Shown piece after piece: positions 1 to 64,000 of a DNA stretch of 64,000 nucleotides. The stretch's first letter is position 1; each line of letters begins with the position of its first letter. A model generated the notes under the pieces. That model was not told where the DNA came from. It saw only the letters and a program-made list of their open reading frames with translations, and did not search any database. Both the position numbers and the translations under genes were made by a program. The DNA is from Oscillospiraceae bacterium (GTDB lineage Bacteria > Bacillota > Clostridia > Oscillospirales > Ruminococcaceae). The stretch is taken from assembly GCA_017460835.1 (NCBI GenBank), contig JAFUAD010000063.1, forward strand, positions 1-64,000, in the 5' to 3' direction.

Positions 1-1
1 G

Positions 2-2755
2 CAGTATGATGAGCTTTCATCAAAGGTTACTGTCGAATTAACCGATATTATCAAGGCTTGCACAGATATTGTTGCTGATAAGGGTTTTGACTGGGGAACG
101 GAGAGCGTTCGCAGAGCTGCCGTTGAACTGCTTGCGAAGATGAACGGCACATATAATAGCAAAACTAAGCGTTACCTCTTCATCGACTTCCTCAGAGGTG
201 AGGACATCTTACTCAATGACAGCTATCTCCCTGAGATTCAATCTACTTTCTGCAACCTGCCTGACTTCAATATCCTTCGCCGCATTGAACGCCATGCTTC
301 CAGAACACATTTAGATCTTTCGGATCGCCTGACTGAGATTCTCAGCAATGTCGAGTCAAAGCATAATTTCCGTACTGCAAGACTCATAAAAGCATATGGC
401 GAGGATATGGGTATTCACGAAATCACAGAGCATAAGGATATTTCCCAGTACGCCGAGTGCCTGAAACAGGCAAAGCAGCGGTTTGAGACGATGTATCAGG
501 ATTTCTCGGATGAGCTGGAGCTTTACGAAAGCTATGGAATGCTATCCAATATCAATGGTGAGAAAGACGAAATTGCGGCGATTGCCTTCGATTGGTACCG
601 AATCAGCAAGGTCACAAATGACTATGGCTTCTATGTAAGACTTCTTGAAGTGATCCGCAATATGATATCTGTCAAGGCAGCGAAAAAAGGCGAACAGTTG
701 ATGCGTCAGCTTGATGAGCTTGCTGATAAGCCGGATATCAACTTCGGTGTATTCAGCAAAGAAGCGATTGAAGAAAAAATCAACGATCAGAACTATTCCT
801 CCGCTGAGTTTATCATGAACTGCATTCTTCACGGAGATGTGAATGAGATCTCTGACTATTCAGACGAGCCGTTCGGTTATTTCGGAGAGTTTATCAACGA
901 ATATGCAACCAATTCCCGTGCTGTTCGCGGTGCAGGTCGTGATATCACCGATACGATCTTTGAATACTCCGGAAAGAAAGATCTGGAAAAGGCTCTGATC
1001 GTTCTGACAAACAACGCCCGTAAGGAAACCAAGGGCGGTGCGAACTTGCTCAAGAGTTGGATTCCGCGTGGTGGTCGCTTCTCGGATGAGAAACGGGAAA
1101 ATGTCGAGGAAACAGAGAGAATCAGACTGGTTGGTGCGCAAATTGAGAAGTTGCTCACCATGCTTGGGCTCAAGGTACAGTCCATCACGCACGATGAAAC
1201 CCTCAGCGATGATGCCTATCATGTTTTCTGCCGCAAGCAGATCGGAAAGGTGAATTATACCCACCACATCCCTGCATTCGGCTCCAAGAGCGAAACAGAG
1301 GGCTTCCGTGTGCTGTGTCTGTATGGAACCTATAACTGTGACGGACTGATGGACAAATTCCGATCAGTCAACGCAACAGCAAAGCACACGCTTGTTCTTC
1401 TTGACTTTGCACTCAACATTGAGGAGCGCAGAAGACTTGCAAGAAAAATCAAGGAAGAAAAATCCTTCTCCAAGACCTTCATTGTAATCGACCGAGTGGT
1501 TCTGTTCTACCTTGCAAAGCACTATGCAGAAAACACCGTTATCCGCAGAATGATGGCTGTTACGCTGCCATTCGCATATTATCAGCCGTTTGTTGAGGAA
1601 TCACGGCAGGATATGCCGCCTGAGTTGTTTACCGGAAGAGAAGCGGAGCTGACGTCCATTGAATCTCCGGAAGGCGCAAGCCTCGTGTATGGCGGCCGTC
1701 AGTTGGGTAAGAGTGCGCTGCTGAAAATGGCAAAGCGTAATATTGACAAAAATGGTAACGGCGGAAGAGCAGTGCTGATCGATATCCAGAAACGCACGGC
1801 GGCAGAGGCGGCGAAGATCGTATGTGACCGACTCATTATAGAAGGTATACTCGATGAATCGTGCAAGTGTGATACATGGACAGCTCTTGCGGGGCATCTC
1901 CAGAAACGCTTGATGGATGAAAATCCGGAGACACGAATCAACTACCTGCTGCTGATGCTTGATGAAGCAGACACCTTTATCCAGACAAGCGGTGACACTG
2001 AAGATCAGCCGATCACAGCATTGAAGAGTCTGCCTTCGGATCAGTTCAAGCTTGTTATGGCGGGCTTGCATAATCTGAGCCGCTATAACCGTGAGGTCAC
2101 ACACGGCAATTCCAACCTGATCCATTTGAATTACATCATTGTTCGACAGTTCCGCCGTGAAGAGGCCACCAAGCTGCTGACAAGCATCCTTGCATATCTC
2201 GGCTTCCGCTTTAATCAGAAGATCATTGACAATATCCTCGCATCGACTTATAACTACCCTGGTCTGATCCAGTTCTATTGTCAGAAGCTACTCGAAGCGA
2301 TGAAGAACGAAGATTATGCAGGATATGGTGAATCCGGAACACCGCCCTATGAAGTGACGGAAAGCCACTACAAGAAGGTTCTCTCTGATACTGCATTCAC
2401 CGAAAAGGTAAATGAGAAGCTCGAAGCAACGCTGTTTACTGAGGAGAAGGGGCACAGCAACTATCATATTATCGCTCTGATCCTTGCCTATCTGTATTAT
2501 GCAGAGCCGAACGAAAAGGGCTACACCGAATCGGATATGCTGAAGGTAGCTGAGGAATACCGCATCAACCGTGTAACTTCCTTGAAGCCTGAACAGCTTT
2601 CTGAAATCCTGAGTGAAATGTGTGACCTGAATGTTATTACAGTGATGGACGGGAACTATAGGTTTGTAACAGACGGCTTCCGTAAGCTGCTTGGCAGTCA
2701 GGAAACAGTAGAAAAGAGCATGGGCGATTACTTCGAGGAGGTAGTAGCAGTATGA
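2..2755 (+). CDS. Large P-loop (AAA/STAND-like) ATPase, 5' end outside the window
   Basis: The frame is open to the first base of the window, so the gene starts upstream; about 917 codons are visible. A Walker A motif (GGRQLGKS) lies near visible residue 564 and a Walker B motif (LLLMLDEAD) near 650. A long helical N-terminal part comes before them, and the phrase ELFTGREAEL just ahead of the P-loop resembles the entry to AAA_16/STAND-type ATPase modules. The C-terminal 250 residues look like a winged-helix lid. The stop overlaps the start of the next gene (ATGA), so the two are translationally coupled. Large ATPases paired with a small HEPN protein are common in antiviral systems; a defence role here is inference. 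I cannot name the exact family. Confidence 0.75.
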   Translation, partial: QYDELSSKVTVELTDIIKACTDIVADKGFDWGTESVRRAAVELLAKMNGTYNSKTKRYLFIDFLRGEDILLNDSYLPEIQSTFCNLPDFNILRRIERHASRTHLDLSDRLTEILSNVESKHNFRTARLIKAYGEDMGIHEITEHKDISQYAECLKQAKQRFETMYQDFSDELELYESYGMLSNINGEKDEIAAIAFDWYRISKVTNDYGFYVRLLEVIRNMISVKAAKKGEQLMRQLDELADKPDINFGVFSKEAIEEKINDQNYSSAEFIMNCILHGDVNEISDYSDEPFGYFGEFINEYATNSRAVRGAGRDITDTIFEYSGKKDLEKALIVLTNNARKETKGGANLLKSWIPRGGRFSDEKRENVEETERIRLVGAQIEKLLTMLGLKVQSITHDETLSDDAYHVFCRKQIGKVNYTHHIPAFGSKSETEGFRVLCLYGTYNCDGLMDKFRSVNATAKHTLVLLDFALNIEERRRLARKIKEEKSFSKTFIVIDRVVLFYLAKHYAENTVIRRMMAVTLPFAYYQPFVEESRQDMPPELFTGREAELTSIESPEGASLVYGGRQLGKSALLKMAKRNIDKNGNGGRAVLIDIQKRTAAEAAKIVCDRLIIEGILDESCKCDTWTALAGHLQKRLMDENPETRINYLLLMLDEADTFIQTSGDTEDQPITALKSLPSDQFKLVMAGLHNLSRYNREVTHGNSNLIHLNYIIVRQFRREEATKLLTSILAYLGFRFNQKIIDNILASTYNYPGLIQFYCQKLLEAMKNEDYAGYGESGTPPYEVTESHYKKVLSDTAFTEKVNEKLEATLFTEEKGHSNYHIIALILAYLYYAEPNEKGYTESDMLKVAEEYRINRVTSLKPEQLSEILSEMCDLNVITVMDGNYRFVTDGFRKLLGSQETVEKSMGDYFEEVVAV

Positions 2756-3810
2756 CAGGTGAACTCTGGTGGAGGAGGCTTGTCAATTCTGTTCGTTTCC
2801 TCGATGACATTCAGGATGCATTGACAGAATACAAGTCTGTATTGCTCCTTTTTGACACTGATATCCCTTGGCAGGACATTATGATAGAGACAATTGAGAG
2901 CCGATTGAATGAGCGCATTGACAGCAAAACCTTTGATGTTCTTGATGTATCTAAGGCAGAATCTCCGGGACAATACCTGATGGAGCGATATTGCAGCAGA
3001 GACGAGCGCAAGAAATACTGGCCAACTACTCACGGCAGTCCAGAGAAGTTTCTGGCACAGAACCGAGCAACGCCTCTGAATAAGCGGTATGTCTGCCTCA
3101 CAGGTGTTCGCCCGCATAAAGCTGCTGACTGGGTAGCCTCTATTACTGAGTACCTTGAGAACTGCGATTCAACACAGGAACACGGGGTGTTCATTCTTAT
3201 TGTAGAGGGTGCAGGAGTGTCTGCATCGAAGCAGTTGACAGCGTTCAAGTATAGTGACTATGTAACAGATTATGATTGTATGATGCTCTGCCTCACGCTG
3301 GTATCTGATTTGTCATGCAGCAGGGCTGAGAAGATGTACCTTTGTGAGGTGGCGAGCAACATTGCTCATAACCATGTTGAACTTGCCGCACTGCTCGTGT
3401 CGGAAAAGCTGAAGCTCTTGGAGAATCCCATTGCTGTAGCAGAAAGCACATATCAGGAGAATGGCATTAAAGTTACAAATCTGCAAGAAGTGGTGCGTAT
3501 AGCTGTCTGGGAGGCTCAAATCAAGCTGGTATTTCCGAAGCTGGAGAACTTCCGTGCTGAAATCATAATGAAATACGAGTCAAAGATACAGAGGTTTTTG
3601 CCAATACGCAGTTCTAATAACGAGAAAATCGAAAAAGCGGCGGATTTGGAAATCGGACAGTTGTTCTTTATCTGCAAGGAGAACAGGGACAGCAAGATTA
3701 CCGAATACACCGAGTATGAGATGATCAGGAGGATGCGTGATGCGAGAAACACGCTGGCGCATTGGGAGATACTATCTTATGAGCAGCTTAAGGATCTTGG
3801 CATGATTTAA
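2752..3810 (+). CDS. Unknown protein ending in a HEPN-like R-x4-H motif
   Basis: This 352-residue protein begins inside the stop of the upstream ATPase gene (4-base overlap) and is surely co-expressed with it. The C-terminal 90 residues are helical and end with RNTLAH (R332, H337). This fits the R-polar-x3-H signature of HEPN ribonucleases and HEPN-fold toxins. The N-terminal 200 residues alternate hydrophobic strands (VLLLFD, FILIVEG) with helices, like a P-loop fold without a Walker A motif. No signal peptide or membrane segment is seen. The likely role is effector or partner of the ATPase; RNase activity is inferred from the motif only. Confidence 0.65.
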   Translation: MTGELWWRRLVNSVRFLDDIQDALTEYKSVLLLFDTDIPWQDIMIETIESRLNERIDSKTFDVLDVSKAESPGQYLMERYCSRDERKKYWPTTHGSPEKFLAQNRATPLNKRYVCLTGVRPHKAADWVASITEYLENCDSTQEHGVFILIVEGAGVSASKQLTAFKYSDYVTDYDCMMLCLTLVSDLSCSRAEKMYLCEVASNIAHNHVELAALLVSEKLKLLENPIAVAESTYQENGIKVTNLQEVVRIAVWEAQIKLVFPKLENFRAEIIMKYESKIQRFLPIRSSNNEKIEKAADLEIGQLFFICKENRDSKITEYTEYEMIRRMRDARNTLAHWEILSYEQLKDLGMI

Positions 3811-3816
3811 TCGTAG

Positions 3817-3845
3817 CGGAGACTGTGTGATGAGCATGGTCTCCG
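3817..3845 (+). terminator. Weak hairpin after the ATPase/HEPN pair
   Basis: CGGAGAC and GTCTCCG form a perfect 7-bp stem around a 15-base loop, 7 bases after the stop codon. There is no real T tract, so termination may be partial. The hairpin ends 9-18 bases before the possible starts of the cupin gene. Confidence 0.35.
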
Positions 3846-3863
3846 TTAAGATAGGTGAGGTTT

Positions 3864-4208
3864 ATGGTGTATAACAAAGATAACTCGCATCTCAGACAAG
3901 TTGATAGCTTCCTTGAGATTACAGATTTATTCGTAAATGCTGGACAGCCGATCGATGTTGTCCTTGGCAATCTAAATGGTTTTCACGGTTCATTCGTAAA
4001 TACTTCATCTGACAAGTATTATTATATTTTAGAGGGTGAGGCTGTTGTAAAGATCCAAAAAAAAGCGTTTAATGTAGGAAAAGGTGATTTCATTCATATT
4101 CCAATTATGAATGAACATTCTATCGAAGGAAATGTAAAGCTTCTGATAATATGCTCCCCGCCTTATGATCCTACGTCTGAAATAACAGTAGATAATCAAG
4201 CGGAGTGA
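3864..4208 (+). CDS. Small cupin-fold protein
   Basis: About 114 residues. The central part reads YYYILEGEAVVKIQKKAFNVG, followed by GDFIHIP and a late strand pair, which is the typical Cupin_2 beta-barrel pattern (G-E-x-x-V then G-D-x-x-x-x-P). The usual metal-binding His pair is not obvious, so it may be a sugar- or nucleotide-binding cupin rather than a metalloenzyme. Start is uncertain: ATG 3864 has GAGG only 3 bases ahead, while GTG 3855 is in frame and has a poorer ribosome site. It ends 4 bases before the HD-domain gene, so the two form a pair. Both are clearly A+T-richer than the genes to their left. Confidence 0.7.
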   Translation: MVYNKDNSHLRQVDSFLEITDLFVNAGQPIDVVLGNLNGFHGSFVNTSSDKYYYILEGEAVVKIQKKAFNVGKGDFIHIPIMNEHSIEGNVKLLIICSPPYDPTSEITVDNQAE

Positions 4209-4212
4209 TTAT

Positions 4213-5265
4213 ATGAATGTAATTTTGGAATCGTATTACAAGGTTTTATCTGATGAAACGCCTGATTTTTTAACAGATTATTTGAAAATCAAAGAGCTGA
4301 GACGAATTAATAGTATCGGAATGAATTGTGGCACAGATTATACCAAACTGTTTAATAATTTATTTTTCTATAGCCGCTTTAACCATAGTTTAGCAGTTGC
4401 ATTGATAATTTGGCACTTTACCCATGATAAAGTACAAACAATTGCTGGGTTACTTCACGATATAGCCACTCCAAGTTTCAGCCATTGTATAGATTTTCTT
4501 CATAAAGACTATCTGAATCAAGAATCAACTGAATTTGAGACATACGATATTCTCGATTCGTCCGATGAGTTGAAATTGTTACTTGCAAGAGACCATATCC
4601 CAATTGATGAGGTCCGAGATTACAAAAAGTATCCTATAGCAGATAATCCGACTCCTCAATTATCTGCTGATCGACTTGAATATACTTTGTCAGGAGGGAT
4701 AACCTTTTCACAAGTTTGGAATGTAAACGATATTCTAGAAATCTATTCTGATATCGGAGTTTTTAATAACGAGTTCGGTGAGATAGAGTTAGGTTTTCGT
4801 TCCAGAGCAATTGCAGAAAAGTTCGTTCTTGGTGCATCGAAGATGTGGCATATATTCGTAAGTAATAAAGAAAAACTTGTAATGCAATTTATAGCTGATG
4901 TGATAAAGCAACTAGTAAATATGGGTATCATAACCGAAAATGAGCTTTATTCTTTATCAGAAAGAGAAATAATATCACTTATATATCAAAGTAGATCCCA
5001 GCAACTGGTAGCTGCTTTTGAAGGCTTTCAGAATGCTCATTGTATTTCGGAAGGAAATGTTAAACCGGACAACAGTATGTATATAGTTAACGTCTCCCCA
5101 AAGAAACGATTTATTAATCCTTTAATTAACGGCAGAAGAGGAACCGAAGTATCTTCAATAATACATACGACGATTGAACGGTTTTTGAATTATACCTCGC
5201 CACAATTCTGTTGGTTTAATCATTATATCCCTCGTTCATTGTTTGAAACGAATTGCTCACTATAA
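4213..5265 (+). CDS. HD-domain phosphohydrolase (COG1078-like)
   Basis: A 350-residue protein with a complete HD signature: H58 in RFNHSL, H82-D83 in LLHDIATPSFSH, and D153 in SADRLEY. The HD-ATPSFSH arrangement and the RFNHSL phrase before it match the YdhJ/COG1078 branch, which includes dNTP triphosphohydrolases. Metal-dependent hydrolysis of a nucleotide or phosphorylated metabolite is the expected activity; the substrate is unknown. It starts 4 bases after the cupin gene. HD-family dNTPases can act as phage-limiting enzymes, and the neighbouring ATPase/HEPN pair makes a defence context possible but unproven. Confidence 0.75.
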   Translation: MNVILESYYKVLSDETPDFLTDYLKIKELRRINSIGMNCGTDYTKLFNNLFFYSRFNHSLAVALIIWHFTHDKVQTIAGLLHDIATPSFSHCIDFLHKDYLNQESTEFETYDILDSSDELKLLLARDHIPIDEVRDYKKYPIADNPTPQLSADRLEYTLSGGITFSQVWNVNDILEIYSDIGVFNNEFGEIELGFRSRAIAEKFVLGASKMWHIFVSNKEKLVMQFIADVIKQLVNMGIITENELYSLSEREIISLIYQSRSQQLVAAFEGFQNAHCISEGNVKPDNSMYIVNVSPKKRFINPLINGRRGTEVSSIIHTTIERFLNYTSPQFCWFNHYIPRSLFETNCSL

Positions 5266-5278
5266 GTAGGAGACCACT

Positions 5279-5610
5279 ATGCAGAATTGTGATTATATGA
5301 CACCGACAAGACTCATTTTGGGAAAAGGTTCAATTCAAAACATGGTGAAACAATGCCGCTATATGGCAAGGAGGTGCTCGTTACATATGGCGGCGGTGGT
5401 ATTAAAGCAATTGGTTTATATGATGAAGCCATGAGTCTGCTTAAACAATTTGAAGTATTCGAGCTTCCGGGTATTCAACCAAACCCCAAATACAATTCAA
5501 GCGTTATTGATGGTGTCAAAAAAGCAAAGATAATGGTGTTGAAATGATTCTTGCGGTAGGCGGCAATGTTCTGGACCGTGCCAACGCTATTGTTGCAGTC
5601 ACGACATTCA
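5279..5610 (+). pseudogene. Decayed N-terminal part of an iron-containing alcohol dehydrogenase
   Basis: Translation in shifting frames gives MQNCDYMTPTRLILGKGSIQ, then GKEVLVTYGGGGIKAIGLYD, then FEVFELPGIQPNPKYNSS, then MILAVGGNVLDRANAIVAV. These are consecutive blocks of the NADH-dependent butanol dehydrogenase (BdhA/YqhD-like, group III Fe-ADH) N-terminus. At least two frameshifts separate the blocks, and the iron-binding half is absent. It begins 14 bases after the HD gene, with an AGTAGGAG ribosome site. It cannot make a working enzyme. Confidence 0.7.
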
Positions 5611-5768
5611 ACGGCAATTCGCATTGAGTTTACCATCTGTATCCCGACAGAAATATTACCGCACGGCTTTCCGATGTCCATCTATCACCGACAGAGAACG
5701 ATAGATGGAATTCCGTGGTTGCTCCCGAAGATGGGGGATTTTATATAGAATATGGTGCTGTGCAGTAA
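5611..5768 (+). pseudogene. Unidentified coding remnant
   Basis: After the dehydrogenase remnant, one frame reads VTTFNGNSH, an in-frame TGA, then a hydrophilic protein-like stretch (YHLYPDRNITARLSD to FYIEYGAVQ) ending in TAA near 5768. It has no resemblance to the rest of an alcohol dehydrogenase, so it is probably the tail of a different gene joined here by deletion. No family is recognised. Confidence 0.3.
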
Positions 5769-5973
5769 TCCCCAAAGGTTCAGACTTTAACATGAATAAA
5801 TGGCATGGAAAGGTATTACCGCCCGCTCTCTATATAAAATCGAATTCAGATTGCCAGTCACAAGACTACATATCAATTGACCGAAGCCCATAAGAACTGT
5901 TTGGTTTGATTGCGTTTTTTTCGTGATTGTTTATTTCGCTGGGACTTGTCTGTATTTTTTATAAAGACACCCC
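5769..5973. other. Spacer with no recognisable gene
   Basis: A+T-rich DNA with scattered stops in all frames. I see no gene, strong promoter or terminator before the promoter at 5974. Confidence 0.5.
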
Positions 5974-6002
5974 TTGACAAAACCGGCTTTTTATGCTATA
6001 AT
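5974..6002 (+). promoter_or_regulatory. Consensus sigma-A promoter of a candidate small RNA
   Basis: TTGACA at 5974-5979 and TATAAT at 5997-6002 are perfect hexamers with a 17-base spacer. No open reading frame with a ribosome site follows before the terminator at 6154-6182. Confidence 0.85.
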
Positions 6003-6008
6003 GTACAT

Positions 6009-6182
6009 AGAATATAAGGGGCTATAGACCATCTAGTGCTATCCCGACTGCATTATCAATAGGAAACGATAGCTTATTCGCTCTAAAAATGCACCCTCTC
6101 CTGCAATCAAAGGGTGCATTGTATCAAGATTACCGTTTTTAGCCAGAGAAAGAGCACTTGCCTTGTGGCAGGTGCTTTTTTT
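6009..6182 (+). ncRNA. Candidate small structured RNA
   Basis: A transcript of about 170 bases is predicted from the consensus promoter to an intrinsic terminator. It contains a perfect 9-bp hairpin (ATGCACCCT 6089-6097 with AGGGTGCAT 6111-6119) nested inside a possible GCTCT/AGAGC pairing. The end is a 9-bp stem (GCACTTGCC, loop TTGT, GGCAGGTGC with one G-U pair) followed by seven T. No coding potential is seen. Size and layout would suit a 6S-like or trans-acting RNA, but I do not see the closed duplex ends expected of 6S RNA, so the family is left open. Confidence 0.5.
6154..6182 (+). terminator. Intrinsic terminator of the small RNA
   Basis: Stem 6154-6162 with 6167-6175, loop TTGT, then T7 at 6176-6182. 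Confidence 0.85.
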
Positions 6183-6271
6183 ATGGATTCCGCCTTGTGC
6201 CGGTCGGCCGGGGGCTCCCCGCCGGCCCGCAAAATTCGGCAGGATGCACAAAAATAACCCGCGGTTTTTGC

Positions 6272-6300
6272 TTGACATAACCGGAAAACTATGGTATAAT
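6272..6300 (+). promoter_or_regulatory. Consensus promoter of the tetR-fab locus
   Basis: TTGACA at 6272-6277 and TATAAT at 6295-6300, 17-base spacer. The predicted start site falls inside the first of the two palindromes at 6303-6330, so bound repressor would block initiation. Confidence 0.88.
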
Positions 6301-6302
6301 GA

Positions 6303-6330
6303 GCACACAGTGTGCCGGCACACCGTGTGC
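6303..6330. promoter_or_regulatory. Two tandem palindromic operators, probable TetR sites
   Basis: GCACACAGTGTGC (6303-6315) and GCACACCGTGTGC (6318-6330) are perfect 6-bp dyads around a single central base, with centres 15 bp apart. They start 3 bases after the -10 box and lie 40 bases before the TetR gene. Position and symmetry suit an autoregulated TetR-family operator. Confidence 0.75.
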
Positions 6331-6370
6331 TGAGCCGAAAATCCAGAATGCCGAAAGGAGCCGGAGCGGG

Positions 6371-6949
6371 ATGGCAGCAGAGCAGCCCCAGCGGATACAT
6401 GACGAAATCTCAGACAGAATCATCGAAATCGTAGCCAAAATCGCCGCGGAGGAGGGCGCACATAAGGTCACCGTCAAAAAAATCATCTCGGAAATGGGCG
6501 TCACAAACCGGGTATTCTATAACCGTTTCGCAAACTGCGACGAGGTTCTGCGCATCGTGTATCAGAACACGGTCGTGCGGATGCGGGAGCATATCAAGCC
6601 GGAATTTCACGACAAGGAGAGCTTCATGCAGTTCTGCATTCAGACCGCAGTGGACATCCTGATGCAGACCTACGACGTCAAAATGCAGTTCCGGTATTAT
6701 GTATTCGAGCACGACTCCCTGACCGAGGAAAACCGGCTCTGGTGGGCCGATAAAATTAAAAAGTATTACCGCTATGCAAGGGAGCAGGGCTTTGCGCGGG
6801 AGGTCGATCCGGACGCGCTCTGCTATGCGATCTGGTGCTTCTGCCGCGGATATTATGCCGATGCGGTATCGCGGCAGCTCGCGAAGGAGGATGCCGTGCG
6901 GTATTTCACCTTCGGATTCACCTGCTTCCTCGGCGGACTGGTTCTGTGA
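6371..6949 (+). CDS. TetR-family transcriptional regulator of the fatty acid locus
   Basis: 192 residues. The N-terminal helix-turn-helix is clear (residues ~27-62: HKVTVKKIISEMGV then NRVFYNRFANCDEVL), with the usual TetR turn and the Y-x-R-F recognition-helix end. The remainder is a helical ligand domain. ATG 6371 is chosen because AAAGGAG (6354-6360) sits 10 bases upstream; in-frame codons further up would place the start in the operators. It is the first gene before fabH. Clostridia often control this pathway with FapR or FabT; a TetR repressor sensing an acyl-ACP or acyl-CoA is the likely substitute here. The ligand is inferred, not visible. Confidence 0.85.
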   Translation: MAAEQPQRIHDEISDRIIEIVAKIAAEEGAHKVTVKKIISEMGVTNRVFYNRFANCDEVLRIVYQNTVVRMREHIKPEFHDKESFMQFCIQTAVDILMQTYDVKMQFRYYVFEHDSLTEENRLWWADKIKKYYRYAREQGFAREVDPDALCYAIWCFCRGYYADAVSRQLAKEDAVRYFTFGFTCFLGGLVL

Positions 6950-7009
6950 GCCGGCATATGCAGGAATGCGTTTTCTGCACGATTTCAGTGATTCTTAGGA
7001 GTTCTTGAC

Positions 7010-7981
7010 ATGAGTATTCAGATTCTCGGAACCGGCGCGTATCTGCCGGAAAAAGTCCTGACAAACGACGATCTCGCACAGATGGTGGAGACCTCGGACG
7101 AGTGGATTATGCAGCGGGTCGGGATTCATGAGCGGCGGGTGTCCGTGAATGAATCTGCGGCGGAAATGGCGGAAAAGGCGGCACGGCGCGCGCTCGAAGC
7201 GGCAAATATTCAGCCGGAGGAGCTCGATCTGATCGTTGCCGCGACCGTTTCCTCGGACAGCATTTGTCCCTCGCTTTCCGCACGGGTACAGGCGGCGCTC
7301 GGCGCACACTGCCCGGCATTTGATCTCAATTCCGCATGCAGCGGCTTCCTGTTCGCGCTTGATACCGCGGCGGCGTTCATCGCACGAGGCGGCATCCGGT
7401 ATGCACTGGTCATCGGTGCGGAGCGCCTGAGCAGAGTGCTCGACTGGACGGACCGTTCGACCTGCGTGATTTTCGGAGACGGCTCCGGCGCATTTGTCGT
7501 CGCGCCCGGCGAGCAGTATCTTGCCTCGCGCCTCTTTACGCAGGGCAGCGATTCCGCGCTGTCGATCTCCGCGGGCAAGGGCAATTCCCCGTTTTATGAG
7601 AAGGAGCTCGCGCCCTATAAGGTTGTGATGAACGGGCAGGAGACCTTCAAATTTGCGGTGCGCCGTCTGGAGGAGGATATCAAGCTGCTCTGTGAGCAGG
7701 CGGGCATCACGCCGCAGGAGCTTGACTGGATTGTGCCGCATCAGGCAAATGTCCGGATCATTGATCTCTGCGCGCGCAGACTGAAGCTGCCGCTTGAAAA
7801 ATTCTATATGAATATTGAGCGTTACGGCAATACCTCGTCGGCGAGCGTGCCGATCTCGTTTGATGAACTGGCAAGAAGCGGCAAGCTCAGAGAGGGCGAT
7901 CTCATTGCGATGAGCGCATTCGGCGGCGGTCTCTCCGGAGCCGGCTGCATCATCCGCTGGGCGGGGAGCCCCCGCATGTAA
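7010..7981 (+). CDS. fabH: 3-oxoacyl-ACP synthase III (KAS III)
   Basis: Condenses acetyl-CoA (or a branched acyl-CoA) with malonyl-ACP to start fatty acid chains. At 323 residues it is the normal family length. The catalytic triad is visible: C110 in LNSACSGF, H244 in VPHQAN and N274 in YGNTSS. The substrate-sensing region WIMQRVGI lies near residue 35. ATG 7010 has AGGAG 9 bases upstream. It follows tetR by 60 bases and probably shares its transcript. A block of dispersed repeats separates it from acpP. Confidence 0.96.
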   Translation: MSIQILGTGAYLPEKVLTNDDLAQMVETSDEWIMQRVGIHERRVSVNESAAEMAEKAARRALEAANIQPEELDLIVAATVSSDSICPSLSARVQAALGAHCPAFDLNSACSGFLFALDTAAAFIARGGIRYALVIGAERLSRVLDWTDRSTCVIFGDGSGAFVVAPGEQYLASRLFTQGSDSALSISAGKGNSPFYEKELAPYKVVMNGQETFKFAVRRLEEDIKLLCEQAGITPQELDWIVPHQANVRIIDLCARRLKLPLEKFYMNIERYGNTSSASVPISFDELARSGKLREGDLIAMSAFGGGLSGAGCIIRWAGSPRM

Positions 7982-8168
7982 TTCGCTTCGGTCGGCAGTG
8001 CCGACAGCCGATTCGCTTCGCACCATAATGAGCGGAGGGGCGTTTGTTTTCTCAGCCGAATATTTTGGCACGCTTGGGCGTGCACGCGGCGGGCAGTGCC
8101 CGCTGCCGATTCGCTTCGGTCAGCAGTGCCGACAGCCGATTCGCTTCGGTCGGCAGTGGCGACAGCCG
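7981..8168. repeat. Triplicated 30-bp unit between fabH and acpP
   Basis: A 30-bp unit starting ATTCGCTTCGGTC and ending GACAGCC occurs at about 7981-8010, 8109-8138 and 8139-8168, with one or two base differences. The last two copies are head to tail. The unit shares its first eight bases with one end of the ~80-bp dispersed element, so it may have grown by slippage from that element. Confidence 0.75.
8011..8083 (-). repeat. Dispersed element R1, copy A
   Basis: One of eight copies of a ~75-80 bp intergenic element in the window. In this orientation it runs from ATTCGCTTCGCACCATAATG through CAGCCGAATATTTTGGCACG to the 6-bp hairpin GCACGCTTGGGCGTGC. Strand '-' here means opposite to copies C, D, E, G and H. 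Confidence 0.85.
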
Positions 8169-8241
8169 TTTCGCTTCGCACCATAATGAGCGGAGGGGCG
8201 TTTGTTTTCTCAGCCGAATATTTTGGCACGCTTGGGCGTGC
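8169..8241 (-). repeat. Dispersed element R1, copy B
   Basis: Almost identical to copy A over its length and in the same orientation, separated by 85 bp that hold the tandem 30-bp units. The pair suggests a local duplication. Confidence 0.85.
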
Positions 8242-8355
8242 AGGCGTTGGTATTCTGGATAGAAAAAGCACGCAGATTCATCAATAAATGCATATAGAGC
8301 CGATAGAGGCTTGTATGATAAATTTACCGAAACCAATTTTCAGGAGGAACAAATT

Positions 8356-8577
8356 ATGAACAGCGAGAAGATTATCAAGGTACTGGCAGATCACCTCGAA
8401 ATGGATGCTTCCGAAATCACCGAGGAGACCACCTTTGCTGATCTCGGTGTGGATTCGCTTGAGGCAGCAGAGATCATGATGGAGCTTGAGGACGAGCTGG
8501 GCATCGAGATCGACGCACAGGAGGCCGGAAAATCCGTCAAAGAGCTGATCGCATACGTTGACAGCAAACAGGGCTGA
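8356..8577 (+). CDS. acpP: Acyl carrier protein
   Basis: A 73-residue acidic protein that carries growing acyl chains on a phosphopantetheine arm. The attachment serine is S34 in GVDSLEAAE. AGGAGG at 8342-8347 lies 8 bases before ATG 8356; longer in-frame starts upstream lack a ribosome site. It is followed 5 bases later by fabK. The repeat block upstream may separate its expression from fabH. Confidence 0.97.
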   Translation: MNSEKIIKVLADHLEMDASEITEETTFADLGVDSLEAAEIMMELEDELGIEIDAQEAGKSVKELIAYVDSKQG

Positions 8578-8582
8578 TCGGG

Positions 8583-9521
8583 ATGCAGCGCACAGAGAAG
8601 CTCTGTGAGCTGCTCGGCACCCGTTACCCGCTGATGCAGGGCGGCATGGCGCATATCTCCGATGCGCGTCTTGCAGCAGCGGTCTCAAACGGCGGCGGAC
8701 TCGGCATTATCTCCGCCGCTGCGGGTGATCCCAAAAAGCTCGCAGAGGAGATTGACCTCGCCCGGAGCCTGACGGACAAGCCCTTCGGCGTCAACATCAT
8801 GCTCCGCAGCAACAATATCGCGGCGCTCGCTGCCGTGATCGCAGAGAAAAAGGTCGCAGTTGTGACCACAGGTGCGGGCAGTCCCGCAGAATTTATCCCG
8901 ATGTGGCGCGCAGCCGGCGTCAAGGTCATTCCGGTGATCTCGACCGCGGCAATGGCGCAGCTCATGCAGAAATCCGGCGCCGATGCCGTGGTGGCAGAGG
9001 GCACGGAATCCGGCGGGCATGTCGGGGAGATGACCACAATGGCACTTGTGCCGCAGGTCTGCGATGCCGTGGAAATCCCGGTGATCGCGGCGGGCGGTAT
9101 CGCGGACGGCAGAGGCTTTGCCGCGGCCGTGATGCTCGGTGCCTGCGGGGTGCAGATCGGCACGCGCTTTCTTGCGGCGACGGAATGCAGCATTCATCCC
9201 GAATACAAGGCGCGGCTCTTAAAAGCGAAAGATACGTCTACCGTTGTGACGGGAAAGCGGCTGGGGCATCCGGTCCGGAGCCTGAAATCGCCGTTTTCGC
9301 GTGCATATGCGAAGGCAGAATATACAGATATCTCCGATGAGGAGCTGGAGGCAATGGCCGTCGGCACACTGCGTGCTGCGGTCGTGGACGGCGACGCCAA
9401 AAGAGGGTGCTTCCTTGCCGGACAGATTTCCGGCCTTGTGGAAAAGGAGCAGCCCGCAGCGGAGATCATCGAGGAGATCATGGCGGGTGCGCGGGCTTTG
9501 CTCCCGGGCGGCACAAAATGA
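8583..9521 (+). CDS. fabK: Enoyl-ACP reductase II (FMN-dependent)
   Basis: 312 residues. It performs the last reduction in each elongation cycle, using FMN and NAD(P)H, and replaces FabI. The family pattern is visible: YPLMQGGMAHISDARLAAAV at the N-terminus, GTESGGHVGEM (the FMN/active-site loop) near residue 140, and AAGGIADGRG followed by GTRFLATEC for phosphate binding. It sits between acpP and fabD as in many Firmicutes clusters. FabK enzymes are naturally insensitive to triclosan. The stop codon lies within a perfect palindrome (9514-9542). Confidence 0.94.
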   Translation: MQRTEKLCELLGTRYPLMQGGMAHISDARLAAAVSNGGGLGIISAAAGDPKKLAEEIDLARSLTDKPFGVNIMLRSNNIAALAAVIAEKKVAVVTTGAGSPAEFIPMWRAAGVKVIPVISTAAMAQLMQKSGADAVVAEGTESGGHVGEMTTMALVPQVCDAVEIPVIAAGGIADGRGFAAAVMLGACGVQIGTRFLAATECSIHPEYKARLLKAKDTSTVVTGKRLGHPVRSLKSPFSRAYAKAEYTDISDEELEAMAVGTLRAAVVDGDAKRGCFLAGQISGLVEKEQPAAEIIEEIMAGARALLPGGTK

Positions 9522-9542
9522 TATCACAGTGATATCATTTTG
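9514..9542. terminator. 29-base perfect palindrome over the fabK stop codon
   Basis: CAAAATGATATCAC and its exact reverse complement flank a single A. The 14-bp arms include the last Lys codon and stop of fabK, and the right arm ends in TTTTG. It may be a weak terminator, an mRNA-stabilising hairpin or a protein-binding dyad. Confidence 0.5.
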
Positions 9543-9595
9543 TATCCCGCAGATTTCTTGTCCCAATCAAATCTCATTATACTTTTATAGTGGGA

Positions 9596-9644
9596 GTCCA
9601 GAGGGATAGTCCCTTAAGCGGGGTATGGGGCAGAGCCCCATTAT
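9596..9644. repeat. Two short hairpins upstream of fabD
   Basis: AGGGATAGTCCCT and GGGGCAGAGCCCC stand 15 bases apart in the 168-base gap between fabK and fabD. The GGGGTATGGGGCAGAGCCCC phrase resembles a short palindromic intergenic repeat; a related phrase (GGGGTCTTAGGGGCAGCGCC) occurs at 54965-54983. No strong promoter is seen in the gap. Confidence 0.45.
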
Positions 9645-9689
9645 CAATCCATCGGAGATACCCTTATTCTATCAAACGGAGGTCCCAGA

Positions 9690-10613
9690 ATGGGAAAAAT
9701 TGCATTTTTATTCGCCGGACAGGGTGCGCAGTACAGCGGCATGGGCGAATCGCTCTACACGGAAAGCAGCGCGGCAAAGGCGCTCTACACGGCGGCGGAG
9801 GCAATCCGCCCGGGCACAATGGCGCAGTCCTTCTCCGGAACCGATGAGGAGCTGAAAAAGACCGAAAATACGCAGCCCTGCCTGTATCTGGTTGATCTGG
9901 CTGCGGCGCTTGCGCTGGAGGAAGCGGGCATTCATGCGGACGCGGCGGCGGGCTTTTCGCTCGGCGAGATCGCGGCGCTCGGCTTTGCGGGGGTCTATTC
10001 CGCAGAGGACGGCTTCCGCATTGTCTCGAAGCGCGGCGCATGCATGCAGGAGGCGGCGGAGGCGGCCGATACCGCGATGTGCGCGGTCGTGAAGCTCGAC
10101 GCGGAAACCGTTGCCAATGCGGCGGCGGAATTTGAGCAGCTCTATGCCGTCAATTTCAACTGCCCCGGCCAGACGGTCGTCTCCGGATTAAAGAGCAGCA
10201 TGCCGGGCTTTACCGCAAGGGTCAAGGAGCTCGGCGGCAGGGCGATTCCGCTCGCAGTCAGCGCGGCATTCCATTCGCCGTTCATGAACGGTGCGGCGGA
10301 AAAATTCGGAGAGGCGCTGAAGGCGTATTCCTTCGCGGCGCCGCGGATCCCTGTCTATGCGAATCTCAATGCACAGCCCTATGCCCCTGCGCAGATTCCG
10401 CAGACCATGCAGCAGCAGATTTGCAGCCCGGTACGCTGGCAGACCACAATCGAAGCGATGATCGCGGACGGCTTCACCGATTTCATCGAGGTCGGCGCGG
10501 GAAAGACCCTCAGCGGGCTTGTGAAGAAAATCTCCGCAGATGTGCGCATTTTCAATGTGCAGGATGCGGAATCGCTCGCAGAAACAGTGAAGGCGGTGAA
10601 GGAATCATGCTGA
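9690..10613 (+). CDS. fabD: Malonyl-CoA:ACP transacylase
   Basis: Moves malonyl groups from CoA to ACP. 307 residues, with FLFAGQGAQYSGMG at the N-terminus, the nucleophile S90 in AGFSLGEIAAL and H195 in AAFHSPFM. GGAGG lies about 9 bases before ATG 9690. It overlaps fabG by 7 bases, indicating coupled translation. Confidence 0.96.
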   Translation: MGKIAFLFAGQGAQYSGMGESLYTESSAAKALYTAAEAIRPGTMAQSFSGTDEELKKTENTQPCLYLVDLAAALALEEAGIHADAAAGFSLGEIAALGFAGVYSAEDGFRIVSKRGACMQEAAEAADTAMCAVVKLDAETVANAAAEFEQLYAVNFNCPGQTVVSGLKSSMPGFTARVKELGGRAIPLAVSAAFHSPFMNGAAEKFGEALKAYSFAAPRIPVYANLNAQPYAPAQIPQTMQQQICSPVRWQTTIEAMIADGFTDFIEVGAGKTLSGLVKKISADVRIFNVQDAESLAETVKAVKESC

Positions 10614-11341
10614 ACGGAAGGACTGCGCTCGTCACGGGCGGCGCAAGAGGCATCGGCGCGGCGATCTGCAAAAAGCTCGCCTCCCTCGGCGCGGATATCG
10701 CAATCGCGGCACTCGAACGAAATGAGCAGAGCGATGCGCTGGAGCAGGAAATCATGTCGCAGTACGGCGTAAGGGCAAAGACCTACGCCTGCGATGTGTC
10801 GGATGCGGATGCCTGCAAGGAGACCGTCAAGCAGGTGCTCGCGGATTTCGGCAATGTCACAATCCTCGTGAACAACGCCGGCATCACCAGAGATACGCTG
10901 ATTCTTTCGATGAAGGAAGCGGATTTCGATGCCGTGCTGAATACCAATCTCAAGGGCACATTCAATATGACACAGGCATGCTACCGCACGTTCATGAAGC
11001 AGAAATACGGCAAGGTCATCAATCTGGCCTCTGTCTCGGCGCTGCTCGGCACGGCGGGCCAGGCGAACTATGCCGCCTCGAAGGCGGGTGTCATCGCGCT
11101 GACGAAGGTCACGGCGAGAGAGCTCGCTTCGCGCAATGTCACCTGCAATGCGATCGCGCCGGGCTTCATCGCGACTGACATGACAAAGGGGCTGGAGGAT
11201 CAGTACATCGGCCAGATTCCGATGAAGCGCGCCGGAACCCCGGAGGATGTCGCAAATCTCGCCGCATTCCTCGCCTCGCCGGAATCCGACTACCTGACCG
11301 GCACTGTTATCCGCATCGACGGCGGACTCGCGATTTCCTGA
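10607..11341 (+). CDS. fabG: 3-oxoacyl-ACP reductase
   Basis: NADPH-dependent short-chain dehydrogenase that reduces 3-oxoacyl-ACP. 244 residues, with TGGARGIG cofactor loop (residues 10-17), NNAG (89-92), S142 and the Y155-x3-K159 pair in NYAASKAG. ATG 10607 is chosen because it gives the standard FabG N-terminus and overlaps the end of fabD; the open frame further upstream lies within fabD. The C-terminal DYLTGTVIRIDGGL is typical. Confidence 0.96.
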   Translation: MLNGRTALVTGGARGIGAAICKKLASLGADIAIAALERNEQSDALEQEIMSQYGVRAKTYACDVSDADACKETVKQVLADFGNVTILVNNAGITRDTLILSMKEADFDAVLNTNLKGTFNMTQACYRTFMKQKYGKVINLASVSALLGTAGQANYAASKAGVIALTKVTARELASRNVTCNAIAPGFIATDMTKGLEDQYIGQIPMKRAGTPEDVANLAAFLASPESDYLTGTVIRIDGGLAIS

Positions 11342-11368
11342 AAAATGCATTCCACGGAGGAACCTGAT

Positions 11369-12607
11369 ATGAACAGAAGAGTTGTTGTAACGGGGCTCGG
11401 GGCGATCACGCCGCTGGGCAACGATGTTGCGAGCTACTGGGACGGGCTGAAAAACGGCAGAAACGGCATCGGCCCGATCACGCGCTTTGACGCCTCGGGG
11501 CTGAAGGCGCAGCTTGCCGCAGAGGTCAAGGACTTCAACCCGAAGGATTACATGGAGCCAAAGGAGGTTCGCCAGACTGACCGCTATGAGCAGTATGCAC
11601 TCGCGGCGGCACAGCAGGCGCTGGACGACTCCGGCATCAGCGGAAAGATCGAGCCCGACCGCCTCGGCGTGTACTTCGGCTCCGGCATCGGCGGCTTCGA
11701 GACCTTTGTCAATGAGCACAACAACCTGCTGACACGCGGTCCGCAGCGCGTTTCGCCCTTTTTCATCACCAAAATGATCGCCAATATGGCGGCCGGCATG
11801 ATCGCGATTCATGCGGGCGCAAACGGCCCGTGCCTCGATGTCACGACTGCCTGCGCGACCGGTACAAACGCGATCGGCGAGGCGATGCGGGCAATCCGCC
11901 ACGGCTATGCCGACGCGATGATCGCGGGCGGCGCGGATGCGGTCATTCATGAGCTGGCAATGTCCGGCTTCATCAACTGCATGGCGCTCACCGAGAGCAG
12001 CGATAAGGATGCCGCCTCGATTCCCTTTGACAAGCGCAGAAACGGCTTTGTCATGGGCGAGGGCGCGGGCGCGCTGATCCTTGAGGAATATGAGCACGCA
12101 AAGGCACGCGGCGCAAAAATCTATGCGGAAATCGCAGGCTACGGCAGCACTTGCGATGCATTCCATGTCACAGCGCCGGATGGCGAGGCGAAGGCTTCCG
12201 CAAAGGCAATCGCGGATGCGCTCGCGGAGACCGGGCTCGACTGCCCCGCGGGCGAAATCTATATCAATGCACACGGCACCAGCACCCCGCTGAATGATAA
12301 AACTGAGACGCTGGCAATCAAAAAGGCGTTCGGCGAGGAGAAGGCAAGGGCGCTGCATGTCAGCTCGACCAAGTCCATGACCGGACACCTGCTCGGTGCG
12401 GCCGGCGCGATCGAGGCGATCGCTGCCGTCAAGGCGCTGGAGCAGAATCTCGTGCCGCCGACGATCAATTACAAGGAAGCAGACCCCGAATGCGACCTTG
12501 ATATCACGCCGAACAATGCCGTCGAAACGCCGCTCAGCATGGCGCTCTCGACCTCGCTCGGCTTCGGCGGGCATAATGCCTGCATCGCGTTCATCAAAGC
12601 GGAGTAA
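11369..12607 (+). CDS. fabF: 3-oxoacyl-ACP synthase II
   Basis: Elongating condensing enzyme, 412 residues. Catalytic C162 lies in DVTTACATGTNAIG; the two histidines are in INAHGTSTPLND and TGHLLGAAGA. ATG 11369 follows GGAGG by 9 bases and gives the usual start MNRRVVVTG; an in-frame ATG at 11345 is less likely. Thirty bases separate it from fabG. A long repeat block follows before fabZ. Confidence 0.96.
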   Translation: MNRRVVVTGLGAITPLGNDVASYWDGLKNGRNGIGPITRFDASGLKAQLAAEVKDFNPKDYMEPKEVRQTDRYEQYALAAAQQALDDSGISGKIEPDRLGVYFGSGIGGFETFVNEHNNLLTRGPQRVSPFFITKMIANMAAGMIAIHAGANGPCLDVTTACATGTNAIGEAMRAIRHGYADAMIAGGADAVIHELAMSGFINCMALTESSDKDAASIPFDKRRNGFVMGEGAGALILEEYEHAKARGAKIYAEIAGYGSTCDAFHVTAPDGEAKASAKAIADALAETGLDCPAGEIYINAHGTSTPLNDKTETLAIKKAFGEEKARALHVSSTKSMTGHLLGAAGAIEAIAAVKALEQNLVPPTINYKEADPECDLDITPNNAVETPLSMALSTSLGFGGHNACIAFIKAE

Positions 12608-12750
12608 GAATAAGGTTTTTTTGTATTTTCTGTTCGGGAGTCCTGCATTTTTTGCTCTCTGCGGGATTCGGGCATGGAAAGCGGCGAATTGTAATAATGC
12701 GCTTTTCACATGTTTGTCCGACATATCCTTTTCATGGGCGCAGGGGCGCG

Positions 12751-12834
12751 AACCTGAGAGAGAACCACAAGAGAGGGGAGAGAGCGCTCGCTTCGCTCGC
12801 TTATTCTCTCCCCTCTCTTAAGGTTCCCTCTCAG
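12751..12834. repeat. Long-hairpin element R2, copy 1
   Basis: The arms CTGAGAGAGAACC and GGTTCCCTCTCAG pair except for one base, and inside them AGAGAGGGGAGAGA pairs with a matching pyrimidine run. The top is formed by GCGCTCGCTTCGCTCGC. A second copy lies at 48376-48459. Together with R3 and R1 it forms the same module in both places, though in a different order. Confidence 0.8.
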
Positions 12835-12846
12835 AGCGGGCAGTGC

Positions 12847-12923
12847 CCGCTGCCGATACAGCAAAGCGCCGTCTTGGCAAACTGCTCTACATAAATTTTC
12901 TTCTCGCCTGTTGGTGATTGGGC
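12847..12923. repeat. Repeat module R3, copy 1
   Basis: GCTGCCGATACAGCAAAGCG, then a variable part, then TTCTTCTCGCCTGTTG. The same pair of blocks occurs at 48178-48255, also directly followed by an R1 element. It contains no coding sequence. Confidence 0.75.
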
Positions 12924-12939
12924 GTAATCCTCATCGCCT

Positions 12940-13019
12940 GCACGCGAAAGCGTGCCAAAATATTCGGCTGGGAAAAGAACCTCGCCTCAGCTTATTATGG
13001 TGCGAAGCGAATTGGCAGC
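12940..13019 (+). repeat. Dispersed element R1, copy C
   Basis: Starts with the hairpin GCACGCGAAAGCGTGC (its stem conserved although the loop differs from other copies), then CCAAAATATTCGGCTG and the TTATTATGGTGCGAAGCGAA end. The loop change with an intact stem suggests the fold matters. Two G+C-rich palindromes follow it up to the fabZ ribosome site. Confidence 0.85.
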
Positions 13020-13082
13020 CGGCACTGCCGGCCGAAGCCAAAATGGAGGCGGGCACTGCCCGCCGGAAACGGAGGAATCTAC

Positions 13083-13517
13083 ATGAATCGCACAGAGATC
13101 ATGGAGCTGCTGCCGCACCGCAACAGCATGCTCTTGCTGGATGAAGCAGAGCTGATCGACGGTGCTGCGCACGGAAAAAAGAAAATCGAAGGCACGGAAT
13201 GGTTCCTCGACGGGCATTTTCCGGGACACCCGGTCGTACCGGGGGTCATTCTGTGCGAGATCATGGCGCAGTCTGTCTGCGTCTGCCTGGAACGGCAGCC
13301 GGACGGCTCGCAGCCGCTGACGCTGTTTGCCGGGCTCGATAAGGTGCGCTTCAAGCATCCGGTCGTGCCGGGCGATGTCTTTGAGACAAAATGCGAAATT
13401 ACAAGAGCAAAGGCGCCCTTCTATTTTGCAAAGGGAGAGGGCTATGTTGACGGAAAGCTCTGCGTAAAGGCGGAATTTTCCTTTGTGGTTCAGCCGAAGG
13501 AGGAGGCAGCGGTATGA
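13083..13517 (+). CDS. fabZ: 3-hydroxyacyl-ACP dehydratase
   Basis: Hot-dog fold dehydratase, 144 residues. The signature HFPGHPVVPGVILCE carries catalytic H45 and E59. ATG 13083 has GGAGG about 9 bases upstream; the frame is open further upstream but only through repeat DNA. Its stop overlaps the accD start (ATGA). Confidence 0.95.
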   Translation: MNRTEIMELLPHRNSMLLLDEAELIDGAAHGKKKIEGTEWFLDGHFPGHPVVPGVILCEIMAQSVCVCLERQPDGSQPLTLFAGLDKVRFKHPVVPGDVFETKCEITRAKAPFYFAKGEGYVDGKLCVKAEFSFVVQPKEEAAV

Positions 13518-14338
13518 GCGGGATCCGGGACTTCTTTACCTCGATTACCAAGGGCAGCGCGGAACAGCAGCCGCCCCGTGTCTGCAAGAGCTGCGGCGCG
13601 GAGATCGCGTATGCGGACTATGTGGAAAATCACTGCATCTGCCCCGAATGCGGCACCTACTTCCGGATGCGCGCCGTCGAGCGGCTGAAGGCGACCGTCG
13701 ATGCGGGCAGCTTCCAGGAGATCGACAAAAAGCTGAAATCCAAAGACCCGATCAAATTCCCGGACTATGCACAGAAGCTCGATAAGGCCGAAAAGGCAAG
13801 CGGGCTCAATGAGGGCGTCCTCTGCGGAACAGCGAAGATCGAGGGCAATGACACGGCGCTGTTTGTAATGGACTCCGCCTTTATGATGGGCAGCATGGGC
13901 ACGGTCGTCGGCGAGAAGATCACCAGACTTTTTGAAAAGGCCACCGCGCAGAATCTGCCGGTCGTCGGCTTTATCACATCGGGCGGCGCGAGAATGCAGG
14001 AGGGCATCTTCTCCCTCATGCAGATGGCAAAGGTCTCCGGTGCGGTCAAGCGCCATTCGGAGGCGGGACTGCTCTATATCGCCGTTCTGACCGACCCGAC
14101 CACCGGCGGCATCACCGCGAGCTTTGCCATGCAGGGCGATATCATCATCGCGGAGCCGAAGGCGCTGATCGGATTTGCCGGGCAGCGCGTCATCGAGCAG
14201 ACAACCGGCGAAAAGCTCCCTGCCGGCTTCCAGCGTGCAGAATTTCAGCTTGAGCACGGCTTTGTCGATCTGATCGAGGAGCGCCCGCGCATGACCTACA
14301 CCCTCGCAAAGCTGCTCGCACTGCATAAGCATGTGTGA
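13514..14338 (+). CDS. accD: Acetyl-CoA carboxylase carboxyltransferase, beta subunit
   Basis: 274 residues, the normal length. The N-terminal zinc ribbon is complete (C24, C27, C43, C46). The crotonase-like core shows SGGARMQEG and GGITASFAMQGD. With AccA it transfers the carboxyl group from biotin to acetyl-CoA to make malonyl-CoA. It overlaps fabZ by 4 bases and the next gene by 8. The biotin carrier (accB) and biotin carboxylase (accC) genes that usually stand next to it are not in this window. Confidence 0.95.
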   Translation: MSGIRDFFTSITKGSAEQQPPRVCKSCGAEIAYADYVENHCICPECGTYFRMRAVERLKATVDAGSFQEIDKKLKSKDPIKFPDYAQKLDKAEKASGLNEGVLCGTAKIEGNDTALFVMDSAFMMGSMGTVVGEKITRLFEKATAQNLPVVGFITSGGARMQEGIFSLMQMAKVSGAVKRHSEAGLLYIAVLTDPTTGGITASFAMQGDIIIAEPKALIGFAGQRVIEQTTGEKLPAGFQRAEFQLEHGFVDLIEERPRMTYTLAKLLALHKHV

Positions 14339-14921
14339 GATTCCGGAAGCCCTTCGCAGGCATTTCGAGCGGAAAAACGCCCGGTTCGCAGAACGGCATC
14401 TTGGCGCAAGACAGTACACCGGCAATGCCGGTACGATATCTTATCCGTATACTGCATACCGCGAATCCGGCTGGGGCGCATTTCTGGAGCTGTTCTCGAT
14501 TCTTGCGTTTATCGCGGGAGCCGGCGCCGGTTTTGTGATGCTCTCGGATGCCGGTCATCTGTGGCAGGTCTTTGCCGTGCTCGCCGCGCTGTTCATCGGC
14601 AAATTACTCCTCTCCGAACTGGCGAGAATCGTCAACAATGCACATGTCCGGTATAAAATCCGGCATCACGCTGATTATGCAGAGTATTTTGCATTCATGT
14701 ATCCCGCGCAGGAGCATCTTTGCCGGGAACTTAATGAAATCTATGCGGCAAATCCGGATGCGGATCCGGAGCTGCGTGTCCGGCTTCAGATGAAGCTGGA
14801 GGAGCGGGACGATTCCCGTATGAAAAAGGTCATTCTGATTCTCGGACTGGGATTTCTTATTCTTGTCCTCATTGCGGCAGTTGCAGGCTGCATCTGGGTA
14901 CAGCATTATCTGGAAGAATAA
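14331..14921 (+). CDS. Unknown membrane protein between accD and accA
   Basis: 196 residues with two neighbouring membrane helices at about 50-73 and 76-97, a basic/acidic cytoplasmic part, and a third helix at 166-188 near the C-terminus. It starts 8 bases before the accD stop and ends 24 bases before accA, so it is translated with the carboxyltransferase subunits. No family is recognised. The position suggests a membrane link or simple hitch-hiking; the sequence does not decide. Confidence 0.75.
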   Translation: MCEIPEALRRHFERKNARFAERHLGARQYTGNAGTISYPYTAYRESGWGAFLELFSILAFIAGAGAGFVMLSDAGHLWQVFAVLAALFIGKLLLSELARIVNNAHVRYKIRHHADYAEYFAFMYPAQEHLCRELNEIYAANPDADPELRVRLQMKLEERDDSRMKKVILILGLGFLILVLIAAVAGCIWVQHYLEE

Positions 14922-14944
14922 ACGGAAAGGCAGGGATTCCTCAA

Positions 14945-15742
14945 ATGGCAAAGGCTGACAGCATTACCGCCTATGAGCGCGTTCAGGCGGCACGCAACGG
15001 CAAGCGCCCGATGGGTTCTTATTATATTGAGCATATGGTCGATGATTTTGTCGAGCTGCACGGTGACCGGCGCTTCGGCGATGACGCGGCGATCGTCGCG
15101 GGCATCGGCTATATCAACCGCATCCCCGTTACTGTCATCGCGATGGAGCGCGGCGAGACCATCGAGGAGCGCATGAAGCGCAATTTCGGCTGCCCGGAGC
15201 CCGAGGGCTACCGCAAGGCGCTCCGCCTGATGAAGGAGGCGGAAAAATTCCACAGACCGGTCATCTGCTTCATCGGAAGCTCCGGCGCTTACTGCGGCAT
15301 TGATGCCGAGGAGCGCGGGCAGGGGCTTGCCATTGCAGAAAACCTTTATGAGATGATGGGGCTCAAAACGCCGATCATTTCCGTGATCGTCGGGGAGGGC
15401 GGCAGCGGCGGCGCACTCGCGCTCGGTGTCTGCGATACTGCGATCATGCTCGAAAATGCCGTATATTCGGTCATTTCGCCGGAGGGCTGCGCGAGCATTC
15501 TCTGGAAGGATGCGACAAAGGCGCCCGATGCGGCGGAGCACCTAAAGCTCACATCATACGATCTGCTGAAATTTGAGGTGATCGAGAAGATCATCCGTGA
15601 GGAGGGGAAGTCTGAGCGGGAAATCTGCTCGGCACTCAAGCGCTTCCTGCTGGATGAGATCATGCGGCTGCAAACACTGCCGATCCCGGAGCTGCTGGAT
15701 GAGCGCTATGAAAAATTCCGCAAGATCGGCGCATTCCGGTGA
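14945..15742 (+). CDS. accA: Acetyl-CoA carboxylase carboxyltransferase, alpha subunit
   Basis: 265 residues, the Firmicutes length. Visible blocks are MGSYYIEHMVDDFVELHGDR, GYRKALRLMKEAEKFHRPV, AYCGIDAEERGQ and IVGEGGSGGALALG, the oxyanion and CoA-binding loops. The loop usually reading DTPGAYPG in other bacteria is GSSGAYCG here, a change seen in part of the family. An intrinsic terminator follows 14 bases after the stop and closes the locus. Confidence 0.95.
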   Translation: MAKADSITAYERVQAARNGKRPMGSYYIEHMVDDFVELHGDRRFGDDAAIVAGIGYINRIPVTVIAMERGETIEERMKRNFGCPEPEGYRKALRLMKEAEKFHRPVICFIGSSGAYCGIDAEERGQGLAIAENLYEMMGLKTPIISVIVGEGGSGGALALGVCDTAIMLENAVYSVISPEGCASILWKDATKAPDAAEHLKLTSYDLLKFEVIEKIIREEGKSEREICSALKRFLLDEIMRLQTLPIPELLDERYEKFRKIGAFR

Positions 15743-15755
15743 TATGTAATCTGCG

Positions 15756-15793
15756 ATGCCATAGAACTCTGAAAAGGGCTCTATGGCATTTTT
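15756..15793 (+). terminator. Intrinsic terminator of the fatty acid locus
   Basis: ATGCCATAGA (15756-15765) pairs perfectly with TCTATGGCAT (15780-15789), then TTTTG. Confidence 0.8.
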
Positions 15794-15822
15794 GCCGGCC
15801 GGCAGTGCCGGCACTGCCGGCT

Positions 15823-15902
15823 GCACGCCCAAGCGTGCCAAAATATTCGGCTGAGAAAAAACACTCGGCTTATCTTATTATGGTGCGAAGCGAATTGGCA
15901 GC
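15823..15902 (+). repeat. Dispersed element R1, copy D
   Basis: Full-length copy: GCACGCCCAAGCGTGC hairpin, CCAAAATATTCGGCTGAGAA, then the TTATTATGGTGCGAAGCGAA end. Preceded by nested GGCAGTGCC and GGCACTGCC palindromes. Confidence 0.88.
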
Positions 15903-15915
15903 GGGGGCTCCCCGC

Positions 15916-15990
15916 GGCAGCACACTCCTGTGCTGTGTCCTGAATAAGATTGGGAGCATGCAACAAGAAACCCGCGAAGCCAAAATGGAG
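15916..15990 (+). repeat. Repeat module R4, copy 1
   Basis: GGCAGCACACTCCTGTGCTG forms a hairpin and is followed by GTCCTGAAT, GGGAGCATG and AAACCCGCGAAGCCAAAA. A second copy lies at 27668-27740. In both places R4 sits beside an R1 element. Confidence 0.75.
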
Positions 15991-16006
15991 GCCGGCACTG
16001 CCGGCT

Positions 16007-16083
16007 GCACGCCCAAGCGTGCCAAAATATTCGGCTGAGAAAAAACACTCGGCTTATCTTATTATGGTGCGAAGCGAAATGGA
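16007..16083 (+). repeat. Dispersed element R1, copy E
   Basis: Nearly identical to copy D from the hairpin to GGTGCGAAGCGAA. The two copies frame the R4 module, so the whole block may have arisen by duplication of R1 with its flanks. Confidence 0.88.
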
Positions 16084-16116
16084 GGCGGGCACTTGTGTAT
16101 TTTTTCTGCATTTCAC

Positions 16117-16145
16117 TTGACAACTGCGCGAAATTATGGTATGAT
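16117..16145 (+). promoter_or_regulatory. Sigma-A promoter of the 292-residue protein gene
   Basis: TTGACA at 16117-16122, TATGAT at 16140-16145, 17-base spacer. It starts 33 bases after the end of repeat copy E. Confidence 0.8.
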
Positions 16146-16216
16146 AAACTAAATGCCGGATGACGCGGATTTTCTGCGCCGATTCCGGGAAAACCGCTCG
16201 CTAAGGAGGCACAGTC

Positions 16217-17095
16217 ATGCATTATATCAAGGACGAGGCTCACTATCAGGAGCTAAAGGAAGCCGGTGAACAGCTTGCGCTGTTTTTGCAGAGCACAGAG
16301 CATTCCGAACAGGAAAAACAGCTCGCGCTGATGGACTACCTCAATGAGCTGAACAACGAACGCGCCGCAGACCTCGGCGTCGAATTCACGGAGCATATGC
16401 TCGAGCGCGTGACCAGCGCCGTCGAGGCGCACCCGACCGCCGATGCTGCCGTCGATCAGCTCTATACCTGCCTGCTCCTTCAGCAGTTCCATTCCATGCA
16501 GTTCGATCCGTGGCGGTCGCATCCTGCCATCGAAAGCTGCAAAAGCGCCCTGACTCTGCTCGAAGCAGAGGGCAGATGGTCTGACTGCCTGCGCTACTGT
16601 CAGGATACCGCGGATACCTATGCCGAGGCGCATTTCTGGCCGGAAGCGCTCGAATATGCCGAGCGCGGGCATAACTGCGTCCGGCAGCTCCTGAAGCAGG
16701 GCGTTCAGGTTCTCGAAAACGGTGAGCTGCTCGATCTGCGCGACAGCGCCTATTCCATTATCGCAAGCGCGATGAACACCGCGGAGGGCGTGACCCCGGA
16801 GATCGAACGGGCGCTTCAGGAGGATATCGGCCCGGAGGACTATGCAGCCGTTCTCGCTGAGGCAAAGGAATCGCAGGACAATGAGCCGATCTTTGATCCG
16901 GTCGAGAAAACGCCGGAGTACCTCGCGATCCGCTATGAGCTGGAGGAAAAGATCGACGAGGCGCTGGAGCATGAGCGCGGCTATTACGACTTCTGCAAGG
17001 AATACTGGATGGCAAAGCGCATGATCCTGCGCAGCGATTACGGCATCCGCTGGAAGTCTCCGGCAACGCTGAATCCGAATGAGGAATTCCATTGA
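16217..17095 (+). CDS. Helical repeat (TPR-like) protein of unknown role
   Basis: 292 residues, cytoplasmic, acidic and almost entirely helical. Residues 75-165 show amphipathic helix pairs spaced like TPR units (AAVDQLYTCLLLQQFHS, WSDCLRYCQDTADTYAEA, FWPEALEYAERGHNCV). AAGGAGG stands about 8 bases before ATG 16217. It has its own promoter and no operon partner. It is probably a protein-protein interaction module; I cannot assign a family or partner. Confidence 0.75.
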   Translation: MHYIKDEAHYQELKEAGEQLALFLQSTEHSEQEKQLALMDYLNELNNERAADLGVEFTEHMLERVTSAVEAHPTADAAVDQLYTCLLLQQFHSMQFDPWRSHPAIESCKSALTLLEAEGRWSDCLRYCQDTADTYAEAHFWPEALEYAERGHNCVRQLLKQGVQVLENGELLDLRDSAYSIIASAMNTAEGVTPEIERALQEDIGPEDYAAVLAEAKESQDNEPIFDPVEKTPEYLAIRYELEEKIDEALEHERGYYDFCKEYWMAKRMILRSDYGIRWKSPATLNPNEEFH

Positions 17096-17188
17096 CGGGG
17101 GAACAGACATTATTAATTTGGATACATTATTATAAAGCACTGCTTTATTGACACCTTAGTTGGGGAGTTTTGGATTAGGAGGGTAACG

Positions 17189-19456
17189 ATGAATAGGAAC
17201 ATTCTTTATTTTCTTTCGATTATATTTTGCTGTTCCATATTATCTTCCTGCGGAGAAGCCCAAAAGACTGCGCAGGATTTGATGCAAACCTCCAGTAACG
17301 GAAACAGTGAGTCTTCTTTGGCGGAGAACAATTCTGCTTCTGAAGATGTTTCATTTCAAGAAGATGTTTCATTTCAAACGGTATCGTTTGCAGAAAGCTA
17401 TGACTATGGAGGAAATAATCCCTTTTACCTTAGAGGGACAAAACCTCAGATGGTCTGTTCTGATTCGCAACGGGTATCGGCGTTACAAAAAGCGTTTGAA
17501 AATGCACTGTTTCCGGCTGAAAATAACATTTCGGAAAACTCATCTGACCCGGATACCTTAAAAAACGGATATGCAGTGTCTTCTGTAATTGCTTCTGAAA
17601 CCTCACGTTATTTATCAATTAAGATAGATAACTGCTATTATACAAATACCGGTTCCAGTATATACCCGAGAAAGGCCTTTCTTTATGATATCAGAAAGAA
17701 TCAGGCAGTGGAATTGCAGCAGCTGCTTGCCGAAAGCAAAGAATTTATCGCATATCTGGTTCAGTATGAATCTGGTCTTGAGGAGAATCTGAAAGCACAA
17801 CTGTTTGATGTTGCTTTTGAAAAACTAGAAGCAATGCAGGAATATGCGAGCTATATATGGTATATCGAAGATCAGGAGTTCGTTTTTGAGTTTATACCCT
17901 ATGTATGGGGAAGCGGTATCGGTGAGGAGGACATACAGATCAGAATCCCGTTGAAAAAGCTCGGAGGCTTTCTGACTGATTATGGACGCGAGCTTCTTCA
18001 AATTGAAAATGATGCGTCTCAGAACCTCGCTCTTCCGGAAACACGTTACGATTATTGTAAATTTCTTGCAGAGGATAGCAGCATCCGCTTCACAAATATG
18101 ATATCCGGACCTGGAAGCGTGGATCGCTCTGGAATACCTTTCGCGTATATCAATGAAGCAGAAGACTACATGGTTGCTTGTGTTTTCGCAGAACACGAAC
18201 AAGACGGAATATACAGTTATCCTGTATCATTCAGGCTATATCAGCGCGACGGGCAAAACGCTGTCCGCTGTGCAAAGGAAGTTCCTTCCACTTTTTTGTT
18301 CGACGGCGGCGCAGCAACGGTAGGTTATATTGACGGACCGTATCTGTATATGTATGACAGTCTTTCCGCTGAGCTTGATTCATTCGGCAGTATTTATTAC
18401 AGCACAGAAGCAACTATTTTGCAGATGTCTCATGACAGTATAGAAGAGGTTTTTTACTGTGGAAGCAGAGTTAATCAATATACAAGCCTAAACCGAATCG
18501 AATCGGAGGTCTGGGATTCTTCCCAAACATGGGTTAACCCCGATGAAGATGCTATCAAAATACTTAACAAAGAAATCAAACATTATCTGCCTGATGCCAG
18601 AATCACTTATATGGAAAGAAACGGTTTGTATTATTCTCAGTCCGGGCAAACGATACTGTTCTTTGATAAAAGAACCGGAAGCGAATATACTTATGAAGAC
18701 CGTACAGTAACGGGTTATGATTATCATCTTACCAAATGGATAAGCAATCATATTCAAGACTTCCGCCGAGGAAATCAAAGTAATGAGGTTTCAGTTCAGA
18801 GGGTTCCAAGTTGCGATGTGGAAAGCGTTAATAATGCTTTCCCGGCAAAGCAACACGCAATCGAACCGGATGCCGAACCGCTGACCGGTGAACTGGTGGT
18901 TGGCAATACTGTCTTTTTCGGAAGATATGAGCAGGACGGAAATGAAGGCAACGGAACAGAGGAGATCGAATGGAAGGTTATAGATATTCAGGACGGCAGA
19001 GCACTATTGGTTTCTTTACACGGATTGGATTGCCGTCCGTATCATAATACATCTGAAACTGTTTCTTGGCTTGATTCGGATCTGTGCAACTGGCTGAATC
19101 ATGATTTCTATAATACGGCATTCAGTGATGCGCAAAAGTCAATGATTCTTCCGGATGATGCAGATGATAACAGATGTTCTGTGTGGCTCCTCTCTGTTGA
19201 ACAAATAAAAAGCTACGGTTACGGCTCATTAATTCCTCCGAGCGGGGCAACAGCTTATGCAAAAGCAAACGGCGCGGTATGTCATTACCGAACAGGTCTT
19301 TGTTCTTATTGGCTAAGAGGACAAGCAGAGAATGGATTAGCACCAAAAATGGATGAAGGAAGTACATGGGGCGGACAGGAGCTTTTTGAAAACGGAATAG
19401 ATATAACAAGCACCGGAGTATCTGTCCTTCCGGCTTTGTGGGTCAAATCATCATAA
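17189..19456 (+). CDS. Two-domain surface lipoprotein (RsiV/DUF3298-like plus DUF6273-like)
   Basis: 755 residues. A signal peptide ends in a lipobox with C21 (ILSSC), so the protein is lipid-anchored outside the cell. Residues ~50-270 resemble the DUF4163/DUF3298 module of RsiV and PdaC (FLYDIRKNQAVELQQLL, then EFVFEFIPYVWGSGIGEEDI). The C-terminal 190 residues fit DUF6273 (VFFGRYEQDG, IEWKVIDIQDGRALLVS, WLDSDLCNWLN, YWLRGQ), a fold common in gut Clostridia surface proteins. The linker has an exact tandem repeat EDVSFQEDVSFQ. GGAGG precedes ATG 17189. The ligand is unknown. Confidence 0.8.
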   Translation: MNRNILYFLSIIFCCSILSSCGEAQKTAQDLMQTSSNGNSESSLAENNSASEDVSFQEDVSFQTVSFAESYDYGGNNPFYLRGTKPQMVCSDSQRVSALQKAFENALFPAENNISENSSDPDTLKNGYAVSSVIASETSRYLSIKIDNCYYTNTGSSIYPRKAFLYDIRKNQAVELQQLLAESKEFIAYLVQYESGLEENLKAQLFDVAFEKLEAMQEYASYIWYIEDQEFVFEFIPYVWGSGIGEEDIQIRIPLKKLGGFLTDYGRELLQIENDASQNLALPETRYDYCKFLAEDSSIRFTNMISGPGSVDRSGIPFAYINEAEDYMVACVFAEHEQDGIYSYPVSFRLYQRDGQNAVRCAKEVPSTFLFDGGAATVGYIDGPYLYMYDSLSAELDSFGSIYYSTEATILQMSHDSIEEVFYCGSRVNQYTSLNRIESEVWDSSQTWVNPDEDAIKILNKEIKHYLPDARITYMERNGLYYSQSGQTILFFDKRTGSEYTYEDRTVTGYDYHLTKWISNHIQDFRRGNQSNEVSVQRVPSCDVESVNNAFPAKQHAIEPDAEPLTGELVVGNTVFFGRYEQDGNEGNGTEEIEWKVIDIQDGRALLVSLHGLDCRPYHNTSETVSWLDSDLCNWLNHDFYNTAFSDAQKSMILPDDADDNRCSVWLLSVEQIKSYGYGSLIPPSGATAYAKANGAVCHYRTGLCSYWLRGQAENGLAPKMDEGSTWGGQELFENGIDITSTGVSVLPALWVKSS

Positions 19457-19486
19457 TAATTTACAATATGAAAGGATGATGCGGCG

Positions 19487-19963
19487 ATGTTTCGGGAACT
19501 GGTCAGAAAAAATAAACAGCTCTCCGATGACGAATGCCGGGCGCTGCTGCGGGAGGAACCGCGCGGCGTGCTTTCGGTCATCGGGGATGACGGATACCCC
19601 TACGGGATGCCGATGAACCACTGGTACTGTGAGGCAGACGGGAAGCTCTATTTCCACGGCGGAAAAAGCGGGCACAAGATTGATGCGCTGCGCCGCTGTG
19701 AGAAGGCATCCTTCTGTGTGTATGACAGCGGTGTCCGCGAGGAGGGCGACTGGGCGCTGACGATCCGGAGCGTGATCGTATTCGGGCGGATTACGCTGAT
19801 CGACGATCCGGAGCGGGTCATTGAGATCAGCAGGCAGCTCAGCTACAAATTCACGCAGGATGAGGATTACATCGACAGGGAGATTCGGGCATTCGGCGAA
19901 AAAACACTCTGTCTTGCGCTGACGCCGGAGCATATCTGCGGTAAGCGCGTCAAGGAGAAATAA
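19487..19963 (+). CDS. Pyridoxamine 5'-phosphate oxidase-fold flavoprotein (NimA-like)
   Basis: 158 residues of the split-barrel FMN-binding family. Characteristic blocks are RGVLSVIGDDGYPYGMPMNH, LYFHGGKSGHKIDALRR and SVIVFGRITLID. NimA-type members reduce nitroimidazoles, but most gut homologues have unknown substrates, so no drug role is claimed. It lies 30 bases after the large lipoprotein gene and ends just before a strong terminator. Confidence 0.88.
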   Translation: MFRELVRKNKQLSDDECRALLREEPRGVLSVIGDDGYPYGMPMNHWYCEADGKLYFHGGKSGHKIDALRRCEKASFCVYDSGVREEGDWALTIRSVIVFGRITLIDDPERVIEISRQLSYKFTQDEDYIDREIRAFGEKTLCLALTPEHICGKRVKEK

Positions 19964-19969
19964 ACGGCA

Positions 19970-20008
19970 GCGAGCCTGAGAATTCGGATTCTCAGGCTCG
20001 CGTTTTTA
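19970..20008 (+). terminator. Strong intrinsic terminator
   Basis: A perfect 14-bp stem (19970-19983 with 19988-20001) around a TCGG tetraloop, followed by GTTTTTATT. It separates the plus-strand genes from the convergent hydrolase gene. Confidence 0.92.
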
Positions 20009-20050
20009 TTTACTCCCATTCAGAAAAGTGTTCCTGCAATCAATCAGAGA

Positions 20051-21097
20051 TCAGCTGTCAAGATCATCAATGAATTTTCTTAATTCAGAGGCGATCTGTT
20101 CAGGGGCTTCAACATGAACATAGTGTCCGCAATCCAACTGAACGATCCTGCCGTTTGAAAGACCGTCAATGTAGTTTTCGTGGATCTTTTTCCATTTCTC
20201 TAATCCGTTTTCTCCGAGCATCGCATGAAAGGCTGCTTTGTCCTGTGATACGAACAGCAGAGTCGGGACATTCGGTTTTTCAGTATTGCGCAGTGCCTTG
20301 TAATCGCTGACCTGCTGCTCTGTCGCCAGTCCCTCTCTGAACATCGCTGTTTTGTAAAACTGACTGTACCAGCGGTAGGTGATCGCCTTATACTCAGCCT
20401 GTTCCTCTTTCGTCAGCTTATCGCTTGCAGCGGCAGGAAATATTTTTGTGATAGGATACAGTCTGTATCCGCCCATATCATACATCCAGAAATTGTAAAA
20501 ATCATTTTCTGCAACTGCTTCTTCATATGTCTGTGTCCTGACCTTGTCTAAATCACCGATCTGATAATCAAACTGCTCCGGAACAGCCATATCAAGGCCT
20601 ATGATTGCTTCCACTTCATCAGGATACTGAGCCGCCCAGCTTATTGCTTCAAGTCCCGACGCAGAATGGGGGCAAAGGATATACGGGGCTTCTGCACCTG
20701 CTTTTTTCAGTGCTTCTCTGTCCTGCCGAAGCATGGTGCTGAGACTGCGGTCACCGTCTGTATCGTCACTGTAACCGTAACCGAATTTTTCTATGACTAC
20801 GATCCTGTATTCATCGCTGAGCAGGTTGTATAACGGCTTAAAATCATAGATTACGGCAGGGGTATTCGCACCGGCCATGAATACAAGCACCTTTTCCCCG
20901 CTGCCCTCGGTGTAGATATTCATTTTTTTACCGTCAATTTCAACAAGCTGACCTTTCTGACGGATCAGCTCTGACTCTTTTTTCAAACTGCTTTTATCGT
21001 AAAAATGAAGTCCCGCGATAAATAAAGCACATACTATAAAAAGGACAAGTAATACCAGTCCGATCACCTTAAACGGATTCCTTTTCTTTGTTTTCAT
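20051..21097 (-). CDS. Membrane-anchored alpha/beta hydrolase
   Basis: 348 residues. A basic N-terminus is followed by one membrane helix at about 10-30, so the catalytic part is outside or membrane-attached. The fold is clear: strand KVLVFMAGANTP, nucleophile elbow PHSASGLEA (S in place of the classical G-x-S-x-G neighbourhood), and the late histidine in LDCGHYVHVEAPEQI. The elbow PHSASG rather than GHSxG is a variant. The substrate is unknown; esterase or lipase is the default guess. It stands alone, convergent with the PNPOx gene. Confidence 0.82.
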   Translation of the reverse strand: MKTKKRNPFKVIGLVLLVLFIVCALFIAGLHFYDKSSLKKESELIRQKGQLVEIDGKKMNIYTEGSGEKVLVFMAGANTPAVIYDFKPLYNLLSDEYRIVVIEKFGYGYSDDTDGDRSLSTMLRQDREALKKAGAEAPYILCPHSASGLEAISWAAQYPDEVEAIIGLDMAVPEQFDYQIGDLDKVRTQTYEEAVAENDFYNFWMYDMGGYRLYPITKIFPAAASDKLTKEEQAEYKAITYRWYSQFYKTAMFREGLATEQQVSDYKALRNTEKPNVPTLLFVSQDKAAFHAMLGENGLEKWKKIHENYIDGLSNGRIVQLDCGHYVHVEAPEQIASELRKFIDDLDS

Positions 21098-21168
21098 TTA
21101 TTAAACCTCTAAATCCCGTTTAATCTCAGCAGCACAATTCCTAAAAGAGATTGATTTATAAATTCCGG

Positions 21169-22884
21169 TTATTCATTTTCCGCTAGCCCCAGATAGTATT
21201 CCTCCAGCCGCGGGCGTGCGCTGACATACGCATCCTTCAGTGCAGGGTCAAACTGGCTCCCCATGCCCTCCATGATGATCCGGTCCGCCTTTTCAAATCC
21301 GAAGGCCTCCTTGTATACGCGCTTGCTGACCAGCGCATCGTACACATCGGCAACCGCCATGATCCGCGCCTCCAGCGGGATGTCCTCGCCGGAAAGTCCC
21401 GTGGGATAGCCCGAGCCGTCCCAGCGCTCGTGGTGATAGTGCGCCACATTCTCCGCGACGGTCTTGAACAGCTCGTCGTCGGTCTGGAGCAGAATCTTGT
21501 GAATGACCCGCGCACCCTCCTCCGCATGATGCTTCATCTTCTCATACTCCTCGTCGGTGAACCGGCCGGGCTTTCGCAGAACCGCGTCATCGACATTGAT
21601 CTTGCCGAGGTCGTGCATCGGCGCCGCCTTGATGACAGCGCGGCAGAATTCCTCCGTCAGCGGCAGCTTCTGCTCGGCCGTGAGCGCCTCGATCAGAATG
21701 CGCACGCCCTCGCTTGTCCGCTTGATATGCCCGCCGGTCGAATTGTCTCGGCTCTCGACCATCATCGCAAGGCTCATGATGAGATTGTCGTGCATCTCCA
21801 CGATATGCTGTGTTTTTGCCTCGACCTCCTTCCGCAGGTCCTCATTATAGGTATCCAGCAGACGGATGTATTTCTGATTCGCGGTGTCGTCCGTGAAGGT
21901 GACGATATACCCGCGCTTGCGGTCGCTGTCATAGAGGTAATTGACCTTCACATTGTAGATGCGGTCATCCTCGGCGCGTTCGCCGGAGAATGTATAGAGA
22001 AACGTGTTTTTCTGCGGGTCTGCCTTGAAGCTGTCGAGGAAGCGACGGATTTTTCTCTGCGCCGGCTTATAGCCGAACAGCTCATCGACCGCCGTATCCG
22101 CAAGCTCCGGCAGCAGCTTTTTTGCGGTTTCATTGCTGCCGAGGTAGCGGTTTTTGAAATCAAACGAGACATAGCCGATGCCCTGCTCCTTCACCATCGA
22201 GTCGATCACGGTATCGCTGACGTTGTAGAGATTGACGCGGTATGCAATGATGAGGTACATGATCTCGGCGATCAGGTAGCCGAGCGGCACAATGTCGATG
22301 TGCGGAATGAGCCTGCGGAAGATGAAAAAGCTCAGCACGCAGATCACATAGGGCAGAACCAGCAGGCAGAGCACCGTCCGCGGAACCTGCCGCTTTTTCA
22401 TCCATGCATAGCAGACCGCTGCCATACCGGCGGCGAAAAATGCAAAAAATGCCGCGTAGACAACGGTATGCCAGAAGCCGTAGCTCTTTGTCAGGACTGC
22501 GTTTCCGCCCCTGACCGCGAATGACAGCTCCCGGTAAAAGACGGTTCCGCTGCCGATGTCCAGAATCGGCAGGTAGAGCAGGGTCATGAACGCGAACAGC
22601 ACCGCCCGCAGCCATTTGTTCAGCGTGATCTGACAGAGCCCGAACAGGTTGAACACAATAAAGAGCTGCAAAAAACAGCCGCCCAGATAGATGATTTTCA
22701 TGGCAAACAGCGCCTCGCCGAGGCTCTTTGATACCGAAAACAGAAAATAGCCGAGGCAAGCGACCGGCACCAGCGTGAAGATCATCGTGAAATGCACATC
22801 AAAATGACGGTGCCACATGAAAATATAGATCAGGGCACAGATGAGGGAAGCCGCAAGCACGCCGCCGTAAAAAAGCTGTACCAA
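21169..22884 (-). CDS. 7TM-PAS-HD-GYP cyclic-di-GMP phosphodiesterase
   Basis: 571 residues from the chosen TTG start. Seven hydrophobic helices span ~5-220 (7TM receptor-kinase type), then a PAS domain at ~225-340, then a full HD-GYP domain with MHDLGKI (H424, D425), HHAEEG, HYHHERWDG and GSGYPTG (GYP near 492-494). All metal ligands look intact, so hydrolysis of c-di-GMP is expected. TTG 22884 is preferred: AGGAGGT lies 9 bases upstream, while the longer frame from 22947 would place that ribosome site inside the coding region. It is the last gene of the padR series. Confidence 0.85.
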   Translation of the reverse strand: MVQLFYGGVLAASLICALIYIFMWHRHFDVHFTMIFTLVPVACLGYFLFSVSKSLGEALFAMKIIYLGGCFLQLFIVFNLFGLCQITLNKWLRAVLFAFMTLLYLPILDIGSGTVFYRELSFAVRGGNAVLTKSYGFWHTVVYAAFFAFFAAGMAAVCYAWMKKRQVPRTVLCLLVLPYVICVLSFFIFRRLIPHIDIVPLGYLIAEIMYLIIAYRVNLYNVSDTVIDSMVKEQGIGYVSFDFKNRYLGSNETAKKLLPELADTAVDELFGYKPAQRKIRRFLDSFKADPQKNTFLYTFSGERAEDDRIYNVKVNYLYDSDRKRGYIVTFTDDTANQKYIRLLDTYNEDLRKEVEAKTQHIVEMHDNLIMSLAMMVESRDNSTGGHIKRTSEGVRILIEALTAEQKLPLTEEFCRAVIKAAPMHDLGKINVDDAVLRKPGRFTDEEYEKMKHHAEEGARVIHKILLQTDDELFKTVAENVAHYHHERWDGSGYPTGLSGEDIPLEARIMAVADVYDALVSKRVYKEAFGFEKADRIIMEGMGSQFDPALKDAYVSARPRLEEYYLGLAENE

Positions 22885-22962
22885 CTGATAAGACCTCCTT
22901 TTCCGAAGTGTTCGGGGGCGCGTCATCCGCACGGCAGGGCGCCGCACGGATGACTGCTTTGT

Positions 22963-23919
22963 TTACTGCACCTTGATGCGGATATCGCCGGTATCGGTCG
23001 AGATCTCGCATCTGCCGCCCGTGACCGTCTTCGGGACACTGACATCGCCGGTATCCGTTTCGGTCAGGAATACCTTGTCGCTGCGCAGCGTGCCGGTCAC
23101 ATCGCCGGTATCGGTCCGGACATAGATGGCCTCGGCATCGCAGCCGCTGAATGTGATATCGCCGGTGTCGCTTTTCAGATCGAACGCCTCCGATGCGGTC
23201 ACATTCGTCATGGAAAGGTCGCCTGTTTCGCCCTTTGCGGTGAATTTCGTGCAGGTCAGATTCTGCGCGGTCACATCGCCGGTGTCCTCCTCAATGCGGA
23301 GCTCGCCGCTTAGTGTGACGTCCGTGAGCTTCATGTCGCCGGTATCCGAGGTGAGCTCCAGCCCGGCAGCGGAAATGCCGGAGAGCCGGATATCGCCCGT
23401 ATCGGTCCGGATGCTGATTTTGTCCGAAGCCGATGCATTGCAGGTGCAGTCGCCGGTGTCGAGCGTGACGCTGATCTGCCCGAACGAAAATGCATCCGGG
23501 ATCGTCACATCGCCCGTATCTGCGTTGATTTTCAGCGCGTCATAGGAATCCTTCGGAAGATAGACGGTGATCTTCGGACTCTCCGCCATGATGCTGAAGA
23601 TGCGGATTTTGCGCGCGCTGTTCTTGGTGATCGTCAGCGTATTGTTCTCAGCGGTGACCTGATGCAGCGCATCCTTTTCCTCCCGGCAGAGAACTTTGCA
23701 GCTCCCGTCCTCCGAGCGCACAAAGGTGATATCCTCGGTATCGCCGGTGATCGTGATATTCTCAAAATCCCCGCTGACCTCATAGGTATTCGTTACCAGC
23801 TCGACTGTCCCGAGCTTTTTGAAATCGAAGCCGAGCGCCGCAAGTGCCGCAGTGCAGGTGATGATGCCGGCGCCCAGAAGTGCCGCGCCCGCGATGATCC
23901 ATTTCTTTGTCTTAGTCAT
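22963..23919 (-). CDS. DUF4097 beta-helix surface protein
   Basis: 318 residues. After an N-terminal membrane helix (~8-30) the protein is built from about ten short beta repeats centred on TGDV, TGDI or DTGD, typical of the DUF4097 right-handed beta-helix family. Such proteins usually follow padR and DUF1700 genes, as here. The stop of the upstream DUF1700 gene is 3 bases from its start. The role is unknown; envelope stress sensing is often proposed. Confidence 0.88.
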   Translation of the reverse strand: MTKTKKWIIAGAALLGAGIITCTAALAALGFDFKKLGTVELVTNTYEVSGDFENITITGDTEDITFVRSEDGSCKVLCREEKDALHQVTAENNTLTITKNSARKIRIFSIMAESPKITVYLPKDSYDALKINADTGDVTIPDAFSFGQISVTLDTGDCTCNASASDKISIRTDTGDIRLSGISAAGLELTSDTGDMKLTDVTLSGELRIEEDTGDVTAQNLTCTKFTAKGETGDLSMTNVTASEAFDLKSDTGDITFSGCDAEAIYVRTDTGDVTGTLRSDKVFLTETDTGDVSVPKTVTGGRCEISTDTGDIRIKVQ

Positions 23920-23922
23920 GTC

Positions 23923-24519
23923 TTAGTCCTCCTTGCCGACGAATGATTTTTTAATGCTCAGCATGAGCCTGTTTGTGCCGTAAATGACATACTGCGTGAG
24001 CCAGATGCAGGCGAAAAACAGCAGAATGGCAAGCCCCGCGCAGACCGCTGCCGCGCCTATGGCAAATGCCGCGCCCGCCGGATTGCCTGCCTTGAGATAC
24101 ACCGCGATGCCCGCGAGCGACGCGATCGCGCCGGCCGTGAGGGACAGGTCTGCCGCATACAGGCTGATCAGAACCGCCCAGATCACAATATAAAGCGAGA
24201 ATGCAACCGCACACGCCGCGATCGCCAGCGGGAACCAGACCGGCGCCCCGCAGATCAGCAGCACGAGCTCCCATGCCTTGAGCTTCCGCTTCGGGCGAAC
24301 CTTTGTCCGGACAAGCGCGGTGAACGGAATCTCCGCCATGATCTGCTCCACGACCGTATCGACGCTTCCGATCTCTCCGACGGCTTCCTCCTCCGTCAGC
24401 CCGTCCTCCATCCGATCATTGATCATCTCATTGTAAAACGCGAGCCGCTCCTCGATATCCTCCGGCGGCAGGCCGTACAGCTTTGCACGCAATTCTGTCA
24501 GGAAAGTTTCCTTATTCAT
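23923..24519 (-). CDS. DUF1700 membrane protein
   Basis: 198 residues. The N-terminal cytoplasmic part (FLTELRAKLYGLPPEDIEER, LAFYNEMINDRMEDGLTEEE) is the DUF1700/HAAS dimer-like helix pair. It is followed by three or four hydrophobic helices at about 90-180. Its start overlaps the padR stop by 8 bases. In related operons it works with a PadR regulator and a DUF4097 protein. Confidence 0.9.
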   Translation of the reverse strand: MNKETFLTELRAKLYGLPPEDIEERLAFYNEMINDRMEDGLTEEEAVGEIGSVDTVVEQIMAEIPFTALVRTKVRPKRKLKAWELVLLICGAPVWFPLAIAACAVAFSLYIVIWAVLISLYAADLSLTAGAIASLAGIAVYLKAGNPAGAAFAIGAAAVCAGLAILLFFACIWLTQYVIYGTNRLMLSIKKSFVGKED

Positions 24520-24832
24520 AGTTCATGTCCTCTCTTGTGATAAACTCGTAAATGGAAAGAATCTCATTCCAGTCTGCCTTGAATTCCTCAATCCGCCTGA
24601 GCCCCGGCTCCTTGATGTGGTAGTATTTCCGCAGCCGGCCATCATGCTCGACGCTCCGGACTGTCAGCATGTCCGCCGCCTCGAGGCGTTTCAGGATCGT
24701 ATACAGAGTTGATTCGGAAAGCTCCAGATACGGCTTGAGCTCCTTGATGATCTGATATCCGTAGGTGTCTTCATTCTTGATCGCCGCGAGAACACAGATA
24801 TCGAGCAAGCCGCGTTTCAGCTGTATATCCAT
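24512..24832 (-). CDS. PadR-family transcriptional regulator
   Basis: 106 residues. The winged helix is complete (LLDICVLAAIKNEDTYGYQI, SESTLYTILKRLEAADMLTV, YYHIKEPG). It opens the padR-DUF1700-DUF4097-HD-GYP series and has a promoter 25 bases upstream. Autorepression is the usual mode. The A+T-rich DNA over the -10 box (24851-24880) has partial dyad symmetry and could be its site. Confidence 0.92.
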   Translation of the reverse strand: MDIQLKRGLLDICVLAAIKNEDTYGYQIIKELKPYLELSESTLYTILKRLEAADMLTVRSVEHDGRLRKYYHIKEPGLRRIEEFKADWNEILSIYEFITREDMNYE

Positions 24833-24856
24833 ATCATACTCCTCCCTTCGCTATAT

Positions 24857-24885
24857 ATCATATCACGAAGTATATCGTTTGTCAA
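24857..24885 (-). promoter_or_regulatory. Promoter of the padR series
   Basis: On the minus strand TTGACA (24885-24880) and TATGAT (24862-24857) with a 17-base spacer. Confidence 0.85.
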
Positions 24886-24908
24886 GGTATCAAGAAAAAG
24901 TTTACAAT

Positions 24909-25517
24909 TTATTCACTCCCCGCAGGTGTACGCATGCGGCCTTTGCTCCGCGCAAGGTCATCACACCGCCTTGCCGCGACGCAGACCTCCGCGCCGAGCG
25001 CCTTCAGCCGCGGCTGCAAGGCACGGCTCACCCGCCCCGCACCGATAATCAAACAGGGCAGATGCATCAGCACGACCGGCAGCTCCTGCATCGCGAGCTG
25101 GATCGCCCCCTCCGCCGTCGGAACCGCATTGCGGATCGCAAATGCCTCCGCCTTCGCATAATCTGCCGCATGCAGCCCGGCCGCCTCGATCGCCCTGCGC
25201 TCTGCCTCGGAAATGCGCCCGCCGAGAACCGCCCCGCCGGGTCTGACAAGCGGAAGCAGCGCGCTCAGCGTCATGCTGCTGCTGCTGAAGGGGGCGTGCA
25301 GGAACACGCCGTCCTGTGTGACCGGCATCGGCAGAAGCAGCGCATCGAGCCCCGCCGGGATATTCCGCAGATGCTCCGCCGCATGTACCTCCGGCGGCAG
25401 GGTGCCGAACCGGTCAAAGCCGGTCACCGAAACGCTGAAATTCTCCGCGAGCATCCTCGCCGCCGTGAGCTGCCGTAGATCGCCGCCCGCCGTCAGCAGC
25501 CGTTTCTTCGGATTCAT
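24909..25517 (-). pseudogene. dpaA: Truncated dipicolinate synthase subunit A
   Basis: 202 residues remain. The N-terminus (RLLTAGGDLRQLTAARMLA) and middle (PFSSSSMTLSALLPLVRPGG, GLHAADYAKAEAFAIRNAVP, TAEGAIQLAMQELP) match DpaA/SpoVFA, which makes the spore component dipicolinate with DpaB. The second Rossmann motif (LIIGAGRVSRALQPRL) starts normally, but the frame ends about 25 residues later. Roughly 90 residues that should follow are missing and replaced by the padR promoter. No dpaB follows. ATG 25517 has AAAGGAG about 10 bases ahead. It is probably non-functional, as expected where sporulation has been lost. Confidence 0.75.
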
Positions 25518-25605
25518 ATGATTCACGCTCCTTTGTTCTATGGATCTCCGTTTCCGGATTGCTCTATGATATGCGAAATCTGCCGAAACGGTGCGAAAGA
25601 ACAAA

Positions 25606-25642
25606 CCACCCGCTGTACCGAAATACAGCGGGTGGTGTTTTT
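25606..25642. terminator. Bidirectional terminator hairpin
   Basis: CCACCCGCTGTA (25606-25617) pairs perfectly with TACAGCGGGTGG (25624-25635), followed by GTTTTT on the plus strand and TTTGTTCTTT on the minus strand. It ends the minus-strand lipoprotein gene. Confidence 0.8.
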
Positions 25643-26276
25643 AACCGAAGTCGAGATCCATGTCGTTCTTGAATTCTCTAAGTTTGGTTTCATAGTCGTC
25701 AATCAATGCCGTTGCTTCCTTATAGCTTCCGGTTGCTTTTTCCAGCCATTCATAATAGGACAGTGAAGTTGTATAAAAGTTTCTCATATCTTCATAATGG
25801 TTCAAATCGTCTGTTGCAGACCGAATTTCTTTTTTTGCTTCTTCTATATTGTCTTTTGCACTTTTATAATATGAGTCATCAGTCCGCATGACTGACATAC
25901 AGCAATCTACACCAGTAAAAAGGTCATCAAGATTATAATCCGATGCGCCTGCATTTATCAAGTCCTGTTCACTTAATCCTGTTTTGTACGCTAGTTCGGA
26001 CACGTTTGGATTATCTTCATAAATTGCATAATGCCATGCAGTTTCGATGACGTCTGAAATGTTCTCCATTGTTACAGCTGCATCACAAAGCAGTTCATAT
26101 GCCTTTTTGAGGTGCACGGTTTTGTCCTCTTCAGATGAACCGGCATCAGAAGATACAGCGGGTTGCGTATCAGCATCAGAAGATGCAGCGGGTTGTGTAT
26201 CAGAACCACAGGAGCCAAGCAGAAAGCACGGCAGTATCATGGATAAACATAAGATTGCTTTGATTTTGTAGGACAT
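25641..26276 (-). CDS. Small surface lipoprotein of unknown role
   Basis: 211 residues with a signal peptide and lipobox (FLLGSC, C23). The linker holds a near-exact tandem repeat (DTQPAASSDA, DTQPAVSSDA). The rest is helical with many Glu, Lys and Tyr (ALIDDYETKLREFKNDM at the end), likely coiled coil. It is divergent from the frameshifted HTH gene, across four copies of one operator-like motif. No family is recognised. Confidence 0.8.
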   Translation of the reverse strand: MSYKIKAILCLSMILPCFLLGSCGSDTQPAASSDADTQPAVSSDAGSSEEDKTVHLKKAYELLCDAAVTMENISDVIETAWHYAIYEDNPNVSELAYKTGLSEQDLINAGASDYNLDDLFTGVDCCMSVMRTDDSYYKSAKDNIEEAKKEIRSATDDLNHYEDMRNFYTTSLSYYEWLEKATGSYKEATALIDDYETKLREFKNDMDLDFG

Positions 26277-26303
26277 ATTTCATCATCCTTTCATATACAG
26301 TTA

Positions 26304-26494
26304 TGAATACATATGTGTTCATTTTGCTTTATTATATCACAGACAATGTAAAAAATCAATATGAATAATCCACAAATAAATGTAATCATATGTGTTCATT
26401 TTGTCAGCCACACGCGATAGACTGAATACATAAGTGTTCAATGATAGGCGAATAACAGTGTATGCTAATGATAGAGGTGAACACATATGTATCA
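26304..26494. promoter_or_regulatory. Four copies of an operator-like motif
   Basis: The motif TGAATACATATGTGTTCA, or close forms, occurs at 26304-26321, 26387-26398 (right half), 26423-26440 and, reversed, 26478-26494. The core CATATG is palindromic. The sites flank the lipoprotein promoter and overlap the start of the HTH gene. Such an array suits the HTH protein as its own regulator. Confidence 0.6.
26331..26359 (-). promoter_or_regulatory. Promoter of the small lipoprotein gene
   Basis: On the minus strand TTGATT (26359-26354) and TATAAT (26336-26331), 17-base spacer. One motif copy lies just downstream and another just upstream. Confidence 0.65.
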
Positions 26495-26716
26495 ATCAAC
26501 ATTAGATTCCAAAACCGTCGGAATGGTGATCGCAAGGTTCCGCAATCAGAAGGAGCTTTCGCAGGAGGTGCTGAGCGGTCTGGCCGATATCGGCAGGACG
26601 CATCTGAGCGCGGCGAGCGGAAGCCGACGCTGGAGACGCTGTACCGTGTCGCAACAGCTTTGAATGTGAAAATGAGCGATATCGTGATGGAAATTGAACG
26701 GGAACTGGCCAAATAA
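26487..26716 (+). pseudogene. XRE-family HTH regulator broken by a small deletion
   Basis: Starts MYQSTLDSKTVGMVIARFRN, continues LSQEVLSGLADIGRTHLSA, then shifts frame into GERKPTLETLYRVATALNVK to the stop at 26716. The expected phrase AIERGERKP lacks about 10 bases at a GCG-rich spot near 26612, consistent with slippage. The in-frame product would stop after about 58 residues, with the HTH cut through. The operator array in front of it is still intact. Confidence 0.7.
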
Positions 26717-26720
26717 GCAA

Positions 26721-26763
26721 GCCCCCGCCGCACATGGTTCCGTGCAGCGGAGGCGTTTTCGTA
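26721..26763 (+). terminator. Hairpin after the HTH gene
   Basis: CCGCCGCAC and GTGCAGCGG pair with one bulge, followed by AGGCGTTTTCG. It lies between two convergent genes. Confidence 0.5.
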
Positions 26764-26772
26764 TGCCTTCAC

Positions 26773-27459
26773 TCAGACCGGCTTCGGTTCGAGAATTGTC
26801 ATCTGCGGCGCGAGATGAATCAGCGTATTGATCACCGCCTCCATATCCTGACGCTGCACGGCATACTGGTGCCGCACATTGTCCGCATCGCGGATCACGA
26901 TGTAATCGTAACGCAGGTTCGGGTTGACCGCGTGCGTCCGGCGGTAGTGCTCTGCCGCGGCATTGGCGACCGCAGCGCCGAGCATCGCGCCGGGCGTTCT
27001 GCCGATATAGACGGTATGCACATCGGGCAGGAAGGTCGGCTGGAGCGTGCGAATATCCTTGAGCTCGAGGTAATCGGCATAGCTGAACGCGCTGACGATG
27101 AAGCGGTCGGTGATCATCAGGCCGAAGGGGGCATTTGCCTGCCCCAAAGTGAGGAAGTAGGCGTCATCGGCGCCGGAATTGATGTACTCGGCGAGGATTT
27201 CCGGCGAGCCGTACTTCCGGAAGACGCGGTGGCTGCCGGCGGAGGCCATCTTAAACAGCATCCAGAGACAGAGCAGGGTGCAGAGCCCCGCGAGCACGAT
27301 CAGGATGATTGTGAGCAAATTGCCAAAGCCCATGTTGGTTCCGCAGAACCACACGCCGAAGCCGAGCACGGCGAGCCCCAGCAGTGAGCAAAACAGCCCC
27401 ATGCCGTAATTTCCTGTGAATTGTCTGCGGATGTCTTGTCCGGTTATCCGAATGGTCAT
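26773..27459 (-). CDS. Unknown membrane protein with two N-terminal helices
   Basis: 228 residues. Two membrane helices at about 20-40 and 45-70 are followed by a cytoplasmic domain rich in aromatic and charged residues. That domain has a PH/DUF-like strand pattern (YFLTLGQANAPFGLMITDRF, YLELKDIRTLQ) and an Ala-rich helix (GAMLGAAVANAAAEHYRR). The layout recalls bPH or DUF5673-like proteins, but I cannot place it with confidence. It has its own consensus promoter and stands alone. Confidence 0.75.
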   Translation of the reverse strand: MTIRITGQDIRRQFTGNYGMGLFCSLLGLAVLGFGVWFCGTNMGFGNLLTIILIVLAGLCTLLCLWMLFKMASAGSHRVFRKYGSPEILAEYINSGADDAYFLTLGQANAPFGLMITDRFIVSAFSYADYLELKDIRTLQPTFLPDVHTVYIGRTPGAMLGAAVANAAAEHYRRTHAVNPNLRYDYIVIRDADNVRHQYAVQRQDMEAVINTLIHLAPQMTILEPKPV

Positions 27460-27500
27460 AGCGGGTTCCTCCGTTCTGAATTTTGGGCGTGTGCATCTAT

Positions 27501-27529
27501 ATTATAATAGAATTGCGCTCATATGTCAA
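27501..27529 (-). promoter_or_regulatory. Consensus promoter of the membrane protein gene
   Basis: On the minus strand TTGACA (27529-27524) and TATAAT (27506-27501), 17-base spacer. The -35 box lies 14 bases from repeat copy F. Confidence 0.85.
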
Positions 27530-27542
27530 GCGGGGAGCCCCC

Positions 27543-27622
27543 GCTGCCAATTCGCTTCGCACCATAATGAGCGGAGCAGAGTGTTTTTTCTCAGCCGAAT
27601 ATGTGGGCACGCTTGGGCGTGC
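27543..27622 (-). repeat. Dispersed element R1, copy F
   Basis: Full-length copy in the same orientation as A and B, with TATGTGGGCACG instead of TATTTTGGCACG. It ends in the GCACGCTTGGGCGTGC hairpin. Confidence 0.85.
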
Positions 27623-27667
27623 ACGCGGCAGTCCTCATATGTGAGTCGTGGGAGCGTGAACTAAGCG

Positions 27668-27740
27668 GGCAGCACACACTTGTGCTGCGTCCTAATTGGT
27701 ACTGGGTGCATGCGAAAAGAAACCCGCGAAGCCAAAACGG
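27668..27740 (+). repeat. Repeat module R4, copy 2
   Basis: GGCAGCACACACTTGTGCTG hairpin followed by GTCCTAATT, GGGTGCATG and AAACCCGCGAAGCCAAAA. Compare 15916-15990. Confidence 0.75.
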
Positions 27741-27763
27741 CAGCGGGCACTGCCCGCAGACAA

Positions 27764-27822
27764 GAACAGGCAGTGTATCGGTGACGGGGATCACGGGATG
27801 ATACACTGCCTGTTCTTTTCAT
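27764..27822. terminator. Long perfect hairpin downstream of the aro operon
   Basis: A 16-bp perfect stem (27764-27779 with 27800-27815) around a 20-base loop. The T-rich tail (CTTTTCATTTTT) is on the plus side. It lies 185 bases beyond the aroQ stop, the only strong hairpin before the membrane gene. Direction of action is uncertain. Confidence 0.6.
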
Positions 27823-27999
27823 TTTTGGAGCGTCATGCCGCCGGGGTAGACGGCTGACAATTAAGGAAAGGGAGGAAAGTTTATAGAGATTGCGGTTCTC
27901 TATGGTCTTATTGTACCGCCCGATTGTGACTGCGGCGTGAAATTCACTTGAAATCCCCCTGAAATGCTTGCGTCAGCTTTGGAAAAATACGGATTCAGG

Positions 28000-28437
28000 T
28001 CATTTTTCGCGGATGTGTTCAGCCAGCAGCCGCAGCCCCTCCAGATAGCCGGGGAAGCCCTTGCCCTTGACCGTCGCGATGCACGCCTGCCGGATATAGG
28101 ATATCTTCCGGAATTCGTCGCGCGAATCGGGGTCGGAGATATGCACCTCAACAGTCGGGAGCTGCACCGCCTTGACCGCATCGAGCAGCGCGACGCTGGT
28201 GTGCGTATAGGCCGCAGGGTTGATCAGAATGCCGTCCGCGGTGCCGTATGCCTCCTGAATTTTGTCAACGAGCGCGCCCTCGTGATTGGACTGGAAGAAC
28301 GTGACCGTAATGCCGAGGCGCGCCGCCTCCTCCGAAATCATTGCCTCCAGATCGGCGAGGGTCTCCGTGCCGTAGTGCTCCGGCTCACGCACGCCCAGCA
28401 TGTTCAAATTCGGCCCATTCAGTACGAGTATATGCAC
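28000..28437 (-). CDS. aroQ: 3-dehydroquinate dehydratase, type II
   Basis: 145 residues from GTG 28437, the normal length. Signature blocks are LVLNGPNLNMLG, the lid residue region, INPAAYTHTSVALLDAV and VEVHISDP. GGAGGG stands 6 bases ahead of the GTG. The start lies inside the end of the aroE-aroK gene (53-bp overlap in another frame). It is the last gene of the aromatic operon. Confidence 0.93.
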   Translation of the reverse strand: MHILVLNGPNLNMLGVREPEHYGTETLADLEAMISEEAARLGITVTFFQSNHEGALVDKIQEAYGTADGILINPAAYTHTSVALLDAVKAVQLPTVEVHISDPDSRDEFRKISYIRQACIATVKGKGFPGYLEGLRLLAEHIREK

Positions 28438-29674
28438 AGAAATCCCTCCAGATCTCAGCCGCCGCAGCCTCGGGCGTGCTGTTGTTTTCGATTGCGGCAT
28501 GCGCAAACCGCCGGTACATCGGCATCCGCGTCTCCGCCATTTTGTCAAGATCGGCGCCCAGCGAGAGCGGCCGCCCCTCGCGGCTCAGCTCGGAGACCGG
28601 GCGGCAGATCTGATAAATTCTGCCGTTGCTGCGCAGCGGGGCATAGTTGCGCTCCTGCGTGACGACGCCGCCGCCGGTGACGAGAATCACGCCGCGCTTT
28701 GCGCTCTGCTCCTCCACGACCGCCGATTCGATCTCGCGGAACACCGGCTCGCCGCCGTCCGCGAAAATCTCGGGAATGCTGCGGTTTTCGCGCGTCACGA
28801 TCTCAGCGTCGAGGTCAATGACCGTTCTGCCGGTCAGCTTGCCGAGCGCCGCGCCGATGACGGTCTTTCCGCTGCCGGGCATGCCGACCAGCACGATATT
28901 TTCCGCATCGCGCTGCATTTCCGCGCCGATTTCGGCGATTTTTGCATCGTCAATGCTGCGGGAGAAGAAATGCTCCGCCGCTTGCTTGGCCTGTGCGACG
29001 AGCATGGTCAGCCCGCCGGCATAGGGGATGCCGAGCGCCTCAGCCTGAAGCAGCAGGGCGGTGCGCTGCGGGTTGTAGATCACATCCGCGACGCCCCTGA
29101 GATTCGGGAAATCGGTCAGCGTGACGAGCGATGCGCCCGCCTTCGGGTACATCCCGACCGGCGTCGCATTGACGATCAGCGTAGTGCTCCCGAAGAAGCG
29201 CGGCAGGTCATCGTAGCTGTATTCGGTGCCGGCGAGGTCGAGAACAGTCAGCGCCGCGCAGCCATCGAGCTTCGCGATCGCCTGAATCGTCTGCGAAACA
29301 CCGCCGTTTCCGAGCACAAGCACATGCTGCCCCGCAAAGGTCAGCCCGCCCGCGCGCATCATGCAGCGCAGTCCGTAGGCGTCGGTGTTGTAGCCCTTCC
29401 ATGTGCCGTCCTCCTGCCGCACCAGCGTATTGACGCTGCCGATCGCCTCGGCGAGCGGATCGAGCGATGCGCAGAGCGGGATGACGTCGAGCTTGTACGG
29501 GATCGTGACATTGAGCGCTTTGAGGCGCGTGTCGCTCAGGAATTCCGCAAGCTCCTCCGGCTCCAGCTCATAGAGCGAATAGTGCGGATTGCCGAGCGCC
29601 ATGTGAATTTCCGGCGAAATACTGTGCCCGAGCTTTCGCCCGATCAGCCCGTAGGGCGTTTTGAATCCGGTCAT
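28385..29674 (-). CDS. aroEK: Fused shikimate dehydrogenase-shikimate kinase
   Basis: 429 residues in two enzymes. Residues 1-250 are AroE: GHSISPEIH, catalytic K61 in NVTIPYK, D98 in YNTDAYG and the NADP loop LGNGGVSQ. Residues 258-429 are AroK: Walker A GMPGSGKT (264-271), the shikimate-binding DLDAEI and the VTGGGVV loop. The fusion joins two consecutive steps of the pathway, so shikimate may pass directly between sites. AGGAGG lies before ATG 29674; pheA ends 15 bases upstream. Confidence 0.93.
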   Translation of the reverse strand: MTGFKTPYGLIGRKLGHSISPEIHMALGNPHYSLYELEPEELAEFLSDTRLKALNVTIPYKLDVIPLCASLDPLAEAIGSVNTLVRQEDGTWKGYNTDAYGLRCMMRAGGLTFAGQHVLVLGNGGVSQTIQAIAKLDGCAALTVLDLAGTEYSYDDLPRFFGSTTLIVNATPVGMYPKAGASLVTLTDFPNLRGVADVIYNPQRTALLLQAEALGIPYAGGLTMLVAQAKQAAEHFFSRSIDDAKIAEIGAEMQRDAENIVLVGMPGSGKTVIGAALGKLTGRTVIDLDAEIVTRENRSIPEIFADGGEPVFREIESAVVEEQSAKRGVILVTGGGVVTQERNYAPLRSNGRIYQICRPVSELSREGRPLSLGADLDKMAETRMPMYRRFAHAAIENNSTPEAAAAEIWRDFCAYTRTEWAEFEHAGRA

Positions 29675-29689
29675 CGTAGTCCTCCTTTT

Positions 29690-30835
29690 TCAGCCGATCA
29701 TTTCGGAGTAATTGCCGAGCAGCGTGAAGGAATCGCAGGTGCGCTCCATCTCGCAGAGCAGCCCGAGCACGCCGTCCTGATGCAGATTGCATTCGAGATC
29801 CATAAAGAACCGGTACGAGAAATTCGTGCCGGGAATCGGCATACTTTCGAGCTTGCACATGTTGATGCCGAGCGCGGAGATTTTCGCGATCATCTGATAG
29901 AGGGCGCCCGGCGAGTTCGCGCAGTTCACGAGAATGCTCATGCGCTCCGCGCCGGCAAAGCACTGTGCGCCCTTTGCGATGCAGAGGAAGCGCGTGTCAT
30001 TGTTCGATTCATTCTGGATTGCGTCGGTCAGGACGGAGAGGCCGTAGAGCTTTGCGCACGCCTCGCCCGCGATTGCCGCGACGGATTTGTCGTGTGCCTC
30101 CGCAGCGCGCTGTGCCGCATGCGCCGTGCTGGTGCAGGGGATGACATCCACGCCCTCAAGAGACGAAATGAATTTGCTGCACTGCCCCGCCGCCTGTTCA
30201 TGCGTGTAGATTGTCTTGATATCGCTGATTCTGGCATCCTTCTGCGTCAGCAGCACATGCCGGATCAGCAGCCGGACGCTCCGGACGATGCACAGATCGG
30301 GCTCGCGCAGCAGATCAAACACCTGCCGGACTGAGCCGTTGACGCTGTTTTCGATCGGCAGGATGCCGAACTGACAGAGCCCCGCCTGTACCGCCTGCAC
30401 GACCGCGCGGAAGCCGTCCACGAACATGATATCGCCCTTCGGGAACAGGCGGTCTGCCGCCGAGCCCGCGTGGCTGCCTTCGACGCCGGAGACCGCAATG
30501 CGGCCGCTCTGCGGGAAAACTGCCTGCTCATGGCTGCACATTGCCGCGACCCGCGCCGCAACACTCGTCGCCGGGATGAGCTGCGCGGCCTGCTGTGCGC
30601 GGGAAAGCTCCAGAATCATGCGGAAAAGCTGGTGCGCCGCATCGCCGTGGCTGCCGGCATTTTCGCGTACCTTCATCAGAATCGCGCGCTCCCGTACCGG
30701 GTCGTAGAGCGGGCGGGAGGGGTCGCGGCGCTTGGCATCCGCAACCTTGTCGATCAGATCCATGCGCCTGACAAACAGTGCCAGCAGCTCGCTGTCAACC
30801 GCGTCAAGCTCCGTGCGAATCTCTGCTAAATCCAT
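29690..30835 (-). CDS. pheA: Bifunctional chorismate mutase / prephenate dehydratase
   Basis: 381 residues. Residues 1-90 are the AroQ-type chorismate mutase (IRTELDAVDSELLALFVRRM). Residues ~110-285 are prephenate dehydratase (ILPIENSVNGSV, HEQAAGQC, NDTRFLCI). Residues ~295-375 are an ACT domain (NSPGALYQMIAKISALGINM, KLESMPIPG) that normally gives feedback inhibition by phenylalanine. It commits chorismate to Phe and supplies prephenate to TyrA. AAAGGAG precedes ATG 30835. Confidence 0.94.
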   Translation of the reverse strand: MDLAEIRTELDAVDSELLALFVRRMDLIDKVADAKRRDPSRPLYDPVRERAILMKVRENAGSHGDAAHQLFRMILELSRAQQAAQLIPATSVAARVAAMCSHEQAVFPQSGRIAVSGVEGSHAGSAADRLFPKGDIMFVDGFRAVVQAVQAGLCQFGILPIENSVNGSVRQVFDLLREPDLCIVRSVRLLIRHVLLTQKDARISDIKTIYTHEQAAGQCSKFISSLEGVDVIPCTSTAHAAQRAAEAHDKSVAAIAGEACAKLYGLSVLTDAIQNESNNDTRFLCIAKGAQCFAGAERMSILVNCANSPGALYQMIAKISALGINMCKLESMPIPGTNFSYRFFMDLECNLHQDGVLGLLCEMERTCDSFTLLGNYSEMIG

Positions 30836-30879
30836 ATATTTATTCTCCTTTGCTGTATGAGGATTCTCTCAAAATAGTT

Positions 30880-31959
30880 TTACTCTGTCAGCATCATATC
30901 GAGCGTGACGAGCGCTGCGACCGCTTCCACGACGGGAACGGCGCGCTGTGCGATGCAGGGGTCGTGCCGGCCTTTGATCTCAAGCTGCGTCTCCTGATGC
31001 GCCGAGAGGGAGACGGTTTTCTGCGGCCGGGAGATCGAGGGCGTCGGCTTGATTCCCACGCGGAACCGGACGGGCATGCCGGTCGTGATGCCGCCGAGGA
31101 TGCCGCCGTTCCGGTTCGTTTCCGTGCGAATTTCGCCGTTTTCGCCGATGCAGAAGGGGTCGTTTGCCTGCGAGCCGCGCAGATCGGAGAGCGCAAAGCC
31201 GTCCCCGAATTCGACGCCCTTGACCGCGGGAATCCCGAACAGCACCCGCGCCAGCCGGTTCTCGACACCGTCAAACATCGGGTCGCCGAGCCCGGCGGGG
31301 AGCCCGGTCACGGCACATTCAATCGTGCCGCCGACGGAGTCGCCATCCGCCCGCGCCGCGAGGATCGCCTGCTGCATCGCCTCGCCCTGCGCATCATTCA
31401 GCACCGGAAACGCCTTCGCCGCAACCGCATCAAAGAGCGCAGCATCCGGCAGCAGCGGGAAAGCATCATCCTGCACCCCGGCCGCCGAACGCAGATGCGC
31501 CCCGACGAATACGCCGCGCCGCACAAGAATTTGCTTTGCAATGCCTCCTGCCGCGCAGACCGGCGCCGTCAGCCGCCCGGAAAAATGCCCGCCGCCGCGC
31601 ATATCCGCATGCCCGTGCCACTTGACGAACGCGGTGTAATCGGCATGCGAGGGGCGCGGCCGGTCGGCGAGATTCTGATAGTCGCCGGAGCGCGTGTTCG
31701 TGTTTTCAATTTCGAGGCAGACCGGGAATCCGGTGGTCTTGCCCTCAAAAATGCCGGAGACGAAGCGCGGAATGTCCGGCTCCTTTCTGGAGGTCGAGAG
31801 GGCGTTCCTGCCGCCCTGCCGGCGCTCCATAAAGCGCGCTAATGCGTCAAAATCGACCGCTTCACCGGCCGGGAGCCCCTCAATCAGAGCGCCGATGCCG
31901 TTCCCGTGCGATTCGCCGAAAACGGACACGCGCAGCCGTTCACCAAAACTCGATGCCAT
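30880..31959 (-). CDS. aroC: Chorismate synthase
   Basis: 359 residues from ATG 31959. It makes chorismate from EPSP using reduced FMN. Signatures are FGESHGNGIGALIEGLPAG, the RPSHADYT loop and GGITTGMPVRFRV. CAGGAGGG lies ahead of this ATG. The upstream epimerase gene ends 1 base before it, so the ribosome site is inside that gene. Confidence 0.95.
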   Translation of the reverse strand: MASSFGERLRVSVFGESHGNGIGALIEGLPAGEAVDFDALARFMERRQGGRNALSTSRKEPDIPRFVSGIFEGKTTGFPVCLEIENTNTRSGDYQNLADRPRPSHADYTAFVKWHGHADMRGGGHFSGRLTAPVCAAGGIAKQILVRRGVFVGAHLRSAAGVQDDAFPLLPDAALFDAVAAKAFPVLNDAQGEAMQQAILAARADGDSVGGTIECAVTGLPAGLGDPMFDGVENRLARVLFGIPAVKGVEFGDGFALSDLRGSQANDPFCIGENGEIRTETNRNGGILGGITTGMPVRFRVGIKPTPSISRPQKTVSLSAHQETQLEIKGRHDPCIAQRAVPVVEAVAALVTLDMMLTE

Positions 31960-31960
31960 G

Positions 31961-32866
31961 CTATCCCTCCTGAAAATTATTTGCAATATAATCCAAAAAC
32001 GGTTTGCGGATCACATCCCCGCGGTGCCCGTGCCACCAGCGGTACGATTCAGCCAATCCCTGCTCCAGCGGGACGGTTTCCGGCAGCAGCGCTTGCTGCG
32101 CGGAGACGTCCAGACGGTAGGCATACGGGTAGAACGGGAAGTAGCTCCTCTGCGGGATTTCCTCGGAAATACGACGAAAAACGGGTTCTTTCCCGGCTGC
32201 ATGATAGCAGATTTTTACCCAATCCTCAGCGGCCACAGTCTCCGGATTTCCGGCATTGAAAATGTGCTGCTGCGGGCGCTGCGCAAGGACTGCTTCGATC
32301 AGGCGGCAGAGGTCGCCGACATGGAAGAATTGCAGCGGCAGACTGCCGTCGCCGGGGATGTAAAACGGGAGCCCCTGCTCGGCACATTCAAACACGAACG
32401 CCTCGCGGTAGATGTTGTTCATCGGGCCGTAGAGGTATGGCGGGCGAATCGCATAGCCCTGCGGGAAACAATCGAAAAGCGCAGATTCTGCGCCGATTTT
32501 GTTTACTCCGTAATCGCCCCAGAACCGGTTTTTGCCAACCGCCTGCTGCTCATGAAAGGGCTGCGGGAGCGTCTCCGGGTAGACGGCGCTGGAGCTGAGC
32601 AGGATGTAGCACCCGACCGCTCCGAGCGCGTCCGCAAGCAGCCGGACGTCCTCGCCGGTGTAGGCTGTGATATCCAGCACTGCATCAAAGCAAGATTGTT
32701 TCAAAATATTGCCGGGGTCATGCCGGTCTGCGCAGATATGCCGGACGCCCTCCGGCTGCGGCCTGCTGCCGCGGTTCAGCACAGAGACCGTGTGGCCCTT
32801 TCCGGCGAAATACGAGGCGACATATCGGCTGACGAACACGGTTCCGCCGGTTACCAGAATCTTCAT
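31961..32866 (-). CDS. NAD-dependent epimerase/dehydratase inside the aro operon
   Basis: 301 residues of the extended short-chain dehydrogenase family. The NAD loop is TGGTVFVSRYVA (a variant of G-x-x-G-x-x-G), with LLSSSAVYPE, the YGVNK active-site pair and RPPYLYGP. Homologues are annotated as nucleotide-sugar epimerases or RNA-binding CSP41-like proteins. No shikimate step needs it. It sits between aroA and aroC with tight spacing, so it is expressed with them for an unknown reason. Confidence 0.85.
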   Translation of the reverse strand: MKILVTGGTVFVSRYVASYFAGKGHTVSVLNRGSRPQPEGVRHICADRHDPGNILKQSCFDAVLDITAYTGEDVRLLADALGAVGCYILLSSSAVYPETLPQPFHEQQAVGKNRFWGDYGVNKIGAESALFDCFPQGYAIRPPYLYGPMNNIYREAFVFECAEQGLPFYIPGDGSLPLQFFHVGDLCRLIEAVLAQRPQQHIFNAGNPETVAAEDWVKICYHAAGKEPVFRRISEEIPQRSYFPFYPYAYRLDVSAQQALLPETVPLEQGLAESYRWWHGHRGDVIRKPFLDYIANNFQEG

Positions 32867-32910
32867 GCGGCTTCTCTCATTTCATATAATGCAATAAAAT
32901 CATATTTTCG

Positions 32911-34191
32911 TCATGTGTCAGACGGAACGGCATTTCCGCCGAGCGCCCGGTAATCATCGAAAAATCCCGGGTACGATTTGTTGACCGCCTCCGCGCCGAG
33001 AATGGTCACGGGCTGCCCGCATCGCAGCGCAGCGATCGCCGCCGCCATGACGAGGCGGTGGTCATTCTGTGCATCAACGGTTCCGCCGAGAAGCTGTCCG
33101 CCGTAGACGGTCAGTCCGTCCGGCAGCTCATCGACCCGCCCGCCGATTGCACGAAGCAGATTCGCAGTCGCAGTGAGCCGGTCGGACTCCTTCAGCCGCA
33201 GCCGCTCTGCGTGCAGAAAGTGCGACGCCCCCTCTGCGCTGAGTGCTGCCCGAACCGCCAGAATTGGCAGAAGATCCGGGATTTCCTCCATAGATACGTC
33301 GAAATTCAATGCACGATTACAGGAAACAGTCACAGCGCCGCAGCGCTCGGAAATCTCGGCGCCGGCCTGCTGCAAAATCCCACAGATCGCCTTGTCCCCC
33401 TGTGTCGAATCCGGCGAAAGACCGGAAACGGTCAGCGGGGAATCCGCCTGCAAAGCGCCGGCCGTCAGCCAGAATGCCGCATTCGACCAGTCGCCGTCAA
33501 TTTCAATGTGCTCCGGAAAATGAAGCATCTGCTTCCCTTTTATGCGATATTCCGGGATGCCGCCCGTTTCGCTGACGGCGATTTCCGCGCCGAACAGCCG
33601 CAGCGTTTGCAGCGTCATATCGACATAGGCGGCCGATTGCAGCGGGGTCGTCAGCCGGATGATGCTGTCCTCCGCGCACAGCGGCAGCGCCATGAGCAGG
33701 CCGCTCAGGAATTGCGAGCTGATGTTGCCGGGGATTTCGTAAACGCCGCCGCGCAGTGAACCGGCGGCATCGAGCGGGAGCGAGGCCTGCGAAAACTGTA
33801 CGCCATGCGCGGACATTGCATCCGTCAGCGTCCGGATTGGGCGCTCGGGAAGTCGGCCTGCGCCGGTGACGGAAATCGACCCGCACAGGCACATTGCGAC
33901 CGGCAGCAGGAAACGCAGTGTGGAGCCGCTTTCGCCGCAGTCCAGCAGCGCGTGTGCCTGCCGCCGCACCGGCGTCACGAACAGCCCGTCATCGGCCTCG
34001 CGGAAGTCCGCGCCGAGCGACCTCAGGCAGCGGATTGTCGCCGCAATATCATCACAAAACGGCGCCCGCAGCGGCAGAAATCCGCCGTTTTCCGAGCACG
34101 CCGCGCAGATGAGCTTGCGGTGTGCGTCCGATTTCGACGGAATTGCCCGCACGGTTCCGGCGAGCGTCCCCGGATAGCAGGTTATGTTCAT
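32911..34191 (-). CDS. aroA: 5-enolpyruvylshikimate-3-phosphate synthase
   Basis: 426 residues. Substrate loops visible: IPSKSDAHRK, CGESGSTLRFLLPV (usual form G-N-S/A-G-T), the phrase SQFLSGLLMALPL and the later KESDRLTATANL with DHRLVMAAAI. It joins shikimate-3-phosphate and phosphoenolpyruvate. The start overlaps the aroB stop by 4 bases. The ESGST form in place of NAGTAMR fits the class II-like glyphosate-tolerant branch, but tolerance cannot be read from this alone. Confidence 0.94.
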   Translation of the reverse strand: MNITCYPGTLAGTVRAIPSKSDAHRKLICAACSENGGFLPLRAPFCDDIAATIRCLRSLGADFREADDGLFVTPVRRQAHALLDCGESGSTLRFLLPVAMCLCGSISVTGAGRLPERPIRTLTDAMSAHGVQFSQASLPLDAAGSLRGGVYEIPGNISSQFLSGLLMALPLCAEDSIIRLTTPLQSAAYVDMTLQTLRLFGAEIAVSETGGIPEYRIKGKQMLHFPEHIEIDGDWSNAAFWLTAGALQADSPLTVSGLSPDSTQGDKAICGILQQAGAEISERCGAVTVSCNRALNFDVSMEEIPDLLPILAVRAALSAEGASHFLHAERLRLKESDRLTATANLLRAIGGRVDELPDGLTVYGGQLLGGTVDAQNDHRLVMAAAIAALRCGQPVTILGAEAVNKSYPGFFDDYRALGGNAVPSDT

Positions 34192-35258
34192 GCCGGCGCC
34201 TCCTGTCCGTCCGCAAAGAGCGCTGAGAGCGCACTGATCGGGATTTTTTCCATGCGGCAGCGGCCGATCGCCTCGGGCAGAATCACCGTAATGTCAGAAG
34301 CTGCGGCCTTTTTGTCAATCGCCGCGATCCTTGCCATATCGTCCGGGCTGAACGGCGAGACGACCGGGAGCCCCGCGCGGCGCAGCGTGAACAGGATGCG
34401 CTCGCCCGCATCGGCCGCAAGCAAGCCGCGTCTGACCGCAGCCCGCGTGACGATCGCCGTGCCGATCGCGACGGCGTGACCGTGCGAAATGCCGAAATCA
34501 CTGAGCCGCTCGATCGCGTGGGCGGCGGTGTGGCCGAGGTTCAGCAGCTTGCGCACACCCTTCTCGTTCGGGTCCTCCGTTACGATCTTCGACTTGTAAA
34601 TCACCGAGCGCACGATGATTTCCTCGTAGCTGCTTTCGGGATCTCCGTGCTCGTAAATCTCGAAAAGTGCCGTATCATCGAGGATTCCGTGCTTGATCGC
34701 CTCTGCTGAGCCGTCGTGAATCTCATGCTGCGAGAGCGTTTGCAGGGTGTCGGTGTCGCAGATGACCGCGAGCGGCTGGTGGAACACGCCCGCGAGATTT
34801 TTGCCGTGGTCGAGGTTGACCGCCGTCTTGCCGCCGACGGATGCATCGACCGCCGCAAGCAGCGTTGTCGGGAGCTGCACAAACGGGATGCCCCGCAGGT
34901 AACAGCCCGCCGCAAAGCCCGTCAGGTCGCCGATGACACCGCCGCCGAGCGCGACTGCAAGGTCGGCGCGGGTCATGTGCGCCTCGCAGAATGCCTCCAG
35001 CAGCGCGCCGAAAACCGCGATCGACTTGCTCTCCTCGCCGGGATTGACGACGAATTCCGAGACGGTGAATCCCGCGCCGGCAAAGGATTTTTTCGCCTGC
35101 TCCATGTAGAGCGGCGCAACATTTTTGTCGCTGACGATCATGACGCGGCAGGGCGCCTTGATTGCGGCGATCTCCGCGCCTGCGGTGTTCAGCAGCCCGC
35201 TGCCGGTCAGAATCGGGTAGGACGCGCCGTCCGGCGTCGTCAGAATGGTTTTATGCAT
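34188..35258 (-). CDS. aroB: 3-dehydroquinate synthase
   Basis: 356 residues. NAD and metal sites are visible in VALGGGVIGDLTGFAAG, LPTTLLAAVDASVGGKTAVN, the NLGHTAAHAIE metal histidine and SHGHAVAIG. It cyclises DAHP. GGAG lies before ATG 35258; aroA overlaps its stop. Confidence 0.95.
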   Translation of the reverse strand: MHKTILTTPDGASYPILTGSGLLNTAGAEIAAIKAPCRVMIVSDKNVAPLYMEQAKKSFAGAGFTVSEFVVNPGEESKSIAVFGALLEAFCEAHMTRADLAVALGGGVIGDLTGFAAGCYLRGIPFVQLPTTLLAAVDASVGGKTAVNLDHGKNLAGVFHQPLAVICDTDTLQTLSQHEIHDGSAEAIKHGILDDTALFEIYEHGDPESSYEEIIVRSVIYKSKIVTEDPNEKGVRKLLNLGHTAAHAIERLSDFGISHGHAVAIGTAIVTRAAVRRGLLAADAGERILFTLRRAGLPVVSPFSPDDMARIAAIDKKAAASDITVILPEAIGRCRMEKIPISALSALFADGQEAPA

Positions 35259-35335
35259 GGTGGTTCTCCTTCCTCATCAGGGTTCCGTCTGTCACAAATC
35301 AGTTCTGCTTCTGTCCGGATGCCGCGGATGTACGA

Positions 35336-36175
35336 TCAGTTTCCGCCGGCGGATGCCTTGAGAATTCTGCCCTCGCGCAGGCAGCCGCGCAGCTTTTCCG
35401 CGTCATTGGCTTCGAGCGCTTCGAGATAGGGCTTGAGGTTCTCGATCAGCACGCGCAGCTCCTCGGCGAGATACTCGCGGTTGTCGAGCATCAGCTCCGT
35501 CCACATGTCCTCATCGAGCCGCGCGACACGGGTCAGGTCGCGGAAGCTGCCCGCGGAGAATCCGCGCCGCTTCTGTGCGGTCGGGGACTTGACATATGCG
35601 CCCGACACGATATGCGCGAGCTGTGAGGTGTAGGCGATGATCCGGTCGTGCTCGTCCGGATTCGAGAAGGTCAGGTGCGCAAAGCCGATATCCGTGAAGT
35701 AATTTTTCAGCATTTCAAGCGTCGGCAGATCGGTATTGGCGTCCGGCGTCAGGATCATCGAGGCGCCGTCAAAGAGCGATTCGCTCGCATTGACAAAGCC
35801 GCCCTGCTCCTTGCCCGCCATCGGGTGTCCGCCGATGTAGCGGAAGCCGTTTTTCTGCGCAATTTCTGACATTTCCCCGACGACTGCGCGCTTGACGCCG
35901 CAGATATCGACGAGGATGCAGTGTGCCCGGCCGAGCACCTCCGCATGCTCTTTCGTCCAGCGGATCGCCGCACCGGGGCGCAGCGCCGTGATGACCAGAT
36001 CGCAGGTTTCGAGCAGCTCGTCCGTGAGTGCCTTGTCTATCGCGCCGGTCATCCGCGCAAACATCATGACCTCCTGATCGAGGTCGAAGCCGTAAACTGT
36101 GTGCAGCGTGCGCGATTTGGTCGCTTTTGCGTAGGAACCGCCGATCAGTCCCAGACCGATAATTGCAATGTTCAT
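35336..36175 (-). CDS. tyrA: Prephenate dehydrogenase
   Basis: 279 residues from ATG 36175. Rossmann motif IIGLGLIGGSYAKA at the N-terminus, then VDICGVKRAVV, the catalytic GGHPMAGKE and the helical dimer domain (SQLAHIVSGAYV, SFRDLTRVA). It makes 4-hydroxyphenylpyruvate for tyrosine. There is no C-terminal ACT domain. GGGAGG precedes the chosen start. Confidence 0.94.
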   Translation of the reverse strand: MNIAIIGLGLIGGSYAKATKSRTLHTVYGFDLDQEVMMFARMTGAIDKALTDELLETCDLVITALRPGAAIRWTKEHAEVLGRAHCILVDICGVKRAVVGEMSEIAQKNGFRYIGGHPMAGKEQGGFVNASESLFDGASMILTPDANTDLPTLEMLKNYFTDIGFAHLTFSNPDEHDRIIAYTSQLAHIVSGAYVKSPTAQKRRGFSAGSFRDLTRVARLDEDMWTELMLDNREYLAEELRVLIENLKPYLEALEANDAEKLRGCLREGRILKASAGGN

Positions 36176-36222
36176 TTGAAATCCTCCCAAGCAGCACGCA
36201 TTGCGCACTGCTTTCCGGTTCA

Positions 36223-37074
36223 TTATGATTCTGATGTGTCCGGATGCAGCCCTGTCAGCGCAGTGAACGCTTCCGCTTCATACTCCGGAATCAGCAGATA
36301 GAAATCGCCTTTGGCATCCGTAATCCCGATTTGAAAGCAGTGTGCAAACAGTGTTCCGAACTGGTTGACTGTGATTTTGAACTGCCGGTATCTGCCGCTG
36401 TGATACGGCTCGGATTTGTGCCAGTCTGCAAAGCTGCACCGCTTTTTCAGGCGCTTCATCGTGCGCAGCGCAGAGCACGGAATCTCCCGGACATCCTCTG
36501 TACTCGCAAGAAAGAGGCTGCCGTCCTGCACATAGGCATAGAGATCGAGATTGAGATAATCGTTGAAGCCGTCCAGACTTTTGTGCTTCGGCTTGCCGTC
36601 CTTCATGACGAACCGTTCCGCGAGCACATCGAGATCCAGAGCAGATTCCGGCACGCCGAGCGATTCGCGCGCCTGACGGAGCAGCACCTCTGCACGATCG
36701 TCCAATTCCTGTGCCTCAGCGGCTTCGGCGGTCTGCTTCCGGCGCCGCTTTCCGAGGAGGAACAGCACCAGCCACAGCACAAAACAGATGCCGCCAAGCC
36801 AATAGAGCCACGGCGCATTCCGGTATCCCGCAGAAGGGTCACCGGCGGAGACCGCACAGAGCAGGATCACCGCCCAGCCAAACCAGCAAAGCGTCTTTGC
36901 GATTTCAGCAGGCAGCGGCAGACCGGCTTTCTTTTCCTGCTGTGCGTATTGTTCGCAGAACGCCTCTATTTCGGCAGTCTGTTCTGTATCCGCCCGCCGG
37001 ATCACAAAGACATCTCCGGCAAACCCGGTGCTGTCTGCATCCTCTGTGATATTCACACCAAACAGATTCTGCAT
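36223..37074 (-). CDS. Unknown two-helix membrane protein in the aro operon
   Basis: 283 residues. Two membrane helices lie at about 62-80 and 88-108, followed by a basic stretch (GKRRRKQ) and a soluble domain with alternating strands (LYAYVQDGSLFLAS, YRQFKITVNQFGTLF, FYLLIPEYEAEAF). It starts 3 bases after the acetyltransferase stop, so it is co-transcribed with the aro genes. No family is recognised and no link to the pathway is visible. Confidence 0.75.
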   Translation of the reverse strand: MQNLFGVNITEDADSTGFAGDVFVIRRADTEQTAEIEAFCEQYAQQEKKAGLPLPAEIAKTLCWFGWAVILLCAVSAGDPSAGYRNAPWLYWLGGICFVLWLVLFLLGKRRRKQTAEAAEAQELDDRAEVLLRQARESLGVPESALDLDVLAERFVMKDGKPKHKSLDGFNDYLNLDLYAYVQDGSLFLASTEDVREIPCSALRTMKRLKKRCSFADWHKSEPYHSGRYRQFKITVNQFGTLFAHCFQIGITDAKGDFYLLIPEYEAEAFTALTGLHPDTSES

Positions 37075-37077
37075 TGT

Positions 37078-37851
37078 TCAGCCTCCTGTATTCATCTCCG
37101 CGATCTTTTCCAGAGAATCCGCCTCCATCTCCGTCCATGCCGGGCGGAATCCCGATCGCACCGCATTGCGCGCCGAGGGCAGATTGCACCATGCGCAGCA
37201 GTAAAACGGCACCTTATCCCGGTTCAGAATCTCGATTGCAAGCCGGCTTGTCAGCGCGGAGGCGATGCCGCGGTGCCGGTATTCCGGCAGCACATCGACC
37301 CCGATCTGCCACATGTCCGCACAGTCCGCCGAGCATCCCGCGAGCCCGACCAGCGTCTCGCCGTCATAGGCCCCGACGCCCAGAATATCGAGCTCTGCGC
37401 GCTTTTGGCAGAGTGCGTTGCTCCATTGCGGCAGATACAGCGGCGCAAAGTCCGCCTGCGTCATGACGCGCAGCGAAAAATCGCAAGGCAGCGGCTGCAA
37501 TGCCCGCAGCTCCGGCAGCCAGTATTCCGCCGTAAAGCAGACCCCGAACCCGAACGGCGCGAGCGCCTCGTGCAGCGCGTGCAGATGCGGCGGCTCGAAG
37601 CAGTGTGAGGCGGGGTACCGGTTCAGATAATCCGCCGCGATTTCCCGGAGCGGCTCAATGACCGATGCGGTGATATTGTGCCCGTAGCTGACGAAATATG
37701 CCGGATACGGCAGGCTCAGGTATTTTCGCGCATCCGGAGAGACGGCAGCCGGCACGATGACCGGATGCGATTTTGTGAAATCCTCCGGTTCACATCCAAG
37801 ATCGACTGCGGACTGCCGCATTGCCGTGCGCAGGATTTCCTGCTGTGTCAT
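37078..37851 (-). CDS. GNAT-family N-acetyltransferase
   Basis: 257 residues. The C-terminal half has the GNAT fold: GVGAYDGETLVGLAGCS, then IGVDVLPEYRHRGIASALTS with the acetyl-CoA loop R-H-R-G-I-A, then the NLPSARNAVRSGF end. The N-terminal half is less conserved and may bind the acceptor. The start overlaps the aroF stop (ATGA). Acceptor unknown. Confidence 0.85.
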   Translation of the reverse strand: MTQQEILRTAMRQSAVDLGCEPEDFTKSHPVIVPAAVSPDARKYLSLPYPAYFVSYGHNITASVIEPLREIAADYLNRYPASHCFEPPHLHALHEALAPFGFGVCFTAEYWLPELRALQPLPCDFSLRVMTQADFAPLYLPQWSNALCQKRAELDILGVGAYDGETLVGLAGCSADCADMWQIGVDVLPEYRHRGIASALTSRLAIEILNRDKVPFYCCAWCNLPSARNAVRSGFRPAWTEMEADSLEKIAEMNTGG

Positions 37852-38855
37852 GCTTCCTGCAAAAAGCCGTGAAGCGCGTGCAGCTTCTTCGCGAGTGCAT
37901 CAAATGCCTCCGGTTTGATCGACTGCGGGCCGTCACAGACCGCATGCTCGGGGTCATTGTGTACCTCGATGATCAGGCCGTCGGCGCCCGCCGCGACTGC
38001 CGCCGGCGCGATCTTCGGCACCATCCATGCCTTGCCGCAGGCGTGGCTCGGGTCTACGATGATCGGCAGGTGCGTCAGGTGCCGCAGCACCGTCACTGCG
38101 CCGATATCAAGAATATTGCGTGTATACGTTTCAAATGTGCGGATGCCGCGCTCGCAGAGGATGACATTGTGATTGCCGCCCGCCATGATGTATTCCGCGC
38201 TCATCAGCCATTCCTCGTAGGTCGCGGAGAGCCCGCGCTTTAAGAGCACCGGCTTTTCCTGATGCCCAAGCTCCTTGAGCAGCGAGAAGTTCTGCATATT
38301 CCGCGCCCCGACCTGAATGATATCGACATCCTTGAAGGCCGGCAGATGCTCCGCATCCATGATCTCGGTGACGATCGGCAGGCCGGTTTCCTCTCGCGCG
38401 ATCTTCAGCAGCTCCAGCCCCTCAAGCCCCATCCCCTGAAAGGAATAGGGCGAGGTACGCGGCTTGAATGCGCCGCCGCGCAGGACGGTCGCGCCGCTTG
38501 CCTTGACCGCCTTTGCGATCCCGACGATCTGGTCCTCGTTCTCGACGGAGCATGGCCCCGCCATGAGCGTCAGCGTGCCCCCGCCGATCTGCGTATCGCG
38601 AACCGGGATGACGGTCGGCTCCGGGTGAAATTTCTTGTTTGCGTGCTTATAGGGCTCCTGCACGCGCTTGACGTCCTCGACGATTTCGAGCGCACAGATC
38701 AGGTCTGCGTCGATCGCGGCGGTGTCGCCGACCAGACCGAGGATCGTGCGGGAGGTTCCGACGCTCTCGTGAACGTCGATCTGCTTTTCCTTCAGCCAGG
38801 CGATCAGGCTGTCGAGCTGTGCCTGATTCGGATTTTCCTTGAGTACAACGATCAT
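37848..38855 (-). CDS. aroF: DAHP synthase (type I-beta, with N-terminal regulatory domain)
   Basis: 335 residues. It condenses phosphoenolpyruvate and erythrose-4-phosphate, the first step of the pathway. Residues 1-70 are a ferredoxin-like domain (MIVVLKENPNQAQLD) as in the Thermotoga type, which mediates feedback inhibition by Tyr/Phe. The barrel follows with MAGPCSVE, RGGAFKPRTSPYSFQG, QVGARNMQN, LLKRG and DPSHACGK metal and substrate residues. It is the first gene of an 11-gene operon and lies directly behind the attenuator leader. Confidence 0.95.
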   Translation of the reverse strand: MIVVLKENPNQAQLDSLIAWLKEKQIDVHESVGTSRTILGLVGDTAAIDADLICALEIVEDVKRVQEPYKHANKKFHPEPTVIPVRDTQIGGGTLTLMAGPCSVENEDQIVGIAKAVKASGATVLRGGAFKPRTSPYSFQGMGLEGLELLKIAREETGLPIVTEIMDAEHLPAFKDVDIIQVGARNMQNFSLLKELGHQEKPVLLKRGLSATYEEWLMSAEYIMAGGNHNVILCERGIRTFETYTRNILDIGAVTVLRHLTHLPIIVDPSHACGKAWMVPKIAPAAVAAGADGLIIEVHNDPEHAVCDGPQSIKPEAFDALAKKLHALHGFLQEA

Positions 38856-38875
38856 AATTCAGGGTTCCTTTCGCA

Positions 38876-38917
38876 GAAAAATAAAGCGCTCACAGCCGGG
38901 ATGACTGTCAGCGCTTT
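38876..38917 (-). terminator. Attenuator terminator in the aro leader
   Basis: On the minus strand AAAGCGCTGACAG and CTGTGAGCGCTTT form a 13-bp stem with a single mismatch, then ATTTTTCTG. It stands 68 bases after the leader peptide stop and 21 bases before aroF. A competing pairing of 38955-38966 (CTTGTGCATTGC) with 38914-38924 (GCATGCAAAAG) would take part of its 5' arm; this antiterminator is tentative. Confidence 0.8.
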
Positions 38918-38984
38918 TGCATGCATATCAAAGACGGGGTGGAGGAATGCAGCCGCAATGCACAAGTTGTTCAGCCATGCCGAT

Positions 38985-39056
38985 TCAGACCTTATCCGGA
39001 AAATAGATAAAGCCGTAAAATCGGGATTCAACTGCTGCACTGTGCAGAAGGTGCAT
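38985..39056 (-). CDS. Aromatic-rich leader peptide of the aro operon
   Basis: A 23-codon open frame begins with ATG at 39056, eight bases after AGGAG, and 35 bases downstream of the -10 box. The peptide starts MHLLHSAAVE and contains RFYGFIYFP: five aromatic residues (three Phe, two Tyr) within seven. It ends with TGA at 38985. Stalling of ribosomes at these codons when charged tRNA-Phe or tRNA-Tyr is scarce would change folding of the downstream leader and relieve the terminator at 38876-38917. This is the classical pheA/trp-type attenuation layout. The mechanism is inferred from the sequence. Confidence 0.8.
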   Translation of the reverse strand: MHLLHSAAVESRFYGFIYFPDKV

Positions 39057-39090
39057 GGCTCAGCACTCCTTTCGCTTCCTTGTAATTCTC

Positions 39091-39119
39091 ATTATAGCAT
39101 AAAATACACAGAATTGCAA
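39091..39119 (-). promoter_or_regulatory. Promoter of the aromatic amino acid operon
   Basis: On the minus strand TTGCAA (39119-39114) and TATAAT (39096-39091), 17-base spacer. The same -35 variant is used by the gene at 50181. Confidence 0.78.
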
Positions 39120-39172
39120 TAGGCAATTTGCACAAACATTTTACCGCGTTAAAGTCGTGCAGCGTGAAAGTG

Positions 39173-39391
39173 TCAGGGCTTTGGCAGCCGGCTGTCGGTG
39201 AGCCCTAAGATATAGTCTGTGCTGGTGCCGTAATACTGCGCGAGCTTGATGATGATTTCGACCGGGACGATCCGCTGTCCGCGCTCATATTTGGAATACA
39301 GCGACTGATCGCAGTAGAGGTATTCGCTGATCTCCCTCTGGGTTTTGTCATTGTCCTCGCGCAGGTCGCGGATGCGCGGAAAATACAGCAT
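39173..39391 (-). CDS. Small XRE-family HTH regulator
   Basis: 72 residues from ATG 39391. The five-helix HTH is complete (IRDLREDNDKTQREISEYLY, SLYSKYERGQRIVPVEIIIK, YYGTSTDYILGLTDS). The upstream frame is open, but AAAGGA about 11 bases ahead supports this start. It is divergent from the Cys-repeat lipoprotein gene, whose promoter spacer holds the palindrome GGACAATATGTCC, a plausible target. Confidence 0.85.
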   Translation of the reverse strand: MLYFPRIRDLREDNDKTQREISEYLYCDQSLYSKYERGQRIVPVEIIIKLAQYYGTSTDYILGLTDSRLPKP

Positions 39392-39566
39392 GTGCCATCG
39401 TCCTTTCGGGGCATCGGAATCCATTTTTATAATGTCCGCCTTGAATATATTATAATGGGAGTATACCCGGATATCGGAGGAATAGGACAAATTGACCAGA
39501 GAATGTGGAATCTGCACAAACCGCGCTCCGCCTTGTTATTCAAATCGGAGATTTTTCGCATTTTGG

Positions 39567-39595
39567 TTGACTTTATGGACAATATGTCCTATAAT
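39567..39595 (+). promoter_or_regulatory. Promoter with an operator-like palindrome in its spacer
   Basis: TTGACT (39567-39572) and TATAAT (39590-39595), 17-base spacer. The spacer contains the perfect dyad GGACAATATGTCC at 39577-39589. More GGACA/TGTCC half-sites occur at 39434 and 39486 towards the XRE gene. Confidence 0.75.
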
Positions 39596-39631
39596 GACGA
39601 TGGAGGGCCATCACCGAAAGGAGTGTTTGTT

Positions 39632-40807
39632 ATGAAAAAACTGTTCCTGATTATCTGCTCGCTGTTTGTTCTGTTATCGGTCGGCGGCTGCGGAGAATGC
39701 GATCACATCTGGAAAGAAGCCGACTGCACAAGTGCCCGAATATGTGAAAAATGCGGCAAAACCGAGGGCGAACCGCTGGGGCATAACTGGGAGGATGCTA
39801 CCTGTACCGAACCGAAAACATGCTCTGTCTGCGGGGAAACGGAAGGCGAAGCGCTCGGCCATGAGTGGCTGGAGGCTACCTGTGTAGACCCGAAAAAATG
39901 TTCTGTATGCGGAGCGACCGAGGGGAAAGAACTGGGGCATACATGGGTAGATGCGACCTGCACGGAACCGAAAACCTGTGCGGTTTGTGGGGAGACGAGA
40001 GGAGGGACGAGTCCTCATGTAGTAGCAGATCAGACATTGCTCTGCACGCAGGAGACGGAGTGTATCAACTGCGGTCAAATTATCCCCATACAAGGGCATA
40101 TATGGTCGGACGCTACCTGTACCGAGCCCAAAACTTGTTGGGTTTGCGGCGAAACTGAGGGAAAGGCACTGGGGCATGACTGGGAAGCCGCGACCTGTGA
40201 GCATCCCAAAACATGCAAAGTATGTCATGAAACCGAAGGCGAGCTTGCAAATCATAAATGGGTTGCAGCTACCTGCACAGAGCCGAAGCATTGTGAAGTG
40301 TGCGGCGAGACTGACGGGGAAGAGCTCGGTCATGATTTTGTTCGTGATATTATTATTGAAGCAACATTTACTGAAAATGGAAAATACCGGGATAAATGCA
40401 CCCGATGCGGTAAGACCGGCGAGTATGAACAAATATATTGGCTGACCGATGAGGAGAAGATACAAAAAATCAAAAAAACAGGAAAAAGATATACATATGA
40501 TCAAATTGCCCGTAATCCCGACAAATATATGGACACTCCTGCTATCTACACGGGAGAAGTGATACAGGTTTTGCAAAGCGGGAACAATTTGACCCTGAGA
40601 GTCGATATCACGGCGGTTCCCGGATATACGAGAACGTTTTATGAAGATACAATTATGGTAAAATACACTCTGCCAGACGGTGCTCCGCGAATTCTTGAGG
40701 ATGATATTGTAACGATTTACTGTATAAACAAGGGACTGTATACTTATGAAAGTGTCATGGGTGCGGATATAACGGTTCCTCTTGTCGAGGCATACTCTAT
40801 CGAATAA
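39632..40807 (+). CDS. Lipoprotein with about eight Cys-rich tandem repeats
   Basis: 391 residues with a signal peptide and lipobox (LLSVGGC, C20). From residue 23 to about 255 there are eight repeats of 26-27 residues on the pattern H-x-W-x-x-A-T-C-T-E-P-K-T-C-x-V-C-G-E-T-E-G; each has one single Cys and a C-x-x-C pair, like small zinc ribbons. One unit (TECINCGQ) is degenerate. The C-terminal 110 residues form a strand-rich domain (TGEVIQVLQSGNNLTLRV) of OB-like character. Ligand unknown; zinc binding or disulfide-linked rods outside the cell are both possible. GAAAGGAG precedes ATG 39632. Confidence 0.82.
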   Translation: MKKLFLIICSLFVLLSVGGCGECDHIWKEADCTSARICEKCGKTEGEPLGHNWEDATCTEPKTCSVCGETEGEALGHEWLEATCVDPKKCSVCGATEGKELGHTWVDATCTEPKTCAVCGETRGGTSPHVVADQTLLCTQETECINCGQIIPIQGHIWSDATCTEPKTCWVCGETEGKALGHDWEAATCEHPKTCKVCHETEGELANHKWVAATCTEPKHCEVCGETDGEELGHDFVRDIIIEATFTENGKYRDKCTRCGKTGEYEQIYWLTDEEKIQKIKKTGKRYTYDQIARNPDKYMDTPAIYTGEVIQVLQSGNNLTLRVDITAVPGYTRTFYEDTIMVKYTLPDGAPRILEDDIVTIYCINKGLYTYESVMGADITVPLVEAYSIE

Positions 40808-40820
40808 TGAGGTGATAATT

Positions 40821-41009
40821 ATGACGGATGATGAATTCAAGGAATTCAGGCGTTTTGTGGCAACAGCACTTGATAATATTCAAAAGAAAGAAGAAGAAAA
40901 TCAAAAGCTGATGAAATCAATCGTGAGCAATACAGCTGTTGTTGCGGTTTTTGTGGTGATTATTACCGCTTTGTTTGTATATGGTTACTTTAAGATTGCA
41001 AATTCGTAA
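40821..41009 (+). CDS. Small single-pass membrane protein
   Basis: 62 residues: an acidic, helical, coiled-coil-like part (TALDNIQKKEEENQKLMKSI) then one membrane helix (VAVFVVIITALFVYGYF). It starts 13 bases after the Cys-repeat lipoprotein, with GAGGTG ahead of the ATG, so the two are probably co-expressed. Confidence 0.75.
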   Translation: MTDDEFKEFRRFVATALDNIQKKEEENQKLMKSIVSNTAVVAVFVVIITALFVYGYFKIANS

Positions 41010-41036
41010 GCAGAGCTGATTAACGCATTTGTATCC

Positions 41037-41066
41037 CCCGCCGGACACCCCTCCGGCGGGCATTTT
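41037..41066 (+). terminator. Intrinsic terminator
   Basis: CCCGCCGGA (41037-41045) pairs perfectly with TCCGGCGGG (41052-41060), then CATTTTCG. Confidence 0.75.
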
Positions 41067-41108
41067 CGTGCCAAAACGGAGCCTGAGAGAAAAATCTTCG
41101 CAGGGTAC

Positions 41109-41137
41109 TTGAAAAAATCCGGAAAATAGTGTAAAAT
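41109..41137 (+). promoter_or_regulatory. Promoter of pgk
   Basis: TTGAAA (41109-41114) and TAAAAT (41132-41137), 17-base spacer, about 80 bases before the start codon. Confidence 0.7.
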
Positions 41138-41216
41138 AGAATAGGATGCGAATGCCCGCATGCGGGACAGGCGCATACTCCGAAACTAAACTGTATATTG
41201 AAAGGATGTTTTTGAC

Positions 41217-42446
41217 ATGGCTGGACTGAATAAGGTTACAGTAGACGACATTCAGGCAAAGGGCAAGAAGATTCTTGTCCGCTGCGATTTCAATGTTCCG
41301 CTGAAGGACGGCGAGATCACCAACGACAACCGCATTACCGCGGCACTCCCGACCATCAAGAAGCTGCTCGCAGACGGCGGCAAGCTGGTGCTCTGCTCGC
41401 ACCTGGGCAAGCCGAAGAACGGCCCGGAGGCAAAGTTCTCCCTCGCGCCGGTCGCAAAGCGCCTCGCAGAGCTCCTGCCGGAGACAAAGGTTACCTTTGC
41501 TGCGGATGACGCAGTCGTCGGCGAGAACGCAAAGGCAGCCGTCGCGGCAATGAACGAGGGCGAGATCGTCCTGCTGGAGAACACCCGGTTCCGCGGCGCC
41601 GAGGAGACCAAGGAGGCACAGTATGACGGCTTCTCGAAGGAGCTCGCAGACCTCGTGGACGGCGAAGTGTTCGTGATGGATGCCTTCGGCTCCTCTCACC
41701 GCGCACACGCTTCGACGGTCGGTGTCGCACGCTTCGTCAAGGAGACCGCAGTCGGCTACCTGATGCAGAAGGAAATCCAGTACCTCGGCAACGCGGTTGA
41801 GGATCCGGAGCGCCCGTTCGTGGCAATCCTCGGCGGCGCAAAGGTCGCAGACAAGCTCAATGTCATCTCCAACCTGCTCGAGAAGTGCGATACGCTGATC
41901 ATCGGCGGCGGCATGGCTTACACCTTCATCAAGGCACAGGGCGGCGAGATCGGCAAGTCTCTGGTCGATGACGAGAAGATCGACTACTGCAAGGAAATGC
42001 TCGCAAAGGCGGAGCAGCTCGGCAAGAAGCTCCTTCTGCCGGTCGATACCGTCATCGCAGCATCCTTCCCGGATCCGATCGACGCGGAGATCGCTGTCGA
42101 GGTCGTCGAGGCAAACGCGATTCCGGCTGACAAGATGGGTCTGGACATCGGCCCGAAGACCGCTGCACTCTTTGCAGAGGCCGCAAAGACCGCTAAGACC
42201 GTCGTCTGGAACGGCCCGATGGGCGTCTTCGAGAACCCGATCCTGAAGAAGGGCACCGTTGCAGTCTGCGAGGCACTGGCTGAGGCGGATGCGACCACGA
42301 TCATCGGCGGCGGCGATTCCGCGACGGCTGCGATTCAGCTCGGCTTTGCCGATAAGATGAGCCACATCTCCACCGGCGGCGGCGCTTCCCTTGAGTATCT
42401 CGAGGGCAAGGTTCTGCCGGGCGTTGCGGCAATTGCAGAAAAATAA
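41217..42446 (+). CDS. pgk: Phosphoglycerate kinase
   Basis: 409 residues. It transfers phosphate from 1,3-bisphosphoglycerate to ADP. Signatures are [36 protein letters not shown], the hinge and the nucleotide loop [13 protein letters not shown] stands upstream of ATG 41217. Codon use is strongly biased (GAG, AAG, CTC), as expected of an abundant protein. Confidence 0.97.
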
Positions 42447-42464
42447 TTGAAACGAATCGGTTTT

Positions 42465-42487
42465 AGGCGGATTGCAACGATCCGCCT
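42465..42487. terminator. Hairpin after pgk
   Basis: AGGCGGAT (42465-42472) pairs with ATCCGCCT (42480-42487), extended by GTTT/AAAC. No T tract follows, so read-through into the next genes is likely. Confidence 0.45.
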
Positions 42488-42571
42488 GAAACTGTATTCA
42501 TCCGTTTTTGCATCGGCACTGACCGGATGAGCCGGCAAATCGCTGCCGGCTGACACAGGAGTAATACTGCC

Positions 42572-43585
42572 ATGAACATTCTCTCCCGCTTTTATCACAG
42601 GGTTTTTGACGATCTGCCGAAGATCATGCGGATCATCTGCCTTGTCGTGATGATTCTGTTTGCATTCCTCGGCGTTTTGCTGACGCTCCGTGCGGCGGTC
42701 GCGGCCGATATCGGCTTATTCAATGCGGTCGGCTATATTTTCATGTTCTGCCTGTTCGGCACTGTGACCGTGCTGATCCTCGCCGGAATCTGGCATCTGC
42801 TCGTGAAGGGCACGAAGGTCAGCCTGCCGCTGAAGCTGCAAAGTCTCTTTGAGCAGCAGGGCTTCAGCACCGAGCTTTCCGATACGGCCAAAAGCGGGAA
42901 TCCGTTTCCGAGCCTGCGGGAGCGGCTTCAGCAGGTCTTCATTCTGACGATGAGCGAGCAGTATAAGGCGGCAGAGTCTGCAATGCTGACGATTGATGCC
43001 ACCTCGCTGAGCGGGCGGGAATCTGCGGTTTATTATACCTGCCGCCTGCAAATCGCCGCGATGACCTCGCAGCATGAGAAGCTGCAAAAGATTTTCAATG
43101 AGCAGCAGAAGAACCTCGACCGCGCCTATGAGATGATGCCCGACCTGACCGAACCCTATTTCAGCTACACCGATGACGCGCTGGCCTATTACATGCTGGC
43201 GGCGGTTATCACCGCACACCGCGGCAGAGCGGATCTTGCGGACAATTACGAAAAGCTCGCGGATTTTCAGATCTCCAAGCGCAGCGAGCCGGAGATTCAG
43301 TTTTATTCGTATATTATGCGGCTGAACCGGCTCTATGCGACCGGCAAGCTGGTCGATGCACATGATGAGGAGAACCACCTGAAGGGCGCGCTGCTGAACA
43401 GCATTATGCCCGCCGGCATCCAGCGCTCCATGCTTCAGCTCATTGATAAGGCGCGTATTTTCAGCACCCTGCCGGAGGATAAGAGCGAGATTCTCGCCGA
43501 GCGGAAGCTCCCGCCGCAGGGCACGGCGGCTGCCCCCGCACCCGCACCGTCAGCGGGGATTCCCGATCTGCCGGAGCTTTTTTAA
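42572..43585 (+). CDS. Unknown membrane protein with a TPR-like cytoplasmic part
   Basis: 337 residues. Two membrane helices lie at about 18-40 and 50-75, then a helical domain with TPR-like spacing (EQYKAAESAMLTIDATSLSG, YYMLAAVITAHRGRADLADN), then a Pro/Ala-rich tail (PAPAPSAGIPD). AGGAG precedes ATG 42572. It lies between pgk and tpiA on the same strand. No enzyme motif is seen. Confidence 0.75.
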   Translation: MNILSRFYHRVFDDLPKIMRIICLVVMILFAFLGVLLTLRAAVAADIGLFNAVGYIFMFCLFGTVTVLILAGIWHLLVKGTKVSLPLKLQSLFEQQGFSTELSDTAKSGNPFPSLRERLQQVFILTMSEQYKAAESAMLTIDATSLSGRESAVYYTCRLQIAAMTSQHEKLQKIFNEQQKNLDRAYEMMPDLTEPYFSYTDDALAYYMLAAVITAHRGRADLADNYEKLADFQISKRSEPEIQFYSYIMRLNRLYATGKLVDAHDEENHLKGALLNSIMPAGIQRSMLQLIDKARIFSTLPEDKSEILAERKLPPQGTAAAPAPAPSAGIPDLPELF

Positions 43586-43691
43586 GGCTTGCATTGCTTT
43601 GATTTTGATAAAACGGCTTCGGGTATTGAAACACGGAAACCGTCCGGAGATGATCCGGAGAAAATATTGATTTTGAAAAAGGAGTTTTACC

Positions 43692-44468
43692 ATGAACAAG
43701 AATCTGAGAAAGGCGATCATCGCCGGAAACTGGAAAATGAATAAGACCCGCCCGGAGGCAAAGGCGCTTCTGGAGGAGATCAAGCCGCTGGTTGCGAATG
43801 CAGAGGGCAAGATCGAGGTCATCGCCTGCGTGCCGTTTACCAATCTCGAAACCGCTGTGAACACCACCGCCGGCTCGAATGTCAAGATCGGCGCGGAGAA
43901 TGTTCACTTTGAGAAGTCCGGCGCATTCACCGGCGAGATCTCTGCGGAGATGCTGACCGAGCTGGGCGTCGAGTACGTCGTCATCGGCCACTCCGAGCGC
44001 CGCCAGTATTTCGGCGAGACCGACGAGACCGTCAACAAGCGCACGAAGGCTGCCCTCGCTGCCGGCTTAAAGCCGATCGTCTGCGTCGGCGAGCTCAAGT
44101 GGGAGCGTCAGTGCAATATCACCGAGGAGGTCGTCGGCAGACAGATCAAGCTCGACCTGTGGGATGTCACCGAGGAGGAGCTGAAGAATGTCGTTATCGC
44201 ATATGAGCCGGTCTGGGCGATCGGCACCGGCCTGACCGCAACTCCGGCACAGGCTGAGGAGGTCTGCGCATTCATCCGCGCAACCGTCGCAAAGCTCTAC
44301 AATCAGGCTGCTGCCGATGCACTGACCATCCAGTACGGCGGCTCCATGAACGCGGGCAATGCCGCTGAGCTGCTCGCAAAGCCGAATATCGACGGCGGCC
44401 TCATCGGCGGCGCCTCCCTCAAGGCAAACGATTTCAACGTCATCGTGCAGGCTGCTGTCGAGGGCTGA
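43692..44468 (+). CDS. tpiA: Triose-phosphate isomerase
   Basis: 258 residues. N-terminal GNWKMNKT with the substrate lysine, catalytic His in GHSERRQYF, catalytic Glu in AYEPVWAIGTG, and the phosphate loop QYGGSMN. AGGAG lies 8 bases ahead of ATG 43692. The codon bias is as strong as in pgk. Confidence 0.97.
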   Translation: MNKNLRKAIIAGNWKMNKTRPEAKALLEEIKPLVANAEGKIEVIACVPFTNLETAVNTTAGSNVKIGAENVHFEKSGAFTGEISAEMLTELGVEYVVIGHSERRQYFGETDETVNKRTKAALAAGLKPIVCVGELKWERQCNITEEVVGRQIKLDLWDVTEEELKNVVIAYEPVWAIGTGLTATPAQAEEVCAFIRATVAKLYNQAAADALTIQYGGSMNAGNAAELLAKPNIDGGLIGGASLKANDFNVIVQAAVEG

Positions 44469-44475
44469 TCATCCG

Positions 44476-46521
44476 ATGAATACCGGTACAAAAAAGGCCG
44501 GTCCGTTTCCGACCTTTGCGGCGTTTTTCCGCCGCGTGCGGGTCACCACAATCAAACAGAAGATAATTGTGCTGTGTGCAGCGCTGCTTGCTGCGTCCCT
44601 CCTGACATGGACGGTGACGCAGCATGCAGCCTGCTCCGGCGGCAGCTATCCGGCAGTGTGGATCGCACCGTTTCTGTGCTTTCTGCTGTACGGCGTATCC
44701 GTCGCTGCACCCAAGCGCTCGGTGTTCTGGTTTTATGAATGGCTGCTCTGCCTGCTGTTTCCGGCAGGCATGTGCGCTCTGGCGCTGTCCTTCCGGCAGC
44801 GCTGGGAGAATCAGACAATTCCGTGGTTTGAAACGGCGGGCTGGTACGGCAAATGCATGCTGCTGACCGTTTTCTTCTGTGCCGCACAGCTTCTGCTGCA
44901 CCGCTCCGGCACCCGCAATACCGACAATCCGGAGAAAAACCGTCCGGCGGAAAAGCTCCTGCTGTTCTTTTCACCGCATGTTTACCGCAATGCCCCCAAG
45001 CCCAAGCGCAGCTTCCGGATCGGCGGCCTCGGCAATACCGTGCTGATGCTGCTTGCGCTGATTATTCTGACGATTAGCTGGTATATCCGGAAGTTCTTTC
45101 CGGAAATGGACCTCGGAACGGTCATGTATACGCTGCGCAATGCTCACGATACCGGCAGCAAGCAGATTCTGCTCTTTATCCTGCGGGTCGGTCTGGTTAT
45201 TGTGCTGCTCGCGCTGCTGTTTTACCGCTTTTATGCATCACGGCGCAATGAGCGCGGCATTGTGCAGACGATCAAAAGTCCCGACGGCTCGGTTTCCCGC
45301 CGCTATCGCATCACAAGAAAACAGATGCTGCTGACAACATGGCTGGGCGCGGGGCTGCTGCTCGTAATCGCGCTTTGCTCGATCATGCGGACACTGGAGG
45401 TTCCGGTCTATGCGCACCGCCTGATGAACAAATCGCAGATTTATGAGAACTATTATGCGCCGCCGGAATCCGTCAGACTGACCTTCCCTGAGCATAAGAA
45501 GAATCTCGTTTACATTTACCTGGAATCCTACGAAAACACCTACACCTCCTATGAATTCGGCGGCGATCAGCCTGCGGATTATATGCCGGAGCTGCGGGAG
45601 CTGGCAAAAAACAATGTCAGCTTCTCCCATACCAACGGACTGGGCGGTCCGAGCGTGTTCTTTTCGGATATTCTCTATACAATGGGTTCATCCATTGCGC
45701 AGACCTCCGGCATCTCCATGAACTGTATTCTCAATACCGTTCACGAAAAGCAGAACGGCAATAAACTGGTGATCCCCAATGCCGTCAAGCTGGAGGACAT
45801 TCTCCATGACGCGGGCTATACACAGCGCTTCCTGCTCGGCTCGAATTCCGAATTTGCAAAATATAACCGCTATGTCGGCCGCTATGAGAACAGCACGATT
45901 TATGACTATAAAACCGCAAAGGCACGCGGAGATATCCCGCAGGATTATCACGAAATGTGGGGCTTTGAGGACAGAAAGCTCTTTGAATTCGCAAAGCAGC
46001 AGCTTGCGGAGCTGGCATCGGGGGATGCACCCTTCTGCCTCACGATGTATACGATGGACACACATTCGCATGAGTACGGCTATCACTGCCCGCTCTGCGA
46101 TCCGGAGATAAACGATCAGTTTCTCGCCGCTGTCCGCTGCTCCAGCAGGCAGGTCGCAGACTTCGTGGAATGGCTGAAGGAACAGCCTTATTATGAAGAC
46201 ACGGTGATCATTCTGATCGGCGACCATCTCGCAAGTGCCAATATTCCGAAGGTTATCCGGGATGACGGCTTTACCCGCACCACCTACAACTGCATCATCA
46301 ATTCCCCGAAAACACCGGTCAATACCAAGTTCCGCACCTTCTGCTCGATGGACATGTTCCCGACCGCACTCTCCGCGATCGGCGTGGAGATCGAGGGCAG
46401 CCGGCTCGGACTCGGCACCGACCTCTTTTCTGACACCCCGACAGTCTGCGAGGTCATGGGGAGACAGGCATTTCTTGATGAGATTCAGCTCTGGTCGGAT
46501 TATTATTACCGGAATTTCTGA
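44476..46521 (+). CDS. LTA synthase/phosphoglycerol transferase-like membrane enzyme
   Basis: 681 residues from ATG 44476, 7 bases after tpiA. Five membrane helices span about 28-310, followed by an extracellular sulfatase-fold domain. Metal and nucleophile residues are visible: E350 in VYIYLESYENT, probable nucleophile T402 in ILYTMGSS, and the late IGDHLAS Asp-His pair. This is the LtaS/MdoB architecture, which moves glycerol-phosphate or a similar group onto a cell-surface polymer. The second ligand loop departs from the usual GTSWT form, so the donor may differ. Confidence 0.85.
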   Translation: MNTGTKKAGPFPTFAAFFRRVRVTTIKQKIIVLCAALLAASLLTWTVTQHAACSGGSYPAVWIAPFLCFLLYGVSVAAPKRSVFWFYEWLLCLLFPAGMCALALSFRQRWENQTIPWFETAGWYGKCMLLTVFFCAAQLLLHRSGTRNTDNPEKNRPAEKLLLFFSPHVYRNAPKPKRSFRIGGLGNTVLMLLALIILTISWYIRKFFPEMDLGTVMYTLRNAHDTGSKQILLFILRVGLVIVLLALLFYRFYASRRNERGIVQTIKSPDGSVSRRYRITRKQMLLTTWLGAGLLLVIALCSIMRTLEVPVYAHRLMNKSQIYENYYAPPESVRLTFPEHKKNLVYIYLESYENTYTSYEFGGDQPADYMPELRELAKNNVSFSHTNGLGGPSVFFSDILYTMGSSIAQTSGISMNCILNTVHEKQNGNKLVIPNAVKLEDILHDAGYTQRFLLGSNSEFAKYNRYVGRYENSTIYDYKTAKARGDIPQDYHEMWGFEDRKLFEFAKQQLAELASGDAPFCLTMYTMDTHSHEYGYHCPLCDPEINDQFLAAVRCSSRQVADFVEWLKEQPYYEDTVIILIGDHLASANIPKVIRDDGFTRTTYNCIINSPKTPVNTKFRTFCSMDMFPTALSAIGVEIEGSRLGLGTDLFSDTPTVCEVMGRQAFLDEIQLWSDYYYRNF

Positions 46522-46574
46522 ATTCACAGAATGCCGAAATCAAAATGAATCACCCGAAAAGGAGAAATGATACT

Positions 46575-48098
46575 ATGAGCAAAGCACCAGTTGCACTGCT
46601 GATTATGGACGGCTTCGGCATCAATCCGAGCGATTACGGCAATGCCATCAAAGCCGCAAACACCCCGAATCTTGACCGGTACTTCGCGGAATACCCGAAC
46701 ACGATCATCGGCGCCTCCGGGCTCGATGTCGGTCTGCCGGACGGGCAGATGGGCAATTCCGAGGTCGGCCACACCAATATCGGCGCGGGCAGAATCGTCT
46801 ACCAGCAGCTCGTCAAGATCACAAAATCCATTCAGGACGGCGATTTCTTTGAGAATCCCGCGCTGACCGCCGCGATGCAGAATGCAAAGGAAAAGGGCAC
46901 CGCGCTGCACCTCATGGGTCTGCTTTCGCCGGGCGGCGTCCACAGCCACATGACCCATATGTACGGGCTTGTTGAAATGGCAAAGCGCTTCGGGCTGGAG
47001 AAGGTCTATATCCACGCATATCTGGACGGCAGAGATGTGCCGCCCTCCTCCGCTGCGGAGTACATGGAGGAAGCGACTGCAAAGCTCGCGGAAATCGGCG
47101 TCGGCAAGATCGGCGTGATCTCCGGCAGATTCTACGCGATGGACAGAGACAACGCATGGGACCGCGTCGAGAAGGCATATGCCGCGTTGGTTTACGGCGA
47201 GGGCGTGCAGGAGGACGATCCGGTTCAGGCGATCCGCAATTCCTATGCAAACGGCGTGACCGATGAGTTCATGATCCCGGCGGTTGTTGCGAAGGATGCG
47301 AAAATCGCAGAGAACGACAGCGTAATCTTCTTCAATTTCCGCCCCGACCGCGCCCGTCAGCTCACCAGAGCCTTTGTCGATCCGGAGTTTAAGGGATTTG
47401 CACGCAGAAACGGATATTTCCCGGTGCATTTCGTCTGCATGGCGCAGTATGACGCCGCGATGCCGAATGTATCGGTCGCATTCCCGCCGGAGGAGCTGAC
47501 CATGACGTTCGGCGAGTACATCTCGAAATGCGGCAAGACCCAGCTCCGCATCGCCGAGACGCAGAAGTATGCGCATGTCACGTTCTTCTTCAACGGCGGC
47601 GAGGAAAAACAGTTTGAGGGCGAGGAGCGCATCCTGATTCAGTCGCCGGATGTCGAGACCTTCGACCTGAAGCCGGATATGAGCGCCTATGAGGTCACCG
47701 AGGCGGTTCTCAAGGAGATCGCGGACGACAAGTTTGATGCGATCATCCTGAACTACGCAAACTGCGATATGGTCGGTCACACGGGCATTTTTGATGCCGC
47801 GGTCAAGGCCGTCGAGGCGGTTGACGACTGCATCGGGCAGGTCACCGAGGCGATTCTCGCAAAGGGCGGCAAGGTCATCATCACCGCCGATCACGGCAAT
47901 GCCGACAAGATGATGGAGGATGACGGCTCGCCGTTTACTGCCCACACGACGAATCCGGTTCCGGCAATTGTCATCGGGACGCAGTACAAAAAGCTGCGCG
48001 AGGGCGGCGTGCTCGCCGATCTCGCACCGACGCTGCTTCAGATGATGGAGCTGCCGCAGCCGAAGGAAATGACCGGAAAAACACTGATTCTGGAATGA
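46575..48098 (+). CDS. gpmI: 2,3-bisphosphoglycerate-independent phosphoglycerate mutase
   Basis: 507 residues, the standard length. The phosphoserine S62 lies in GQMGNSEVGHTNIG, metal residues in LLIMDGFG (D12) and TADHGNAD, and substrate arginines in FYAMDRDNAWDR. GGAG stands 10 bases ahead of ATG 46575. With pgk and tpiA it forms a lower-glycolysis cluster without gapdh or enolase in the window. Confidence 0.97.
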   Translation: MSKAPVALLIMDGFGINPSDYGNAIKAANTPNLDRYFAEYPNTIIGASGLDVGLPDGQMGNSEVGHTNIGAGRIVYQQLVKITKSIQDGDFFENPALTAAMQNAKEKGTALHLMGLLSPGGVHSHMTHMYGLVEMAKRFGLEKVYIHAYLDGRDVPPSSAAEYMEEATAKLAEIGVGKIGVISGRFYAMDRDNAWDRVEKAYAALVYGEGVQEDDPVQAIRNSYANGVTDEFMIPAVVAKDAKIAENDSVIFFNFRPDRARQLTRAFVDPEFKGFARRNGYFPVHFVCMAQYDAAMPNVSVAFPPEELTMTFGEYISKCGKTQLRIAETQKYAHVTFFFNGGEEKQFEGEERILIQSPDVETFDLKPDMSAYEVTEAVLKEIADDKFDAIILNYANCDMVGHTGIFDAAVKAVEAVDDCIGQVTEAILAKGGKVIITADHGNADKMMEDDGSPFTAHTTNPVPAIVIGTQYKKLREGGVLADLAPTLLQMMELPQPKEMTGKTLILE

Positions 48099-48137
48099 TT
48101 GCGGTCATTCAAAGGTGATTTCGTTTTATGGATTCAG

Positions 48138-48175
48138 AACCGGGTCTGGTTGTTTGCCTGACCCGGTTTTTATTG
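48138..48175 (+). terminator. Intrinsic terminator after gpmI
   Basis: AACCGGGTC (48138-48146) pairs with GACCCGGTT (48160-48168), then TTTATTG. Confidence 0.85.
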
Positions 48176-48177
48176 TC

Positions 48178-48255
48178 CCCCGCTGCCGATACAGCAAAGC
48201 GACGACTGTCCGAATTGTTTTATATAAATATTCTTCTCGCCTGTTGAATATTGGG
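48178..48255. repeat. Repeat module R3, copy 2
   Basis: GCTGCCGATACAGCAAAGCG and TTCTTCTCGCCTGTTG around a variable centre, as at 12847-12923, again directly before an R1 element. Confidence 0.75.
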
Positions 48256-48270
48256 CATGATCCCGCGCGT

Positions 48271-48350
48271 GCACGCCCAAGCGTGCCAAAATATTCGGCT
48301 GAGAAAAAACACCCTCCTCTGCTCATTATGGTGCGAAGCGAATTGGCAGC
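48271..48350 (+). repeat. Dispersed element R1, copy G
   Basis: Full-length copy with the GCACGCCCAAGCGTGC hairpin and the GGTGCGAAGCGAATTGGCAG end. Confidence 0.88.
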
Positions 48351-48375
48351 CGGCACGGCCGGCCGCAGGGGCGCA

Positions 48376-48459
48376 AACCTGAGAGGGAACCACAAGAGAG
48401 GGGAGAGAGCGCAAGCTGCGCTTGCTTATTCTCCCCCCTCTCTTAAGGTTCCCTCTCAG
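48376..48459. repeat. Long-hairpin element R2, copy 2
   Basis: CTGAGAGGGAACC and GGTTCCCTCTCAG form a perfect 13-bp outer stem; the inner purine and pyrimidine runs pair and GCGCAAGCTGCGC closes the top. Compared with copy 1, changes in the loop stem keep base pairing. Confidence 0.82.
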
Positions 48460-48540
48460 ACTCTCCTTCCTTAACTTACCCCCCTCTAGTTCCATATCAT
48501 TTTAATTGGATGGAACAGAGAGGAGCAGTTTAATTCGCGT

Positions 48541-48620
48541 GCACGCCCAAGCGTGCCAAAATATTCGGCTGAGAAAAAAGATACATCTCCGCTTATTATG
48601 GTGCGAAGCAAAATGGATGC
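48541..48620 (+). repeat. Dispersed element R1, copy H
   Basis: Full-length copy that ends 19 bases before the -35 box of the thyX promoter. It has GCAAAATGG in place of GCGAATTGG at its right end. Confidence 0.85.
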
Positions 48621-48638
48621 CGGCACTGCCGGCCGCGC

Positions 48639-48667
48639 TTGACAATTGCGGGTTTACATGGTACAAT
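48639..48667 (+). promoter_or_regulatory. Promoter of the double-length thyX
   Basis: TTGACA (48639-48644) and TACAAT (48662-48667), 17-base spacer. Confidence 0.82.
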
Positions 48668-48706
48668 GAGAGTGAGAGATTCCATCCTGAAAGGGGAATA
48701 CCGGAT

Positions 48707-50065
48707 ATGCAAAATGCATCTGCCAGAATCATCGCATCCTCAACCGCCGGCGATACCGTCGTCGCCTCCGCCGCGCGAATCTCAACCACGCAGGGCACCG
48801 CGCTGGAGGTCTATGCGCGCTCCTGCGAAAAGGAGAACAATGCATCGCTGATCGAAAAGGTCGTCGGCTCCGGCCATACCTCAACGCTGGAGCACCAGCT
48901 CTTTACCGTCGCCTTCGACAATGTCTCGGTCTGCACAGAGGAATTCGTCATCGAATTCCGGCTCGGCTCGTATACGGTAAAATCACGCAGATATGTCGAT
49001 TTCTCAGAAGCGGGATTCTATATCCCGCCGATGCCGGAGCAGCTCTTGCCGGAATACCGCGCACATATGCAGTCGCTCTTTGATGCCTACGCAAGGCTGC
49101 TCAGTCTGGATATCCCGAAGGAGGACGCGCGCTATCTGCTGCCCTATTGCTTCCGCAGCAATTTTTACTGCACGATGAACGTGCGCGAGCTGCTGTATAT
49201 GGTCACGGTGATGTGCTGCGGCAGAGGCGCATATTACCCGGAGCTTAAGGCACTCGGCGAGTCGCTCAGAGAGCAGCTCCGCGCCTTTTTCCCGAATCTT
49301 CCGGAGCAGTTTGCCGCGCGGTATCATGCCGATGCCGATGCGGATTTTGCGCGCTATGCCCCGCCGCAGCCGGAGACAAGATGCCTGACGCCGACAGTTC
49401 GGGAGGCCGCTGCCGAGCTCCGCAGCGCCCCGCCGCATGATGCGCACGACCTGCTGACTCAGGCGCAGATCTATAACGGCATGTTCTCTGCCGACCCGGA
49501 GGGCCCCTATGCCCCCGTGAAACTCATCCTGAGCGAGCGTCCGCGTGAGCTGGAGCTGCTTCATGCGCAGTTTGTGATCCGGAATCTGTCGCTTGCCGCG
49601 ATCACGCATCTCGTCCGGCACCGCGTCCAGACGGTTCTGGTGCCGCATGTGACACAGGCTGTTTATGCGCAGAATTATGTGCTGCCGGCGTCAATCAGCG
49701 GGAATGCCGAGGCCTGTGCGGTCTATCAGCAGGCCTTTGCTGAAAATGCAGCAGTATTTGACAAAATGTGCCGCGAGGGGCTCCCGGCAGAGGCCGCGCA
49801 GTATTTCGCGCTCGCGGGCAATCAGCTCGATGTGCTCTGCGATATGAACGGCAGAGAGCTGCTGCACTTCATGAAGCTGCGCACCTGCAACCGCGCACAG
49901 TGGGAGATCCGCGCATGTGCGGTTGATCTGCTGATGCAGCTCCGTGCGGCATGTCCGGAGGTGTTCCGGCATTTCGGGCCGAGCTGCTTTGTGACGGGCA
50001 AATGTCCGGAGGGGCGGCTCTGCTGCGGAAAACAGCAGGAGATCCGGGAATTTTTCGGGAAGTGA
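48707..50065 (+). CDS. thyX: Double-length (tandem) flavin-dependent thymidylate synthase
   Basis: 452 residues, about twice the usual ThyX length, made of two ThyX-like halves. The N-half has HTSTLEHQLFTV and E-F-R-L-G-S-Y-T-V-K-S-R-R-Y (83-96), which keeps the right part of the RHRxxSxNExSxRY motif, then RYLLPYCFR and MNVRELLYM. The C-half has RHRVQT (304-309), keeping only the left part of that motif, then MNGRELLHFMKLR and NRAQWEIR. The two halves therefore look complementary, like a fused dimer. ThyX makes dTMP from dUMP with FAD and methylene-folate. GAAAGGGG precedes ATG 48707. No other thymidylate synthase gene is seen here. Confidence 0.85.
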   Translation: MQNASARIIASSTAGDTVVASAARISTTQGTALEVYARSCEKENNASLIEKVVGSGHTSTLEHQLFTVAFDNVSVCTEEFVIEFRLGSYTVKSRRYVDFSEAGFYIPPMPEQLLPEYRAHMQSLFDAYARLLSLDIPKEDARYLLPYCFRSNFYCTMNVRELLYMVTVMCCGRGAYYPELKALGESLREQLRAFFPNLPEQFAARYHADADADFARYAPPQPETRCLTPTVREAAAELRSAPPHDAHDLLTQAQIYNGMFSADPEGPYAPVKLILSERPRELELLHAQFVIRNLSLAAITHLVRHRVQTVLVPHVTQAVYAQNYVLPASISGNAEACAVYQQAFAENAAVFDKMCREGLPAEAAQYFALAGNQLDVLCDMNGRELLHFMKLRTCNRAQWEIRACAVDLLMQLRAACPEVFRHFGPSCFVTGKCPEGRLCCGKQQEIREFFGK

Positions 50066-50116
50066 AGCGGAATTTTGAAGGAATTATGATTTTGCGGATA
50101 AAATCTCAAAAAACGC

Positions 50117-50145
50117 TTGCAAAAAATCCCGAAATCCGCTATAAT
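50117..50145 (+). promoter_or_regulatory. Promoter of the SGNH-like gene
   Basis: TTGCAA (50117-50122) and TATAAT (50140-50145), 17-base spacer. Confidence 0.8.
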
Positions 50146-50180
50146 ATAAAGAGTTATTGTTTACAGAAGGGAGCCTCCCA

Positions 50181-51167
50181 ATGGCAAGCGGAAAAAAACT
50201 GACCGGAAAGAAGCCGGTGCGCCGCTCAAAGCGCAGTGTCAAGAAGCAGCAGAAGCGCCGCGGCCCGGTGATGCGGTTCAAATTCAGCAGACTGGTGCTG
50301 ATCTGGGTTCTGAGCCTGATCATCTGCTTCGGTGCATATCTCTATAAAGTGAATTTCCATCCCGACCCGGAAAAAACGACGGATACCGAGTCCTCTGCCG
50401 TTGTGGAGGAGAGCTCGCTTGCCGAGGAAAGCTCTGTATATGTGCCGGATTCGGACGAGTCCTCGCAGGGGGACAGCCTGATTGATGTATCGCTGGCGGA
50501 ATCGGAGGATGAGCCCGCGGTGCCCGCCGGCCCGAAGAAAATCAACCCGGTTCCGGGAACGGTCGTGTCCTCGCATACGCCCGATTATCTCGATACATGC
50601 GCATTTATCGGCGAGACCAATATCTACAATCTCGGCCTTGCGGGGCTTCTGAAGGCGCCCTACGGCTACTATGCCAGCGAGACGCTGACGCTGCAAAATT
50701 ATCAGAAGGAGCAGGTCATCCTGAAGGACGGCACCAGCCCGGAGGGCACGGGAATCCGCGTGCTCAGCGCGATCCGGAGCGCAAGCTGCCCGATCTACCT
50801 GATGTTCGGCACCGAGAGCCTTTCGACGCAGGGCGCGGATGAGACCGCCGAGCAGTTCCGCATTTTCATGAACGATGTGCAGGCGGCGGCGCCGGAGGCG
50901 GAGATCTTCGTGATGTCAATTCCGCCCGTGACGCTGGCGGCGGAAAAGGCTGAGAAGCCGATCAAAAACGCGGTCATTGACGAGTACAATTCCAAGCTGC
51001 TGGAGATCTGCAACGAGGAAAATGTCTATTTTGTGGATACAAATACCGCGCTGAAGGACAACAACGGCAGACTGGATGCGCATTATGCGATGGAGGACGG
51101 CATTCACCTCACGACCGAGGCGGGGCAAATTCTTCTGAATTATGTTCTGACGCATATTCCCGAATAA
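50181..51167 (+). CDS. Membrane-anchored SGNH/GDSL-like protein with altered nucleophile
   Basis: 328 residues. A very basic N-terminus (KKPVRRSKRSVKKQQKRR) is followed by one membrane helix at about 37-55, a Ser/Glu/Asp-rich linker and an extracellular SGNH-type domain from about 138. Block I reads AFIGETN where active hydrolases have G-D-S, placing Thr (T146) at the Ser position; block V keeps DGIHLT with the Asp-His pair. Such proteins act on acyl groups of cell-wall polymers, but catalysis is doubtful with Thr. ATG 50181 follows AGGGAG by 8 bases. Confidence 0.72.
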   Translation: MASGKKLTGKKPVRRSKRSVKKQQKRRGPVMRFKFSRLVLIWVLSLIICFGAYLYKVNFHPDPEKTTDTESSAVVEESSLAEESSVYVPDSDESSQGDSLIDVSLAESEDEPAVPAGPKKINPVPGTVVSSHTPDYLDTCAFIGETNIYNLGLAGLLKAPYGYYASETLTLQNYQKEQVILKDGTSPEGTGIRVLSAIRSASCPIYLMFGTESLSTQGADETAEQFRIFMNDVQAAAPEAEIFVMSIPPVTLAAEKAEKPIKNAVIDEYNSKLLEICNEENVYFVDTNTALKDNNGRLDAHYAMEDGIHLTTEAGQILLNYVLTHIPE

Positions 51168-51180
51168 TACAGCAGCAAAA

Positions 51181-51220
51181 AGCGGACGGTTTCTGTGAGA
51201 CCGTCCGCTCGATTTTTTTA
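51181..51220 (+). terminator. Strong intrinsic terminator
   Basis: AGCGGACGGT pairs perfectly with ACCGTCCGCT (51181-51190 with 51200-51209), then CGATTTTTTT. Confidence 0.9.
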
Positions 51221-51307
51221 TTTCGGCACGCCGGACAGGCAGTCTGTTTGACAGATTTTTTTACATGAGGTTCCCTTTTGGACGATGTGCAGACGCAAAA
51301 AATCTGC

Positions 51308-51313
51308 TATAAT
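51308..51313 (+). promoter_or_regulatory. Probable -10 box of the lipoprotein gene
   Basis: TATAAT at 51308-51313, 48 bases before the start codon. No good -35 hexamer lies at the right distance (ATGTGC at 51285-51290), so an activator may be needed. Confidence 0.5.
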
Positions 51314-51361
51314 GACAGCATAGGCAGAAGCTAACTGCACGAATTCAGGAGGTATCAGAAT

Positions 51362-52600
51362 ATGAAAGAAATGAAGAAAACACTCACGGCACTGCTCGCA
51401 CTGACGATGGCGTTCAGCATGGCATCCTGCGGTGACGACAGCAGCAGCACCGCGGAGAGCAGCACTGCGGAAAGCTCCGTATCCGAGAGCAGCGCAGAAT
51501 CCTCTGACGAGAGCTCCGCTGAAAGCTCTGCGGAATCCTCTGAGGAGAGCTCTGCGGCGGCGGCTGACCCGGGCTCCGCTGCTTACACAATGGAACAGCA
51601 CTCCACCGAGCACGCCCCCTTCGGCATCAAGCTCGATTACGCGATCCCGGCGCTCGCCGAGTACAAGGTCAGCTCCACGCAGGCAAACCCGCACTATTTC
51701 GGCGTGCAGTCAATGGACAGCTACAATTACCGCAAGGAGGACAAATCCACCTACGGAATTGATATTTCCGTTGATACCGGAATCTGGGGCAAGGAAAATG
51801 TCAAATTCAGCTTTGAGGGCGACAACAAGACGCTCGGCACGACCGACAACGGCTACAGCCTGTCCTACACCACCAAATACGACAGAACGATCAAGGCAAA
51901 CGGCGAGGAGGTCGCGCGCTATGACGCAAACCTTGCGGTCTACGGCGAATCCTACCGCGATGCCGTGCTCATTACGCAGATTTCCCTGACGACCTCCGAG
52001 CTCGACATGACGACCGATGAGCTTGAGGAAATGGCACTTGCCATCGCAAATTCCGTCAAGTTCACCGAGTGGGACGAGAATACCATGATCGCGGATGACG
52101 GCAGCTTCAAGGTCTATCCGCACAAGCTCATCTGCGCACCGAAGGCGACCATCGGCGGCGGGGAGGCCGAGCTCCAGCTCATCACCTCGCAGGGCTATCC
52201 GGAGGCATTTGTCCAGTTCAGCGCAGACGATATCCTCTATGAGATGAACACGGATATTCTGACCTACAACAGCCTCAAATGGGAGAATGCAGCGGAAAAG
52301 ACCGACGAATATACCTCTGTGAAGATCGCGGGCTATGAGGGCCTTGCAAAGCTCGAATCCTTCGGCTGCAACGGCGACTTTATCGTGAAATTCAGCGATG
52401 CGCATGTCGAGGAAATCAAGATCTCCGCAAAGTCCTTTGCAGACGGCTCCAGATCGAGGGACGGCAAGTCGTTCTCCGATGTCCAGAAGGAAATGATCGA
52501 CGACGCGAACAAGGCAGCTACTATCTCGAAAATGGCAGAGTATGTCGGCGCATTCGTCGGTGCATGGACGCTCGACGATTCCGTTCAGGAGCCGCAGTAA
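51362..52600 (+). CDS. Lipoprotein with a Ser/Glu-rich linker
   Basis: 412 residues. Signal peptide and lipobox (FSMASC, C23) are followed by about 50 residues made almost only of Ser, Glu and Ala (repeats of AESS, ESSAESS), a spacer common on Ruminococcus surface proteins. The folded part (~75-412) is acidic and strand-rich with two similar-looking halves (YTMEQHSTEHAPFGIKLDYA and FKVYPHKLICAPKATIGGGE). AGGAGG precedes ATG 51362. Function unknown; it stands just before a zinc-ribbon gene on the same strand. Confidence 0.82.
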   Translation: MKEMKKTLTALLALTMAFSMASCGDDSSSTAESSTAESSVSESSAESSDESSAESSAESSEESSAAAADPGSAAYTMEQHSTEHAPFGIKLDYAIPALAEYKVSSTQANPHYFGVQSMDSYNYRKEDKSTYGIDISVDTGIWGKENVKFSFEGDNKTLGTTDNGYSLSYTTKYDRTIKANGEEVARYDANLAVYGESYRDAVLITQISLTTSELDMTTDELEEMALAIANSVKFTEWDENTMIADDGSFKVYPHKLICAPKATIGGGEAELQLITSQGYPEAFVQFSADDILYEMNTDILTYNSLKWENAAEKTDEYTSVKIAGYEGLAKLESFGCNGDFIVKFSDAHVEEIKISAKSFADGSRSRDGKSFSDVQKEMIDDANKAATISKMAEYVGAFVGAWTLDDSVQEPQ

Positions 52601-52627
52601 CCCTCTGCCCGAAAGGAGCGTTTTTAC

Positions 52628-53176
52628 ATGGCTGGGAATTCCACACAGGTCTGCTGCCCGAACTGCGGCGGCACGATGCAGTTTGATCCGACCGTCGGCA
52701 AGCTGAAATGCATGTTCTGCGACTCCGTATTCACGCAGGAGGAGGCTGAGGCCTTCTTCGGACAGAAGGAGCAGGAGGAGGCGGCAAAGGCCTCGGGAAG
52801 CGACTGGGGCAGCGAAGCCGACGACATGAAGGCGTATTCCTGCAGCACCTGCGGCGCGGAACTGCTCGCAGAGGAAAATACCGGCGCGACACGCTGCCCG
52901 TACTGCGGCAATACGACCGTCATCGAGGCGCAGTTCACCGGCGCCGCAAAGCCCGATTCCCTGATTCCGTTTGCATTCACAAAGGCACAGGCGATCGAGA
53001 AATACAAGGCATATTATGAAAAGAAGAAGCTCCTCCCGAAGGCGTTTCTCACCGGGAGCAAAATGGAGGAGATTCAGGGCGTCTATGTCCCGTTCTGGCT
53101 CTACGACGGCTCGGTGAATATCAATGCCGAATTCGAGGGCGCAGATAAAAAGGATACACAGACAGAGATCATATGA
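52628..53176 (+). pseudogene. Truncated zinc-ribbon protein
   Basis: 182 residues remain. Two zinc ribbons are intact: CCPNCGGTMQF with CMFCDSVF, and CSTCGAELL with CPYCGNTTVIE. After LIPFAFTKAQAIEKYKAYYE and VYVPFWLYDGSVNINAEFEG the frame reaches DTQTEII and stops. Full-length members of this Clostridia family, often called TFIIB-type zinc ribbon or PriA-like membrane proteins, continue for about 170 residues. The cut coincides exactly with the start of foreign DNA at about 53170. Confidence 0.75.
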
Positions 53177-54045
53177 GAGCTGCAAGCACATTCTGCACCT
53201 ATGTGTTTGATTTTCTTGATACTCCCGATGAGCAGTACAAAGGCACTATCCCCACCGAAAAGCGCAACGATAACGAGTACGAATTTGAGTTTCGTCATGT
53301 GTGGTTCAAGTACCCGAATACGGAGCAGTATGTCCTGCGTGATGTGAATCTAAAATGGCGTATCGGTGAGAAAATGGCTCTTGTCGGGCGAAACGGCTGC
53401 GGCAAGTCAACGCTTGTGAAGCTCCTGTGCAGGCTCTATGACCCGACAAAGGGCGAGATAACGCTCAACGGCATTGACATTCGTAAGTATGATTACGATG
53501 ATTATATGGCACTGTTCTCGGTGGTCTTTCAGGACAGCAGTCTGTTTGCTTTCAGCCTTGCGGAGAATGTGGCAGCAAGCACCGAGTATGATACCGAAAA
53601 AGTCGAGGATTGTGTGCGGAGAAGCGGTCTGTCTGAAAGGCTCAACACTCTGCCCGAAGGTATCAACACCTATCTCTACAAAGAGTTTGACGAACACGGA
53701 GTTGAAATATCGGGCGGCGAAGCCCAGAAGCTCTGCCTTGCAAGGGCGATATACAAGGGCGCACCGTTCATCGTCCTTGACGAGCCTACTGCCGCACTTG
53801 ACCCTATCTCCGAACACGATATTTACACCAAATTCAACGGCATCGTCGGCACAAGAACGGCTATCTACATTTCGCACAGGCTGTCAAGCTGTCGTTTCTG
53901 TGATGAGATAACCGTTATGGATAATGGTGAAATTGTGGAGCGTGGAAGTCACGATATGCTTGTGACCGCAGGCGGGCATTATGCGGAGCTGTGGTCGGCA
54001 CAGGCGGAGTATTATCGGGAGACGGCAGGAGAATTATTTGAATAG
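53173..54045 (+). pseudogene. ABC exporter lacking its transmembrane domain
   Basis: 290 residues holding only the end of the linker and the nucleotide-binding domain: Walker A VGRNGCGKST, Q-loop FSVVFQD, signature VEISGGEAQKL, Walker B FIVLDEPTAALD and H-loop YISHRL. The linker words FDFLDTPDEQYKGTIPTEKR normally follow about 300 residues of membrane domain, which are missing. ATG 53173 is a chance start created by the junction. Base composition is more A+T-rich than to the left. A terminator follows. Without a membrane domain it cannot transport. Confidence 0.78.
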
Positions 54046-54048
54046 AAT

Positions 54049-54085
54049 AAAGGCTCGGAGAACGCTCTCTGAGCCTTTTTCTTTT
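54049..54085 (+). terminator. Terminator after the ABC remnant
   Basis: AAAGGCTC with GAGCCTTT (54049-54056 with 54071-54078), the stem extended by GAGA/TCTC, then TTCTTTTTC. Confidence 0.8.
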
Positions 54086-54199
54086 TCAGCAGATAGTTTT
54101 CCCCATAATCAGCTTGAACGGCTCTGAAGGGCATTTCTGTTCGTATGAGAGTATAGCAAAAGCGAGCTGCCGTATCTCGACAACTCGCTCTGCTGAAAA

Positions 54200-54406
54200 T
54201 TATTCGTCTGTGCAGTAGGATAGACCGTTCATTATCTGAATGAAAATACATTCATACCTCTCATGTTCCTCTCCCTCACTACAGATAGCCTGCCTGAGAA
54301 AATAGTCCTTTGCTTCTTCTCTGTCCTCCCATTCTTCACGATTCCCATTGCAAACGGTTGTGACCTTGGATGACTTTGGCATTGCCAATTCAGGTGTTTT
54401 CAACAT
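54200..54406 (-). CDS. Small protein typical of conjugative elements
   Basis: 68 residues from ATG 54406, with GGAGG 9 bases ahead. The sequence VTTVCNGNREEWEDREEAKD then FLRQAICSEGEEHERYE and GLSYCTDE is a pattern I associate with small conserved proteins in Firmicutes integrative conjugative elements. Function unknown. It is downstream of mobC on the same strand. Confidence 0.65.
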   Translation of the reverse strand: MLKTPELAMPKSSKVTTVCNGNREEWEDREEAKDYFLRQAICSEGEEHERYECIFIQIMNGLSYCTDE

Positions 54407-54584
54407 AGCTGTTACCTCCAAATCGATATTGTAGATACAGTATATACCATAATCTCGTAAGAGTCCAGCTCTGTGGAATAATTGTAACCATTCTTGTGCA
54501 GAGCGCAGCATTTTCAAAAGAATATCCAATGCAAGGCGCACATATCAGATTTCATGCTGTCGGAAAAAATCCCAACAGCATTTT

Positions 54585-54929
54585 TTAATGCTTTAGTGCC
54601 GCAACCTTAGTTTGCAAAAACAGCAACGGTCTCCAAAGCTGATTGGCAAGGTTCTTGATCTCGTCAATATCCTCTTGATAAATCTTGTGAGTGCTGTTCG
54701 CTCGGAGAGCAATCTGGTTGATGTTGTTAGCGATGTTACTCGCAAGTTTGAGAAGCTCTTTCAGCTCGTTTCCGTCAATGTGGACTATGTAACCCTCAAA
54801 GATCATGGCACGGACAAATTCACTTAAACTATCCATACCGCTGTTCTGATACTTGCGCTTGATGGCGTCCATTTCTTCGGGACTTACTCTTACCTTCAGA
54901 TACAAAGTACGCTTGTTTTCATCTTTCAT
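54585..54929 (-). CDS. mobC: Relaxosome accessory protein MobC
   Basis: 114 residues. The N-terminus is ribbon-helix-helix-like (LYLKVRVSPEEMDAIKRKYQ, SLSEFVRAMIFEGYIV), and the helical C-terminus reads NNINQIALRANSTH then IDEIKNLANQLW, the MobC family pattern. It helps the relaxase nick oriT. The oriT-like region lies directly upstream (54940-55140). The expected relaxase gene is not next to it. Confidence 0.85.
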   Translation of the reverse strand: MKDENKRTLYLKVRVSPEEMDAIKRKYQNSGMDSLSEFVRAMIFEGYIVHIDGNELKELLKLASNIANNINQIALRANSTHKIYQEDIDEIKNLANQLWRPLLFLQTKVAALKH

Positions 54930-54939
54930 TTTCTCTTGT

Positions 54940-55150
54940 TCTCCTTTTCTTGTTTTTCAAAATCGGGGTCTTAGGGGCAGCGCCCTCTAACAAGCCTTGT
55001 GAAGTGTGTAAGTCGCTGTGCGCGCCCACACTTCACCGTGCTTGCTGGTAGAGTTTCGCCCCTGTGGGGCGAATGTCATTTCCGAGCCTTTCGGCTCGGT
55101 CTATTTTTCTCAATTTTGAGAATTGGAGCTGTGCGACTTTCTATCTTTCT
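54940..55150. other. Probable origin of transfer (oriT) region
   Basis: Noncoding DNA just upstream of mobC. The key element is a perfect 10-bp inverted repeat GTGAAGTGTG (54999-55008) and CACACTTCAC (55027-55036) with an 18-base centre, followed by CGTGCTTGCTGGTAG, a likely nick area. Two more hairpins follow (TTCGCCCC/GGGGCGAA and GAGCC/GGCTC). The layout fits MobC-associated oriT sites; the nick position cannot be read off. Confidence 0.6.
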
Positions 55151-55445
55151 GCACTCCCCTTAATCACTATAACCGATAAATCCATATCCGTCAATAGTTA
55201 TTTTCAAAAATATTTTAACGCCTAAAATTCCCTCCGTCAAAATGACGAATCGGTATTTACTGCATAATAGCGTGATTTTGATTTTTCAAAATCAAAAATT
55301 CCCCGGTCTTTTGTTAATAAATTATGAACAAAACTTTGTGCGCATTGCGGCTTGTATTCAGGTAGTAGGGTGCGCTATAATGGGAGTATAGCAAAACGGC
55401 TCTTGCCACTCGGAGTTGATTTGCTGAGAACAAAACAGAAAGGTC
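55151..55445. other. Noncoding A+T-rich spacer
   Basis: No gene is seen. It holds an A+T-rich hairpin (GATTTTGA with TCAAAATC near 55270) and then the ribosome site of the DUF4315-like gene. Confidence 0.5.
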
Positions 55446-55457
55446 GTGATTTTATCT

Positions 55458-55724
55458 ATGGGCATTTATGTAGAGAAAAGAGATAAGCTCATTGAGAAAA
55501 TCGGTGAATTGGAGAACCGTATCGCAAACGATACGGCAAAGAAGAAAACTCTTGAGGATAAACTCAAGGAAGTATCCCGTCTTGCAATGGCAGAGGAATA
55601 CAACTGCAAGCCCCGTGAGCTTGATGACATTATCAGCTCGGAACATCAGCTTTTGGAAAAGCTGAGAGCAAGCGGTCTGTCCGATGATGAGCTGCTGAAA
55701 CTTGTCGGCGGTGGAAATTCGTAA
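55458..55724 (+). CDS. DUF4315-like coiled-coil protein of conjugative elements
   Basis: About 88 residues. A long coiled coil (RDKLIEKIGELENRIANDTA, KKKTLEDKLKEVSRLAM) precedes a short tail (LRASGLSDDELLKLVGG). DUF4315 proteins with this shape sit in the transfer region of Firmicutes integrative elements. Start uncertain: ATG 55458, or GTG 55446 which is closer to AAAGG. Confidence 0.65.
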   Translation: MGIYVEKRDKLIEKIGELENRIANDTAKKKTLEDKLKEVSRLAMAEEYNCKPRELDDIISSEHQLLEKLRASGLSDDELLKLVGGGNS

Positions 55725-55811
55725 AGTGGGAAAAGCGATACTGCCGATCTTGCTGCTGACTTCGGACAGCAAATGAGCTTTGTGGATAAAGCTAATCCCT
55801 ACGAGGATTAA
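55725..55811 (+). pseudogene. C-terminal remnant of a lost gene
   Basis: One frame reads SGKSDTADLAADFGQQMSFV then DKANPYED and a stop near 55811. It has no start codon or ribosome site and continues no neighbouring gene, so it is probably the tail of a deleted transfer-region gene. Confidence 0.3.
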
Positions 55812-55955
55812 ATATATCCGACAACTAAACGTCCTGTGCAGGAGTAACGACCCTGCAACAAAAAGCCAATGCGTGTAGAGAAAAAGATATCGCAGGCGGA
55901 AAGGAGCAATTTGAAAGAGACAACAACTGCCGTAGATAGAGAGAAGGCAGGTACT

Positions 55956-56081
55956 ATGATCTCCGATAAGGGCAAGGCACTTAAAGTTAAAGTCACCTAC
56001 CCTGAGAGTGTCCCCGAAGCGATTCGGGTAACGAAGATCAATCGTATCTATGACATTCTCACAAAGCATATCGCTGAGTAA
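55956..56081 (+). CDS. Small conserved protein next to the recombinase
   Basis: 41 residues (MISDKGKALKVKVTYPESVP, then EAIRVTKINRIYDIL). The KINRIYDIL ending is a pattern I associate with small genes just upstream of serine recombinases in Clostridia elements. A longer in-frame start at 55869 is possible but has no ribosome site. Confidence 0.55.
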   Translation: MISDKGKALKVKVTYPESVPEAIRVTKINRIYDILTKHIAE

Positions 56082-56182
56082 AAAAATTTGAAAAAGCACT
56101 TGCAATCTCAGCCGATATGCGCTACAATATAGATACCGCAATATCGGCTGTACGATTGTAAAGATAATCGGAGGTCGATAAA

Positions 56183-56347
56183 ATGAAAAAGACAACAACT
56201 AACAATAACGGAATTACGGCTATCTATGTTCGCCGTTCCGTGAGCGACAAGGATAAGGGCAACAACAGTTTGTCCATTTCCGCACAGAGGGAGGAATGTA
56301 TCAGATTCGTTGGAGACTGCGAATATCAGGTATATTGTGATATGTAG
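56183..56347 (+). pseudogene. Truncated large serine recombinase
   Basis: 54 residues remain: MKKTTTNNNG, then ITAIYVRRSVSDKDKGNNSL, then SISAQREECI. This is the start of a large serine recombinase resolvase domain (Y-V-R-x-S with the catalytic serine, then S-x-x-x-Q). After RFVGDC the homology ends and TAG follows. About 450 residues are missing, so the element cannot excise with this enzyme. GGAGGT precedes ATG 56183. Confidence 0.75.
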
Positions 56348-56607
56348 AACCCCAAATTGATACAATAGAAAAAACTCATAGGGGTGTTCAAAATCAAAAA
56401 ACAGCGTAGATTAGAGGAAAATGATAGTGCAGCTTTGAAAGCATAATCTGCTGAAATCCAGCAAATACATAATTACCGCCTACCTTGCAAACGATGCAAA
56501 TGAATTGCAAAGCTTGCCAGATAGGCGGTTATTATATGATATAGAGGTTATCACTAATCAGCGTTATTTTCAAGAAGTAGCTTATAGTTCCTCTCGATAA
56601 CTATCAC
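56348..56607. other. Scrambled spacer with one large hairpin
   Basis: No gene is seen. ACCGCCTA (56475-56482) and TAGGCGGT (56522-56529) pair across 39 bases that contain three TTGCAA/TGCAA words; it may be a terminator or an element end. Confidence 0.4.
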
Positions 56608-56763
56608 ATGTCGATTCGGCTGATCGAAGCAGGAGCAAAACAGGGCGCCGACCTAATTCAATGTTCCAAAATTCAGGATTGGGACGTCGGATTAAACATT
56701 CTCTACACCTACCAATCGCTTCTCGGCAATTTTGAAAGCATTATTTCAATACAGTCAGCGTAG
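56608..56763 (+). CDS. Short unknown open frame
   Basis: 51 codons (MSIRLIEAGAKQGADLIQCS, then KIQDWDVGLNILYTYQSLLG). It looks protein-like but has a poor ribosome site and overlaps the 3' end of the opposite-strand gene by 55 bases. It may be the tail of a truncated gene. No family recognised. Confidence 0.25.
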   Translation: MSIRLIEAGAKQGADLIQCSKIQDWDVGLNILYTYQSLLGNFESIISIQSA

Positions 56764-57662
56764 ACGATATCATCTAGAGCCATCTTCTCGCTCATTTCCA
56801 TAACAACATCCGGTGCTTGGGAAGCCTTAAACTTCGACTGAATCTTACTGATGCCGAAGAGGTAGAGTTCATCATACTTCTCCGGCACCTCATCAATAAA
56901 CATATAATTCTCGTACTGAAGCGTATCCTTATTGTATATACTCACACAGTCGATTTTGGATATATATTTTCTGAAAACTCCGAATTTCAATTGTTTCCAC
57001 TCCTTTTCCATTCGAATTTCTTCTCTCGCTTCTTCTGTAAGTCTGACAGCATCTTCATTAGTGCCATAATAGCCGTTCTTTTTGAAAAATTCTTCTCTTG
57101 AAGATTTCAAAACTTCTTCTACCATTCTTTGCGATGGTTTGAACCCTTTCAGGTATTCCATGTACATTTCCTCCACATCATAAGAATACTGTATAAAATC
57201 TCTTAATTCCGCATCAGACATAAGAACATATGGATTGCTTGGAATATTGTTTCCATCATCTGCTTCATCGACTCCTGAGTCAACACACCAATCAATATAA
57301 TCTTTATAGGACAGCGGACTCTGATTTCCTACGGGATATGAGCAGCCATCATCTGTAAAGCAGTACTTTACAATATTATCAGGCGTTATCTCAATAAAGC
57401 ATTTGCCACACTGATTACTGTGGTTAAATATGATTGTATAGTCCTTCATATCTTTCTTTCCACTGTGTACATTACAGAAAAAACTATCCAGCAGTTTCTC
57501 ATCAATTACCTTTGGTTTCTCGTTTTTTTCCAATGACAGTACAGCATTCTCGGCGTAAGAAAACGCCCGTTTTATTAAATCAGCCCCATAAGCATAATTA
57601 ACCTGTATGGCAAGCAATTTATTCTGATTATACCGGATATATATTTGAGATCTATCTCCCAT
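56709..57662 (-). CDS. Unknown cytoplasmic protein on the mobile element
   Basis: 317 residues from ATG 57662; GGGGGA lies 10 bases ahead, and three earlier in-frame ATGs sit in a direct repeat (ATGATAAGTG). The N-terminus is strand-rich (GDRSQIYIRYNQNKLLAIQV), and the middle is acidic with Cys and Tyr residues (HSNQCGKCFIEITPDN, CFTDDGCSYPVG). It is followed downstream by no gene and preceded by two small acidic genes, a likely three-gene unit. Function unknown. Confidence 0.65.
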   Translation of the reverse strand: MGDRSQIYIRYNQNKLLAIQVNYAYGADLIKRAFSYAENAVLSLEKNEKPKVIDEKLLDSFFCNVHSGKKDMKDYTIIFNHSNQCGKCFIEITPDNIVKYCFTDDGCSYPVGNQSPLSYKDYIDWCVDSGVDEADDGNNIPSNPYVLMSDAELRDFIQYSYDVEEMYMEYLKGFKPSQRMVEEVLKSSREEFFKKNGYYGTNEDAVRLTEEAREEIRMEKEWKQLKFGVFRKYISKIDCVSIYNKDTLQYENYMFIDEVPEKYDELYLFGISKIQSKFKASQAPDVVMEMSEKMALDDIVYADCIEIMLSKLPRSDW

Positions 57663-57728
57663 ACTTATCATTCCCCCACTTATCATTCCTCGTATGATAA
57701 ATAATCTATTTGGCAACGCCTGCCCCTT

Positions 57729-58019
57729 TTAAACATACTCAAATGTATAAATCGAGTTTGCCGAAGTCAGGATAAATCCTCTCTCTATTTCACGGTACTC
57801 GCAGGTAGAAGTGTGAAAATAGCGCTGCATTTCCTCTTCCGGTTCGTCAGGGAAAAAGTATGCATAGCGCCAGCCCGGATGCTTCTTCTCCGACTCAAAA
57901 AGCATTATCAGACCGGGAATACCGATATATTTATCGACCCAGTCATGTCCTGAACTGTTTTCTTTTTTATTTTCATAGGACACAAGCTGCCCCATCTGTT
58001 TTTTAATAAATCTGCTCAT
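57729..58019 (-). CDS. Small unknown protein
   Basis: 96 residues, mixed alpha/beta, many aromatic residues (WRYAYFFPDEPEEEMQRYFH). The start overlaps the stop of the next gene upstream by 4 bases (ATGA), so the two are coupled. No family recognised. Confidence 0.65.
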   Translation of the reverse strand: MSRFIKKQMGQLVSYENKKENSSGHDWVDKYIGIPGLIMLFESEKKHPGWRYAYFFPDEPEEEMQRYFHTSTCEYREIERGFILTSANSIYTFEYV

Positions 58020-58552
58020 GTATTCTCATATTTCTCCATAAATTGATTCCACTGTGACCCTTCTTCATCGCTTAATATTGAAAGATAAGGGTAGATCATA
58101 TTTTTTAGCTTTGCTTTTACTATCTCCTTTGCGGTCTCCTCATCAGAAAAAACGAAACAGAAGCTTCCGAAGTCATTTACGATATAGGGAGACAGTTCAG
58201 TGTCGGTTTCCTTAGCCATCGGGTTGTGGTTAGTATCAGGAGCAGGGATATCTTTCTTCGCAGAGTGCTTTGATCTGTACTCAAAAAGAATATAATATTT
58301 AACCTCATCTTCCGAGTGTATCCGTCCATCTTTATCAATCGGATACTGATATTTGATGGTATATTTGATGAAATCCCATTCTTCTTTGTTCGGAAGCCAG
58401 AAGAATGTGTAAATGCCTTCTTTCCCGCATCTCGGATTATTGTTGGGATAATAATCATGCCACTGCATACTGCCCTCTGACAGCCTGTAGCATTCCTTCA
58501 ATTTTTCCAGTAATTCACTCATAGTATTTTCACCCATAGTATCTGATTTCAT
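58016..58552 (-). CDS. Unknown acidic protein
   Basis: 178 residues; a later ATG at about 58522 (MSELLEKLKE) is an equally good start. It is rich in Trp, Tyr and Pro (MQWHDYYPNNNPRCG, IYTFFWLPNKEEWDFIKYTI). Coupled by a 4-base overlap to the 96-residue gene. Unknown, perhaps one half of a small effector/immunity or regulatory pair; no toxin motif is visible. Confidence 0.65.
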   Translation of the reverse strand: MKSDTMGENTMSELLEKLKECYRLSEGSMQWHDYYPNNNPRCGKEGIYTFFWLPNKEEWDFIKYTIKYQYPIDKDGRIHSEDEVKYYILFEYRSKHSAKKDIPAPDTNHNPMAKETDTELSPYIVNDFGSFCFVFSDEETAKEIVKAKLKNMIYPYLSILSDEEGSQWNQFMEKYENT

Positions 58553-58577
58553 AGCATTTCGCTTCTCAGATTATGCT

Positions 58578-59225
58578 TCACTCCGCCCTTCCCACTTTCC
58601 TGACATTGCCGACTCTCAAGCCGTCGGTAATGCCTGTGACAACCACACGGTCGCCCTTATTAAAGTACTTCGTTACAAATTCTGCAGCATTACGCCAGGC
58701 TGTGCAGTTGATGAAATCTTCCTTGCCACCTCTGTTGATACCTAAGGTAAAACGGGCAACCGAAACCCCTGTGGAAGTCAATCGTAATTCTACATCAGTT
58801 TTCATCACACCCTCGATATTCATCTCTCTTGTGAGCCTTTTATCTGCACTCATCTGCACTTTTATTTCCTTCCTGGCATCAGCCAGTTCACGGCGGAGCT
58901 TATCGTTTTCTTTATCCTTCATGTCTATAATTGACTTCAGCGAACTGATATATTTCCAAGTGCTTTCGAGGCTCATCATCTGCCTGAACTGCTGTTTTTT
59001 CTCAGGGTCCATACTCTGGAATTCTCTTATCTGCATAACGGTATCGTAGGCAGTCTGCACGATAGCCCTCTCACTCTCAGCTGCATCGATAAGCTCACCT
59101 GATACACCTACCGATTCAAAGCGTTCAGGTTCCTCTGCTCCGCCCCCGAATAAGGCTTCCATTCTTCTGTCATATTCATCCGCTTCATCATCACTTAAAG
59201 GTGTTGTAAAAGTTATTTTATCCAT
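58578..59225 (-). CDS. SSB-like protein with a coiled-coil N-terminal extension
   Basis: 215 residues from ATG 59225 (AGAAGGAG ahead). Residues 1-125 are acidic and helical, partly coiled coil (LKSIIDMKDKENDKLRRELA). Residues ~135-215 are a single-stranded DNA-binding OB fold (GVMKTDVELRLTSTGVSVAR, FTLGINRGG, DFINCTAWRNAAEFVTKYF, KGDRVVVTGI). It ends earlier than normal SSBs: the last strand and the acidic tail are missing. It probably protects transferred strands during conjugation. Confidence 0.78.
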   Translation of the reverse strand: MDKITFTTPLSDDEADEYDRRMEALFGGGAEEPERFESVGVSGELIDAAESERAIVQTAYDTVMQIREFQSMDPEKKQQFRQMMSLESTWKYISSLKSIIDMKDKENDKLRRELADARKEIKVQMSADKRLTREMNIEGVMKTDVELRLTSTGVSVARFTLGINRGGKEDFINCTAWRNAAEFVTKYFNKGDRVVVTGITDGLRVGNVRKVGRAE

Positions 59226-59262
59226 AATAGTTCTTTTCTCCTTCTGTATGCTGTTATTTTGG

Positions 59263-59802
59263 TCATGCAAGTTCTGTATCAGCCAAAGTAAAATCGGGGT
59301 TAAGGCGGACAATGATGCTGTGACCGAAAAACAGATCATCGGCCTTGCACCAGAGTTTAAGAATACCGTCTTTGCGCGGCTCTACTCCCTGAAGCTTGAT
59401 GCTTTTCATAAAAGAATCCCTGTCGATCGGTTGTTCGCGTTCAGCAAGCCACTCATTGTTTTTCAGGTCAAGCAGTTCGTCAGCAGCATAAAATCTTGCT
59501 GTAGCCTGCATATAACTCTTCGTGATAAGCTCACAGAAATCTTCCACACTCCACATTTTCACATGGTCGCTCGCCTTTTCCCCATTTTGGAACGCCTTGA
59601 TGACATTCGAAATGGTAAAAGCGTGTTCTATAACAAATGTGCGCTCGCCGTTGCCAACCTCGGCGTTGATGAACGTAAACTGTCTATCATCTGCTCCGAC
59701 ACTCCCGGATGTCACATCGAAGATCTTTCCGTAGCGTGTGATGTAGATGTGATCGCCATTCACGCTGCATGATAATTTTTTGCTCGTTAATATTTGATTC
59801 AT
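59263..59802 (-). CDS. Unknown element protein
   Basis: 179 residues from ATG 59802. A strand-rich start (LTSKKLSCSVNGDHIYITRY) is followed by a mixed domain (AEVGNGERTFVIEHAFTISN, MWSVEDFCELITKSYMQATA). It stands 37 bases upstream of the SSB-like gene, so the two are probably co-transcribed. No family recognised. Confidence 0.65.
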   Translation of the reverse strand: MNQILTSKKLSCSVNGDHIYITRYGKIFDVTSGSVGADDRQFTFINAEVGNGERTFVIEHAFTISNVIKAFQNGEKASDHVKMWSVEDFCELITKSYMQATARFYAADELLDLKNNEWLAEREQPIDRDSFMKSIKLQGVEPRKDGILKLWCKADDLFFGHSIIVRLNPDFTLADTELA

Positions 59803-59870
59803 AGTGATTTTCCCTCCGCTTTTGCAATCATCATTAACCAAATTCTCTGTGATAGGAATCGTTCTTTATA

Positions 59871-60113
59871 TCACAACTTTCTCACTATAGCATTCTCCGG
59901 AATGCGCTTATAATGTGTGTTGTCTTCCGCTTTGAAGATATCACAGCTGACATCACTATCGCACTCCATGCTGCCCCATTTATCAACTATCCTGATTTCG
60001 CCTTTCAGCACTTTGTCGTTGAAGTTAATCGGCTTAGTAATCTCTTTATGATATCGCCAAGCAGCTATGCTCGATTTAAATAATAGTATATCATATCGCA
60101 GGCTGGTTTTCAA
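59871..60113 (-). CDS. Small unknown protein, possibly a fragment
   Basis: 80 residues with beta character (LKGEIRIVDKWGSMECDSDV). No clear ribosome site ahead of the ATG. It may be a decayed piece of a larger gene. Confidence 0.35.
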   Translation of the reverse strand: MKTSLRYDILLFKSSIAAWRYHKEITKPINFNDKVLKGEIRIVDKWGSMECDSDVSCDIFKAEDNTHYKRIPENAIVRKL

Positions 60114-60248
60114 GCCCTACATTCCAATATTCTGCCTCTCGGGTCTGAAATCTTCTCAAACTATCCTCGGTATTATATGTACATGTAATAAGGAAATAAC
60201 GCACTCGATACTTCATTTGTACTGCCGAGGATGTTGATACGGTCAATA

Positions 60249-61073
60249 TTACTTTATTTCCAAAGAATCTATGACCCTCATAAACTCAGCAAAAATCTCA
60301 TCGTTCTTGCTCCCATACTGCTGAAGCCCGAAGTTCATTGTGAGACCTTCCTCAAGGATAAGGTAATAGCGTGTATAGTAATCATTGAATTCGGGTTCTT
60401 CTGGATATTCTGCTGCATAGTGAATTATAATTGTTTCGTATCCGTTCACCTGCTGTGTTTCTATTTCACCAACATCAAGCCCACCATGAGGAGTCAGAGA
60501 ATCAGCGTTTATCTTTATATGCTCTTCAAACGAGCCGCCTGCCCATAGCTTGTTCGGTTCAATATCACTGTAATCAGGTCTATACCATTCTGAACAGGTT
60601 ACATCTATACCGCACATTTTTTCCTGATCCAACAGCTGCAAAGCACACCCCTCTTTTGACTCGTGCTGAGGCAGTATCAGATCAGTTTTGGCTTTGTCTT
60701 TAAATCTTCTTACCTCCCAGGTGCTGTCATCAAAATACACTGTTGCTATTTTCCCTGTACTGCCGAGTCGCCAGAAGTTATAGTCCATGCCGTTGTCTGC
60801 TTCTGAGGAGACTGACTCGGCTGTAGCCTCTGACTGAGTGATCTCGACTGCTGTTGTGGTAGTAGTCATTTCGGTGACGGTAACTTTCTCCGACTCGGAA
60901 ATAATCGGCTCTATGACATCTGTTTGTATGCTGCTATCCTCAATCAGTACAGGTGCCTTGACCTCAACAGGATTTTTGTTCTTGCTGCTGTCTACGGCTA
61001 TAGTAATACCTCCACCTATAACTCCGAGTGCGATTACTCCTACGATGATCTTTTCTGTAGCTGCTCTTTTCAC
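60249..61073 (-). CDS. Membrane-anchored extracellular protein of the mobile element
   Basis: 274 residues. One membrane helix at about 8-27, a Thr/Glu-rich linker (VTVTEMTTTTTAVEITQSE), then a strand-rich extracellular domain (IATVYFDDSTWEVRRFKDKA, LTPHGGLDVGEIETQQVNGY, YYTRYYLILEEGLTMNFGLQ). The C-terminal part resembles PsbP/DUF-like or LpqN-type beta domains; the resemblance is weak. GGAGG precedes ATG 61073. Confidence 0.7.
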   Translation of the reverse strand: MKRAATEKIIVGVIALGVIGGGITIAVDSSKNKNPVEVKAPVLIEDSSIQTDVIEPIISESEKVTVTEMTTTTTAVEITQSEATAESVSSEADNGMDYNFWRLGSTGKIATVYFDDSTWEVRRFKDKAKTDLILPQHESKEGCALQLLDQEKMCGIDVTCSEWYRPDYSDIEPNKLWAGGSFEEHIKINADSLTPHGGLDVGEIETQQVNGYETIIIHYAAEYPEEPEFNDYYTRYYLILEEGLTMNFGLQQYGSKNDEIFAEFMRVIDSLEIK

Positions 61074-61170
61074 TTTACTTCCTCCTTTAATTTTTTATAA
61101 AATGATATTCTCCCATCATTATCCGACATTGGCTTTTCTGTATCAGCCCTTTTCTGTATGAGATTGGTTA

Positions 61171-61758
61171 TTACATACGCACATTTTTCAGATCGTTTAT
61201 CGGCACTATTGTCTCGTAATCATGTTTTATATAAATCCCGATGCACTCCGGGTAGACCTTTGATAAGGCAAGCAACCATTTTATCCTGACTTCATACAGT
61301 AACTGCTCAGATTGTTCGTCCGCAAAGTTCTTGATATCTCTGATATTATCAAACACTTTCATCTCTCTATATGAGATGTAAAACTTCGCAATGTTATTTA
61401 TATCTGCTTCATCAGGGGCAAGCTCTCTTCCAAAGCAAGCAGGCACTCCAGTGAATGGCTTAACTATGCTTTGCTCTATAAGCTTCAGTTTTTTAATCTC
61501 ACAAACTAAGCTGCTTGTTTTTGTTTCAGTTTCTTTGCACTTACAGGCTCTCGCTGTTGGTGTTAACTTAGTTTTCAAAAATATGTCCTCAAATGTCAGT
61601 ACCGACAAAATACTATAGCGAGAAAGAGTAACCCTTGTATTAAATAAACTTACAAATCCAGCCAGCAGCCTCTCATCGTCTGCAAGAGCGACAGGCTTTG
61701 CAAAGAGCAAAAGGATGTTAAGATTGTTTTCAGGTTTTCCATTAATATAATTAATCAT
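61171..61758 (-). CDS. Unknown element protein
   Basis: 195 residues, mainly helical, with a hydrophobic N-terminal third that is not a clear membrane span and a C-T-K-rich middle (ARACKCKETETKTSS). It lies between the coupling protein gene and the anchored protein on the same strand. No family recognised. Confidence 0.6.
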   Translation of the reverse strand: MINYINGKPENNLNILLLFAKPVALADDERLLAGFVSLFNTRVTLSRYSILSVLTFEDIFLKTKLTPTARACKCKETETKTSSLVCEIKKLKLIEQSIVKPFTGVPACFGRELAPDEADINNIAKFYISYREMKVFDNIRDIKNFADEQSEQLLYEVRIKWLLALSKVYPECIGIYIKHDYETIVPINDLKNVRM

Positions 61759-61838
61759 TTTATATCACCACTTTGGACTGTTAAAACAGCCTATATGTTA
61801 AAGTGCTCTGATCTTCACAAAACCTGCACATAGTTCCT

Positions 61839-63134
61839 TTATCTGAATCTGCTTGAAAACGGTCTGTCATTTACATGATAATCTGAAAGATCTACTGTTT
61901 TGGAGAACTTCGGAGATGATCCCCGACGAAACACCCAGTTCGTTGACAGGGGCATATCAAGTATTTTGTGGAGTGGCTGGTTGCTTCTTTCGGAGATCAT
62001 TCTTGCTGTTTCAATATCGTTGCCGCCCATATAGGCTATTGTGTCGCAGTTGTCAAGTATCGTGTGGCTGCTCTCTCCGTAACCCTTTTCAAGCTGAGAT
62101 TCCGACTGCAAGATCAAAACCGCCGAGATTCCTCTTGATCGGATATTGGAGATCATGTTCTCAAAGCCGTGGATACGGCAGTTCGTACCGAAATCATCGA
62201 GAATAAACCTGACAGGCACAGGTAATCTACTGTCCTCACATTTCTCGTCTGCGTAGCTGCAAAGCTCGTTCATTGCCTGACTGTAAAAGATGTTCGCTAT
62301 GGTATCCTTTGAACGGTCTGTGTCGCTGATACTAAGGAAAACTGCTGTCTTTTCTCTGCCGATCCCTTTCAGATCAATCTGATTGTCGCCCGAGGTCATT
62401 TTTCTCATTCCAAGAGAATCGAAAGAGTTTATCATCGACTGCAATGTAATGATAACGCATCCAAATGTACGGGGGGCAGTGGACTTAAACTTCTGATACT
62501 GAGCATATGCCCAGCTTTCCTCGCCCTTTCTGAAATAGTAGTCATGTGCATGAGGCTCAAATATTTTATCTATTTCACATGATTCACATTCCTCGTAAAC
62601 AGTCGGGTCTATCTTTGCAAGAAGGTCTGCAATGCCGTGGATCGACCTGTCTATATCCTTTCCACCCTCCATAAAATAACCTATCATAGAAGATACAAGC
62701 AGCTCCGATGCCTTTTCCCAGAATGGATCGTTAGATGCAGTCTTGCCGCCGTAGCCGAGTGAAACTATCTGAGAAGCAAGCTTCATAGCATCATCTGTTG
62801 TGCGGACATAGTTCAGAGGGTTATATCTGTCGGATTTTTCCGGGTGGATAAAATCAAGGTGTATCACCTTATATCCGTTTCGCTCCATATAGTCGCCGTA
62901 CTTTGTATAAAGGTTTCCCTTCGGATCAGCAATGATATAGCTCCCACAAGCCGACAGCAGATTCGGAATAACTACGCTTCTCGTTTTTCCGGCACCCGAT
63001 GCACCGAGAATGACCATGTTGTTATTGAGCCTTGTTTTAACGCTGTCAAGGCTGAACAGCTCACCATTCGGCAGAATGCCGCACTCTAAGTTATGTGCCT
63101 TACCGATATTGTATCTGAACGAATCTCTTACCAT
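61839..63134 (-). CDS. Type IV coupling protein (VirD4/TraG family), soluble form
   Basis: 431 residues from ATG 63134, with AAGGAG ahead. It is the ATPase that feeds the relaxosome into the conjugation channel. Walker A GASGAGKT (44-51), DPKGNLY, the FWEKASELLVSS block, Walker B RFILDDFGT and the late VLILQSESQLEKGYG are all present. The usual two N-terminal membrane helices are absent, as in the short coupling proteins of some Gram-positive elements, so a membrane partner is expected elsewhere. Confidence 0.9.
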   Translation of the reverse strand: MVRDSFRYNIGKAHNLECGILPNGELFSLDSVKTRLNNNMVILGASGAGKTRSVVIPNLLSACGSYIIADPKGNLYTKYGDYMERNGYKVIHLDFIHPEKSDRYNPLNYVRTTDDAMKLASQIVSLGYGGKTASNDPFWEKASELLVSSMIGYFMEGGKDIDRSIHGIADLLAKIDPTVYEECESCEIDKIFEPHAHDYYFRKGEESWAYAQYQKFKSTAPRTFGCVIITLQSMINSFDSLGMRKMTSGDNQIDLKGIGREKTAVFLSISDTDRSKDTIANIFYSQAMNELCSYADEKCEDSRLPVPVRFILDDFGTNCRIHGFENMISNIRSRGISAVLILQSESQLEKGYGESSHTILDNCDTIAYMGGNDIETARMISERSNQPLHKILDMPLSTNWVFRRGSSPKFSKTVDLSDYHVNDRPFSSRFR

Positions 63135-63184
63135 AAAAATCACTCCTTGATCTGTTTCTGTTCGCTCTGCGCTATTCTGAAATA

Positions 63185-63796
63185 TCAGTTATCGAAAACG
63201 CTTTTTATGTCATCACAAATGCCAAACCTAATTGCTTCCTCCGCACTCATATAGTTATCAAAAACTGTCGCGCTGTTGATCTGATCAACAGTCTTTCCTG
63301 TGTGGTGTGAGAGGATCTTGCTGAGGACGGACTTCGTTTCCAGTATGGTCTGTGCCGTTTTCTCAATCGTTGTAGCCGAACCGCCCATACCGCCTGCTAT
63401 AAGAGGTTCATGTATCATTACTCTTGAATGCGGAAGAATGAACCTCCGTCCTTTCTGTCCGCCTGCAAAAATGACTGCACCCATGCTTGCCGCAAGCCCT
63501 GTACAGTACATCGTGATTTTGTTTCGGTATGACTGAATAATGTCGTAGATTACAAGACCGGCTGATACCTCACCACCGGGGCTGTTGATGATGATATCTA
63601 CATCTCTCTGCTCCTCAGACAGCACCGACATTGCAGTTATGAAGTCCATAGCCATGCGCTGATCTATCTCGCCCACAAGATAGAGCCTTGCCTTTGAGAA
63701 CTGCTCTGTAATGAGGTCGATATCCCTAAAGCCCTTGCAATCCTCGACGATCATCTTCTTGGGGAGCATATTTACCGTATTATATGTATCTGCCAT
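63185..63796 (-). CDS. ClpP-like serine protease on the mobile element
   Basis: 203 residues from ATG 63796. The catalytic triad is complete: S104 in GLAASMGAVI, H129 in RVMIHEPL and D180 in TVFDNYMS. The oligomer core INSPGGEVSAGL is also present. No Clp ATPase is in the window. It lies 50 bases upstream of the coupling protein gene. A conjugation-specific or anti-host-defence role is inference; an ordinary ClpP paralogue is the alternative. Confidence 0.88.
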   Translation of the reverse strand: MADTYNTVNMLPKKMIVEDCKGFRDIDLITEQFSKARLYLVGEIDQRMAMDFITAMSVLSEEQRDVDIIINSPGGEVSAGLVIYDIIQSYRNKITMYCTGLAASMGAVIFAGGQKGRRFILPHSRVMIHEPLIAGGMGGSATTIEKTAQTILETKSVLSKILSHHTGKTVDQINSATVFDNYMSAEEAIRFGICDDIKSVFDN

Positions 63797-63833
63797 TGTT
63801 ATCACCTTTGCCTTTCTGATCATAAAAACGTGT

Positions 63834-64000
63834 TCATATATCCCATATCGGGTGCGGGTGGAAAAACGGCTTGAACCGTTTTACCTTTATCGCCTTATTC
63901 ATTACCTCATCGACACACATAGCCTCTCTTGTATTAGATTGAACGTATCCTTTTATGACCTTGTAAAACTCTTTTGGGATAGAATGATAGTTTATGCGCT
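63834..64000 (-). CDS. Unknown gene, 5' end beyond the window
   Basis: The minus-strand frame is open from the window edge to a stop at 63834-63836; 54 codons are visible (YHSIPKEFYKVIKGYVQSN, then AMCVDEVMNKAIKVKRFKPF, then a HPHPIWDI end). Likely a further transfer-region gene on the same transcript as clpP. No family recognised. Confidence 0.5.
   Translation of the reverse strand, partial: RINYHSIPKEFYKVIKGYVQSNTREAMCVDEVMNKAIKVKRFKPFFHPHPIWDI

Follow-up and report, generated by a model that had tools for sequence, protein, structure and literature searches.

How does a member of the Clostridia adjust the expression of its genes for phenylalanine and tyrosine synthesis? The question is raised by a run of 11 genes in the window, by which we mean the whole 64,000-nucleotide stretch of an Oscillospiraceae genome that was analysed here. 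T-boxes are the usual answer for amino-acid genes in the Oscillospirales and the wider Clostridia, whereas an earlier note on this locus had proposed a transcription attenuator with a Phe/Tyr leader peptide. Conservation, covariation, coding constraint and simulated ribosome stalling support that proposal, and we conclude that the run is very probably controlled by a ribosome-mediated attenuator that responds to codon starvation through a bivalent leader with both Phe and Tyr codons. The 11 frames, described before as an aromatic operon, are indeed present on one strand (minus) with gaps of at most 77 nt, and are predicted to form an operon from this layout. They are aroF (DAHP synthase; PF00793, PF18152; 37848..38855), a GNAT acetyltransferase gene (PF12746; 37078..37851), a frame to which neither the ORF list nor Pfam assigned a function (36223..37074), tyrA (prephenate dehydrogenase; PF02153, PF20463; 35336..36223), aroB (3-dehydroquinate synthase; 34188..35258), aroA (EPSP synthase; 32911..34191), an NAD-dependent epimerase-like gene (PF01370; 31961..32866), aroC (chorismate synthase; 30880..31986), pheA (chorismate mutase-prephenate dehydratase; 29690..30835), an aroE-aroK fusion (28385..29674) and aroQ (type II dehydroquinase; 28000..28548, listed from a TTG, the real start probably lying further in). 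Since this set joins the common pathway to tyrA and pheA, the operon is expected to make chorismate and to commit it to both Tyr and Phe. No trp gene was found by Pfam among the 11 frames.

The promoter, ribosome binding site, 23-codon frame and terminator all lie on the minus strand upstream of aroF, at the places given to them in the earlier note. The predicted promoter (39091..39119) consists of a −35 element TTGCAA (39119-39114), a 17-nt spacer and an extended −10 element TGC-TATAAT (39096-39091). It scores 10 of 12 letters, and the surrounding 1-kb stretch holds two promoter-like sites against a mean of 0.8 in shuffled sequences; by eye, a similar TTGCA..TGTGCTATAAT arrangement is seen in many relatives of the genus. 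A Shine-Dalgarno sequence AAAGGAG (39066..39072) is located 9 nt 5' of the leader ATG, and a purine-rich site likewise precedes the leader frame in the relatives. The leader ORF (38985..39056; ATG at 39056, stop TGA at 38987-38985) encodes MHLLHSAAVESRFYGFIYFPDKV, in which the sensing cluster RFYGFIYF has, as claimed, five aromatic residues in seven. The protector hairpin 1:2 (38980..39024) overlaps both the Phe/Tyr codons and the stop codon; its outer stem pairs CCGA (39024-39021) with UCGG (38983-38980) and its inner stem GGCUUUAUC (39014-39006) with GAUAAGGUC (38996-38988). Region 2 (AUGGCUG, 38972..38978) can pair with region 3 (CAGUCAU, 38901..38907), which is part of the 5' arm and loop of the terminator, and this antiterminator helix also uses GG at 38981-38980. 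The intrinsic terminator (38876..38917) has 15-nt arms (38917-38903 and 38897-38883), a loop AUCCC and a following ATTTTTC; with 14 pairs and one G.G mismatch, the 13-bp stem and T tract of the first description were about right. A generic scan missed this terminator, which was found by a dedicated scan that allows the T tract to start within the stem. Only 27 nt separate the terminator stem from aroF. The 216-nt leader folds with −77.4 kcal/mol (z −3.9), which is better than 200 of 200 dinucleotide shuffles.

To define the distribution of the leader among close relatives, we examined 30 genomes of the same genus. An aroF gene was found in 28 of these, the window's genome included, and none was found in G007 and G027. 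The leader is present in 27 of the 28, the exception being G020, in which the contig ends 122 nt before aroF (locus L097). Relatives lacking the frame or its aromatic codons had been named as what would speak against the attenuator; all 27 genomes in which the stretch is visible keep the leader. R1, a covariance model built from 34 leaders, matches in 27 of the 30 genomes at E-values of 8e-17 or lower. Such matches are expected in the 15 genomes where the leader adjoins aroF, since these helped to build the model; the other 12, in which the leader is displaced, were not used in the build and their leaders were found by R1. Weaker matches in the genus (E 6e-5 to 8e-3) include some on the opposite strand of the same terminator, and in G012 the contig ends before the terminator. 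The alignment of leaders that the earlier note had proposed as a check gave the predicted picture: the aromatic codons and pairing arms are conserved, while the N-terminal codons drift. The 23-codon frame itself is real but represents a short form. In 23 of the 27 genomes the frame has 30-43 codons and runs through or past region 2, whereas frames of 22-23 codons occur in four (the window, L105, L155 and L160), the TGA of the window leader falling just before region 2. The metagenome-assembled genome G017 carries three leaders, the extra ones being on contigs C205 (L163) and C244 (L162). The G017 bin is probably mixed, since L163 appears to be the same sequence as the G025 leader (L150) and the transporter fragment beside it matches that of G025 at 100% identity.

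The substitution pattern in the 27 genus leaders shows what is being conserved. The N-terminal codons have a pN/pS ratio of 0.78 (pS 0.72, pN 0.56), the six aromatic columns one of 0.27 (pS 0.50, pN 0.13), and the two best Tyr columns, which were chosen after the per-column table was seen, one of 0.05 (pS 1.09, pN 0.06). The whole cluster, which is also a stem, gives 0.61 (pS 0.22, pN 0.14) and the region-2 codons 0.97 (pS 0.32, pN 0.31). All or nearly all bases are fixed in two Phe columns, so these allow no judgement. The contrasts indicate that Tyr identity is kept while third bases are free, that the N-terminus drifts, and that the tail is held as RNA. A wider set of 68 aroF leaders, from which two of 70 had been removed because the wrong ORF was picked (L100 and L073, the latter probably a chance ORF), was read with frames taken from the longest start. 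Every one of these leaders contains both Phe and Tyr, with totals of 270 Tyr, 352 Phe and 9 Trp codons and Y/(Y+F) values from 0.12 to 0.75. The locus thus has a short ORF with codons for the products of its operon, and translation of this ORF is predicted.

The possible antiterminator pairing of the first description is supported by covariation. The letters of regions 2 and 3 change jointly between leaders, for instance to UUUGGCUG/CAGUCAAA (L093), UUUGACUG/CAGUCAAA (L101), GCGUUUGGCUG/CAGCGAGACGC with one mismatch (L019), CUGCUGUGG/CCGCGGCAG (L110) and AGUUUUGCUG/CAGUAAAAUU (L054). In 70 of 102 aroF loci, selected for a uORF and a terminator, the antiterminator energy of each locus's own pair averages −15.35 kcal/mol. 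None of 20,000 species swaps of the arms reached this value (mean −12.41, sd 0.31, minimum −13.91 kcal/mol) in a test that ignores relatedness. Taken row by row, the own arm frequently ranks below arms from other loci (the window is 23 of 70), and the own pair beats the mean shuffled linker in 66 of 70 loci. In alignment A1, which holds 34 of 35 chosen leaders (L016 was left out for want of an anchor, and L100 and L107 were trimmed to the right anchor), 90.6% of the cells of helix 2:3 are paired, compared to 18-52% for slid controls. This helix has 12 double-change cells against 2.9 in shuffles and a covariation of 0.250 against 0.173; on two of five measures its signal is weak, with 47 and 35 of 500 shuffles scoring as high. 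Helices 1:2 and 3:4 together are 90.5% paired, with 125 double-change cells against 37.5 and a covariation of 0.427 against 0.230 in shuffles. The inner stem of hairpin 1:2 (columns 66-73/100-107) is paired in 96.0% of cells and the outer stem (57-59/112-114) in 68.0%. The slid versions are disfavoured by construction, since the structure was drawn on the aligned row of L093. As predicted from these sequences, the leader combines a terminator 3:4 with a mutually exclusive antiterminator 2:3.

In the mechanism that we propose, RNA polymerase would start near 39084 and a ribosome would translate the 23-codon leader. When charged tRNA-Phe and tRNA-Tyr are both plentiful, the ribosome should reach the TGA and cover region 2, so that terminator 3:4 would form and transcription would stop ahead of aroF. 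With either tRNA in short supply, the ribosome would stall on one of the five Phe/Tyr codons, within or beside the 5' arm of hairpin 1:2. The freed region 2 could then pair with region 3 before the 3' arm of the terminator is made, and the 11-gene operon would be transcribed. If the leader is not translated at all, hairpin 1:2 is expected to form in the window leader and transcription to terminate. The signal would presumably be uncharged tRNA.

The geometry of the leaders fits this scheme. The distance from the last aromatic codon to the start of the 2:3 core has a median of 23 nt (IQR 19-27). For the folding, the RNA was masked as far as 11 nt beyond the A-site codon and the transcript was cut off at the terminator loop. 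A ribosome placed on the aromatic codons gave a P(2:3) above 0.5 in 61 of 68 leaders, compared to 6 of 68 for one placed at the stop and 21 of 68 when no ribosome was present. In this model a stalled ribosome would thus free region 2 in 61 of 68 leaders, and a ribosome at the stop would cover it in 62 of 68, with the window behaving likewise in both respects. The folding of alternative states asked for in the earlier note gave, for the window, a P(2:3) of 0.99 with the ribosome on the Phe/Tyr codons, 0.00 at the stop and 0.00 without a ribosome; the overlapping protector hairpin 1:2 is therefore predicted to work in the window leader. The 21 leaders in which 2:3 formed without a ribosome imply that the protector hairpin is ineffective in some relatives, and in seven of 68 stalling failed to raise P(2:3) above 0.5. 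With the ribosome at the stop, the terminator forms in all 68.

Stalls at codons 3-23 of the window leader give a P(2:3) of at least 0.52, which is not reached at codons 1-2 or the stop. Over all 68 leaders, the share of stall positions with P(2:3) above 0.5 is 88% within the cluster, 71% for codons upstream and 30% for those that follow. Because upstream stalls free the antiterminator too, the aromatic codons are not distinguished by the RNA alone; the RNA defines a broad range of effective stall positions, the cluster among them, and specificity has to be supplied by the hungry codons. It follows from the same results that a shortage of Phe or of Tyr should each suffice. At equilibrium the full transcript prefers the terminator despite a stalled ribosome (P(3:4) 0.89 in the window). 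Since the terminator is the more stable complete fold, the switch has to be kinetic and decided during transcription, as is the case for known attenuators.

The conservation of the leader could have other causes. The peptide is strikingly conserved in the genus, and GLAEN-like tails are found outside it too, as would be expected if ribosome-bound free Phe or Tyr arrested translation of the sequence YRFYGFIYYxDKVxFGLAE in the manner of TnaC, the amino-acid sequence itself being the signal. Beyond the genus, however, the peptide diverges (to YRYFSFTYFYGKA, EYFYFYFINKS and AYYYYYFTDCSG, for example) while its aromatic density stays, and its aromatic make-up shifts with the downstream gene. The conserved tail encodes region 2 at a pN/pS of 0.97, so that its conservation lies at the RNA level. 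Moreover, induction by an excess of Phe or Tyr makes little sense for a biosynthetic operon, and we regard nascent-peptide arrest as improbable.

A conserved, structured RNA with a terminator is also what a riboswitch or a protein-binding attenuator (a T-box, a TRAP-like site or an unknown aptamer) would present, the ORF then being incidental. This is harder to reconcile with the pN/pS of 0.27 in the aromatic columns and of 0.05 in two Tyr columns, or with in-frame gaps that by eye come in threes. Rfam identified no family in the whole window at gathering score and four poor matches on the leader under relaxed settings (best E 0.07), and the conserved helices are the three of the attenuator with no extra aptamer seen. 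An explanation of this kind is very improbable in our judgement. Terminators also end transcription arriving from upstream, and the element might thus be a plain upstream terminator accompanied by a translated small protein, with an internal promoter driving aroF. In the window the terminator stem and aroF are only 27 nt apart, and the covariation of region 2 with the terminator arm would be left without a reason; this we consider the least probable of the explanations and hardly credible.

We then followed the leader beyond the genus, using as a test a frame of 8-50 codons with at least five F, Y or W in eight codons, applied to aroF loci with at least 385 nt upstream. Such a uORF precedes 73 of 102 aroF genes, and in 70 of the 73 a terminator follows. 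The same test was positive for 105 of 2040 dinucleotide shuffles (5.1%) and for 3 of 96 other tyrA/pheA upstream regions, three true tyrA leaders being set aside; none of these positives came from the 57 valid tyrA/pheA upstreams, in 56 of which an aro gene lies no further than 1.5 kb upstream, and all three came from the other 39, which are tyrA upstreams. One of the 60 tyrA/pheA regions (L218) starts at a contig end and was not counted as an upstream. uORFs above threshold at L254, L265 and L283 have no terminator and were taken as chance. The 29 aroF loci that have no such uORF consist of 12 from the genomes with a displaced leader and 17 with neither; among the latter, L105 has a recognisable leader with fewer aromatics. 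The loci come from records titled Oscillospiraceae, Oscillibacter, Lachnospiraceae, Clostridia, Tissierellia and others, five named loci (L002-L005 and L030) having been dropped as duplicates of genome-derived ones. A cultured carrier is Oscillibacter valericigenes Sjm18-20 (L008), whose aroF is preceded by a leader with Phe and Tyr codons. In four metagenome-assembled genomes titled Victivallales, Thermoguttaceae and Oligosphaeraceae (L025, L031, L037 and L039), aroF is close to clostridial aroF; three of these loci have aromatic leaders and L031 has too little upstream DNA. These cases may reflect transfer or mis-binning, the titles being possibly binning errors.

At E 0.01, R1 matched 60 of the 197 order-level genomes, and at E 1e-4 it matched 19 of 391 at class level; both figures are lower bounds because R1 was built on close relatives and the search filters were stricter there. 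We inspected 26 of the 75 order-level matches, chosen towards second copies and weak matches: 15 precede aroF, three precede tyrA and eight weak ones neither. At class level, 16 of 18 inspected loci lie before aroF and the two weakest do not. Every inspected order- or class-level match with E below 4e-6 precedes aroF or tyrA. Of nine weak matches (E 4e-6 to 2e-3), only L179 lies beside aroF or tyrA, which makes R1 unreliable in this range; neither gene adjoins the other eight (L172, L176, L178, L180, L181, L182, L186 and L187).

The codons in the leader appear to follow the product of the gene downstream. Three leaders before a lone tyrA, which are second copies of the leader (L208/L165, L215/L167 and L251/L173), have Tyr-dominated clusters such as AAAYYYLSLVYYYYYYDKAF and Y/(Y+F) values of 0.78, 0.90 and 0.78, which exceed those of all 68 aroF leaders; the aroF leaders of the same genomes have 0.60, 0.60 and 0.27. 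Both tyrA genes of the tyrA/pheA set that have a valid upstream and no nearby aro gene (L208 and L215) carry a leader. With only three such leaders, two of them from one genus, the Tyr trend rests on two or three origins. A search for Phe-only leaders before lone pheA genes gave none in 30 pheA loci; in 29 of these an aro gene lies 1.5 kb or less upstream. The same scaffold is fitted with Phe and Tyr codons where aroF follows and largely with Tyr codons where a lone tyrA does, a natural experiment in matching the codons that are read to the product.

The mechanism as such is already known; what appears to be new is a bivalent Phe and Tyr leader in Clostridia and its wide range. The enteric trp, phe and his attenuators share with it a leader ORF with cognate codons, the 1:2, 2:3 and 3:4 pairings and a stop at or past region 2, but the present leader is bivalent, occurs in Clostridia and precedes a whole shikimate-Tyr-Phe operon led by aroF. 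The enteric pheL leader is Phe-only. Four published accounts invite comparison, presumably those of Brewer et al. 2021 (PMC8632094), Naville and Gautheret 2010 (PMC2965389), Narunsky et al. 2024 (PMC11109978) and Wels et al. 2008 (PMC2494555). The first describes uORFC-13-1, an element before aroF with a promoter, a uORF containing Phe, an intrinsic terminator and one further base-paired element, for which attenuation was proposed (PMC8632094). In the part of that account available to us, it is represented by 24 examples from Acholeplasma and environmental sequences only, and neither Tyr nor an antiterminator is named. The window leader, being clostridial and carrying Tyr as well as Phe codons, differs from the element as described there in both host and codons. 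Peptide attenuation in Gram-positive bacteria is further described, for other amino acids, genes and taxa, in the His leader peptide of hisS/hisZ in bacilli (PMC2965389) and the ilvB uORF of Corynebacterium (PMC11109978); the available main text of the latter lists eight uORF candidates and does not contain the word phenylalanine. A leader with Phe and Tyr codons ahead of clostridial aroF did not turn up in our search of the open-licence PMC literature, which is not proof of absence. The leader would extend leader-peptide attenuation to the Oscillospirales and the wider Clostridia.

The T-box likewise controls amino-acid genes by tRNA charging, and tyrosine biosynthesis in the B. cereus group is reported to be under T-box control (PMC2494555). 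RF00230 has no match at the window operon, whether the window or the leader alone is searched, and neither T-boxes nor other families were found in 18 further aroF loci (16 without a uORF above threshold, and L063 and L042 with one). In the window's genome, the assembly of which is 88% complete, RF00230 has seven matches, two above the cut-off. Among those below it, a T-box-like match of 82.7 bits (cut-off 93) stops shortly ahead of the apparent trpE, the single PF00425 match in the genome, so that the Trp and the Phe/Tyr branches are probably read by different devices. This suggests that one genome uses two devices, a T-box-like element at the apparent trpE and a peptide attenuator on the Phe/Tyr operon. 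The earlier note had named T-box or TRAP control as usual for such genes in Clostridia. T-box-like elements do occur in the same genome; the leader is no peculiarity of this genome, being common upstream of clostridial aroF and recurring in many gut Clostridia. Two tandem T-box-like matches of 68.2 and 47.4 bits, below the cut-off and a few bases apart, were also seen (G000:C96:12385-12819; L312 and L313).

The order of leader and then aroF, taken for granted at the outset, holds in the window but not in all relatives. In 12 of the 27 leader-bearing genomes of the genus, the leader does not adjoin aroF because an antisense transporter gene sits in between; ten show this on one contig (L150-L159; for example L150:1551-2921, plus strand), and G012 and G005 are consistent with it across contig ends. 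Loss of the leader in these 12 was considered and rejected, as R1 found it about 1.5-1.8 kb away, in two cases on another contig. In the ten genomes with one contig, the antisense gene encodes 457-483 amino acids, starts 128-329 nt from aroF and has its stop 0-25 nt beyond the leader match. The stop falls at the attenuator terminator, which is apparently bidirectional. The protein belongs to the SNF family (PF00209), and its closest solved chain is 4us3 (1.7e-81), which we take to be MhsT, a transporter of hydrophobic and aromatic amino acids; it is thus likely an MhsT-like Na+/amino-acid symporter. Several other members of the genus carry homologues at different sites; a search of the window's genome at E 1e-60 gave none. 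At least four changes between the two arrangements are required on the aroF tree, and well-supported branches force two of these.

Displaced leaders retain the promoter, the Shine-Dalgarno sequence, the frame and YRFYGF. Of 14 leaders of this type, two being the extra G017 contigs, 13 are complete, and simulated stalling raised P(2:3) above 0.5 in 10 of the 13, failing in L150, its twin L163 and L160. L155 is high at the stop too (0.81), and L152, L154 and L157 form 2:3 without a ribosome. The displaced leader hence seems to be maintained despite the antisense gene of about 1.5 kb before aroF. A scan of the last 130 nt ahead of aroF, which in four genomes is less than the whole gap, revealed a promoter-like site (10 of 12 letters) oriented towards the transporter in 9 of the 12 displaced genomes; forward sites were weak (9 of 12 letters) and occurred in 4 of the 12. 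Tentatively, and with more doubt than confidence, we suggest that in these 12 relatives the attenuator acts as a double-throw switch gating an excludon. With Phe and Tyr plentiful, the terminator would end both transcripts and the importer would be expressed; on starvation, readthrough would proceed over the antisense strand of the importer into the aro operon, turning synthesis on and import down. The arrangement resembles noncontiguous operons, excludons and riboswitch-controlled antisense RNA (reviewed in PMC7154746), in that the leader and the operon are separated by a gene on the opposite strand and antisense RNA would arise from readthrough. The gate would here be a leader-peptide attenuator, a combination that does not appear in the available part of that review. 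With this layout, the idea that a single RNA switch decides between synthesis and import of an amino acid can be put to the test.

Several further features were observed 5' of the leader in the window. A box TTTAACGC..TAAAA..TTTGTGCA (39129-39153, minus strand) lies just 5' of the −35 element, is seen by eye in many genus relatives and is possibly a candidate repressor operator. As a wider operator it was dropped, since the genome holds one match, its own site, with up to three mismatches allowed. A gene for a helix-turn-helix regulator (PF01381; 39173-39517, minus strand) is located directly 5' of the leader on the same strand. Finally, the frame at 39392-40807 (plus strand) is predicted to encode a protein with many repeats of the type GHxWxxATCTEPKTCxVCGxTEGxxLGH, which have a regular Cys/His pattern.
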